In this document: positions 1 to 35,858 of the stretch, one piece after another | Layout: each line of letters begins with the position of its first letter | Numbering within the stretch: the stretch's first letter is position 1 | NCBI GenBank assembly: GCA_020438355.1 | Contig: JAGQUT010000020.1 | Location: 1-35,858 of the forward strand | DNA: 35,858 bases | Direction of reading: 5' to 3' | Origin: Solirubrobacterales bacterium | GTDB lineage: Bacteria; Actinomycetota; Thermoleophilia; Solirubrobacterales; 70-9 | Notes under the pieces: generated by a model | The model's input: the letters and a program-made list of their open reading frames with translations, nothing else | Databases searched by the model: none | Told to the model about the DNA's origin: nothing | Made by a program: the position numbers and the translations under genes

Positions 1-120
1 CTTCTCGGCGCAAGCCTGGGCCATTGAGTCGAGCAGGCGGTCCCGCTGCGAGGTGACGACGAACTCGCGGGGCAGATTGTGACGGCCGGAAGGCAGACGT
101 GACGGCGAGATCTCGCTCAC
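1..120 (-). CDS. TetR-family transcriptional regulator, N-terminal fragment (runs off window)
   Basis: Reading leftward from a GTG at 118-120, the frame stays open to the window edge for 40 codons. It encodes SEISPSRLPSGRHNLPREF followed by VVTSQRDRLLDSM. This closely matches the N-terminus of the neighbouring TetR protein (LPSGRHGLPREVVVRSQRER), so it is the beginning of a second, paralogous TetR-type DNA-binding regulator. Its GTG overlaps the TGA stop of the upstream regulator as GTGA (117-120), which implies translational coupling and co-transcription. The helix-turn-helix core and ligand domain lie outside the window, so nothing can be said about its ligand. Confidence 0.8.
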   Translation of the reverse strand, partial: MSEISPSRLPSGRHNLPREFVVTSQRDRLLDSMAQACAEK

Positions 121-815
121 GACGCAACCTCCGTCTCACGCATCGCCTCTAGGCCACGCTCATGTCCGAAGTAGGGGGTCACTGCGAGGTACATCATGTC
201 CGGGAGCAGTTTCGGAAGATCGGCCGCCCTCCCGTTCGAAGCCTCGTTGAACATCAGCGCCGACACGCCACCGACCACCACGCGGGCAACCTGGGTCGGG
301 ATGCGGTCGGGATCATCGACCAGGGTCCGGGCGGAGTCGAGGAAAGGGAAGAACGAGGAGACAGCCTGCTGGTAACGGTCGCGGGCACGGGCACCTGCTC
401 CGAAACCCTCGACGATTCCGACCCTCGCCGCTACGGGGTTCTCTGCCAGGAAGGTCAGGAGTGCGCCCATGCCGCCCCGGATCTGGACCACCCAGTCGTC
501 GGAGCCGTCCTTCGAAAACCCGTCGGCTACGAAGGTAAGCATTCGTTCCATGACTGTTCCGTATGCCGCGACGAAGCAGTCCTCCTTGTCGGCGAACTGC
601 TCGTAGAAGGTGGCTCGCGAAACGCCGGCCGTCGAGATGATGTCGGCTACGGTGGCTTCGGTGTAACCCTTCTCGGCTACGACACCGATCATCGCCTCGA
701 CCATTCGTTCGCGCTGGGAGCGGACGACTACTTCCCGCGGCAGGCCATGACGACCGCTAGGCAGTTTCCGAGTGCCAAACGGGTCAAGCTCGTATTGGGC
801 CTCGACTTGACTCAT
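117..815 (-). CDS. TetR-family transcriptional regulator
   Basis: This 232-residue protein has a typical TetR layout. A basic N-terminal arm (about residues 15-37) is followed by a helix-turn-helix DNA-binding domain at about residues 38-82 (AEKGYTEATVADIISTAGVS, then RATFYEQFADKEDCF). A helical ligand and dimerisation domain fills the rest. TetR proteins are usually dimeric repressors relieved by a small molecule; the ligand cannot be read from sequence. The ATG start at 813-815 sits inside an imperfect palindrome (815-839), a plausible self-operator. The gene overlaps the next TetR gene by GTGA. It faces away from the polysaccharide locus only by a 96-bp gap, so control of that locus is possible but unproven. 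Confidence 0.9.
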   Translation of the reverse strand: MSQVEAQYELDPFGTRKLPSGRHGLPREVVVRSQRERMVEAMIGVVAEKGYTEATVADIISTAGVSRATFYEQFADKEDCFVAAYGTVMERMLTFVADGFSKDGSDDWVVQIRGGMGALLTFLAENPVAARVGIVEGFGAGARARDRYQQAVSSFFPFLDSARTLVDDPDRIPTQVARVVVGGVSALMFNEASNGRAADLPKLLPDMMYLAVTPYFGHERGLEAMRETEVAS

Positions 816-839
816 GCAGGGGATCTTACCCCCCTTGCA
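815..839. promoter_or_regulatory. Imperfect palindrome at TetR start, candidate self-operator
   Basis: Arms TGCAGGGG (815-822) and CCCCTTGCA (831-839) flank a short A/T-containing centre. The palindrome abuts the TetR ATG. TetR proteins commonly bind such palindromes over their own promoters, so autoregulation is inferred. No binding data exist here. Confidence 0.35.
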
Positions 840-911
840 TTCCCAAACACCGGCGTACCTGGGTTCAGGAATATCACTGCGGTCCGATCACCTGGTCAGG
901 CTTAGCGCCCC

Positions 912-1961
912 TCAGAGAGTGGACAATAAGTCGGCGAGACGGGGAGCCCACCGCTGGTACGAGAACTCGTCTTCGACGAACCTTCGCGCGTTCTCTCCCA
1001 TTTGACGTCGGGTTTCCACATCCCGGATCAACTGATCGAGAGCATCCAGCCATTCTTGATCGGAGGAAGCGAGAAGGCCCCGCTCGGTACCTACGATCTC
1101 GCGGTTCACCCCGACCGGACTGGCGACCGCAGGCACCCCCGCCGAGAAATACTGGAGAAGTTTGAATCCGCACTTGCCGCGGGTCCATGGATCGTCCGGC
1201 AGAGGCATGATTCCGAGATCGAGCCCGGCGAGAAAAGCGGATTCACCCTCTTTGGTCCAGGCCTGGGTGCGGGCCCATGGGGCAGAGGTGATGTCGCCCC
1301 CGCCGACGATCACTAGTTCAAACTTCCTTCCACCGTCGTGGAGCGTCTGGAACAGCGGAAGGAGTTGGCTCAGATAAGGGACAGTGGACCGCGAACCGAT
1401 CCAGCCGATTCGCACCGTCTCGCGGTCCTCGTGCACGCGGACTGGTTGGATCGACGGATCCACGCAGGAGGGAACCACTTCGACCCACTGGCAGTGCTCC
1501 ATAGCCCGGCTAGCCAGATAGCTGTTGCCTGCGAGCACCAGCCTCGAACGTCGCGTATACGTGTGCCAGCGTTCGGCTTCCCGCTTCAACCAAGCAAAGT
1601 TACGGTTCCCGTCCATCGTCGAACCGACGAACAGTGCATCGTCAAAATCATAGATATCGAGACGAGCCGGCGGATCTATACCCGGCAGCGGAAAGAGGAA
1701 CCTAAGCCGATGGAGGAGAAAAAGTCGCCCATCTTCAACCCGGTGTCGATTAGACAGCCGGAGCGCCGCTGACCCAAGCACCCTCGCTTTGCCGCCCGCA
1801 GGCCCCGGTGAGATCACCTTCGCATACTCCGCGTCGGTCAAGGTGGAACGAACCGTGAGGCTCACCCCGCACTCTCGAAGGAACGGGGCGAACTCGATGA
1901 GTCTGACCCGGGCTCCCGGCGCCGAGGCCGGATACGCCGTTTCGGCGTGAACCGAAAGCAC
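912..1961 (-). CDS. GT4-like (GT-B fold) glycosyltransferase
   Basis: The product is 349 residues and starts at GTG 1959-1961, 12 bp after the upstream epimerase gene. The C-terminal half carries the nucleotide-sugar-binding signature of GT-B enzymes: IGWIGSRST near residue 190, then KCGFKLLQYFSAG and VPAVASPVGVNREIV near residues 260-290. That last stretch is the usual E/K...LLQY-AGVPVVAS region of GT1/GT4 enzymes. The N-terminal acceptor domain is less conserved. It has no signal peptide and should act at the cytoplasmic membrane face, adding a sugar to a lipid-linked repeat unit. It is the last gene of a minus-strand run (6172 down to 912) with another glycosyltransferase, asnB and an epimerase. 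Donor and acceptor are unknown. Confidence 0.85.
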   Translation of the reverse strand: MLSVHAETAYPASAPGARVRLIEFAPFLRECGVSLTVRSTLTDAEYAKVISPGPAGGKARVLGSAALRLSNRHRVEDGRLFLLHRLRFLFPLPGIDPPARLDIYDFDDALFVGSTMDGNRNFAWLKREAERWHTYTRRSRLVLAGNSYLASRAMEHCQWVEVVPSCVDPSIQPVRVHEDRETVRIGWIGSRSTVPYLSQLLPLFQTLHDGGRKFELVIVGGGDITSAPWARTQAWTKEGESAFLAGLDLGIMPLPDDPWTRGKCGFKLLQYFSAGVPAVASPVGVNREIVGTERGLLASSDQEWLDALDQLIRDVETRRQMGENARRFVEDEFSYQRWAPRLADLLSTL

Positions 1962-1973
1962 CTTGAGCAGCCC

Positions 1974-2993
1974 CTACTGTCCGGGGTGCGAAAAGTCGGC
2001 GCCGCCCGCCGAATCGGGATTGGCCGAGATCTCCGCAGCCGGAATCGAATCGTTCTTCTCGTGGTACTCCACGGTGCGCGCCAGTCCTTCCATCAGGTCA
2101 ACCTGCGGATCGAAGCCGAGAATCTCGCGGGCCGCGGAAATGTCGGCCAGCGAGTGAGGAATGTCGCCGGGGCGGGGATCCAGATACTGAGCAGCAAGGT
2201 CGCTTCCAGTCAACTCCCTGAGCTTGGAAAGCAGATCGTTGAGGCTGATCCGCTCGCCGCAGGCAATGTTGAAGGCCCGGCCGGCAACTCCGTCAACACT
2301 CGCCGCACGGATGTTCGCATCGACCGTATTGTCGATGAAGGTGAAGTCTCGGGATTGTTCGCCGTCGCCGTACACGATCGGGGGGCGACCCTCAAGGAAC
2401 GAAGTGATGAACTTCGGAATCACGGCCGCGTACTGCGACAGCGGATCCTGACGCGGTCCGAAGACGTTGAAATACCGGAGCGCAACGGTTTCGAGGCCGT
2501 AGACTTCGTAGAACGCCCGGCAGTATCCCTCGGCGGCCTGCTTTGCCACCGCGTACGGCGATATCGGCAGGGTGGCCATCGTTTCGACCTTGGGAAGTTG
2601 GGGATTGGCTCCGTAGACCGAGGAGGAAGAAGCGAATACGAAACGCCGCACGCCCTCGTCGCGAGCCGCCAGCAAGAGGTTCAGGGTACCGATCACATTC
2701 GACGCGTTGCTGGTCAGCGGATCTTGGATGGAGCGCGGAACCGAAGGCAAAGCCGCCTGGTGAAACACCACGTCACAGCCCCGAACGGCATTATGCGCCC
2801 GCTCATAGCTCTGCATGTCGCCTTCGATCAACTCGACATCCTCAAGCAGGTGACGTACGTTCTCCCGGCTTCCGGTGGCGAAGTTGTCGAGGATTCTCAC
2901 GTTGTGACCATCGTCCCGAAGGCGATTGGCCAGATGTGAGCCGATGAATCCCCCACCGCCGGTGACGAGCACAGTTCTGCCTGATGAAAGCAT
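1974..2993 (-). CDS. NAD-dependent sugar-nucleotide epimerase (UDP-Glc/GlcNAc 4-epimerase type)
   Basis: This 339-residue extended SDR enzyme has the Rossmann motif VTGGGGFIGSH (residues 10-20), the Ser region SSSSVYG (about 122-128) and the catalytic pair Y147-x3-K151 (YAVAK). The segment RYFNVFGPRQDPLSQYAAVI followed by PKFI, and VYGDGEQSRDFTFI, are typical of the WbpP/Gne-like UDP-N-acetylhexosamine 4-epimerase group. SDR epimerases invert C4 of UDP-sugars using bound NAD. Substrate choice between UDP-Glc and UDP-GlcNAc cannot be settled by eye. It lies between asnB (50-bp gap) and a glycosyltransferase (12-bp gap) in one transcription direction, so it most likely supplies an activated sugar to the polysaccharide pathway. 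Confidence 0.85.
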   Translation of the reverse strand: MLSSGRTVLVTGGGGFIGSHLANRLRDDGHNVRILDNFATGSRENVRHLLEDVELIEGDMQSYERAHNAVRGCDVVFHQAALPSVPRSIQDPLTSNASNVIGTLNLLLAARDEGVRRFVFASSSSVYGANPQLPKVETMATLPISPYAVAKQAAEGYCRAFYEVYGLETVALRYFNVFGPRQDPLSQYAAVIPKFITSFLEGRPPIVYGDGEQSRDFTFIDNTVDANIRAASVDGVAGRAFNIACGERISLNDLLSKLRELTGSDLAAQYLDPRPGDIPHSLADISAAREILGFDPQVDLMEGLARTVEYHEKNDSIPAAEISANPDSAGGADFSHPGQ

Positions 2994-3043
2994 CCGGGGA
3001 ATCTACCAGCGTGAATCCGAAGCAGTCGCGAGGCCGACGGACC

Positions 3044-4918
3044 CTAAAGGCTGGCAGGGCTCGAGTTCCGGCACTCGCTAAGTCTGGCCTCCCAGGCGGC
3101 GAGCGTGGCTAGGGCCCAGAGGTCGGAAGCGTGGCTCCCCAAGTCAAGGAACTCTACGGCCACAGCACCATCGACCAAGGTCGAGTCGGATTCCATGAAC
3201 CAGGATCGGGCTTCGTCCCGCCAGGGCCCGGTGAACAGACCGTGGAGGGGGACTGCGAATCCACGCTTGCGACCGCTTCTCCCGGCCGCTGGCAATTTCT
3301 CCCTTGCCAGCTTGCGAAGCGGCAGCTTGCCACCCAGCCAGGAAAGCTTTTGCCGGTCCGGCATGCGCTCGGCCACGGCGACAACGGCCTCATCCAGCAA
3401 CGGGACCCGGGCCTCGAGCCCGCACGCCATGCTGGCCCGGTCTTCCTTAGTTAGCAGATCGCCGGGGAGGTAGGTCTGCAACTCGAACCGTTGAAGTTCG
3501 CGCAACACCGAACCCGACGAAGGGTTGACCAGTCCCAGCCGCTCCGCGACCCCGGACCTGACCTGGTCCCCGCCCGGCACGTCTTGCAGAGCTCCGAGCC
3601 CGCCGTTCGAACTCATCTGGGCGACCAGAGCCAGATACTGCTCATGGTCATCGGTACCTCCGGCACGGGCGATTCGTGCGAGATAAGAGTTGGCCAACTT
3701 CAGGAGATTACGACGCTCCGCGCCTTGATCCACCGTGAGCCTTGCGAGACGATCGAGCAGACGGTCCGGCAGGTGACTCACGGCTGAGCGAAGCTTGTGG
3801 GCACGATGCCGGTAATAGCCTGCGAACAGGTCGTCCCCGCCAGTTCCGCTCATCGCCACCGTCACCTGCGAACGGGCGAGCCGGGAGAGGAAGAGGGTGG
3901 GCAGGGCAGAAGAGTCGGCAAAGGGTTGGTCGTAGGCCTGGCTCACGCCCTCGATTGCTTCGGTAAAAGTGGCGTTCATGGCTTCGACGTGGTGGGGGAT
4001 CTCTAGCGAGCGGGCCAGACGCGCCGCGCGCGTTGATTCGTCGTAGTCACCATGGCCATGGAAAGAAATGGTGAAAGCCCGGGGGCGGGCCCCGGCTTCT
4101 ACGGCCAGGGCCGCGAGCAGGGAAGAATCGACACCCCCGGAGAGAAAGATCCCTACCTCGACATCGGCTACCAGTTGCCGGGACACCGAATCCAGGAGCG
4201 CCTGGTTGAGTTCTTCGGGGTCCACATTCTCCGCTGCCGGTGGACCGTCGAAGCGCCGAGGACGCCAGCGACGCACCTCTTCGCTCCCGTCCCTTCTCCG
4301 AACCACGGCCGTCCCCGGCTCCACCTCCACCAGGTCGGCGATTCCGGTACCGGGCGATGGCACGTAGTGAAATGCCGCGTATTCGGCGATCGCCTGGCGA
4401 TCGATCTCGCCAGCGCTCAGGCCTGCGGTCACGAGCGCCAGAGCGTCAGAACCGAAGGCGAAGCGTGGCCCGGTGGTCCTGACCAGTGGTTTGATACCGG
4501 TGGCGTCACGCGCGAGTGTGATCTCGCCGCGACGTTCGTCGACCAGGGCAACCGCGAACATCCCGTTGAGTCTCGCGAACAGGGCAACGCCCCACTCCTC
4601 GTACCCGTGAACGATGACTTCGGCGTCGCAGTCGGTGCTGAACCTGTGCCCGGCCCCCTCCAGATCCCGGCGCAGATCCCCGTAACCGTAGATCTCGCCG
4701 TTGAAGAGCAGCCATAGATCCTCGGTCTCGTTGGTCATCGGGTACTCCACCCGGTCGGAGAGATCGATCACGGCCAGCCGGGTCTGAACCAGACCGTATC
4801 CCCCTCGTTGCTGGAAGAAGCGGCCATCCGGACCTCGATTCTCGAGCGAGTCGAGCAGGCTCCGGGCCAAGAGCTCGTCTCCCTCTCCGCGCAATTCGAA
4901 TCCGGCGATGCCGCACAT
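3044..4918 (-). CDS. asnB: Asparagine synthase-type glutamine amidotransferase (AsnB family)
   Basis: The 624-residue protein begins MCGIAGF, giving the N-terminal nucleophile Cys2 of class II glutamine amidotransferases. RGPDGR near residue 28 and FNGEIYGYGDLR near residue 72 complete the glutaminase domain. The synthetase domain has the PPi-loop SGGVDSS at 260-266. The length fits the usual 600-650. The family uses ATP and glutamine to amidate a carboxylate, classically aspartate to asparagine. In surface-polysaccharide loci, homologues are often proposed to amidate uronic acids. This copy sits inside such a locus together with a UDP-HexNAc dehydrogenase, so that role is plausible but inferred. 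Its ATG directly follows the TGA of the upstream glycosyltransferase (4918/4919), indicating tight coupling. Confidence 0.9.
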   Translation of the reverse strand: MCGIAGFELRGEGDELLARSLLDSLENRGPDGRFFQQRGGYGLVQTRLAVIDLSDRVEYPMTNETEDLWLLFNGEIYGYGDLRRDLEGAGHRFSTDCDAEVIVHGYEEWGVALFARLNGMFAVALVDERRGEITLARDATGIKPLVRTTGPRFAFGSDALALVTAGLSAGEIDRQAIAEYAAFHYVPSPGTGIADLVEVEPGTAVVRRRDGSEEVRRWRPRRFDGPPAAENVDPEELNQALLDSVSRQLVADVEVGIFLSGGVDSSLLAALAVEAGARPRAFTISFHGHGDYDESTRAARLARSLEIPHHVEAMNATFTEAIEGVSQAYDQPFADSSALPTLFLSRLARSQVTVAMSGTGGDDLFAGYYRHRAHKLRSAVSHLPDRLLDRLARLTVDQGAERRNLLKLANSYLARIARAGGTDDHEQYLALVAQMSSNGGLGALQDVPGGDQVRSGVAERLGLVNPSSGSVLRELQRFELQTYLPGDLLTKEDRASMACGLEARVPLLDEAVVAVAERMPDRQKLSWLGGKLPLRKLAREKLPAAGRSGRKRGFAVPLHGLFTGPWRDEARSWFMESDSTLVDGAVAVEFLDLGSHASDLWALATLAAWEARLSECRNSSPASL

Positions 4919-6172
4919 TCAGGCCCCTCCGCCTTCGGTCCAGTCGTGGTCATTTCGAAAGCTTCTGGAAACGGCCCGGGTATCCAGCAATTCCCGGTAG
5001 AGCGAATCGATGTCACCGACCAGCCGGGCGGCGGAATAACGACCCAATGCGTGCTCTCGGGCCTTCGCTCCCATCTCGAGCCTTAGCTCACGGTCACCTG
5101 CCAGGACACCAAAGCCCTCAGCCAGGGCAGCCGGGTCGTCCGGAGCCACGATGATACCGCTGTGCTCCGTGACGACGTCGCGAACGCCTCCGACGTCTGT
5201 GGCGAGCACCGGGCGACCGGAAGCCGCAGCTTCGATCAGGGAGACTGGGGTCCCCTCGTTGTCGGAGCTGAGCGCGAACGCATCGCTGGCGGCCGCGATG
5301 CGGGCCAAATCGCTGCGGTAGCCAAGGAAGTGAACCTGCGAATCGATCGCGAGATCCCGGGCCTGCGCCTCCAGACCGGCTCGGTCCGCGCCGTCACCAA
5401 CGACCGCGAGACGGATCGAGTGTCCAGCCACTCGTGCCTTGGCTACGGATTCGAGCATCAGATCAAGCCGCTTGATCGGCGCGATCCGGCCCACGTATGT
5501 GAAGAGGATGCCGTCGTCTTCGATCCCGAGTTCGCGGCGTGCCGCCGGATCGGGGACGAGTTTCAGGGCGGCGAAGGCCTCTAGATCAAGGCCGAGCGGC
5601 ACGACCCTGAACCTGTCGCGCGGCGCAATTCCGAGCCGAACCAAGTCATCTACCGTCGCACTGCTCACGCCGATGAGTCGATCCGACACCCGGGCAGCCG
5701 CTCGTTCCATGCCCCGGTACAGGGCTGTCTTGGACGACCCGAAGTATCCCTCTAGAACGTGGCCGTGATAGGTGTGGATTACCGTCGGTCTGGGCTTGAC
5801 CGCCAGGGCCGCAGCGCGCCCGAGAAAGCCACCCTTGGCCGTGTGTGTGTGAATCACCTCCGGGCTGAACCGGCGCGCGACACGGATCAGCTGGGCCAGG
5901 GCCCTGATGTCCGAATAGGGGCGGATCGGAGGTGCAAGGGATGGGAGGTACAGCATCTCCGCCCCTTCGGCCTCGGCGACTTCGGTCAGCGGTTCCTCGC
6001 CGGGGGCCAGCGATCCGTGAACCAGCAGAGTCTCATAGCCAAGCTCGGACATTCGCCGGCCGCTCAGAAGACCCACGTGTTTGGCTGGACCCCCCATGTT
6101 GAGGCGCGCGATGACGCGCAACACTCGGACCTGGCGGCCGGGCGACTGGTTTTTCGGGATGCTCTCTGACAT
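4919..6172 (-). CDS. Glycosyltransferase family 4
   Basis: A GT-B retaining glycosyltransferase of about 417 residues. The N-terminal domain opens with RVLRVIARLNMGGPAKHVG, the glycine-rich acceptor-domain loop of GT4 enzymes. The C-terminal domain has FTYVGRIAPIKRLDLML, VVGDGADR and the E-x7-E-type motif EGTPVSLIEAAASGRPVLAT that holds the nucleotide sugar. I chose ATG 6170-6172 because the conserved fold begins about 15 residues later; an ATG at 6205 would add 11 residues without homology, and neither has a clear Shine-Dalgarno. It is the first gene of the minus-strand run continuing with asnB and the epimerase. It faces a divergent epimerase gene across about 214 bp, which should hold both promoters. 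I see no convincing consensus promoter there. Confidence 0.88.
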   Translation of the reverse strand: MSESIPKNQSPGRQVRVLRVIARLNMGGPAKHVGLLSGRRMSELGYETLLVHGSLAPGEEPLTEVAEAEGAEMLYLPSLAPPIRPYSDIRALAQLIRVARRFSPEVIHTHTAKGGFLGRAAALAVKPRPTVIHTYHGHVLEGYFGSSKTALYRGMERAAARVSDRLIGVSSATVDDLVRLGIAPRDRFRVVPLGLDLEAFAALKLVPDPAARRELGIEDDGILFTYVGRIAPIKRLDLMLESVAKARVAGHSIRLAVVGDGADRAGLEAQARDLAIDSQVHFLGYRSDLARIAAASDAFALSSDNEGTPVSLIEAAASGRPVLATDVGGVRDVVTEHSGIIVAPDDPAALAEGFGVLAGDRELRLEMGAKAREHALGRYSAARLVGDIDSLYRELLDTRAVSRSFRNDHDWTEGGGA

Positions 6173-6386
6173 TAGTGGTCCGGGGAGTCCCGGGTGCGCG
6201 AGCATAGCCGTTGAGGTCTCGCCGGGAGAACTAAGCTAGGTCGCCAACCGAGTCCCGTTGACTTGGGCCAAACTTTTTTAGCTGGCAACGACACCTGGCT
6301 GGCGCAAGTCTGTATTGTGCCTAAGTTGACGTTGCCTTTGATTTCCGTTGGACGAAGGGGATCACAAGAACAAAAAGCGGAGGAAT

Positions 6387-7367
6387 ATGAAGCTTTTGAT
6401 CACTGGTGGGGCAGGATTCGTTGGGGGCCACCTCTCCGAGCGGCTGATTGGCGCGGGGCATTCTGTCCACGTCATCGATGACCTTTCGACGGGCTCCATG
6501 AACAACATCGCCCACCTGAAGGACACACCAGGTTTTTCTTACACAATCGAGTCGGTCGACAACGTTCCGTTGATGGCCGAACTTGTCGACGAAGCAGACA
6601 TGATCTACCACCTGGCCGCCGCGGTCGGAGTCCAGTTGATCGTCGACAGCCCGATTCGTGCCCTCGGAACAAACATCCGGCTGACCGAGATCGTTCTTGA
6701 CCTTGCGAGCAAGAAGGGTAAGCCGGTGCTCTTCACCTCAACCAGTGAGGTCTACGGCAAGAGCCAGGCGCTTCCCTTCACCGAAGACGGCGACATGACA
6801 TTCGGCGCGACCGACAAGGGCCGCTGGGCTTATGCATGCTCGAAAGCGATCGACGAGTTCCTCGCCCTCGCCTACTACCACGAGCGGGGGCTGCCTACAG
6901 TTACTTTTCGACTGTTCAACACCGTGGGCCCCCGCCAGACCGGTCGTTACGGGATGGTCATTCCCCGGCTCGTTTCGCAGGCACTCTCGGGTCGGCCCCT
7001 TACCGTTTACGGCGACGGCCAGCAACGGCGCTGCTTCTGCCATGTTGCCGACACGGTCGAGGCGCTGGCCGGCATGGCCGAGGCTGAGGAGGCTTACGGC
7101 CGCGTTTTCAACGTCGGCTCACAGGAAGAGATATCCATCTACGACCTTGCCGAGCGGATCATCGAGCACACCAATTCCGACTCGGAGATTGTCTTCGTGC
7201 CCTACGAAGAAGCCTACGATCGGGGTTTCGAAGACATGGAGAGACGAATTCCCGATCTCACCCGTATCGGGGAGATGCTCGGGTGGAACACCACCCGGAA
7301 TCTCGACCAGATCATCACCGACGTGGTGGCCCACAACCGTAAATCGTCGGACGTCGTCACCGTTTGA
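6387..7367 (+). CDS. NAD-dependent epimerase/dehydratase (extended SDR)
   Basis: The protein has 326 residues starting at ATG 6387, preceded by GGAGG at 6379-6383 (unusually close, 3 nt). An in-frame ATG at 6348 gives a charged leader with no homology. The Rossmann motif ITGGAGFVGGH lies at residues 5-15. FTSTSEVYGKSQ supplies the serine, and Y149-x3-K153 (YACSK) is the catalytic pair. FRLFNTVGPRQTGRYGMVIP and YGDGQQRRCF place it in the UDP-sugar epimerase / UDP-glucuronate decarboxylase / dTDP-glucose dehydratase neighbourhood. The exact reaction is undecided. It is a second sugar-nucleotide SDR in the locus, distinct from the one at 1974-2993, and converges on the ligase gene with a 33-bp gap. 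Confidence 0.82.
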   Translation: MKLLITGGAGFVGGHLSERLIGAGHSVHVIDDLSTGSMNNIAHLKDTPGFSYTIESVDNVPLMAELVDEADMIYHLAAAVGVQLIVDSPIRALGTNIRLTEIVLDLASKKGKPVLFTSTSEVYGKSQALPFTEDGDMTFGATDKGRWAYACSKAIDEFLALAYYHERGLPTVTFRLFNTVGPRQTGRYGMVIPRLVSQALSGRPLTVYGDGQQRRCFCHVADTVEALAGMAEAEEAYGRVFNVGSQEEISIYDLAERIIEHTNSDSEIVFVPYEEAYDRGFEDMERRIPDLTRIGEMLGWNTTRNLDQIITDVVAHNRKSSDVVTV

Positions 7368-7400
7368 GGCGATGCTGCCCTTTCAACGGAGCGCGCCTCC

Positions 7401-9335
7401 TCAGGGATTGACTTCGCCCTCGGCGACCAGCCTGGCCAGCCCCGGGTCCCGCGGATTGAGGTGGAGGGCGCGGCGGTAGTAGCGCTGCGCTTCCTGCGTG
7501 AGGCCGCGCCGGGTGGCGAGGTCGCCGAGCAGACCCCAAGCGACGAAATCGTGGGGTCCGTTACGCGTTGCTTCCAGTAGTGCGTCACGTGCCGGCCCGT
7601 AGAGACCGAGACGGGCGAGGGCCGCCGACTCCATGTAGTACGAGCGCTGGGATGGCTCAAGGGCGATTGAGTCCCGGGCGTCGACCAGTGCCGAGACCGG
7701 GTCGGTCGCAAGCTTCTCGGCTGCCTGCGACTGAAGTTGCTGCGCGCGCAGCTGCTTCAGCACCGGGAAGGAGATGACCACTACCAGCAGGGCGGCCATT
7801 CCAATCGCCGGAACCGAGTATCTGCTCTCCAGGGGCCGCATCGCAGGCAGCAGCACCGCGGCCGCGCAGATCGCGATCGCGGTCAGGCCCGGCAGCAGGT
7901 GCATCCAGTCCACACTGGTGTGGAATAACCAGACGAAGAAGGTTCCTCCAGCTGCCACGGCCAGCGCCGGTTCGGCGCTTCGCCGAGTGGTAGTACCCCT
8001 GGCGGTGTTCCAAAGTCCGAAAAGGACCGCGCACACAAACGCAGTCAGAGCGACGCCTCCGACCAGGCCCAGTTCGCCCAGGGTCTGCAGTTCAATGCTG
8101 TGGGCCTGCTGAACATCTTCGGAAGTCCTTCGCTCCTGAAAGTACGTCTCCGTGTAGTTGCCCGCCCCGACTCCAGCCAAGGGGTTATCTTCGAACTGCT
8201 TGAAAGCAACCCGCCAGTAGTCATATCGGTTGCCTCCCCCGGAGGTCAGGCGGGAGTCGCCGTCGGTCTCATCGAGGCTGGTAAAGGAGTCGACCTGTTC
8301 CCGGATCTGGTCGGAGCGACTACCAACCCCGAGTACCATCCCGCCCAGGACGATCACGCAGATCACGGCGAGCCCCACACCAGAGATCACGCTCAGGCCG
8401 TAGCGGGCATCGGGAGATCCACGCTCGATGCGGGCCGAGATCGCGCTTCCGGCCGCGACCAGCAGTCCGCTGACGATGCCGCCGAGCAAGCCCATCCAGA
8501 CGACTGGCCTGAGCGAGTCGATCGAGAGAGCGCCCGCTCCGGTGTCGATCACTTCCCGCAGCGCCGGTCCGCATATCGCGATCCCGCCGAGGACCGCGAC
8601 CAGGATCCAAGCTCTGCCAGTGCGACCGGGCACGATGGCCATGATCAATACGGTGGACGCGACGAGCGCCAAGATGGCTCCGCGGCTCTGGGTGAGCACC
8701 GTAAGGACGACCAGCTGGACCGCTCCGAAGGCCGCAAGGCCCCGGACCGCGTGATTGCGGGCTCGCTCGGCGACAGCGACGAGTGGCCAGAGCCCAGCCA
8801 GGAGGTAGGTGGCGACCCCGTTTATGTAGTCGAGGGGGCTATTCAGGCGATTAGCCACGAAGAGTTCCTGAACCGCAGAATCATCGACGAGCAGGCGAAT
8901 CTGGAGATACGCCGCCATGACCAGGACGCCTGTCGTAGTCGCGCCGATAAGCACCTTCCGGGAGGACGAATCCCGAACCAGGTAGAGCAAGACCATCAGG
9001 AGCACCCCATAGAGCAGCCAGCGGGCACCGTCGGTGACCGCGAGGTCACCGAGCTCGGCCCACCGGGTCGAGGCCAGTGCCCAGAAACCTAGTGCGAATA
9101 ACCCTGCTGCACCCAGCGCCGAGGCCCCTTGCGGAATGGCGGGTCGAGCGACCACAAACGCCAGCAGGATCACCAATCCGGCCAGCAGCATCGGCTCCCA
9201 GACTGTGGCACGGTAGAAACCGAAAAAGAACGCGCTCGAACCAGCGCCTAACCCGATCAGTCCGAGAACCGCAAGCCGAAAGGCGTTGCCGGAAGTCGGG
9301 GCCGGTGAGGTCGGTGAAGTACTCTCTCTAACCAT
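7401..9335 (-). CDS. O-antigen ligase/WzyC-family membrane protein with C-terminal TPRs
   Basis: The 644-residue protein has roughly a dozen hydrophobic segments (residues about 20-540). The conserved WzyC-type region is GGNRYDYWRVAFKQFEDNPL, then AGVGAGNYTETY near residues 375-405, including the Arg/Asp-rich loop after a large periplasm-like region. HSIELQTLGELGLVGG follows. A soluble tail (about 545-640) carries TPR-like helical repeats (SYYMESAALARLGLYGPARD; RRALHLNPRDPGLARL). The family moves lipid-linked glycans onto an acceptor or polymerises them. In a non-LPS organism the acceptor is unknown. Its ATG (9333-9335) overlaps the ATG of the divergent gene at 9334, and no in-frame alternative lies upstream. 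The TPR tail suggests protein partners. Confidence 0.85.
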   Translation of the reverse strand: MVRESTSPTSPAPTSGNAFRLAVLGLIGLGAGSSAFFFGFYRATVWEPMLLAGLVILLAFVVARPAIPQGASALGAAGLFALGFWALASTRWAELGDLAVTDGARWLLYGVLLMVLLYLVRDSSSRKVLIGATTTGVLVMAAYLQIRLLVDDSAVQELFVANRLNSPLDYINGVATYLLAGLWPLVAVAERARNHAVRGLAAFGAVQLVVLTVLTQSRGAILALVASTVLIMAIVPGRTGRAWILVAVLGGIAICGPALREVIDTGAGALSIDSLRPVVWMGLLGGIVSGLLVAAGSAISARIERGSPDARYGLSVISGVGLAVICVIVLGGMVLGVGSRSDQIREQVDSFTSLDETDGDSRLTSGGGNRYDYWRVAFKQFEDNPLAGVGAGNYTETYFQERRTSEDVQQAHSIELQTLGELGLVGGVALTAFVCAVLFGLWNTARGTTTRRSAEPALAVAAGGTFFVWLFHTSVDWMHLLPGLTAIAICAAAVLLPAMRPLESRYSVPAIGMAALLVVVISFPVLKQLRAQQLQSQAAEKLATDPVSALVDARDSIALEPSQRSYYMESAALARLGLYGPARDALLEATRNGPHDFVAWGLLGDLATRRGLTQEAQRYYRRALHLNPRDPGLARLVAEGEVNP

Positions 9336-9903
9336 GGATATCGATGTTCAAGCCTATTCAACTGATGCTGGCCACGGCGACCCGACGAGGTCGGCCCCGA
9401 CCGCACGGGCGCAACTTCTCCGACTAACGGGGGGGCGGTTCACATTGCTCGTTGTCAGCGTCATGCTCGCCGCGCTAGCTGGAAGTTACAGTCAGGCTAA
9501 AGCAGTCGTACACGTCGATCCTTCGGGTCCCGCCGGCCAGCAATACGCACTACCACTGGACTCGGTACGGGGGCTGGTCAGCGGCAATCCATCGGCAGGA
9601 GTGCCTGGTTCGCAGTCTGAACCGCCTGTTCTGTTCGGGGAAGGAGTCCGTCCGGCGTCGTCGTCATCGAAAAAGTTTCGACCGGAAGTCGCCGATCGAG
9701 CCGGGACCAATAACGGCAACCAGGTGGTAGGAAAGCAGAGCCCGGTCCGCTCCGATAGGGACGATTCCGTCGAAGACCAGATTGCCGCGCTCACCGGGGA
9801 TGACGAGTCAGGAACTGCAGGCGCCTCCGGAATACTGGCGGTTATCGCCGGGATGATGGTGCTCGGCTTGAGCGCCGGATGGCTGGGGCGCCGCGCGCTC
9901 TGA
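9334..9903 (+). CDS. Hypothetical secreted or membrane-anchored protein with C-terminal TM and Arg tail
   Basis: I do not recognise this 189-residue protein. From ATG 9334 it has about 35 polar residues, then a hydrophobic stretch (FTLLVVSVMLAALAGSY) that could be a signal anchor, then a polar Ser/Pro/Gly-rich middle. It ends with a second hydrophobic helix (GILAVIAGMMVLGLSAGWLG) and RRAL. The order small-residue linker, helix, basic tail resembles C-terminal sorting or anchoring signals. I see no LPXTG or PEP motif and no sortase in the window. Start choice is uncertain: a TTG at 9286 would extend into the divergent ligase gene, and an internal TTG just before the hydrophobic segment would give a short signal peptide. 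It lies in the polysaccharide locus upstream of two secreted glycosidases. Confidence 0.6.
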   Translation: MDIDVQAYSTDAGHGDPTRSAPTARAQLLRLTGGRFTLLVVSVMLAALAGSYSQAKAVVHVDPSGPAGQQYALPLDSVRGLVSGNPSAGVPGSQSEPPVLFGEGVRPASSSSKKFRPEVADRAGTNNGNQVVGKQSPVRSDRDDSVEDQIAALTGDDESGTAGASGILAVIAGMMVLGLSAGWLGRRAL

Positions 9904-10052
9904 TCGGGAGAACAGTCCGCAACGGCGAAACCTCCCTCCCGGTTTCGAAACGAGTCGGATTCTCGCCGCTACGTTTCGGGTCGCACCGTGTTTGAGAAGT
10001 TATCTGCCTAGCCACCCCTTTGTCCAATTTTCTTCAACCGAAAGACATTCTT

Positions 10053-11195
10053 GTGACCGAGCTTTTCCCTGGAACTCCTTCCGGAGTTCGACCTCAACGC
10101 CGGGCTCCCTTCGCCCTGATTTCCCTAGTTGCGATTGCCACGATTCTGCTTGCGTTTTTTTTCGCCGCGGGAAGGGCGGAAGCCGCGCCCAGCCTGCGTA
10201 AGGCGATCTGGGGTCCGGCAACGCCCCAGGCATTCAATCGCTATTCCCAGTTGGGCGTAGGCATTTACCAGATGTCAATCTCCTGGGCTTCGGTCGCCGC
10301 GACCAAGCCGGCCCAACCGCGCAACCCCAAGGATCCCGCCTATGCGTGGCTGGACGAACTCGATACCGCGATCAAGCTGGCCAAGCCACGCGGCATCCGG
10401 GTCGCCGTAAACATCACCTTTTCGCCACGCTGGGCAAACGGCAACCGCCAGCGCCGGTGGGCGCCCAAGCGTCCCGCGGATTTCGCGAACTTCGTCGCGG
10501 CCACAGTCAAGCGCTACCCGTATGTGCGGTATTGGATGATCTGGAGCGAGCCCTCGCGGAGGGCCAACTTTCTGCCGTTGGCACGGGTCACCGGCAAGCG
10601 TCAGCTAAGCCGCAAGGAGCAGGTCGGACCCAGAACTTACGCGCGAATCCTCGATTCCGGCTACAAGGCCGTGAAATCTGTCAATCCCAACGACTTTGTC
10701 ATCGGTGGAAATACGATCCCCGGCGGAAGCATCAGGCCACTACGATTCATCCAGGCAATGCGGTTGCCAAACGGTAGGCCACCCCGCATGGACCTTTACG
10801 GACACAACGCGTACTCGCCCCGGTTCCCCAAACTTTCTCGTCGTCCGGCGGCCTTCGGAACAGCAGATCTCTCGGACTTCGACACTCTTGCTCGGTGGCT
10901 CGACCGATACCTTGGGCGAGCGGGACGCAACCACCGGCTGAAGATATTCGTTTCGGAGTACTCGTTGCCGACGAGCCGGAACGCCGTAATCCCATTCTGG
11001 GGCAACAGACGCGATCAGGCCCGTTACGCGGCGGGCGCTTTGCGATTGACCCGTAACTTTGAGCGCTCCTACTCTCTGGGTTGGTTTCAGCTAATGGATC
11101 AGCCGCCGCAAAGGGACAATCTGGAGGCAGACTGGGGCCTGCTGACTTGGCGTGGTCAGATCAAACCGGCGTTCTGGGCCTTTAAGCGAGGATGA
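10053..11195 (+). CDS. Secreted clan-A glycoside hydrolase (PslG/GH39-like), copy 1
   Basis: A (beta/alpha)8 glycosidase with an N-terminal signal peptide (hydrophobic PFALISLVAIATILLAFFF, then AGRAEAAPS as a likely cleavage zone). The acid/base Glu lies in YWMIWSEPS (codon 10548-10550), matching the N/S-E-P motif ending strand 4 of clan A. The nucleophile Glu lies in IFVSEYSLP (codon 10956-10958), matching strand 7. I use GTG 10053, with a weak GAAAGA upstream; TTG 10020 adds 11 residues. Hydrolases of this shape occur in exopolysaccharide operons (PslG of Pseudomonas), where they cut the polymer in the periplasm or outside the cell. Its stop overlaps the next gene as ATGA (11192-11195), and that gene is a paralogue. 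The specific sugar linkage is unknown. Confidence 0.8.
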   Translation: MTELFPGTPSGVRPQRRAPFALISLVAIATILLAFFFAAGRAEAAPSLRKAIWGPATPQAFNRYSQLGVGIYQMSISWASVAATKPAQPRNPKDPAYAWLDELDTAIKLAKPRGIRVAVNITFSPRWANGNRQRRWAPKRPADFANFVAATVKRYPYVRYWMIWSEPSRRANFLPLARVTGKRQLSRKEQVGPRTYARILDSGYKAVKSVNPNDFVIGGNTIPGGSIRPLRFIQAMRLPNGRPPRMDLYGHNAYSPRFPKLSRRPAAFGTADLSDFDTLARWLDRYLGRAGRNHRLKIFVSEYSLPTSRNAVIPFWGNRRDQARYAAGALRLTRNFERSYSLGWFQLMDQPPQRDNLEADWGLLTWRGQIKPAFWAFKRG

Positions 11196-12391
11196 AAGTG
11201 AAAGCCAACTGGTTGAATACTCGGAACACGAAACGGACGCGATTTTCGATGAGTGGCCTTTGCCTGTCGGCCGCATTTCTATTGTTTGTCAGCCTCGCCT
11301 GCGTCTCTGGCGGGTCGAGCTTTGGAGTTTCGGCACTAGGTGCTGCCCAAGCCGACACCCCTGCGAAGGCTTCATCCGCTCAGCGCCTGGGCAAGGCGAT
11401 GTGGGGTCCCCCCGTAGTGAACGGAGAATCCCAGTTTCCCGTTTATCGTGACCTCGGAGCTGGCATCTATCAAATGGCCGTGGATTGGAGTCAAATTGCG
11501 CTAACGAAGCCAGATCGCCCGACCGATCCTGCCGATCCAAGCTATCAGTGGCCAGAGTACCTGGACTCGACCATCAAGGAAGCAAACCGCTACGGGATGA
11601 GGGTGATGATGATGGTCATCGGAGCGCCCGCGTGGGCAAATGGTGGGTATCGCGACCGTGCCTGGACTCCCAAGAACCCACACCAGTACGGAAATTTCGT
11701 ATATGCCATGTCCAAGAAATACCCACGTATTCGGTATTGGATGGTTTGGGGCGAGCCCAACCGTTCTGTGAACTACAGGCCCCTGACCCCATACCGAGGT
11801 ACTGGCCGGTTGAACAACGCTCAATCTAGAGCGCCCCGGAACTATGCACGAATCCTAGACATCGCCTACGGTTCGTTAAAGCGAGCGGACCCAAAGGACT
11901 TGGTTATCGGTGGCAACACCTATACAGCCGCAGGTAGAGACAGTATCTCTACGTATCCTTGGATCAAGTACATGAGGTTGCCTAACGGCCGCAGACCCAG
12001 GATGGATCTCTACGGACACAACCCGTTTGGGTTCCGAATTCCTAACCTTGCCGACAAGCCGTCTCCAAGAGGCATGGTCGACTTCTCTGATTCGAGGCGT
12101 CTCGTCAAGGTGCTGGATCGCTACTACCCAGGTAAGAAACTTCGTCTCTTCCTCTCTGAGTGGGGTGTCCCCGCCGGAGACACTCTGGACGGCGAATTAG
12201 GGTTTAGATTGAACTTCCAACAACAGGCTAAATGGATCAGGGCAGGCCTGCGAGTCAGCCGAAACTTCAAACGGATCTACACGATCGGCTGGATTCACCC
12301 CTACGACCGGCCTGACTTGGACATCACTACCGGGCTGATGAAAGCTGATGGAACCAAGAAACCCGGATACCACGCCTTCCGCAATGGCTGA
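11192..12391 (+). CDS. Secreted clan-A glycoside hydrolase (PslG/GH39-like), copy 2
   Basis: This 399-residue paralogue of the preceding gene shares a block-by-block layout: GKAMWGPP versus RKAIWGPA, GAGIYQMAVDWSQIALTKP versus GVGIYQMSISWASVAATKP, and MRLPNGRRPRMDLYGHNPF versus MRLPNGRPPRMDLYGHNAY. The acid/base Glu188 is in WMVWGEPN and the nucleophile Glu323 in LFLSEWGVP. A signal peptide (LCLSAAFLLFVSLACVSGG) targets it outside; the Cys could alternatively be a lipobox, since LAC is followed by V, but this is weak. It starts within the stop of copy 1 (ATGA), so the pair is translationally coupled. Its codons use more A/T-ending triplets than copy 1, suggesting a different history or relaxed selection. 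Confidence 0.8.
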   Translation: MKVKANWLNTRNTKRTRFSMSGLCLSAAFLLFVSLACVSGGSSFGVSALGAAQADTPAKASSAQRLGKAMWGPPVVNGESQFPVYRDLGAGIYQMAVDWSQIALTKPDRPTDPADPSYQWPEYLDSTIKEANRYGMRVMMMVIGAPAWANGGYRDRAWTPKNPHQYGNFVYAMSKKYPRIRYWMVWGEPNRSVNYRPLTPYRGTGRLNNAQSRAPRNYARILDIAYGSLKRADPKDLVIGGNTYTAAGRDSISTYPWIKYMRLPNGRRPRMDLYGHNPFGFRIPNLADKPSPRGMVDFSDSRRLVKVLDRYYPGKKLRLFLSEWGVPAGDTLDGELGFRLNFQQQAKWIRAGLRVSRNFKRIYTIGWIHPYDRPDLDITTGLMKADGTKKPGYHAFRNG

Positions 12392-12427
12392 ACCGCCGCT
12401 ATCCCCAACTGAAGTACCCTCAAGGAT

Positions 12428-13318
12428 CTAGCGAGGCGCCCGCAGCACGACTTCAATCTCGACCCCGAGCGAGAGCTTGTCGAGAACCAGGTTGGTTGCG
12501 TTTTCGGCCGCCAACACGACGGGGTTCACATCCCACTGTGCCGAAGCAGAGGAGGTTTGTGGAGTTATGCCGTCGGGGTCGGCGCGATTCTTTGCGGAAC
12601 CGCGCCAACGGTCGACCCATGTCACGAAATCCCGACCGACACCGTAACTGGTCGTCTCGGCGATGGCGATTCCCGCCGTTGAGAAGGCGTCGTGGAGGGA
12701 TCTCTGGTCCCAGTATGTGTAGTGGTCATCGACGATCATTGTCCAACGGCCGCGAAACACCCGGGAAACGAGCGAACGGCGATTCAGCGTGGTGACCACG
12801 ATTGTCCCGCCCGGCGCAACGAACGAAACCAGCTTCTCGATGAAGAGGCGCGGATTCGGGACATGCTCAATCACATCCCAAGAGGTCACCAGATCGAAGG
12901 TCGAGCCTCCTAGATCCACATCCTCGACGTGGCCCTGGTGGGCTGCGATACCGCGCGCCTGGGCTTTCTCGGCGGCCGGGGGGTTCAGCTCTATCCCGGA
13001 AGCTGACCAGCCTCGCGACATCGCTGCAGCTGCGAACTGCCCGTCGCCGCATCCGACGTCAAGCAAGGTCTGGCCTTCTCGGGGCCGGGGCAACCGGTCC
13101 AGGCGCCGTTCGTTAAGCACGCCCTTTCGGGCTTCGAGCGCCTCGAAGTACCCAGCCAGGTCGTACCCGGACAGATACCGGTCTTCAACCAGATCTATCG
13201 GTTGAGGGTCGCTGTATCCAAGCCCACAGTTGTCGCAGATCCATAGTTGAAGGTGATCATGTCGGTACCACCGCTTGCGCTTAATCCCACCGCAGGATGG
13301 GCATTTACCGAGAAACAT
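12428..13318 (-). CDS. Class I SAM-dependent methyltransferase with N-terminal zinc ribbon
   Basis: From ATG 13316-13318 the product has 296 residues. It begins MFLGKCPSCGG, and a second CDNC at about 28-31 completes a four-Cys zinc ribbon. The SAM-binding motif I is LLDVGCGDGQF (about residues 85-95), followed by GIELNPPA and the post-I/II motif FDLVTSWDVIEHVPNP. The PGGTIVVTTLNRRS strand follows. This arrangement is common among methyltransferases in polysaccharide clusters, which often methylate a glycan or a nucleotide sugar. The open frame extends to 13588 but that part shows no homology and would overlap the divergent gene start, so I reject it. It converges on glycosidase copy 2 (36-bp gap). 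Confidence 0.82.
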   Translation of the reverse strand: MFLGKCPSCGGIKRKRWYRHDHLQLWICDNCGLGYSDPQPIDLVEDRYLSGYDLAGYFEALEARKGVLNERRLDRLPRPREGQTLLDVGCGDGQFAAAAMSRGWSASGIELNPPAAEKAQARGIAAHQGHVEDVDLGGSTFDLVTSWDVIEHVPNPRLFIEKLVSFVAPGGTIVVTTLNRRSLVSRVFRGRWTMIVDDHYTYWDQRSLHDAFSTAGIAIAETTSYGVGRDFVTWVDRWRGSAKNRADPDGITPQTSSASAQWDVNPVVLAAENATNLVLDKLSLGVEIEVVLRAPR

Positions 13319-13535
13319 GAGACGGAGCCTATAGTCCGGACGTTCGGGATGCCGTTGTTGTTCGGTCGGCCTCGAATTTCTCAACAACAAGTTCTGTGTG
13401 CACTTCCGGTGGCACGGCGAGACTTGCCACCCCTGCGAAAGCGCAACGTCTATCGTTCCATTTACAATAGATGAATGGTTTCGCAGGTCCGACCTCGACC
13501 GACCGGTGACGTGAAGTTCAGCCGACCAGATCCAA

Positions 13536-14564
13536 TTGGCTGACGCGTTACGCATAGCTGCGGCATTTTCAACCAGCTTGGCCGTCACCTGGTGCTTGGT
13601 ACCGATAGCGATACGGATGGCCGCCAGAACTGATTTCTACGATCACCCGGGTGGATACAAGGAACACGCTCGCTCCACCCCGTACCTCGGTGGACTTGCC
13701 GTAACCACCGGTTTCCTGGTCGCCGCGATCATCTTTGGCTGGGCGAGCGACGAGGTGCTTGTCCTGGTCTTGGGCGTTCTCGTCTTGCTGGCGGTCGGCA
13801 CCGCAGACGACAGAGTGGGCCTCGGAATAATTCCGAGGATCCTGATCGAAGTGGGCGTCGCTGCGGCGGTGTGGTTTTGCGGGTTCGGATGGGACCTGTT
13901 CAGCTCGGGCGCGCTTGATTTCTTGTTCACCATTGCTTGGGTGGTGGGACTGATCAACGCTTTCAATCTGATGGATAATCTCGACGGCGCGACCGCAACG
14001 GTTGCTGCCGCCAGCGCCGCGGGGGCCGGTGGCTTGGCGCTGGCGCAGGGTGGTGTGCTGCTCGCCGCCGTCGGGTTCTCGCTGGCGGGTGCCTGCGCCG
14101 GCTTTCTGCCGCACAACTTGGCCAAGCCGGCCAAGATCTTTCTCGGCGACGGAGGAAGCATGCCGGTCGGGTTCGCGATCGCCGTCATCACTATGACGAT
14201 TCCCTTTGGTTCCGGAAGCCTGATCGCCTTTGCTCTTGCATGTCTGGTGGTGGCCGTTCCGATACTCGACATGGCTGCGGTAATAATCTCGCGCCGGCAA
14301 CGCGGTGTTGGAGTCTTCGTGGGTGGCCGGGATCACATGACACACCGGCTCTTCCGGTACATCGACTCGGAGCGTGGCGTGTCGGCAGTGCTTTTCGCGG
14401 CACAGGGATCCCTGTGCGGTCTCGCCGTCGTGCTCATCGAAACCTCTCGGGGTGTCCTGGTGGTAGCTGTTTCAGCCTTTTCTCTGGTACTTGCAGCCTT
14501 GGCCCTTGCGTACTTGGAAACTCTGGCGACTGGAATTCCCAAACCCGGGCGCGGAGACACCTGA
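13536..14564 (+). CDS. Polyprenyl-phosphate N-acetylhexosamine-1-phosphate transferase (WecA/TagO/MraY superfamily)
   Basis: The 342-residue, roughly ten-helix membrane enzyme has the family signatures in order: GTADDRVGL with Asp91-Asp92, NAFNLMDNLDG at 141-151, KIFLGDGGSMPVGF at about 200-213, and the His-rich loop GGRDHMTHRL at 263-272. The family moves HexNAc-1-phosphate from a UDP-sugar to undecaprenyl (or decaprenyl) phosphate, the first committed step of a lipid-linked repeat unit. It is the only initiating enzyme seen in the locus; no WbaP/WcaJ type is present. The start is TTG 13536-13538. A possible -10 TACAAT lies at 13463-13468 but without a good -35. It converges on the wzx-like gene with a 4-bp gap and no hairpin. 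Confidence 0.9.
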   Translation: MADALRIAAAFSTSLAVTWCLVPIAIRMAARTDFYDHPGGYKEHARSTPYLGGLAVTTGFLVAAIIFGWASDEVLVLVLGVLVLLAVGTADDRVGLGIIPRILIEVGVAAAVWFCGFGWDLFSSGALDFLFTIAWVVGLINAFNLMDNLDGATATVAAASAAGAGGLALAQGGVLLAAVGFSLAGACAGFLPHNLAKPAKIFLGDGGSMPVGFAIAVITMTIPFGSGSLIAFALACLVVAVPILDMAAVIISRRQRGVGVFVGGRDHMTHRLFRYIDSERGVSAVLFAAQGSLCGLAVVLIETSRGVLVVAVSAFSLVLAALALAYLETLATGIPKPGRGDT

Positions 14565-14568
14565 AACC

Positions 14569-16005
14569 TCAAGACGGCCGGTTTCGAGATCGGGTCTTGA
14601 CGACAGGAGCGAGAAACATAGTCGCCCCGCAGAGCAGGGTCGCGGCGCCAATCGGGATTGCTAATGTGGTCTCCATGGAGGCAGGTATGCCGAGAAGCGT
14701 TGCCAGAACGACTCCAGCGACCAGAGGTGCCGATGCCCACAATGACCTTGACAGTGCGAGCCATGCTAAGGCCCCACCGAAGAGGCCGACCGTGGTTGCG
14801 ATGGCCGCGCCGTAGGTTCCGTAAAGCGGAATCAGCACGCTCATCAGGGCGATATTTAGACCCCCCGCAATCGCACCGCCTACGAAGAACTGCCAGTTGC
14901 GCTGTTCCCCGATCAAGCTGTATCCGGCGGGGTACCCGATCGAGTAGATCGGCAACGACATACAAAGCAGGATGAGCAGCGGTCCGGTATCGGCGAAGTC
15001 CGCTCCAAACAGTCCCTCCAGCACCGGGCCGCCGATTAGTTCGGCTGCTCCGAGAACGATCAGACCGTAGCCTGCTAGCGGAGTGAAGGCCCGCAGCAAC
15101 AAGCTCCGCTTCTCGTGCATTCTACCCTCATGATGGCTGCGTGAGAGCATCGGCAGCAACGAGTAGGCGGCGAAGAGGGTCACCGCGTTCGCGGCGAGGA
15201 AGAGTCTGTAGGGAGCACTGTATAGGCCAGCCTCTGCATCTGAACGGAGGATCGCGAGGAGAATCGAATCGAGGTTGGCATACGAGGCATAGATGATGAT
15301 GCCGGATGCACCGAGCGGCCAGTTCGCAACAACTACCTGCTTGATGCGTTCCCAGGAGGGCATCTCGACCCGTCCCAACTTGGCCCGCCACCAAGTTGCG
15401 GCCGCAGCCGATGCCTCGCCCAGCACGAAGACGATGAGTGCGGCAGTCGCCGTCGGCAGAAGGAACACCAGTGAACCACATCCGACCATGACCACTATTC
15501 CGCCGAGCGCTGTGGCTCCGGCAGCGTCAGCCATTTGCTCGCGCCCTCTGAGGAGCCAGTCGCCCGAAGTCGATAGTCCGACGGCCATGGCGACGCTTAA
15601 GGTGATCAGAACCAGCTGATCCGACAGAAAGATGGCGGCAGCGCCGATCATCACAAGTGCGATACCAGCCAGCGCTCCGACTCGCACGGAAAGAACCACG
15701 CCAGCAACGCGCTTCGCGTCCCCAGGAGCAACGGCGACCTGTCGCGCGCCGTACTCGGGCATGCCGAGTGCGGTCAGGGTGAGCAGAATGCCGGCGATCG
15801 CGATCCCCACGTTGACGATGCCGAAATCACTCAGGCTTAGGGTTCGGGCAAGGATCACGGCGGCAACGAACCGGGTGATCTTGTTCACGGCTTCGCCTGC
15901 CGCTAGCTTCGAAATCGACTTGCCGGCCTGTCGCAGGCTCCCTCCGATAGAAGTCACGGGTCCAGCCTCAGGTTCTTTCCCCTGCCCGGAACGGGCATTG
16001 CTCAT
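14569..16005 (-). CDS. Lipid-linked oligosaccharide flippase (Wzx-like, MOP/MATE superfamily)
   Basis: The 478-residue protein has about 14 hydrophobic segments and no soluble domain, as expected for the polysaccharide transporter branch of the MOP exporters. The N-terminal stretch GEAVNKITRFVAAVILARTL then SLSDFGIVNVGIAIA is the classical opening of this family (few-Gly helix, then the R-x-L-x-x-x-x-F/Y-G motif). It should flip the undecaprenyl-PP repeat unit across the membrane for polymerisation. It follows the Wzy-like gene on the same strand, 25 bp downstream, so the two are likely co-transcribed. The start ATG 16003-16005 has no clear Shine-Dalgarno. Confidence 0.9.
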   Translation of the reverse strand: MSNARSGQGKEPEAGPVTSIGGSLRQAGKSISKLAAGEAVNKITRFVAAVILARTLSLSDFGIVNVGIAIAGILLTLTALGMPEYGARQVAVAPGDAKRVAGVVLSVRVGALAGIALVMIGAAAIFLSDQLVLITLSVAMAVGLSTSGDWLLRGREQMADAAGATALGGIVVMVGCGSLVFLLPTATAALIVFVLGEASAAAATWWRAKLGRVEMPSWERIKQVVVANWPLGASGIIIYASYANLDSILLAILRSDAEAGLYSAPYRLFLAANAVTLFAAYSLLPMLSRSHHEGRMHEKRSLLLRAFTPLAGYGLIVLGAAELIGGPVLEGLFGADFADTGPLLILLCMSLPIYSIGYPAGYSLIGEQRNWQFFVGGAIAGGLNIALMSVLIPLYGTYGAAIATTVGLFGGALAWLALSRSLWASAPLVAGVVLATLLGIPASMETTLAIPIGAATLLCGATMFLAPVVKTRSRNRPS

Positions 16006-16030
16006 GCGGAATGCTGTGCCGTCGGATTAA

Positions 16031-18247
16031 TCAACACGACGTTCGCTTCAATGAAAGGTCGTCAACTTCGAGACTGCCCGAAATCGCAACCTCACCGGTG
16101 TCTAGAGCGAACACTCTCATGCTTGACACTTCGTCTTCAACGATTGCTCTGGTGGAAAGTCGCCGCCAAGATGTTGAGACAGGTGCTACACCGGCGCCCC
16201 ATCGCCCCAAAATCATCTGTAGCACGGAATTGCCATCACTATCGATGAAGCTGACCCATACATAGACTGGTCGAGACAAGTTGCTGCTGCGTACCCAAGC
16301 GCTGAAGGTGAAGCACGCATTTGCTGAGGTGCGCACCGGAAGTGCTTGGTCCAATAACGCGAGTGAACCCGCAAAGCCCGAGCCGACGAAGAGGAACGCG
16401 GAGCCGCCTTCTCGGTCTGTCTTAGAAAGGGAGCCTGAACCTACTTCACCCGGGGTATACGACCAGTGCCGGAGCCTCTGATTGAATCCTCCGTTCGCGA
16501 TTAGCTCATCTCCGATCCGTGCCACCCCACCTGCCGTGATGGTAATCTTCTCACCCGCCTTACTCTTTGTTAAGGTAATGAAGCCGGCGCTGTCAGAGAC
16601 CGCACGGAGGGTTAGCTTATCACCATCAGTGAAGACACTGATCGTTTCCGGATCAGGCAAATCCAAAGCATCATGACGTCCGACGAATTTGGTCGCGGGA
16701 TCATTCACGTGCAGCTGTGAGGCGAGTGCTTCGGGGGTAGGGAAACCATCTTTTCGCTGCGTGCGCTCCGCCAGCGCGGCGACTGTCCGGAGCTTCTTGA
16801 TTAGGTCCTGGCGAGACTCGGGTAGACGTTCGGGGGCGTCTGCCGTAAGGACACCCCACAGACTAAGCCCCACGACAAGAGCCGCCGCACCTGCGAGGAA
16901 TCCTGCCAACTTTGGTCGGAGACGCGCAGTTTGGCGCAATCGCCGAATAACCTCAGATGGCCCAAGATCGCTTCGGATCAGGGGTGCGATTACCAACCCG
17001 ACTAAGAGATACTCTGAAACTAACGTATCGAAGAACTTGTAAACGTCAAAGCTGAGTGCGACGCAGTACAGAAGTAACGATCCGGTCCACACGCTCAGTA
17101 GCGTTCTTCTTCGAATGGCTCGGATCACTATCGTGGTGGAAATAAATGCAAACAAGAACGGTAGGAACAAGACACCGAACCAACCGAAGTCAGTGTAGAA
17201 GACGCCCAGCCAAGAATAGTTGTTAAAAGTCTCGAATGGGATGGGATAGAAAGCGCCGACCATCTCCGCAGGTTCCCCCCAAAACCCGAGCGCGTGCAGG
17301 ACCTTGATCGCTGAATTAAATGTTAGTTCGCCGTTGGTTTCGGGTCGTATGGGGTCATCAACCAGCCCGGCGAACGCGGGGACGTGAGCGGTTGCGTATA
17401 CGTAGGGAAGTGCGACCGAGTCGAATGATCGAGTGTTGAGCACGCTCGCGATTTCAGGGTGGCTTTCGACAGTCTTCCCCACTCGATTGCCCAAGAAGCT
17501 GAAAATTACGACAAGGGAAGCCGCAGCCACGGCAGTGCCAAGCGCAAGCCGGCGAAGCCTGTTGGGGGGAATGTAGAGGAGTTGGAAGGCTCCAGCCCAT
17601 ACTAGCGCGGCAAACATCAGCGTTCGGTCTCCGGTGAACAAGAACGGAACTAAGGACAGGACCCCCAACGACTGCGCAGGACGCCATCGTCCTTGGAAGA
17701 CTCGCTCTCGGAGTCCCAGGGTCCAAAGTACGAAGGCGATCTGGTTGAAGTAAGTCAACAGCTTCCAAGGGCCATACGTATCTGAAAACTGAAGGCTGGT
17801 TGTCTGAATCCCCCGAACCAATTCGGGGTCCTCATAGATGGCTCGCCATCCCAACACAACATCTACCGCGTGGACATAAGCAGCAAATCCAACGAGACCC
17901 AGTACTGCGAAGAAGATCCAAGTATTCCTGAGCCTGCGAGGATCTGGGCGCTGTCTTCCGCTCTCTTCCACCCTGGGAAGTTTCCGAAAGTGTCGTTCAG
18001 CGAGTAGAGATCCAGCAATGAATGTCACTATGGAGCCATACACCATTAGCCACACGGTTGCGGAGGTCGTGGAGTACTCGACTAAGGGCAGCGCAAAGAG
18101 GACTAGCGCGATCCCCCAAACCAAGCAGAAGACACCCAAGGTGGTCAGCACGCCGTCGCCGCGACGTTGAGACCTGAGTGAAGTGAAGACCGCGATGGCC
18201 AGGAGCAGGCAGCCGACAGCCAGCGCGACCCAGCGTTCAGGCGTCAT
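16031..18247 (-). CDS. Wzy-like O-antigen/oligosaccharide-unit polymerase with extracytoplasmic C-terminal domains
   Basis: A 738-residue protein. Residues 1-425 are an approximately 11-helix membrane domain with the pattern of oligosaccharide repeat-unit polymerases, including FNNYSWLGVFYTDFGWFGVL at about 341-360. A further hydrophobic helix at 447-467 (LAGFLAGAAALVVGLSLWGV) leads to a region (about 470-575) whose shape resembles pilin-like globular domains (DLIKKLRTVAALAERTQRKD, then GFPTPEALASQL). Residues about 579-738 look like a jelly-roll carbohydrate-binding module: ELIANGGFNQRLRHWSY opening, CFTFSAWVRSS, and GSLEVDDLSLKR closing, typical of CBM4/9-like folds. Ordinary Wzy proteins lack such tails. 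Its base composition is less G/C-rich than its neighbours. The domain calls beyond the polymerase are inferred by eye. Confidence 0.75.
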   Translation of the reverse strand: MTPERWVALAVGCLLLAIAVFTSLRSQRRGDGVLTTLGVFCLVWGIALVLFALPLVEYSTTSATVWLMVYGSIVTFIAGSLLAERHFRKLPRVEESGRQRPDPRRLRNTWIFFAVLGLVGFAAYVHAVDVVLGWRAIYEDPELVRGIQTTSLQFSDTYGPWKLLTYFNQIAFVLWTLGLRERVFQGRWRPAQSLGVLSLVPFLFTGDRTLMFAALVWAGAFQLLYIPPNRLRRLALGTAVAAASLVVIFSFLGNRVGKTVESHPEIASVLNTRSFDSVALPYVYATAHVPAFAGLVDDPIRPETNGELTFNSAIKVLHALGFWGEPAEMVGAFYPIPFETFNNYSWLGVFYTDFGWFGVLFLPFLFAFISTTIVIRAIRRRTLLSVWTGSLLLYCVALSFDVYKFFDTLVSEYLLVGLVIAPLIRSDLGPSEVIRRLRQTARLRPKLAGFLAGAAALVVGLSLWGVLTADAPERLPESRQDLIKKLRTVAALAERTQRKDGFPTPEALASQLHVNDPATKFVGRHDALDLPDPETISVFTDGDKLTLRAVSDSAGFITLTKSKAGEKITITAGGVARIGDELIANGGFNQRLRHWSYTPGEVGSGSLSKTDREGGSAFLFVGSGFAGSLALLDQALPVRTSANACFTFSAWVRSSNLSRPVYVWVSFIDSDGNSVLQMILGRWGAGVAPVSTSWRRLSTRAIVEDEVSSMRVFALDTGEVAISGSLEVDDLSLKRTSC

Positions 18248-18512
18248 GGGTTCGCTGGAGTGAGCGCAGACCGACTGAGCGGGGAAACGCTGATGTTGGC
18301 TCGACCGGGATCATTGACTGCGGGAGGCTAGCAGGGTTAATCCGGCGGGGACCCGTCCGCTAACTGGCAGTTCCTGTAGGTTGTCCGCCTGTCTTGCAGC
18401 GCTAGCTGTCGCGCATTCGGCGGACGCCAGTACGTGGCGAGTTCGCATGGGGGAGATTCCGCCTCCGACCGCTAGCGTTTTCGGTAGTTCGGCTTAAGAA
18501 AGGATCAGTGCG

Positions 18513-19796
18513 TTGAACGTTTCGTCTCCGGCAAGGGAGTTCCGGAAAATCGGCATTGTCGGACTGGGTTACGTGGGTTTGCCACTTGCCGTCGCCTTCG
18601 CAGAGTCGGGCCGTCAAATTGTCGGCCTCGATAGCAATCCCAACAAGATCGAATCCCTGAACCGAGGCGCGAGCTACATCGAGGACATCTCCTCCGCCAC
18701 ACTTGAGCCGCTCAAGGATCGAATTCGAGCGACCAGCGATTACACCGAGCTAGCCGAATGTGACGCGGTGATCATTTGCGTTCCGACGCCTTTGACGGGC
18801 TCCCGCGAGCCCGACCTGACCTACCTCGAAGCGGCCGTAGAAGACATCAGCGAGGTGTTGCAGCCGGGGCAGACGATTGTGCTCGAGTCCACCACGTATC
18901 CCGGGACCACCCGAGATCTCGTCGCGACCAAGCTAGAGACCGACGGTCGGCAGGCAGGGGAGGACTTCTTCCTCGCGTTCTCGCCGGAACGCATCGACCC
19001 GGGCCGGACCGATTACACGGTGCGAACCACACCTAAACTGGTCGGCGGCCTGACCGAGGCCTGCGGAATCAACGCGGTCGCGCTGTATGAGACCATCTGC
19101 GATCGTGTAGTTCAGCTTTCCAGCCCGGAATCCGCCGAGCTCTCGAAGCTGCTCGAGAACATTTTCCGCTCCGTCAACATTGCGATGGTGAACGAGCTGG
19201 CCCAGCTCTGCAGCCGGCTCGGAGTCGACATCTGGGAGGTCGTTGATGCCGCTTCGACGAAGCCGTTCGGTTTCATGCGGTTTGATCCCGGTCCCGGAAT
19301 GGGCGGACATTGCCTCCCGGTTGACCCCTTCTACCTCGCATTCAAGGCACGAGAGCTGGATTTCTACCCGGAATTCATCGAGCTTGCGGGCAAGATCAAC
19401 CAGTCGCAGCCTCTGTTCTGCGTCAACCGGATTGAGCGTCTGTTGAACGAAAACGGCAAGGCCGTAAGCAACTCCAGGATCCTTATTCTGGGCGTAAGCT
19501 ACAAAGCAGGCGTGGGCGATACGAGGGAGTCACCCGCGATCAAGATCGTCAGGCTGCTGAGGGAACTGGGTGCGGATGTCCGTTACCACGACCCGCATGT
19601 GCCAGAGCTGAAGGAAGCCGGGATCAGCAACTCGCCGGATCTCGAGGCAGCCCTCGCCGAAGCGGAACTCAGCGTGATCATCACCGCCCATCCCGAGTTC
19701 GACTGGCGAGAGGTGATCGACAAGAGCGAGCTCGTCTTCGACCTTCGTGGAGTGACGAGAGAGTTCCCGGACAACGGGAACGTGACAAGGCTCTGA
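18513..19796 (+). CDS. UDP-N-acetylhexosamine 6-dehydrogenase (WbpA/WecC-type nucleotide-sugar dehydrogenase)
   Basis: The 427-residue enzyme opens with a Rossmann NAD site (GIVGLGYVGLPLAVAFAESG). ESTTYPGTT and FSPERIDPG are typical of the UDP-GlcNAc/ManNAc branch rather than plain UDP-Glc dehydrogenases. The catalytic Cys267 lies in GMGGHCLPVDPFYL. A C-terminal UDP-binding domain follows (GVSYKAGVGDTRESPAI). It oxidises C6 of a UDP-HexNAc to a carboxylate, giving a uronic-acid donor. The TTG start (18513-18515) is preceded by AAGAAAGGA at 18496-18504. The 265-bp region upstream, shared with the divergent Wzy-like gene, has a TTGACT at 18314 but no good -10 partner. The membrane protein downstream is only 7 bp away. 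Confidence 0.88.
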   Translation: MNVSSPAREFRKIGIVGLGYVGLPLAVAFAESGRQIVGLDSNPNKIESLNRGASYIEDISSATLEPLKDRIRATSDYTELAECDAVIICVPTPLTGSREPDLTYLEAAVEDISEVLQPGQTIVLESTTYPGTTRDLVATKLETDGRQAGEDFFLAFSPERIDPGRTDYTVRTTPKLVGGLTEACGINAVALYETICDRVVQLSSPESAELSKLLENIFRSVNIAMVNELAQLCSRLGVDIWEVVDAASTKPFGFMRFDPGPGMGGHCLPVDPFYLAFKARELDFYPEFIELAGKINQSQPLFCVNRIERLLNENGKAVSNSRILILGVSYKAGVGDTRESPAIKIVRLLRELGADVRYHDPHVPELKEAGISNSPDLEAALAEAELSVIITAHPEFDWREVIDKSELVFDLRGVTREFPDNGNVTRL

Positions 19797-19803
19797 GCCG
19801 TTC

Positions 19804-20550
19804 GTGCTCGCCGCGGCCTCAAAGCTCGCTTCGAGGGTCCTTCCCGGCCGCAGCCGACCGCATTCGCACTGGCAGGCGATCAAGAGTGACCGGGCAACTG
19901 CGGCGCTGGCCGTCGGCACTGTCGGTATCGCGGGACTCGTAGTTGCCGCCCAGTACACGCGCCTGCTCAGCCGCCGGACCCACGAGGAGGGGTCAGACAG
20001 GCTGATCGATTCGGCGCCTGCCGCTGCAGTCGACACGGTCGGAGTGGCGGTCGAGGGCTACTCCGCAACCCCGAACCGCGAACTGGTCCTTTTCAACCTG
20101 CTGGGAGGATTCCTCGGCAGCTTCGCCGCGGTCCGCCTGACAACCTGGGCGATCCGGGAGGACTGGGGACCGTTCCGGAACGTCAGCGTCGGCGGCCGGC
20201 ACATCCATCATTTCGTCCCCGGCATCCTGATCGGGTTCGGCTCGGGTATCGCCGGGCTGCTCCTTTCCGGCGAGAACGCGGACCGCCGGATCGCCCGGAC
20301 CCTCGGGGTCGGGATGGGCCTCACTTTCGACGAAGCTGCGTTGCTGCTCGACATGCAGGACGTCTACTGGAGCAGGGAAGGACTCTTCTCGGTCCAGCTC
20401 ACCCTGGCGACTGCGGCGACCCTGGGAATTACCGTTCTCACCCTCAGGATCCTTGGTCGGGGTGAGACCAGGCAGGAAGAGGCGGGGGAGATCCCCGCCG
20501 CCGAGGGACAGATGAACACCGTAGTACCCTGGCCTCACCCGCTGTCATAG
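19804..20550 (+). CDS. Integral membrane protein of unknown function with HIHH motif
   Basis: I do not recognise a named family with confidence. The 248-residue protein begins at GTG 19804, 7 bp after the dehydrogenase stop, so it is probably co-transcribed. It has about five hydrophobic segments (around residues 32-50, 93-112, 138-155, 165-185 and 196-217). A conspicuous stretch SVGGRHIHHFVPGILIG (His133, His135, His136) is followed by GLTFDEAALLLDMQDVYWS (about 172-190), rich in acidic residues near the membrane. The clustered His, Glu and Asp could bind a metal or take part in catalysis within the membrane. Position suggests a link to uronic-acid sugar or polysaccharide metabolism, but nothing in the protein proves this. 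Confidence 0.7.
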   Translation: MLAAASKLASRVLPGRSRPHSHWQAIKSDRATAALAVGTVGIAGLVVAAQYTRLLSRRTHEEGSDRLIDSAPAAAVDTVGVAVEGYSATPNRELVLFNLLGGFLGSFAAVRLTTWAIREDWGPFRNVSVGGRHIHHFVPGILIGFGSGIAGLLLSGENADRRIARTLGVGMGLTFDEAALLLDMQDVYWSREGLFSVQLTLATAATLGITVLTLRILGRGETRQEEAGEIPAAEGQMNTVVPWPHPLS

Positions 20551-20645
20551 ACAGGCGCGTACCGAGATGCAACGTTTCCGGATTTTGTACGGATACATCG
20601 ATACCCAGGGCCGCATTGCCCATTCCCAAGCGGTGTTTAAGGCAT

Positions 20646-20704
20646 AAAAAATGTCGGTGGTCGGGCTGACCCAAGGGAGAGTGGGCCAACCCGACTTCAC
20701 CGAC
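20646..20704 (-). terminator. Intrinsic terminator, minus strand
   Basis: Arms GTCGGTG (20653-20659) with CACCGAC (20698-20704) and GTCGGG (20660-20665) with CCCGAC (20690-20695) form a long GC-rich stem with a two-base bulge. A run of six A on the plus strand (20646-20651) becomes a six-U tract just after the stem on the minus transcript. No U-tract occurs in the plus direction. It would end purA transcripts or a separate small RNA. Confidence 0.85.
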
Positions 20705-20803
20705 TAAGCGCTGCTGAGGGTAGGGAGGGACCCCAGTCAACGATGTCTTGCAGTCATCACGTCCAGTGATCTAACTGCTGATACGACATAGTACACCAAA
20801 CAC
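20646..20803 (-). ncRNA. Candidate structured small RNA downstream of purA
   Basis: A promoter-like pair (20809-20837) followed by the intrinsic terminator would yield an RNA of about 155 nt. Within it, AUGUC and GACAU can close over an inner hairpin built from GCAGU/ACUGC and AUCAC/GUGAU (plus-strand arms 20750-20760 and 20766-20778). It has no open frame of note. It matches no tmRNA, SRP RNA or RNase P signature that I can see. It may instead be an unusually long 3' untranslated region of purA. Expression is not shown by sequence alone. Confidence 0.35.
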
Positions 20804-20808
20804 ACGCG

Positions 20809-20837
20809 TTTATGGTGCACAGCCCGAAAGTGCCCAA
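20809..20837 (-). promoter_or_regulatory. Candidate minus-strand promoter
   Basis: On the minus strand TTGGGC (20832-20837) and CATAAA (20809-20814) are separated by 17 bp, matching the sigma-70-type consensus at 3/6 and 4/6. It overlaps an imperfect inverted repeat (GTACACCAAA at 20791-20800 and TTTATGGTGCAC at 20809-20820). It is a weak match, notable mainly because a terminator lies in the right place downstream. Confidence 0.3.
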
Positions 20838-20851
20838 CCACCCACCACAGA

Positions 20852-20931
20852 GCCCCTCCTAACCATCCAATGATTCGAGTGGGAGGGGCGGGTTATACAG
20901 GGAGGGCCGACGCGGATCGGCCCGACTGCAG

Positions 20932-20933
<2 letters not shown>
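20852..20933 (-). repeat. Structured 3'-UTR element, copy 1 (after purA)
   Basis: Three parts in order on the plus strand: arms GCCCCTCC (20852-20859) and GGAGGGGC (20882-20889); then a perfect 7-bp hairpin GGGCCGA/TCGGCCC with a 6-nt loop (20904-20923); then the 10-bp palindrome GACTGCAGTC (20924-20933), which touches the purA stop codon. A second copy with identical spacing lies after ssb (25300-25381). There is no U-tract, so it is not a classical terminator. Confidence 0.6.
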
Positions 20934-22275
<1,342 letters not shown>

Positions 22276-22318
22276 CTAGATGGAAGCAGCGAGGCGGCGG
22301 CTATCCCCCGGTACAGCC

Positions 22319-23056
22319 TCAGAGATCCCGCAACTGAGGCTTGTGACGGGCATCCTCACCGAACATCGGGATCATGCTTTCGCCGCACATCTCGACCAGC
22401 CGGGAAACCGTGCGAGGGCCGATCTGCTGCTCGAGCTGGTCCTGGGTCAGGTTTGTTGTAACAACGATCGACTTTTCCCGTTCGTAGCGCTCGTTGATCA
22501 GCGAGTAGAGCTGTTCGAGCACCCATTCGGTCTGCTTCTCCGCTCCGAGGTCATCGATGTGGAGCAGGTCCACCTCGCAGAGCCGTTCGAAGAATTCGGC
22601 ATATGACTCCTCTCCGGCTTCGGCGCCATACGTCGCGCGGATCCGGGTGAGGAGACTGGGCATCGAGTAGATCGCGACCGTCCGGTTCTGTTTCAGGGCC
22701 TCCTTGGAGACGAGCATCGCAAGGGTGGTCTTGCCGGTGCCCGTGTCTCCCATCAGCCACAGGCCCCGACCCTGATCGAGATTGTTGCCGAGATGCCCGA
22801 TCCAGTCCCGTACCGTCTGGACCGCGTTGGGGTCCATGTCAGTGACTGGCGGACGGTCAAAGGAAACACCTCGGAACTTCTTCGGGATGACCGAGTTGAT
22901 GCCGGAGACCCTTGCCCGGGCCAGACGTTGCTGGCGGCACTCGCACTCCACGACGCCGTCGTTCTCTTCGTTCAGGATCCAGCCGGAGCCGTCACATCGC
23001 CCGTAGGGGCAATGCAGCTCGCCGTTGGCAGAGAAGCGGTACTCGTCCTCAGCCAT
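22319..23056 (-). CDS. DnaC/DnaI-like AAA+ ATPase, probable replicative helicase loader
   Basis: The 245-residue protein has an N-terminal cysteine cluster (Cys16, 21, 38, 40) like a zinc-binding domain. The AAA+ core has Walker A GDTGTGKT (103-110), Walker B LLHIDDLGAEK (about 164-174), a sensor-I-like VVTTNLT, and RTVSRLVEMC, the place of the arginine finger in DnaC-type ATPases. The layout matches DnaI and phage-type DnaC loaders, which open the DnaB ring and place it on DNA. It overlaps the end of dnaB by one base (TGATG, 23054-23058), so the two are made together, which supports this role. IstB-like transposition ATPases share the core, but no transposase is nearby. Confidence 0.82.
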   Translation of the reverse strand: MAEDEYRFSANGELHCPYGRCDGSGWILNEENDGVVECECRQQRLARARVSGINSVIPKKFRGVSFDRPPVTDMDPNAVQTVRDWIGHLGNNLDQGRGLWLMGDTGTGKTTLAMLVSKEALKQNRTVAIYSMPSLLTRIRATYGAEAGEESYAEFFERLCEVDLLHIDDLGAEKQTEWVLEQLYSLINERYEREKSIVVTTNLTQDQLEQQIGPRTVSRLVEMCGESMIPMFGEDARHKPQLRDL

Positions 23057-24477
23057 CAGATGGCTTCAGCTTCCGCATGCACCGCCGGCGGTGAACCCTC
23101 GCCGGCAACGTGCTCGTGGGTCTGCTCGACGAACTTCGGAATGTGAGCTAGGAAGACCAGGTTGCTCATGCCGATCGGTCCGCTTCGGTTCTTGGCGACG
23201 ATGATCTCGGCCATTCCGTCGCGCTGGTTCGGGTCCTTGCGGTAGACGTCCTCGCGGTAGAGGAAGAGGACGAGGTCGGCATCCTGCTCGATGTTGCCGG
23301 ACTCGCGGAGGTCGGAGAGCATCGGGCGCTTGTCGGTCCGGCTTTCGTTGGCCCGGTTGAGCTGGGAGAGCGCCACGACAGGTACCTGAAGCTCGGCGGC
23401 AAGCAGCTTCAGTCCACGGCTGACCTGGCCGACCTGTTCGGCCCGGTTCGGGATCGACTCGTCCATCCGCATCAGCTGCAGGTAGTCGACGATGATCAGC
23501 GAGAGGCCCTCCCCTTCGCGGTCGGTGCCCTCCCGCTTCCTCAGTTCCTGCTGATGGAGCCGCCGGGCCTTTGCCCGCAGGTCGAGCAGGCCGATGTCCG
23601 AGCTGACGTCAATGTGAAGGGGCACGCCGGAGAGCGCGTTGAGGGACTTGTTGATCTTCTTCCAGTCCCGGTCACCACCCTTGAACTTGGCCTTTCGAAG
23701 GGTGTCGCCCTTGACCCCTGAATGTGAAGCGATGAACCTCTGGGAGAGCTCGCTCTCGGACATTTCCAGTGAGAAGAAGGCGACCGAACGGTCCTGCTTG
23801 ACTGCGACGTTTTCGGCGATGTTGGCCACGAAGGCGGACTTGCCGACCGAGGGGCGGGCAGCGAGGATGATCAGGTTCGAAGGCTGGAAGCCGGCGGTCT
23901 TCTCGTCGAGATCGCGGAAACCGGTGTTGGTTCCCGAGGCCTTGAGCTCACCGCTGATTCGCTTCTCGAGCCGCTGATGCTCGTCGAAAAGGACGTTCTC
24001 CAGCGTTCTGAAGTCACCCTCCTGCCCCTTGTGGGCAACGTCGAAGAGTTCCTTCTCTGCCCGGTCGGAAAGCTCCCGGGCGCTTGCTTCCCGCTCGCTG
24101 ACCCAGCGCTCGATGTCCTGGCCGGCCCGCAGCAGCCGCCGGAGATGGGAAGTCTCGCGGACGATCTCGGCGTGATGCCGGGCGTTGCCCGGCGCCGCGA
24201 CCTTCTCGGCCAGCTCGGCCACATAGTTGGTGCCGCCTGCTTCCTCGATCGTCCCCGCCGTGACCAGCGCCTCGGTGACGGTCAGCGAATCGCAGGCCTT
24301 GTCGGTCGCGTACAGATCGACCATCGCCCTGTAGATCGCCTGATGACGATCGAGGTAGAAATCCTCAGGCTTGAGCTTGACTTCATCGACGGCCCAGTTG
24401 ACGGCGGGCTCGTAGACCAGCATCGATCCGAGGACTGCCTCCTCGGCTTCGATGTTGTTGGGTGGTACCTGGGCTAT
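23056..24477 (-). CDS. dnaB: Replicative DNA helicase DnaB
   Basis: A hexameric 5'-3' helicase that unwinds DNA at the replication fork. The N-terminal domain is followed by the RecA-like core with Walker A AARPSVGKSAF, FSLEMSESELSQR, Walker B LSLIIVDYLQLM, and ALSQLNR and SDLRESGNIEQDAD. The first ATG is 24421-24423, but the 15 codons upstream in the same frame encode VPPNNIEAEEAVLGS, the conserved start of the DnaB N-domain. No ATG, GTG or TTG occurs in that frame back to a stop at 24529-24531. I therefore extend to ATA 24475-24477, which overlaps the rplI TAG as ATAG and has GGAAGAG just upstream. This gives 473 residues. The start is inference; 24423 is the conservative alternative (455 residues). 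Confidence 0.9.
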   Translation of the reverse strand: MAQVPPNNIEAEEAVLGSMLVYEPAVNWAVDEVKLKPEDFYLDRHQAIYRAMVDLYATDKACDSLTVTEALVTAGTIEEAGGTNYVAELAEKVAAPGNARHHAEIVRETSHLRRLLRAGQDIERWVSEREASARELSDRAEKELFDVAHKGQEGDFRTLENVLFDEHQRLEKRISGELKASGTNTGFRDLDEKTAGFQPSNLIILAARPSVGKSAFVANIAENVAVKQDRSVAFFSLEMSESELSQRFIASHSGVKGDTLRKAKFKGGDRDWKKINKSLNALSGVPLHIDVSSDIGLLDLRAKARRLHQQELRKREGTDREGEGLSLIIVDYLQLMRMDESIPNRAEQVGQVSRGLKLLAAELQVPVVALSQLNRANESRTDKRPMLSDLRESGNIEQDADLVLFLYREDVYRKDPNQRDGMAEIIVAKNRSGPIGMSNLVFLAHIPKFVEQTHEHVAGEGSPPAVHAEAEAI

Positions 24478-24926
24478 TTCTCTTCCGCGACGATCGTCTT
24501 GACCGAGGCGATTGCGCCGCCGGCCACTTCAACGTCAATCATGTAGGTGCCAACCTGGTGGATCGGCACGTCGAGGCGAATCTTTTTCTTGTCGACCTTG
24601 ATGCCGCGGGCATCGCGGATCGCCTCGGCGATCTCCTTGGTCGTGACCGAGCCGTAGAGCTTGCCGTCTTCACCGGCACGATGATGGATCGTGAGCACGG
24701 TCTTGGAGAGCAGCGATGCGTTCTCCTTGGCGCGGGCGATCGCCTCGCGCTCGGCCTTCTCGGCGGCTTCCTTGCGGCGGATCGCCTCTTCGAGGGCACC
24801 CGGGGTCGCCGGCTGGGCGAGTCCACGCGGCTGAAGGAAGTTACGCAGGTAACCGGGAGAGACTTCAACGGCCGTGCCGTTCTCCCCCAGGCCCTCGACG
24901 TCAGCGAGCAGAATGGCCTGGGCCAT
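24474..24926 (-). CDS. rplI: 50S ribosomal protein L9
   Basis: The 150-residue protein has the L9 signature in its N-domain ([20 protein letters not shown], then EVSPGYLRNFLQPRGLA), a long central helix rich in Lys, Glu and Ala, and a C-terminal domain ending in AEEK. L9 binds domain V of 23S rRNA and reaches toward neighbouring ribosomes. The ATG overlaps the rpsR stop as TAATG (24924-24928). Its own stop overlaps the proposed dnaB start. Gene order rpsR-rplI-dnaB is widespread in bacteria. Confidence 0.97.
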   Translation of the reverse strand: MAQAILLADVEGLGENGTAVEVSPGYLRNFLQPRGLAQPATPGALEEAIRRKEAAEKAEREAIARAKENASLLSKTVLTIHHRAGEDGKLYGSVTTKEIAEAIRDARGIKVDKKKIRLDVPIHQVGTYMIDVEVAGGAIASVKTIVAEEK

Positions 24927-25183
24927 TACTTCTCACCCACGTACGGGAGCAGCGCCACTTCCCGGGCGCGCTTGACCGCGACCGACAGCTGGGCCTGATG
25001 CTTGCGGGAAAGTCCGGTAACCCGACGGGACCTGGTCTTGCCCTTGTCCGAGATGAAGCGACGAAGGAGGTTGAGGTCCTTGTAGTCGATGTTCTCGGCT
25101 GAAATCTTCGTGTACTTGCGGGGGCGTACTCGCTCGCTGAAGCGGCGCCCGCGGCGCGATGATGCTTCTCGTGTCTTAGCCAC
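24926..25183 (-). CDS. rpsR: 30S ribosomal protein S18
   Basis: The 85-residue basic protein carries the S18 core: [20 protein letters not shown], then [20 protein letters not shown] and [10 protein letters not shown]18 pairs with S6 on the platform of the small subunit. It starts at GTG 25181-25183 with GGAAAG close upstream. It has no Cys residues of a zinc-ribbon form. It is separated from ssb by about 200 bp that contain hairpins, so it may have its own transcript: a weak pair CCGACT/TACGAT, 17 bp apart (-10 at 25246-25251), precedes it. Confidence 0.97.
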
Positions 25184-25211
25184 TTACTTTCCGGTGCCTT
25201 ACATAGTTGCG

Positions 25212-25231
25212 GCCCGGGAGAAAGCCCGGGC
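25212..25231 (-). promoter_or_regulatory. Leader hairpin upstream of rpsR
   Basis: GCCCGGG (25212-25218) and CCCGGGC (25225-25231) form a perfect 7-bp stem with a 6-nt loop, about 30 nt before the rpsR GTG. It is not followed by a U-tract on the minus strand, so a translational or mRNA-stability role is more likely than termination. A binding site for S18 or S6:S18 is conceivable but unsupported. Confidence 0.4.
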
Positions 25232-25272
25232 ATTCAGGACAAGGAATCGTAGCGGAAAAGCCACAAGGAGTC

Positions 25273-25298
25273 GGCGAGCTTCGCCCCGCCTCAGGCGG
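25273..25298 (-). repeat. Two small hairpins between ssb and rpsR
   Basis: GGCGA/TCGCC with a 3-nt loop (25273-25285) is followed at once by CCGCC/GGCGG with a 3-nt loop (25286-25298). They directly adjoin copy 2 of the structured element and have no counterpart beside copy 1. They may help stop or slow transcription after ssb. Confidence 0.45.
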
Positions 25299-25299
25299 A

Positions 25300-25381
25300 G
25301 CCCCTCCCGACCGTCATTTGCTTCCGACGGGAGGGGCGGGTTTCCTCTGGAGCGCAGGCGAAGACCGGCGCGACTGCAGTC
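25300..25381 (-). repeat. Structured 3'-UTR element, copy 2 (after ssb)
   Basis: The layout is the same as after purA: arms GCCCCTCCCG (25300-25309) and CGGGAGGGGC (25328-25337), a 7-bp hairpin GCGCAGG/CCGGCGC with one mismatch and a 6-nt loop (25352-25371), then GACTGCAGTC (25372-25381), five bases from the ssb TAG. The distance from the large stem to the palindrome is 34 nt in both copies. Stem bases differ between copies while pairing is largely kept. Confidence 0.6.
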
Positions 25382-25386
25382 GAGTC

Positions 25387-25875
25387 CTAGAAGGGGATGT
25401 CGTCGTCGGCTGCTCCGCCACCGCCGGTGGGAGCAAAGTCACCCGTGTCGGCGGGGACGTCCGAGGCGGGAGTGAAGCCACCGCCCTGCTGACCGCCCTG
25501 GTCACCGTTGTATCCGCCGTTTCCGGGGCCCGATCCGTCGCGGGAACCGAGGAACTGGACGTTGTCGGCAACGATCTCAACCTTCGACCGTTTGCCGGAC
25601 CCGTCCTTGGCCTCCCATTCCTGCCAATCGAGGCGCCCGTCGACCGCGACCGGGCGACCCTTCGAGAGATACCTGGCGCAGGTCTCCCCCCTGGCACCCC
25701 AGACGACCACGTTGAAGTAGTTGGGCTTGTCCACCCAGTTACCTGACTGGTCCTTGCGGCTGCTGTTGACAGCAACTCGCAAAGAGCAGACCGGTGTTCC
25801 ACCACCCGTGCTTCGCAATTCCGGGTCTGCCGTCAGGTTGCCAGTAATCGTGACCCTGTTGATGTTTGATGCCAT
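25387..25875 (-). CDS. ssb: Single-stranded DNA-binding protein
   Basis: The 162-residue protein has an N-terminal OB-fold (about residues 1-108): NRVTITGNLTADPELRS, then NYFNVVVWGARGETCARYLS and KGRPVAVDGRLDWQEWE. A Gly/Asp-rich disordered linker follows and ends in the acidic tip DDDIPF, which recruits replication and repair partners in this family. It coats single-stranded DNA as a tetramer. AGGAG at 25884-25888 lies 8 bp before the ATG. It sits between rpsF and rpsR, as in most bacteria, but with unusually long hairpin-containing gaps on both sides. Confidence 0.97.
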   Translation of the reverse strand: MASNINRVTITGNLTADPELRSTGGGTPVCSLRVAVNSSRKDQSGNWVDKPNYFNVVVWGARGETCARYLSKGRPVAVDGRLDWQEWEAKDGSGKRSKVEIVADNVQFLGSRDGSGPGNGGYNGDQGGQQGGGFTPASDVPADTGDFAPTGGGGAADDDIPF

Positions 25876-25977
25876 CTGTGTTTGCTCCTATCGCGCTTGT
25901 GTGTGCATCGTGGATCCCGCTCGGACCCACAGGTCGGATCAGGAAACTAGCGATGCCAGTGGACGCTTAAAGGCGAA

Positions 25978-26083
25978 GGGGGCGAATTCTCGCCCCCCAA
26001 GACCGCAAATTCCGTCATTTGCCTGACGGCACCAACATCAAAGTCAACAGCGAGACCATCATTTCGCTCTCGTGAGCGAAATG
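25978..26083 (-). promoter_or_regulatory. Stacked hairpins between rpsF and ssb
   Basis: In transcript order: a perfect 10-bp stem with a 4-nt loop (26060-26083), a 6-bp stem CCGTCA/TGACGG (26012-26029), and a perfect 8-bp stem GGGGGCGA/TCGCCCCC with a 4-nt loop (25978-25997). The middle stem competes with GCAAAT/ATTTGC (26005-26010 with 26017-26022). The last stem is followed on the minus strand by TTCGCCTTT, a poor U-tract. The set could attenuate transcription into ssb or protect the rpsF 3' end. Function is inferred from structure only. Confidence 0.5.
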
Positions 26084-26097
26084 ACTTTGTTGCTTTG

Positions 26098-26493
26098 TTA
26101 CTCGTCGCGGTAACGGCCGCGGCCGCGGCGCTCGTCGTCATCACCGGTCGGTGCCATGACAACGGCGGTGGCCGGCGGTGCGGGCAGGACTGGAGCGTCG
26201 GGATCGACCTTGAAGACGCGAAACCGCATGACGCCGTCGGCGATCTTCAGGTTGTGATCGAGGGTGCCGAGTAGCTCGCGCTCCGCGTCGAAGCGGAACC
26301 AGCGGTAATCGGCTTCGCTCTTGTGATCGATCTCGTAGGCCATCTCGCGGATGCCCCAGTTGTCTTCATGCTTGAGCGAACCCTTGGCTTCGATCGCCGA
26401 CTTGGTCTCGGAGACCAGCTTCTCGCGTTCGGCTTCCTCGACCTGGGGGTCGAGCATCAGGACAAGTTCGTATTGGCGGATTGAGTCAGTCAA
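26098..26493 (-). CDS. rpsF: 30S ribosomal protein S6
   Basis: The 131-residue protein has the S6 opening RQYELVLMLDPQVEE and the core GSLKHEDNWGIREMAYEIDH, then KSEADYRWFRFDAE. It ends in a charged tail (GDDDERRGRGRYRDE). S6 forms the platform heterodimer with S18. The start is TTG 26491-26493, with no Shine-Dalgarno. TATAGT (26506-26511 on the minus strand) lies only 12 bp upstream and could be a -10, which would make the mRNA nearly leaderless; a matching -35 is not evident. It begins the minus-strand replication/translation block. Confidence 0.95.
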   Translation of the reverse strand: MTDSIRQYELVLMLDPQVEEAEREKLVSETKSAIEAKGSLKHEDNWGIREMAYEIDHKSEADYRWFRFDAERELLGTLDHNLKIADGVMRFRVFKVDPDAPVLPAPPATAVVMAPTGDDDERRGRGRYRDE

Positions 26494-26597
26494 AATCGAC
26501 GGGGGACTATACCTTCATCGGTCGAGTTTCGCGGTGCCATCCCGATTGTGCGCCCGGCGAGGGGGGCGAGAAGTCCCTTCCCGGGTCTCATGAGGGC

Positions 26598-27116
26598 ATG
26601 GGCCGTGACCTCCGAAGCCTGAGGATCGACCGTCAACAGGCCACCAGAATGATCGCCATGATCGGCCTTGTTCTTCTGGGCGTGTCGGTCCTGCCCGGAA
26701 TGCTCGAGTCACCCGCACCGCCCCCGGTACCTCCCGATGTCGGCTTTCATCCGGGCGAGCTTGGCCGCATCGCGGAGATCCCGCAGCCGTCCAACTCCCG
26801 CCGGGTCCCGGAAGCGAAACAGGGGAACAAGGCCGCATCCGATCGGGATGTCTCGGCGAGACACCGGAGAAAGCCCGGGACTGATGCCCGGGAGAAGAAA
26901 CGAAGCAATCGAAATGATCGACCCGGGGAACCGGACCGCGTGAGGACAGCTGCGGCGGCCACATCCGAAACCGCCCCAAGCCCCCCATCCCCGGTCGCAG
27001 TCTCCGTACCGGCACCCGAGCCGGCTTCACCCGCACCACCGGCTCCCTCGCCTGCTGCGCAGGACCCTGTCCAGAGTCATCCGGCGGACGGGTCCCAGGA
27101 GTTCGCACCCCGCTGA
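26598..27116 (+). CDS. Hypothetical membrane-anchored Pro/Ala-rich protein
   Basis: I do not recognise this 172-residue protein. From ATG 26598 it has a short basic start, one hydrophobic helix (MIAMIGLVLLGVSVLPGML), then a proline-led linker. A basic stretch (ARHRRKPGTDAREKKRSNRN) and a Pro/Ala/Ser-rich tail (PVAVSVPAPEPASPAPPAPS) follow. The tail is probably extracytoplasmic and disordered, as in wall-spanning linkers, though the helix could be a signal peptide. An in-frame ATG at 26481 would add 39 residues and overlap rpsF; I reject it. It diverges from rpsF and converges on the TAP-like hydrolase, with a 42-bp gap. That it is a real gene is likely but not certain. Confidence 0.55.
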   Translation: MGRDLRSLRIDRQQATRMIAMIGLVLLGVSVLPGMLESPAPPPVPPDVGFHPGELGRIAEIPQPSNSRRVPEAKQGNKAASDRDVSARHRRKPGTDAREKKRSNRNDRPGEPDRVRTAAAATSETAPSPPSPVAVSVPAPEPASPAPPAPSPAAQDPVQSHPADGSQEFAPR

Positions 27117-27158
27117 CCGCCCATCGTCAGCCGTGAAGCTGGCGACGGGACAACGCAC

Positions 27159-28562
27159 TCAGCGGTCGAGGGCGCGGACGAAGTGCCGGATTCGGGGTGT
27201 GGCGGGCGAAGTGAACGGGAAGTAGAGCTCGGAGGCGTGGCCACGGTTCGGAACGATGTAGAGCCGTCCACGCGGGAACCGCCACTTGACTTTCCGTGCT
27301 TCGCGGACCGAGGTGATCGAATCGAATTCGCCGGCCAGCACGAGGGTGTCGAGGCGGCCCGGCATCTTCCGGCCCTTCGGGATCGGTGGCTCATAGTTCT
27401 TCGATCGACGCGGCCAGGACAGGCATGCGCTGATGTCGCTGGCCGACTCGTAAGCCCATGTCCGTTTGCTGATCGGCGCCCACCAGTTGGACGGCCGGAA
27501 CGCAGCGATGCTGCGGTTCAGCTCCTGACGGCGCTGGCTGATCGGCGAGGATCGCTGCCAGGGGACCGGATAATCGTTGCAGACGACTGCCGCATACATA
27601 CCCATCGAGAAGTAATCGGCCGGACCCTGATTCGGACCGTACGGTTTCACCAGTGCCCGCAGTTCGCCTCCCCGGCCCTGCAGATACTCCCGCACCACCC
27701 GGTTCAGGTGATTGAAGCCGCCGGGTGCGTAGCTCGCAGCGTCCCCCATCAGGTAACTGAGCACGTTCGAGGACAGATTCGACTTGGTCCCCGCTTTCCG
27801 GAGCATCCGATGGAGCCTGGAAAGGGCATCACCGGAACAGGTCGGCGCGCGGTTGCAGGCTCGCTTCACGGCACGCTCGGCGGCCGGATAAAGGGTGCGC
27901 CAGAACGGATCGTTGCCCGGGTATGCGGAGGAAAGAATCAGGCCCTTCATGCCCCGTCCGTAACGGGCCGCGTAGGACTGGCCAAGGTAGGTGCCATACG
28001 AATCTCCGTAGAGGATCATCTTCCGCTTTTCCAGTCCCAGGGCCTTGCGGACCGCTTCGATATCGGCAGCCGACTCGGCGGTGGTGAACCCTTCCCGCTT
28101 TACGCCGAGCTGCTCTGCGCATTGCCTGAGGCCGCGCTGATAGCTGACCGTTCCGCGCTGGAGACCGCGGCAGAAGACAGGCTTGGACAGCCCTGTCCCC
28201 CGCTGGTCGATCGCGATCAGTTCGCGGTGCCGAAGGAAGGGGGCCATGACGGCCGCCAGCGGCTTGAACGAGTCGGCATTGGTTGCGGCGAACCCCGGGC
28301 CGCCCTCTATGAAGACGATGGCCCCCCTCGAGGGGCGGCTGGTATCGCCACGTCTCCTGATCGCGAAGCCGATCTTCTGCTGGCCAGCCGAAGGCTTGCC
28401 CCTCACCGCGGGAACCATGATGTGACCGCAGAGCACCGGCCGGTTGGCCCCGATGTTGCACTTCTTCAACTTTGGCCGGGCGTCGGCCGGTGAAGCAGCG
28501 AGCAGAAACAGCGCGATCAACCCGATGAAGGCTGCGGTCGGCAGGCTCCGGGCGTTCACCAT
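27159..28562 (-). CDS. Secreted alpha/beta hydrolase (TAP-like / proline iminopeptidase type)
   Basis: The 467-residue protein has a signal peptide (about 1-29, LIALFLLAASPADARP). The alpha/beta fold shows IEGGPG (85-90, oxyanion loop), IDQRGTGLS (118-126), and the nucleophile Ser188 in LYGDSYGTYLG. Asp in LVLAGEFDSIT and His in NRGHASEL supply the rest of the triad. These features match the secreted tripeptidyl-aminopeptidase-like and proline-iminopeptidase-like hydrolases common in actinobacteria. The substrate may be a peptide or an ester. It overlaps the otsA stop by one base (TGATG, 28560-28564), so it is translated with trehalose-phosphate synthase, an unexplained pairing. Confidence 0.82.
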   Translation of the reverse strand: MVNARSLPTAAFIGLIALFLLAASPADARPKLKKCNIGANRPVLCGHIMVPAVRGKPSAGQQKIGFAIRRRGDTSRPSRGAIVFIEGGPGFAATNADSFKPLAAVMAPFLRHRELIAIDQRGTGLSKPVFCRGLQRGTVSYQRGLRQCAEQLGVKREGFTTAESAADIEAVRKALGLEKRKMILYGDSYGTYLGQSYAARYGRGMKGLILSSAYPGNDPFWRTLYPAAERAVKRACNRAPTCSGDALSRLHRMLRKAGTKSNLSSNVLSYLMGDAASYAPGGFNHLNRVVREYLQGRGGELRALVKPYGPNQGPADYFSMGMYAAVVCNDYPVPWQRSSPISQRRQELNRSIAAFRPSNWWAPISKRTWAYESASDISACLSWPRRSKNYEPPIPKGRKMPGRLDTLVLAGEFDSITSVREARKVKWRFPRGRLYIVPNRGHASELYFPFTSPATPRIRHFVRALDR

Positions 28563-30037
28563 CAGACCTGCTCCCTGTCCCTGCGAACCAGCGCGATGTC
28601 GTCCACCTGATCGTTGATCCAGTCGGCCGGCGTCCGCGAATGGATTATTCGCTTCAGTCCTTCGGCCCTTTCCCTTCGTTCCTCCGGCGCCATCGTCAAG
28701 GCCCGATAGATCACGTCGGCTTGCTCCTGAATGTCAAAGGGATTGACGCTCAGGGCGTATTCCTTGAGTTCCTCGTGAGAACCGGTGTTCTCCGAGAGCA
28801 TAAGAACGCCATCCCGCACGTTGATCACCGGCGCCTCCTTGGCGACCAGGTTCATCCCGTCAAAGATCGCGTTCACCATCAGCAGGTCACAGTGCTTGTA
28901 ACGGGCGACGGCCTCGTCGAAATCGTCATAGATCCTCAGATCGATCGGCATCCAGTCTGTGGTGCCATGCCGGTGGTTGACCACCGCGACCAGCGCCTCG
29001 ATTCGCTCGAGGTATTCCGCGTACTCGGGCACGTCCTGACGCGACGGCTGCAGGTGGGCGACGAATGTGACCTTCTCCCGGAACTCCGGATGATCGGTCA
29101 GGAAGGTGTCGAAGGCCGTGAACCCCCGAAGCACATTCTTCGAAAGGTCGGCCCGGTCCACCCGGAGGATCAGGTGCTCGCGACGGCGCGCGAGGATCTC
29201 CTTCTCGATTTCCGCCACCCGCTCGGAAGTGACAGCCCGCTCGAGCCTGTCAGCGTCGATCGAGAGCGGGTAGGCACGCACCATCGTGCGGCCACCCGGA
29301 TGGTTGACGGTCAGTGTCTCGTAGTCGACCTCGTACCCCATCAGACGCTGGCAACAGGCGAGGAAGTTGGTGCAGTAGGCGTGAGTGTGGAAGCCGATGA
29401 TGTCGTTGGCAAGCAGCCCCCGATAGATCGCCTCCCGGATCTCCGTCGGAAGGACACGCCAGGCATCGGGCTGGGTCCAGGGGATGTGTACGAAGTGGTG
29501 AAGCAGCACGTCGGGTCGCGCGGCGCGAATCTTGGCCGGCGCTGAGTAAAGGTGGTAGTCGTGAAGCATCACCAGCGGTTCGTCGCGATCCTCGATCTGG
29601 GTGATCACACAGTTGGCGATGTCCTCGTTCACCACCTCATAGCCCTCGTACCAGGCCTCGATCTCCTCCTTGCGGATATCCGGCGCGTTCGAGAGATCCC
29701 ACAGGTAGTGCTGGATGAACCAAAGAACCGGATTGGCGATCACGTTGTAGAAGCGGTCGTAGGCCGCCTGGTCACTCTCGACCATCAGGACCCTGTAGTC
29801 GACGCCATTCAGGTTCACGTCAATCGGCTGGCCGTCGTTTTCCTCGGTGACCGCGACGTCCTCCGGGGTCATCGCCGACGCGATCCAGAGCGCGTTTCTG
29901 TCCTTGACCAGGCCGGACAGCGCCGTAACCAGACCGCCGCCGCCGCGCGACAGGACGCGCTCCCCGTCCGGGGCCCGGTCGAACTGGGCGGGGCCCCGGT
30001 TGGAAACGATTATCAGTGGGTGGTCATCCCGATCCAC
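28562..30037 (-). CDS. otsA: Alpha,alpha-trehalose-6-phosphate synthase (GT20)
   Basis: The 491-residue GT20 enzyme has IIVSNRGPAQF at the N-terminus, GGGGLVTALSG for donor binding, and MLHDYHLY, HFVHIPWTQPDAWRVLP and FDGMNLVAKE near the expected places. It makes trehalose-6-phosphate from UDP-glucose (or another NDP-glucose) and glucose-6-phosphate. The start is GTG 30035-30037. No otsB phosphatase gene lies in the window. It follows the S1C protease by 46 bp and overlaps the hydrolase, so it is likely part of a thiL-protease-otsA-hydrolase transcript. Trehalose protects against osmotic and drying stress. Confidence 0.95.
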   Translation of the reverse strand: MDRDDHPLIIVSNRGPAQFDRAPDGERVLSRGGGGLVTALSGLVKDRNALWIASAMTPEDVAVTEENDGQPIDVNLNGVDYRVLMVESDQAAYDRFYNVIANPVLWFIQHYLWDLSNAPDIRKEEIEAWYEGYEVVNEDIANCVITQIEDRDEPLVMLHDYHLYSAPAKIRAARPDVLLHHFVHIPWTQPDAWRVLPTEIREAIYRGLLANDIIGFHTHAYCTNFLACCQRLMGYEVDYETLTVNHPGGRTMVRAYPLSIDADRLERAVTSERVAEIEKEILARRREHLILRVDRADLSKNVLRGFTAFDTFLTDHPEFREKVTFVAHLQPSRQDVPEYAEYLERIEALVAVVNHRHGTTDWMPIDLRIYDDFDEAVARYKHCDLLMVNAIFDGMNLVAKEAPVINVRDGVLMLSENTGSHEELKEYALSVNPFDIQEQADVIYRALTMAPEERRERAEGLKRIIHSRTPADWINDQVDDIALVRRDREQV

Positions 30038-30083
30038 AACCTGAGTGTAGAAGGCCGGGCGTCGCCGGACAGGGGAAGGCCGC

Positions 30084-31280
30084 TCAGGGCTGCGTTATGG
30101 CAGTCGGCCGGTTCTCCAACTCGACTTCAACGGTCCTGCTCTCGCCGTCACGGATGACCTCGAACTCGGCCGTGTCACCGGGCTTGAGATCCCCGATCAG
30201 GCGTCCGAGATCCTCGGCCCGCTCGATCGGAACGCCGTTTACCGCGACGATCACATCACCACCGACGTCATAGCGGGCCCCCTGGAAGACGATCTGGTCG
30301 CTGCTGCCCTTTAATCCGGCGGCGGCTGCCGGGCCACCTTCAACCACTTCGGCGACGATCGCGCCCTGCCTGGCTTCGATCCCCAGCTTCTCGGCGAGCT
30401 GCGGGTATAGCGGCTGGGTGCTGACGCCGATGTATGCGTAGACGGGCTCGCCGCCATCCTGAAGCATCTCCACCGATCTCTTGATCGAGTTGGCGGGAAC
30501 CCCGAAACCGACCCCGTCGCTCGAGCCCGAGCCGCTCTTCATCTGCTGGCTGATCCCGATCACGTTTCCGTTGCCATCCAGCATCGGGCCACCGGAGTTG
30601 CCCGGGTTGATCGAAGCGTCGGTCTGGATCGCGTTCTCGATCTGGAAGTCGGTGAGGCTCATCACAGACCTGCCGGTCTGGGAAACGACGCCAGTGGTCA
30701 GGGTCTGGTCTTCGCCGAACGGGCTGCCGATCACGGCGATCGGCTGGCCGACGGTCACCTTGTCGCTGTCGGCGAGAGTGAGCGGCTTCATCTCGACTTC
30801 GCCCGGGTCGACCTTCAGCAGCCCCACGTCAGCGAACGGGTCGAATCCGACGATCTCTGCATCAAGCACGTCCCCGGTCGAGAACTCGACGTAAACGCTG
30901 TCCGCCGCCGTGCGGTTCTCTCCCTGGCCGTCGCTGATCACATGGGCGTTGGTGACGATCTCTCCGTCTTCGCTGAGGACGAACCCCGATCCCCCGGCTG
31001 CGGCAGCGGTGGCAGGGGAGTTCACAGCGTCACCGAAGATCGAACGAATCGAGACGACCCCGTCGATCGTCTCCTTGTAGACCTGCGAGGGGTTGAACTG
31101 GGAGCCGTTGGCGTCGAGGATCACCGGTTCCGCATCCGAGGTGCTCACCGGAGAACTGGTGGCGGCGGTGTTCGCGTCAGCAGACGGGCTGCCCCCCGAG
31201 TCTGAGTCGGATCCGCAGCCCGCAAGGACGCCGAGTCCGAGAAAGGTGATGAGCGCGAGTGCTGTGAGACGCTTCGGCAT
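30084..31280 (-). CDS. S1C serine protease (HtrA/DegP-like) lipoprotein with PDZ domain
   Basis: The 398-residue protein starts with a lipoprotein signal and lipobox LAGC (Cys22), then a Ser/Asp linker. The trypsin-like domain has the triad His113 (TNAHVI), Asp151 (FADVGLLKV) and Ser229 (INPGNSGGPML). A PDZ domain follows (about 300-390) with YIGVSTQPLYPQLAEKLG and VNGVPIERAEDLGRLIGDL. It would degrade or refold misfolded proteins outside the membrane. It is 33 bp after thiL and 46 bp before otsA on the same strand. Membrane anchoring by lipid, rather than a transmembrane helix, is the notable variation among actinobacterial HtrA proteins. Confidence 0.92.
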   Translation of the reverse strand: MPKRLTALALITFLGLGVLAGCGSDSDSGGSPSADANTAATSSPVSTSDAEPVILDANGSQFNPSQVYKETIDGVVSIRSIFGDAVNSPATAAAAGGSGFVLSEDGEIVTNAHVISDGQGENRTAADSVYVEFSTGDVLDAEIVGFDPFADVGLLKVDPGEVEMKPLTLADSDKVTVGQPIAVIGSPFGEDQTLTTGVVSQTGRSVMSLTDFQIENAIQTDASINPGNSGGPMLDGNGNVIGISQQMKSGSGSSDGVGFGVPANSIKRSVEMLQDGGEPVYAYIGVSTQPLYPQLAEKLGIEARQGAIVAEVVEGGPAAAAGLKGSSDQIVFQGARYDVGGDVIVAVNGVPIERAEDLGRLIGDLKPGDTAEFEVIRDGESRTVEVELENRPTAITQP

Positions 31281-31313
31281 GGGGGCAGGAGCCTACCGGG
31301 AGCGGGTGCCCGG

Positions 31314-32315
31314 CTACCCGAAGTGGTCATGTCCCGAGGGAGCGTCGCTCCGGGTTCCGTCCTCGTTTTCGAGGATCACGACGCCGTCCCCATCCCCGGC
31401 GGGCTCGACCGCGCCGATCGCCAGCAGCTCGAATCCGGTCGCCTCGATCAGGGCCGTATCGGCCTGTTCGAAGCGTTCCTGGGGGATGGTCAGCGCAAGT
31501 ACGTAATCCTCGCCACCTGAAATCGCGAAGGAAACCGGATCGTCACCGATCACATTCGCCACCTCGCCCACCCCGGCCATCACGGGTATCTCGCCGCTCC
31601 GGATCCGGATCGTCACGCCTGAGTTCCGGGCGACATGACCGAGGTCGGCAGCCAGTCCGTCGCTGACATCGATCATCGAGCTCGCTCCCGCCTGCGCGAG
31701 AACGGGTGCCGCCGTCAACTGCGGCTCCGGTCGGACCTGACAGGTGATCAGCAGTTCGCGGCTCAGGTCACTCAACGCGGGCACCTCGAGGCCGGCAGCG
31801 AGGCGAAGCCCGGCCGCCGCGCCGCCTACAGGACCGGTCACCGCGACGACATCACCGGGCCTTGCTCCGGAACGGCCGACAACCGGTGTTCCGGCATCGA
31901 TGTGCGCAATCACCGTGACGCTGAGGAAAACCACCGGAGAGGCGACCACGTCACCACCCGCCAGTTCGACTCCGAACTCGCCGGCAGCATCGACCACACC
32001 ATCGATCAGCCCCTCGAGATAGCTGTCATCGGTTTCGGCCGGCGCTCCGAGGGCTACCAGCATCTCCGTGTCCTCTGAACCGAGCCCCATCGCCGCGAGA
32101 TCAGAAACCGCGCTGGCCACTGCCTTGCGGGCGCTCTCGGCAGCTGGCCGGTCCGCACCGAAATGGACTCCGGAGACTGCGGTGTCGACCGAGGTGACGA
32201 TCCGGTCCCGGCCCCTGACCACCGCAGCGTCATCGCCAATGCCGATCTCGAACCGCTCGCCGGCTTCGGTCCTTCCGGCAATCGCTTCGATCAGTTCGAA
32301 CTCGCCAAGTTCCAT
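31314..32315 (-). CDS. thiL: Thiamine-monophosphate kinase
   Basis: From ATG 32313-32315 the product is 333 residues, the family length. It begins MELGEFELIEAIAG and has GIGDDAAVV (nucleotide and metal binding), SVDTAVSGVHF, and SDLAAMG, then IDVSDGLAADLGHVARNSG and FAISGGEDYVLAL. It phosphorylates thiamine phosphate to thiamine diphosphate with ATP. An open frame continues to 32960 on this strand, but that part is the shadow of the divergent membrane gene. Only 24 bp separate its ATG from that of the divergent gene at 32340, so promoters must overlap coding DNA or be shared. Confidence 0.93.
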   Translation of the reverse strand: MELGEFELIEAIAGRTEAGERFEIGIGDDAAVVRGRDRIVTSVDTAVSGVHFGADRPAAESARKAVASAVSDLAAMGLGSEDTEMLVALGAPAETDDSYLEGLIDGVVDAAGEFGVELAGGDVVASPVVFLSVTVIAHIDAGTPVVGRSGARPGDVVAVTGPVGGAAAGLRLAAGLEVPALSDLSRELLITCQVRPEPQLTAAPVLAQAGASSMIDVSDGLAADLGHVARNSGVTIRIRSGEIPVMAGVGEVANVIGDDPVSFAISGGEDYVLALTIPQERFEQADTALIEATGFELLAIGAVEPAGDGDGVVILENEDGTRSDAPSGHDHFG

Positions 32316-32339
32316 GCCTCTGACACTATTGCCCGTCAG

Positions 32340-33407
32340 ATGAGCGAGGAATCGAGGGAACCGGAACGACCCAGTCTGCTCCACAGGCTCGGGCACCTCG
32401 CGGCTACGGTTGGAAAAACCGGGCCGAAGAAGAAGTCGACGAAGATCATCCTGCAGGGATCGATCGCCTTCCTGATCTTTGCCTTTCTGGTCTTCACCGT
32501 CGTCTCCCAGTGGTCGGAGCTCAAGGAGAAGGGCGTCGAGTTCGATTTCGTCTGGCTGATCCCGGCGATGCTGATGATGCTGCTCTACTACGTCGGGGGT
32601 GCCGCAGTCTGGGGGCTGATCCTCCGTTTCCTGGGGAGTCCCGTTCCGGCCATGGAGACCCAGAAAATCTGGGCCCAGCCACTGCTGGTCCGGTACATCC
32701 CCGGCACGGTCCTGTTCCTGCTGGCGAGGATCCTGATGGCCGAGAAGGCCGGAGTCCAGAGGCGGGTCACCACCGCCGGAATCGTCTACGAGCAGGCCGT
32801 CTCCATCGCCGGAGCCCTGACGATCGCCACCTGGTTCCTGATTGACCACCCGGATCTCCAGGACCAACCGGCCAGGTGGCTTCCGCTCCTGGTCCTTCCG
32901 GTAATGGTGGTGCTGCTCCACCCGAGGATTTTCGGTCCGGTATCGAAGCGCCTCCTTCACGCCCTGGGCCGCGAATCACTTCCCCAGCTGATGTCCTTTC
33001 GCGGCGTCGTCACGATCTACTTTTCGTACGTCGTGGTCTGGGCGATCATGGGCATCGGCGTTTTCTTTGCCGCCAGGGCAGTCCACCACCTCAACCTTGA
33101 CGACCTCGCGATCGTGGCGGCCTCCCAGATGATCGGGTTCCTTGCCGCGGTCGTGTCTGCCGTCACTCCCGCCGGGCTAGGGGTGAGGGACGCGGCATTC
33201 GCCTGGGCAGTCAAGGCCGCCCTGCCTTCGGACAGTTTCGGGGTAGGGGCCGTGATCGCTATCGCCGTCCGGGCAACCCAGACTGTGGTCGAACTGGTCT
33301 ACGTGGGCGCCGTGACTGGATTGACCCGCCGCGAAGGAGACGAGGACGAAATCGAACTCGCAGAAGAAGCTGCCGAAGAGGCCGCCCGACTGAACCGTGC
33401 GAAGTGA
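32340..33407 (+). CDS. Flippase-like integral membrane protein (LPG synthase transmembrane-region family)
   Basis: From ATG 32340 the protein has 355 residues. After a polar basic N-terminus (about 35) come roughly eight hydrophobic segments. SAVTPAGLGVRDAAFAWAV near residue 275-295 matches the strongly conserved P-x-G-(L/I)-G-x-R-(D/E) motif of the family also called UPF0104, related to the membrane half of lysylphosphatidylglycerol synthase. A C-terminal acidic coil (DEDEIELAEEAAEEAARL) follows. Members often act in lipid or polyprenol flipping, but the substrate here is unknown. The open frame reaches back to 32163, but ATG 32340 is right at the 24-bp divergent gap from thiL. It converges on the PBP gene with 6 bp. 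Confidence 0.82.
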   Translation: MSEESREPERPSLLHRLGHLAATVGKTGPKKKSTKIILQGSIAFLIFAFLVFTVVSQWSELKEKGVEFDFVWLIPAMLMMLLYYVGGAAVWGLILRFLGSPVPAMETQKIWAQPLLVRYIPGTVLFLLARILMAEKAGVQRRVTTAGIVYEQAVSIAGALTIATWFLIDHPDLQDQPARWLPLLVLPVMVVLLHPRIFGPVSKRLLHALGRESLPQLMSFRGVVTIYFSYVVVWAIMGIGVFFAARAVHHLNLDDLAIVAASQMIGFLAAVVSAVTPAGLGVRDAAFAWAVKAALPSDSFGVGAVIAIAVRATQTVVELVYVGAVTGLTRREGDEDEIELAEEAAEEAARLNRAK

Positions 33408-33413
33408 CCGGCG

Positions 33414-35546
33414 CTAGCCGGGACTGACGCCGCCGGTTGCCGAACCACCGGTACTGCCGCCGGTGCTTCCGCCCGTGCTGCCGCCGACCCCGGCCGGCTC
33501 CTGACCGACACCGGGTGCGTAGGCATCATCGGGGCCGACAGTTCCCGTGTCCGGGTCGGTCGTCGCGTCCGTCCCGGTGTCAGTTCCCGTGGTGGCATCA
33601 GCGTCGGGGCCGTAATCACTTTCGGTACCGGGAGAGACCGTGTAACCGCCGCTGAAGTCGCCCCAATCCATGGTCTCGTCGGGGATCGGGGTGTCTTCGC
33701 AGGGCACGGCCGCATTGTTGAAGAAGCTGTTCCAGATGCTGGCCGGTGTGCCACCGCCGTCCGATCCGGTGCTGATGTCATTCGACTCGGGGTAGCCGAT
33801 CCACGTCGCCGCGGTCAGGTTCGGCTGGTATCCCACGAACCAGGCGTCGACCTGGTTGTCGGTCGTTCCGGTCTTGCCGGCCTGACCGAGGCAGCCGGTG
33901 TAGGCGCCGGTACCGGTGCCGCCGGTGATGTTTCCGTGCAGGATCTTGGTGATCTCGTAGGCCTCGGCCTCGGAGATGACCCTGGTGCCCTTCGATTTGC
34001 TCGGTCGGTCCACCTCCCCGTTGGGGAACACGACCCGCTCGATCGCGGTCGGGTCGTGGCGAACACCACCGCTGGCGATGGTGGAGTAAGCGCCGGCCAT
34101 CTCGAGCGGCGAGACGCCGATCGTGAGACCGCCGAGGGTTTCGGCGGGGTAACCGTCAAGCGGGGTGTTGATTCCGAGGTTCTTCGCCATTTCGGCGACC
34201 TTGTCGGGACCGACGTCGAGGGCAAGCTGCGCGAACACCGAGTTGTCGGACGCGAGCGTTGCCTGGGCTACATCGATCGTGCCGCTGTAGGAGTCACCGT
34301 AGGTATGGACTTCCCACGGTCCGTAAACGGGATCGTTGATGTTCAGCGGCTTCGACTCATAGAAGGTGGTGTACGGGTCGATGCCTTCGTGAATGGCGGC
34401 CGCCAGGGTGAAGACCTTGAAAGTCGAACCAGGCTGGCGCTTGCCTTGAGCGGCGAGGTTGTACTGGTCGTCGTCATATGAGGCCGATGAAACCATCGCC
34501 TTGATCTCACCGTTTCGAGGGTCGACCGCGACAAGCGCCCCCGAGGGGCCACCGGCGTAGAGATTCGAGTTAAGGGCGTCGAAGCCGGCCTGCTGCATGT
34601 AGGGCTCGACGGTTGTGTAGACCCGAAGGCCGCCGCGGCGGACGGTGTTGACCCCGTACTTCTTGAAGAGTTCCGACTGGACGTAGTCAAAGAAGAACGG
34701 GTCTTCACGATCGAACAGGTCGTCGGCCGGGTTGAGCTGAAGGCCCGACTTTTTCGCCTTCTCGGCCCTTTCCTCCGTGATCATGTTCTGGCTGGCCATC
34801 GCATCGAGGACCTCGTTGCGTCGCTGCTTGGCTCCGGCCGGGTTCTGGATCGGATTGTAGTCCGAAGGCGCCTGGGGCAGTCCGGCCAGCATCGCCGACT
34901 GCGGAAGATTCAGGTTCTCTGGCTTGAGCGAGAAGTAGACCTTGGCAGCGGCGTTGACGCCGATCGCCGTACGGCCACCATTGGTCCCGTATGGAGCCGT
35001 GTTCAGGTACTTGGTGAGGATCAGTTTCTTCGAGTGGTTTTCCTCGTAATCGAGGGCCATCTTTGCTTCCCTGATCTTCCGTTCGAAGTCTCGCTGAGGG
35101 TTGGCGATGAACAGGTTCCGCATCAGCTGCATGGTGATCGTGGAGGCACCCTCGTTCACCTCGCCGGCTTCGAGGTTCTTGAACAGCGCCCTGAGGCCGC
35201 CTTGATAGTCGATTCCGTCGTGCTGGTAGAAGCGCTCGTCTTCGATCGCGACCGTCGCATCCTGGAGGGACTGCGGGATCTCGGAGAGGGGAATCGGCGT
35301 GCGAATTTCGGTCGAGTCGATCAGGCCCAGCTTGCTGCCATCTCCGGCGAAAATGACCGAGTTCTGGCCCTTGTCGATTTCCTTGAGATTGTCGGGGTCG
35401 GGCGCATCAGAGGCCACCGAGAGCACCCAGCCGCCACCGGCCGCAATCGCGGTCAGCATCAAAGCGCCGATCACGGCACCCACCGCCACAAGAACCTTGC
35501 GGGGCGAGCCGCGGTGTCGGCGCACCCTTCTCTGGCGCCTCGTCAT
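33414..35546 (-). CDS. Class A penicillin-binding protein (transglycosylase/transpeptidase)
   Basis: From ATG 35544-35546 the protein has 710 residues; a longer frame to 35651 lacks homology. A basic cytoplasmic tail (RRQRRVRRHRGSPRK) precedes one transmembrane helix (about 18-42). The GT51 domain has EDERFYQHDGID (102-113) and NEGASTITMQL. The transpeptidase domain has Ser374-x2-Lys377 (PGSTFK), Ser433-Asp-Asn435 and Lys558-Thr-Gly560 (AGKTGTTDNQ). It polymerises and crosslinks peptidoglycan on the outer face of the membrane. The C-terminus is a Thr/Asp/Gly-rich disordered tail with a repeated GGST unit, unusual in PBPs but common as a wall-facing linker. It converges on the gene to its left with 6 bp. 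Confidence 0.94.
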   Translation of the reverse strand: MTRRQRRVRRHRGSPRKVLVAVGAVIGALMLTAIAAGGGWVLSVASDAPDPDNLKEIDKGQNSVIFAGDGSKLGLIDSTEIRTPIPLSEIPQSLQDATVAIEDERFYQHDGIDYQGGLRALFKNLEAGEVNEGASTITMQLMRNLFIANPQRDFERKIREAKMALDYEENHSKKLILTKYLNTAPYGTNGGRTAIGVNAAAKVYFSLKPENLNLPQSAMLAGLPQAPSDYNPIQNPAGAKQRRNEVLDAMASQNMITEERAEKAKKSGLQLNPADDLFDREDPFFFDYVQSELFKKYGVNTVRRGGLRVYTTVEPYMQQAGFDALNSNLYAGGPSGALVAVDPRNGEIKAMVSSASYDDDQYNLAAQGKRQPGSTFKVFTLAAAIHEGIDPYTTFYESKPLNINDPVYGPWEVHTYGDSYSGTIDVAQATLASDNSVFAQLALDVGPDKVAEMAKNLGINTPLDGYPAETLGGLTIGVSPLEMAGAYSTIASGGVRHDPTAIERVVFPNGEVDRPSKSKGTRVISEAEAYEITKILHGNITGGTGTGAYTGCLGQAGKTGTTDNQVDAWFVGYQPNLTAATWIGYPESNDISTGSDGGGTPASIWNSFFNNAAVPCEDTPIPDETMDWGDFSGGYTVSPGTESDYGPDADATTGTDTGTDATTDPDTGTVGPDDAYAPGVGQEPAGVGGSTGGSTGGSTGGSATGGVSPG
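33420..33484 (-). repeat. In-frame GGST tandem repeat in the PBP tail
   Basis: The final codons encode GVGGSTGGSTGGSTGGSATGG. The 12-bp unit repeats about four times with synonymous third-base changes, so selection on the peptide, or slippage followed by drift, is likely. The repeat number could vary between strains. Confidence 0.75.
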
Positions 35547-35555
35547 CCCACATAG

Positions 35556-35565
35556 GGTAGCTACC
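35556..35565. promoter_or_regulatory. Palindrome between PBP and divergent gene
   Basis: GGTAGCTACC is a perfect 10-bp palindrome, next to CCTGA/TCAGG (35564-35576), about 10 bp upstream of the PBP ATG. It might be an operator shared by the divergent genes. Short palindromes also arise by chance. Confidence 0.25.
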
Positions 35566-35663
35566 TGACTCTCAGGAACCGTTAAAGAGGAAGCTCCCGC
35601 GCCCGGGCTGCAGGATGGGTTGCGGACTCCGGACGGCGCGAGATGTGACAATCCCTGCTCCCG

Positions 35664-35858
35664 ATGGACGCCACCGAAGCCACAACGGAGACCAGTCCGC
35701 CAGATACGCCGCCCGGCTTCGGCGAGCCGGACCCCGCAGAAGACCCAAACCGCTACCCGTACGCGACGTGGAGCCCCTGGGCAGCAGTCGGTGGTTCCGT
35801 CGCCGCGCTCATTCTCGGAGTGATGCTGGCCCTGCCGGTGATCTGGGCCGCCGGGAAC
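35664..35858 (+). CDS. Membrane protein, N-terminal fragment (runs off window)
   Basis: The ATG at 35664-35666 opens 65 codons to the window edge with no stop. The product begins with a Pro/Thr/Glu-rich stretch (MDATEATTETSPPDTPPGFG) and a polar segment (YPYATWSPW). It then enters a hydrophobic helix (AAVGGSVAALILGVMLALPV). The SPW-then-helix start resembles CPBP-type intramembrane proteases of high-GC actinobacteria, but the motif region is outside the window, so this is only a guess. It diverges from the PBP gene across about 117 bp. Confidence 0.5.
   Translation, partial: MDATEATTETSPPDTPPGFGEPDPAEDPNRYPYATWSPWAAVGGSVAALILGVMLALPVIWAAGN

What the first reader, a model, noticed from the sequence alone, without database searches (positions are those of the whole stretch)
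16031..18247. Wzy-type polymerase fused to a pilin-like region and a carbohydrate-binding-like domain
Seen: after the membrane domain (1-425) there is another helix (447-467) and about 270 soluble residues, the last about 160 with the opening, core and closing pattern of CBM4/9-like jelly rolls. Known: Wzy proteins are normally only membrane domains. Inferred: the tail holds the growing glycan, perhaps measuring or directing chain length, in place of the missing Wzz-type co-polymerase (none is seen in the window).
Basis: partly seen in the sequence, partly recalled or inferred. Interest (0 to 1): 0.7.

Follow-up and report, generated by a model that had tools for sequence, protein, structure and literature searches.

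The report
Sugar-chain polymerase with sugar-binding tail
An uncultured bacterium of the order Solirubrobacterales carries an enzyme that joins sugar units into long surface chains, and to it are fused an extra membrane anchor and two outside domains, the last folded like known sugar-binding modules, which could let the enzyme hold its own product.

Summary
Window 16031-18247 (minus strand) is one unbroken 738-aa ORF: a Wzy-type polymerase (TIGR04370, 1.3e-24, above cut-off), an extra membrane helix (449-467) and about 270 extracytoplasmic residues. It is no frameshift: two congeneric genomes carry the same full-length protein (60-61% identity), with purifying selection on both tail domains. 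A predicted model makes residues 582-738 a CBM4/16/22-type jelly roll (Z 11-12 over whole modules), although no CBM model passes its curated cut-off. Residues 471-575 are a confidently modelled helix-plus-sheet domain; 'pilin-like' fits its topology only (no sequence support, no prepilin motif, no pilins in the genus). This domain is the older part: three homologues in another family keep it without a recognisable jelly roll. The tail lies on the side of the large outer loop, so a glycan-handling accessory of the polymerase is the best reading. A second Wzy lineage has a different outside tail, fused in one genome and a separate overlapping gene in another, which supports such tails as Wzy partners. 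'In place of Wzz' is unproven: Wzz is absent from all 18 genomes of the genus, but present in the other tailed genomes. Novelty: new variant of a known kind.

The parts
16031..18247 (-). whole gene: tailed Wzy-type polymerase, 738 aa
   Evidence: single ORF; full-length orthologues L049 and L050 at 60-61%
16973..18247 (-). residues 1-425: Wzy membrane domain, about 11 membrane helices, large outside loop about 253-356
   Evidence: TIGR04370 37-406, E 1.3e-24; hydropathy and positive-inside reading; invariant residues incl. R180, R187, R189, D207, R208, R255
16904..16972 (-). residues 426-448: cytoplasmic basic linker (7 R/K in 425-448)
16847..16903 (-). residues 449-467: extra membrane helix, crosses in to out
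   Evidence: hydropathy 2.02; found at the same place in all homologues; sequence drifts (omega about 1.1)
   Evidence: AlphaFold tail model, pLDDT 67-92 in blocks over model residues 11-100; conserved in six genomes of two families; no profile match to pilins
16034..16504 (-). residues 582-738: CBM4/9/16-type jelly roll, opening NGGF motif, closing VDDLSL, conserved Cys645 and Cys738
14569..16005 (-). Wzx-type flippase, 25 bp downstream of the polymerase gene; within the genus a close orthologue (80%) occurs only in the same three genomes
   Evidence: Polysacc_synt 3.7e-23
13536..14564 (+). WecA/MraY-like initiating phosphoglycosyl transferase
   Evidence: PF00953 1.4e-24, TIGR02380 3.4e-28 below cut-off
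7401..9335 (-). O-antigen ligase (Wzy_C) protein with C-terminal TPR tail, second polymerase/ligase of the cluster
   Evidence: PF04932 1.1e-15, TPR_14 1.9e-6
18513..19796 (+). nucleotide-sugar dehydrogenase (UDP-ManNAc/GlcNAc type by best equivalogs, below their cut-offs); suggests an acidic sugar in the repeat
   Evidence: TIGR03026 2e-129, above cut-off

Best explanation
This is a Wzy polymerase with a built-in extracytoplasmic accessory module. The membrane domain joins lipid-linked repeat units, flipped by the neighbouring Wzx, on the outer face of the membrane. An extra helix leads the chain back out and anchors an alpha/beta domain close to the catalytic face; the terminal CBM-type jelly roll most likely binds the growing polysaccharide (or the same polymer already on the surface), keeping it near the active site, which would favour repeated additions or hold the chain for hand-over to the ligase. 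Shown: one protein, its domains, its side of the membrane by the positive-inside rule, the jelly roll in a predicted model, purifying selection. Inferred: glycan binding, and the effect on processivity or hand-over.
For: TIGR04370 match above cut-off; full-length orthologues and purifying selection on each tail domain (omega 0.21 and 0.18 between two orthologues); topology puts the tail on the side of the large outer loop; jelly roll fold with CBM structures at Z 11-12 over 131-143 residues and weak but long matches to CBM_4_9; polysaccharide gene cluster around it, kept in part around homologues in another family; the helix plus alpha/beta domain follows this Wzy clade across two families; in a second Wzy lineage a single-span outside protein is fused to Wzy in one genome (L009) and is a separate gene overlapping wzy in another (L097; 31% identity, pairwise E 3e-12), which suggests that such modules are functional partners of Wzy.
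Against: No glycan-binding residue could be tested; jelly rolls of this kind also bind proteins or serve as spacers (MAM domains and phage tail proteins are among the matches). The jelly roll is missing in two complete homologues. pLDDT of the jelly roll is moderate (about 65; below 50 for its first 50 residues).
Confidence: 0.5

Rival explanations
1. The tail is a covalent substitute for the Wzz co-polymerase: it sets modal chain length by holding the chain until a given length.
For: No PF02706 in the genome or in any of 18 genomes of the genus, against 162 of 232 in the order; membrane-anchored alpha/beta domain next to Wzy; one published hypothesis for Wzz itself is that it binds the growing chain (PMC10030265).
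Against: The three homologues in another family have the helix and alpha/beta domain although their genomes have Wzz; tail and Wzz loss not associated (p = 0.37); the tail has one helix, not two, and no PF02706 match.
Confidence: 0.2
2. The jelly roll anchors the polymerase, or retains finished polymer, at the cell surface: it binds cell wall or finished glycan and localises synthesis, without effect on chain length.
For: CBM-type fold; a related jelly roll occurs in a Calx-beta protein of the same order (G133 contig 240).
Against: Its position on the polymerase, on the same side as the large outer loop, suggests a role at the active face; no binding data.
Confidence: 0.2
3. The tail is a protein-docking platform that recruits the O-antigen ligase-TPR protein (7401-9335) or the GH-like proteins of the cluster.
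For: These genes stay together with wzy in L051 and in the congeneric L050; jelly rolls and MAM domains also bind proteins (own knowledge).
Against: No direct evidence of interaction; carbohydrate-binding modules are the largest group among the fold matches.
Confidence: 0.09
4. Artefact: frameshift or assembly fusion of two genes, or a tail without function.
For: None beyond the rarity of the architecture.
Against: Same reading frame in three assemblies, dN/dS about 0.2 in both tail domains.
Confidence: 0.01

Closest known systems
TIGR04370 oligosaccharide repeat unit polymerases (Wzy)
   Same: Membrane domain over its whole length, above curated cut-off; next to a Wzx flippase in a polysaccharide cluster
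   Different: Members without extensions in the order end at about 470-500 aa (L008, L010); here an extra helix and 270 outside residues follow
CBM4/9, CBM16 and CBM22 carbohydrate-binding modules
   Same: Predicted jelly roll aligns to whole modules at Z 10-12; NGGF opening and DDLSL closing
   Different: These normally sit on secreted glycoside hydrolases (own knowledge); the sequence scores stay below the CBM_4_9 cut-off; ligand residues untested
Wzz / polysaccharide co-polymerases (PF02706)
   Same: Membrane-anchored alpha/beta domain on the outer side that is expected to work with Wzy
   Different: One helix, covalently joined, no PF02706 match; oligomeric state unknown
O-antigen ligase/Wzy_C proteins with TPR tails (also in this window, 7401-9335)
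   Same: Multi-span glycan polymerase/ligase with a soluble C-terminal extension
   Different: The extension there is a TPR helical repeat, on another family of membrane domain
Type IV pilins of Solirubrobacterales
   Same: Order of membrane helix, helix, short helix and strands
   Different: No prepilin cleavage motif, no profile similarity, no N_methyl pilins found in this genus

Membership tests
Wzy, TIGR04370 | score above curated cut-off over most of the model | tested here: met
   86.9 bits against 40, model 12-381 of 396
Wzy, TIGR04370 | 10-14 membrane helices with large outside loop(s) | tested here: met
   about 11 helices before the extra one, outside loop 253-356, by hydropathy only; 10-14 helices in PMC12004945
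Wzy, TIGR04370 | polymerase activity on lipid-linked repeats | not testable with these tools
   needs biochemistry
CBM_4_9 (PF02018) carbohydrate-binding module | score above Pfam gathering cut-off | tested here: not met
   best 19.9 bits against 25.9 in the orthologue L050; no CBM_4_9 match in the window copy
CBM_4_9 (PF02018) carbohydrate-binding module | beta-sandwich jelly roll over the whole module | tested here: met
   predicted model only: Z 11.6 to CBM4-2 2y64, 140 residues, 2.7 A; Z 11.5 to CBM16 2zey
CBM_4_9 (PF02018) carbohydrate-binding module | ligand-binding aromatic residues and glycan binding | not tested
Wzz / PCP (PF02706) | PF02706 match | tested here: not met
   no match at E <= 1 in the protein or its tail
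Wzz / PCP (PF02706) | two membrane helices flanking an outside domain | tested here: not met
   a single helix precedes the tail, which ends outside
Type IV pilin | prepilin class III signal (G/FTLIE) before the helix | tested here: not met
   sequence PKLAGFLAGAAALVVGL has no such motif; no Pfam N_methyl match
Type IV pilin | sequence similarity to pilins of the order | tested here: not met
   hhalign probability about 0.5% at best against an alignment of Solirubrobacterales pilins collected here
Type IV pilin | pilin fold of the soluble domain | tested here: inconclusive
   order of helices and strands agrees, but the structure searches were filled by the jelly roll

The most novel reading that the evidence does not exclude
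A family of Wzy polymerases carries its own, single-span, extracytoplasmic co-polymerase (fused here, a separate overlapping gene in a related lineage), which binds the nascent chain and sets its length in bacteria or clusters without Wzz.
Probability: 0.2. Interest if true: 0.8.

Novelty: new variant of a known kind. Interest (0 to 1): 0.5.

Why it matters
How Wzy stays on a growing chain and stops at a given length is an open question that is usually studied through the separate Wzz oligomer. A polymerase with a fused domain of glycan-binding type on the outer face would let polymerisation and product holding be studied in one polypeptide, with natural variants that lack the jelly roll as controls.

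Tried and rejected
Protein as a single-sequence query in genome contigs found nothing; the alignment found the five homologues. No relatives in viral contigs. No sequence match in the PDB for the whole tail, and none of note for the alpha/beta domain (best E 0.11) or the jelly roll (best E 1.1). PHROGs: nothing. The beta tail of G231 as a diverged copy of the jelly roll: profile comparison gives no support (0.2%), left open. The first AlphaFold job, full length, was poor (pLDDT 51), and its structure matches are used only as a weak check. Literature searches for a Wzy fused to a carbohydrate-binding domain found none, but the library lacks most subscription journals.

Full report
What is there. 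The finding lies on the minus strand. Window 16031-18247 is one ORF of 738 codons with an ATG start. Residues 37-406 match TIGR04370, oligosaccharide repeat unit polymerase, with E 1.3e-24 and 86.9 bits against a cut-off of 40. Hydropathy with the positive-inside rule gives about eleven helices, the basic loops at 84-109, 228-233, 376-381 and 425-448 inside, the large loop about 253-356 outside, and an extra helix at 449-467 that leads the rest of the chain outside (the number of helices between 129 and 206 is my reading, with one taken at about 162-180 that the scan missed and one at 188-206 that it found in the orthologues). The tail is therefore on the side where Wzy enzymes polymerise (inference from family knowledge; 10-14 helices and large outside loops are described in PMC12004945).

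It is one protein, not an artefact. Two genomes of the same genus carry the same full-length protein (60-61% identity; G010 and G012, named MAGs HKST-UBA64 and HKST-UBA63 of Solirubrobacterales). Between these two, dN/dS is 0.13 in the membrane domain, 0.21 in the alpha/beta domain and 0.18 in the jelly roll, but about 1.1 in the linker and helix (45 codons, so rough), where only hydrophobicity seems kept.

The jelly roll. Isolated, the domain gives weak but long matches to CBM_4_9 in both orthologues (E 0.00099 and 0.0043) and to MAM (0.0019); the window copy matches Laminin_G_3 (0.046) and, as a whole protein, NF048003, phage spike fibre domain (2.7e-4). None reaches its curated cut-off. An AlphaFold model of residues 471-738 from six sequences has moderate confidence here (about 65, below 50 for the first 50 residues of the domain), yet Foldseek finds CBM structures at E down to 1.1e-6, and VIA-align places residues 582-738 on phage tail-spike end domains (Z 12.9), the hyaluronan-binding module 4d0q (11.8), CBM4-2 (11.6, 140 residues, 2.7 A) and CBM16 (11.5). 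These Z values exceed what the tool describes as common background (7-8). Two cysteines, 645 and 738, are invariant in the three copies and could form a disulfide, which was not tested.

The alpha/beta domain. Residues 471-575 are modelled with block pLDDT of 67-92, mostly above 74, as two helices followed by strands. But profile comparison gives a probability of about 0.5% at best, there is no prepilin motif before the helix, no N_methyl protein in this genome and none in the 18 genomes of the genus. I treat 'pilin-like' as a likeness in topology only. The structure searches were filled by the jelly roll, so the fold of this domain was not tested by itself.

Evolution. Profiles found three more homologues, in another family of the order: G133 (576 aa), G101 (573 aa) and G231 (5' end cut by the contig). 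All keep the extra helix and the alpha/beta domain; G101 and G133 end there; G231 has another beta-rich-looking tail without detectable similarity to the jelly roll. The helix plus alpha/beta domain is thus the older companion, and the jelly roll on this polymerase is known only from the genus. About 400 genomes drawn from the class (tail profile) and from the phylum (whole profile) gave no further full homologue, so the type is rare.

Context. The gene lies 25 bp upstream of a Wzx flippase; around them are a WecA-like transferase, a nucleotide-sugar dehydrogenase, epimerases, glycosyl transferases, an amidotransferase, a methyltransferase, GH-like proteins and an O-antigen ligase with TPR tail. 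Much of this set recurs around the homologues in the other family. Within the genus, a close flippase orthologue occurs in exactly the three genomes with the tailed Wzy, so this is an accessory polysaccharide cluster.

Wzz. PF02706 is absent from the window's genome (97% complete) and from all 18 genomes of the genus, but present in 162 of 232 genomes of the order. But the three tailed genomes of the other family have Wzz genes, so tail and Wzz loss are not associated (p = 0.37; genomes are related, so the test is rough). The 15 congeneric genomes without the tailed Wzy also lack a close copy of this flippase, so they say little. The replacement idea is neither shown nor excluded.

A parallel case. 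In G062 another TIGR04370 protein (L009, 750 aa) has, after its own extra helix, an unrelated tail of about 280 residues. In G140 (L097) a relative of this tail is a separate 324-aa protein with one N-terminal hydrophobic stretch, whose gene overlaps the start of wzy by about 4 bp; it is 31% identical to the L009 tail over about 150 residues (pairwise E 3e-12), and the polymerases are 42% identical. A module found both fused and as a coupled neighbour gene is classic evidence of joint function, and it strengthens the view that outside tails of Wzy in this order are accessory subunits.

Verdict. Observation confirmed; interpretation partly supported. Most likely the tail is an outside accessory of the polymerase whose end domain handles glycan (0.5). 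That it is a stand-in for Wzz is possible (0.2). No published Wzy with a CBM-type tail was found in the library, which is not proof of absence.

Noticed in passing
L097 (G140), minus strand 2754-3728, and L009 (G062), 1477-3729: A single-span outside protein is a separate gene overlapping wzy in one genome and fused to Wzy in another (31% identity).
   Followed up: partly
L016 (G002, same genus), 1009-3612: 867-aa ORF: Wzy-like membrane domain (weak TIGR04370 match, below cut-off) fused to a glycosyl transferase (Glycos_transf_1 662-824, E 3.5e-25).
   Followed up: no
L022 (G074) 10-2253 and L011 (G090) 1-1863: Flippase-like N-terminal half fused to a Wzy-like half in one ORF (my reading of the sequence; Wzy part).
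   Followed up: no
window 7401-9335: O-antigen ligase-type protein with C-terminal TPR, next to a small protein (9286-9903) without family; similar genes stand together in L051.
   Followed up: no
window 10020-12391: Two adjacent, related GH-like proteins (weak Cellulase and Apiosidase matches) that recur beside the homologous clusters.
   Followed up: no
genus of the window (18 genomes): No type IV pilin N_methyl proteins and no Wzz found in any genome of the genus, although most other genera of the order have them.
   Followed up: partly
L051 1323-2096 and L052 7336-7983: A small lipoprotein-like protein encoded on the opposite strand just before the tailed wzy in both genomes of the other family.
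   Followed up: no

What the first reader, a model, noticed from the sequence alone, without database searches (positions are those of the whole stretch)
20646..20837. Candidate undescribed small RNA with promoter, nested hairpins and strong terminator
Seen: a minus-strand TTGGGC/CATAAA pair with a 17-bp spacer, then about 155 bp with AUGUC/GACAU closing over a GCAGU...ACUGC hairpin, then a long GC-rich stem followed by six U. The terminator is more than 220 bp past purA and is unnecessarily far if it serves only that gene. Inferred: an independent structured transcript.
Basis: partly seen in the sequence, partly recalled or inferred. Interest (0 to 1): 0.62.

Follow-up and report, generated by a model that had tools for sequence, protein, structure and literature searches.

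The report
Unnamed small RNA beside purA
A short, strongly folded RNA gene next to purA in one group of uncultured actinobacteria is conserved by natural selection, matches no catalogued RNA family, and most likely silences messenger RNAs through C-rich hairpin loops, a way of working already known from unrelated bacteria.

Summary
The finding is real, but its anatomy needs correcting. On the minus strand between purA and a convergent gene lies a conserved structured RNA, about 137 nt (20782-20646), with three hairpins, the last a terminator. It matches no Rfam family. A covariance model finds it in 15 of 18 genomes of its GTDB genus (Solirubrobacterales); the other three assemblies have no detectable purA. 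In all 15 it lies just downstream of purA. No convincing relative was found outside the genus. It is 76-98% identical where purA fourfold sites are 44-58% identical, with strong covariation. Best reading: a trans-acting sRNA that pairs through C-rich loops with G-rich mRNA sites, working like sX13 or 6C/B11 without membership of either. Transcription and targets are untested; a simple Shine-Dalgarno test found no enrichment in this genome.

The parts
20646..20782 (-). predicted small RNA, about 137 nt (start inferred from the -10, end from the U-tract)
   Evidence: Conserved block in 15 homologues; fold z -6.55; covariation
20788..20793 (-). probable -10 element TACTAT
   Evidence: TAnnnT in 15 of 15 homologues, 5-6 nt from the model start in 14 and 14 nt in the most divergent, L044
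20809..20814 (-).
   Evidence: CATAAA in 13 of 15 homologues; exact ATAAAC-N6-GTTTG occurs at only one other place in the genome
   Evidence: loop carries CUCCCUU or UCCCUU in the divergent members L043 and L044
20709..20742 (-). hairpin P2, most conserved; loop CCCUCCCU 20729-20722
20653..20704 (-). hairpin P3 = terminator stem; loop CUCUCCCU 20681-20674
   Evidence: 14-bp inner stem with both-sided changes at 7 pairs; CUCCCUU in 15 of 15
20646..20651 (-). U-tract, six T
   Evidence: Run of at least 5 T in 10 of 15 homologues, broken or lost in 5
20848..20931 (-). dispersed repeat of about 82 nt between the purA stop and the RNA; not part of the RNA
   Evidence: At least 11 places in this genome's searched or sampled sequence; among the 13 aligned loci only L011 has a comparable stretch besides the window
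20932..22263 (-). purA, adenylosuccinate synthetase, upstream neighbour
   Evidence: PF00709, 591 bits
19804..20550 (+). convergent neighbour gene, no Pfam family
   Evidence: homologue on the far side of the RNA in the 13 BLAST loci

Best explanation
It is a small regulatory RNA with its own promoter, about 137 nt, ending at an intrinsic terminator that doubles as its third hairpin. It presents C-rich loops (CCCUCCCU on hairpin 2, CUCUCCCU on the terminator hairpin; in the two most divergent relatives hairpin 1 carries one too), which pair with G-rich stretches of messenger RNAs, most likely near translation starts, and so repress them. Shown here by computation: conservation, structure with covariation, strand, loop invariance, restriction to one genus and to the purA locus. 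Inferred: transcription, start site, trans action, pairing, repression. The genome has no recognisable Hfq, so pairing would have to work without it, as reported for sX13.
For: 15 of 18 same-genus genomes have it by covariance model and the three without it have no detectable purA. Aligned RNA is 76-98% identical in the 12 BLAST relatives where purA fourfold sites are 44-58% identical in 14 relatives. 16 of 38 pairs show changes on both sides against 6.1 +/- 1.4 in shuffles and 1-4 in slid controls (alignment fitted to the model); 10 against 4.8 +/- 1.3 and 0-2 on the unfitted alignment. 62 of 546 paired cells are G-U, so the minus strand is the RNA: the opposite strand pairs 491 of 563 cells. 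CUCCCUU is in 15 of 15, two or three UCCCU per RNA; chance of UCCCU in one 8-11-nt loop about 1%. Hairpin and loop persist where the U-tract is broken or lost (5 of 15), so the hairpin probably does more than terminate. No reading frame of 8 or more codons in 11 of 15. C-rich-loop sRNAs that bind G-rich mRNA sites are documented (PMC3771888 passages; PMC10470900 passages). No Hfq.
Against: No transcript data. Complements of the loops are not typical Shine-Dalgarno sites here: AGGGAG at 1 of 239 starts against 2 in background, while AGGAGA (9 against 0) and AAGGAG (6 against 0) are used (crude start calling, about 15% of the genome). AGGGAGRG-N3-12-ATG occurs 11 times in this genome against 14 for the reversed control, and 202 against 148 over 18 genomes: no clear excess. 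No target was identified. No consensus -35 was recognised. In L044 hairpin 2 is rebuilt and its loop has no UCCCU.
Confidence: 0.6

Rival explanations
1. A protein-binding RNA: the repeated UCCCU hairpin loops are docking sites that sequester or guide an RNA-binding protein, rather than pairing with mRNAs.
For: The same short motif recurs in two or three hairpin loops and moves between hairpins in divergent members, as expected of a multivalent decoy; no enrichment of loop complements at start sites in this genome.
Against: No known binder of UCCCU loops was identified or searched for; the documented roles of C-rich loops in bacterial sRNAs are base pairing.
Confidence: 0.2
2. The 3' untranslated region of purA: an elaborate terminator, or an sRNA processed from the purA mRNA, without its own promoter.
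For: In all 15 homologues it follows purA in the same orientation; in two the purA stop codon overlaps the CATAAA motif.
Against: A conserved -10-like element precedes it in 15 of 15; distance from purA varies from -5 to +224 nt with unalignable sequence between; hairpins 1 and 2 are not needed for termination; purA has no such element in 40 of 40 loci checked outside the genus.
Confidence: 0.15
3. A cis-acting element for the convergent neighbour gene, or a bidirectional terminator only.
For: It lies between the two convergent genes in the 13 BLAST loci.
Against: The RNA ends at 20646, about 95 nt short of that gene's 3' end at 20550, so it is not antisense to it; G-U pairs mark the minus strand; in L043 and L044 no homologue of that gene was found in the fetched flank although the RNA is kept; loop sequence is more conserved than a terminator needs.
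Confidence: 0.05

Closest known systems
sX13 sRNA of Xanthomonas (PMC3771888, passages read)
   Same: Three stable stem-loops with C-rich apical loops; sX13 works without Hfq, and this genome has no recognisable Hfq
   Different: Unrelated phylum, different locus (polA locus there, purA here); loops here are UCCCU-type, not runs of 4-5 C; sX13 sequence itself was not compared
6C / B11 RNA of Actinobacteria (RF01066; PMC6582537 and PMC10470900, passages read)
   Same: Actinobacterial sRNA with two C-rich loops; B11 represses an mRNA whose 5' region carries a G-tract
   Different: RF01066 does not match it; model of 75 positions against about 137 nt here; no run of six C; different locus; RF01066 passes its cut-off in 1 of 61 genomes of this lineage, a genome of another genus
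Staphylococcal UCCC-loop sRNAs such as RNAIII (named in PMC3771888)
   Same: UCCC motif in hairpin loops; RNAIII loops interact with ribosome-binding sites
   Different: No sequence relation tested; known here only through that paper's discussion
Pxr sRNA (RF01812)
   Same: Best sub-threshold Rfam match, two hairpins
   Different: 19.3 bits against a cut-off of 80, E 0.42: chance

Membership tests
6C RNA (RF01066) | Scores above the Rfam gathering score | tested here: not met
   No match in the window or in the 15 homologous loci up to E 5
6C RNA (RF01066) | Two hairpins with C-rich loops | tested here: met
   P2 loop CCCUCCCU and P3 loop CUCUCCCU; the classic run of six C (recalled) is absent
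6C RNA (RF01066) | Conserved location near the Ms1 RNA gene (as reported in PMC6582537) | tested here: inconclusive
   Here the locus is purA; no Rfam family reaches its cut-off in the window, but Ms1 was not located in the genome
C-rich-loop trans-acting sRNAs (a functional kind, not a homology family) | Independent transcript | not testable with these tools
   Promoter-like -10 conserved in 15 of 15, no RNA data
C-rich-loop trans-acting sRNAs (a functional kind, not a homology family) | Conserved exposed C-rich loops | tested here: met
   CUCCCUU in 15 of 15
C-rich-loop trans-acting sRNAs (a functional kind, not a homology family) | Pairing with G-rich sites near translation starts | tested here: inconclusive
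   No enrichment in this genome, weak excess over 18 genomes; no target found
purA 3' untranslated region | Fixed continuation of the purA transcript without its own promoter | tested here: inconclusive
   Always downstream of purA, but variable spacing and own -10-like element
Small protein gene | Conserved reading frame | tested here: not met
   No frame of 8 or more codons in 11 of 15 homologues

The most novel reading that the evidence does not exclude
A genus-specific RNA gene born at the purA locus that acts as a multivalent decoy: its UCCCU loops capture a so far unknown RNA-binding protein, or the translation machinery, so that a global regulator that does not pair with mRNAs evolved de novo in a lineage with no recognisable Hfq.
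Probability: 0.15. Interest if true: 0.65.

Novelty: new member of a known kind. Interest (0 to 1): 0.45.

Why it matters
It may be the first small RNA family proposed for this lineage: papers holding both Thermoleophilia and sRNA numbered 0 in the held library, and the single paper with Solirubrobacterales and small RNA is, by its listing, a soil community study. It also adds an apparently independent case of C-rich-loop sRNAs with a traceable origin: the RNA sits between purA and a neighbour gene that nearly abut in some related genera.

Tried and rejected
Rejected: 6C homology; the best 6C-model hit in this genome (32.9 bits, below cut-off) lies just after a long open frame, apparently a thiolase by recall, and looks like its terminator. 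Rejected: the BLAST hit in G006 (E 2e-4) has no purA beside it and reads as coding sequence by eye. Rejected: the G040 model hit (E 0.0018, model positions 95-130 only) as a lone terminator-like hairpin, not inspected further, and a second, weak hit in G010 (E 0.035), not inspected. Rejected: a small protein. Rejected: a phage origin; the core pattern has 0 matches in viral contigs.

Led nowhere: an operator regulon. ATAAAC-N6-GTTTG with up to one mismatch has 8 sites against 5 for the reversed control, 2 of them exact, and the other exact site shows no similar RNA behind it by eye. AAAC-N6-GTTT is seen, by eye, in 9 of the 13 sequences printed there. Targets: loop complements are not enriched at start codons in this genome; the window has loop-complement 7- and 8-mers at a few places, none followed up.

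Limits: genome searches with over 40 genomes score only the best 8-63 first-look candidates each, so weak relatives can be missed. Of 42 out-of-genus purA loci found, 40 were fetched (G041 and G048 left out) and scanned unfiltered (two matches at E 0.42 and 0.69, 10-12 bits, chance). Alignment A3 is fitted to the model; A2 is not.

Full report
What is there. The window is contig C46 of a 2.62-Mb draft genome. On the minus strand purA (20932-22263, PF00709) is followed by the element, and a plus-strand gene without a Pfam family (19804-20550) converges on it.

Checking the observation. The stretch folds much better than shuffles (z -5.4; z -6.6 for the corrected 137-nt RNA; 0 of 200 shuffles as stable in both). 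Rfam has nothing above its cut-offs in the window, two chance-level matches in the region at E up to 10, and two in the 15 homologous loci at E up to 5 (0.96 and 4.9), neither covering the RNA.

Distribution. BLASTN finds it in 12 of 17 other genomes of the genus (E 6e-24 or better) and in none of 43 outside it (best outside E 0.02 over 21 bases). A covariance model (R1) adds G005 and G016, making 15 of 18 with the window's own. G006, G007 and G011 lack it, and no purA was found in those assemblies either, so every same-genus genome with a detected purA has it. In the 13 BLAST loci it lies between homologues of purA and of the convergent gene; in L043 and L044 purA is beside it, and the other gene was not found in the fetched flank. 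Model R2 finds the 15 genus members among 232 genomes of the order, plus one partial match at E 0.0018, and only genus members (11) among 399 sampled from the class. Of 42 out-of-genus purA loci, 40 were fetched; an unfiltered scan gives nothing better than E 0.42. In some of them purA and the convergent gene nearly touch. The RNA thus looks like an addition at this locus in the genus.

Selection and structure. In the 12 BLAST relatives the aligned RNA is 76-98% identical, whereas purA fourfold sites are 43.8-58.4% identical in 14 relatives. On the unfitted alignment of 13, 10 of 38 pairs have changes on both sides (shuffles 4.8, slid controls 0-2), though further pair types are not unusual (101 of 500 shuffles reach them). 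On the fitted alignment of 15 it is 16 of 38 (shuffles 6.1, slid 1-4). Most covariation is in the terminator stem; hairpin 2 hardly varies, so its pairing rests on invariance and on the changed hairpin 2 of L043 and L044. 62 G-U cells pair on the minus strand and would not on the other (546 against 491 of 563 cells), which sets the strand; folding energy favours the minus strand in 13 of 15, with L018 and L044 the exceptions.

Corrected anatomy. The AUGUC/GACAU helix pairs fully in 2 of 14. No -35 consensus was recognised. The distance from the purA stop to CATAAA is -5 to +224 nt in 13. The window's long gap is mostly a dispersed repeat.

Loops. CUCCCUU is in 15 of 15 RNAs, in the terminator loop. 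Hairpin 2 has CCUCCCUA in all 13 main members, UUCCCUACC in L043, and no UCCCU in L044, whose hairpin 1 instead shows UAUCCCUUA; L043's hairpin 1 has UCUCCCUUU. The U-tract has at least 5 T in 10 of 15, and is interrupted or lost in 5 that keep stem and loop. A terminator alone would not be expected to evolve so.

Mechanism. The pattern (several hairpins, C-rich loops more constrained than stems, own -10, no reading frame) is that of sRNAs such as sX13 and 6C/B11, where loops pair with G-rich mRNA sites (passages of PMC3771888; PMC6582537; PMC10470900; the main 6C paper, Mai et al. 2019, is not held, and was seen only as a reference entry). No Hfq was found, and sX13 is reported to act without it. 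Against a generic anti-Shine-Dalgarno role: AGGGAG occurs at 1 of 239 crude starts against 2 in background, and AGGGAGRG before ATG is 11 against 14 in this genome and 202 against 148 over the 18. Pairing with particular G-rich sites remains possible; none was identified.

Novelty. Searches of the held papers gave no description of an sRNA from these bacteria or of this RNA, judging from the listings only. It is a new RNA family with respect to Rfam 15, of a kind whose way of working is known.

Noticed in passing
window 20848-20931 and 25298-25379 (-); also C48, C59, C56, C45, C38, C100 of the same genome: A dispersed repeat of about 82 nt with two hairpins (CTGCAGTCG...GCC, then AACCCGCCCCTCCC...GGGAGGGGCTC), at least 11 places in searched or sampled sequence, several apparently directly after a stop codon in sense orientation (verified only for purA). 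Its GGGAGGG is complementary to the RNA's hairpin 2 loop, perhaps by chance.
   Followed up: partly
window about 20517-20566 (-): Motif GTAC-N5-TGTYYAT, in two copies about 30 nt apart, over the 3' end of the convergent gene, also seen in several relatives; meaning unknown.
   Followed up: no
L154 (G022:C194:534-608): A 6C RNA above cut-off (75.1 bits) in one same-family genome only, 1 of 61; could be a contaminating contig or a transferred gene.
   Followed up: no
window 20797-20813 (-): Dyad AAAC-N6-GTTT just upstream of the -10, by eye in 9 of the 13 homologues printed, possibly a regulator site.
   Followed up: partly
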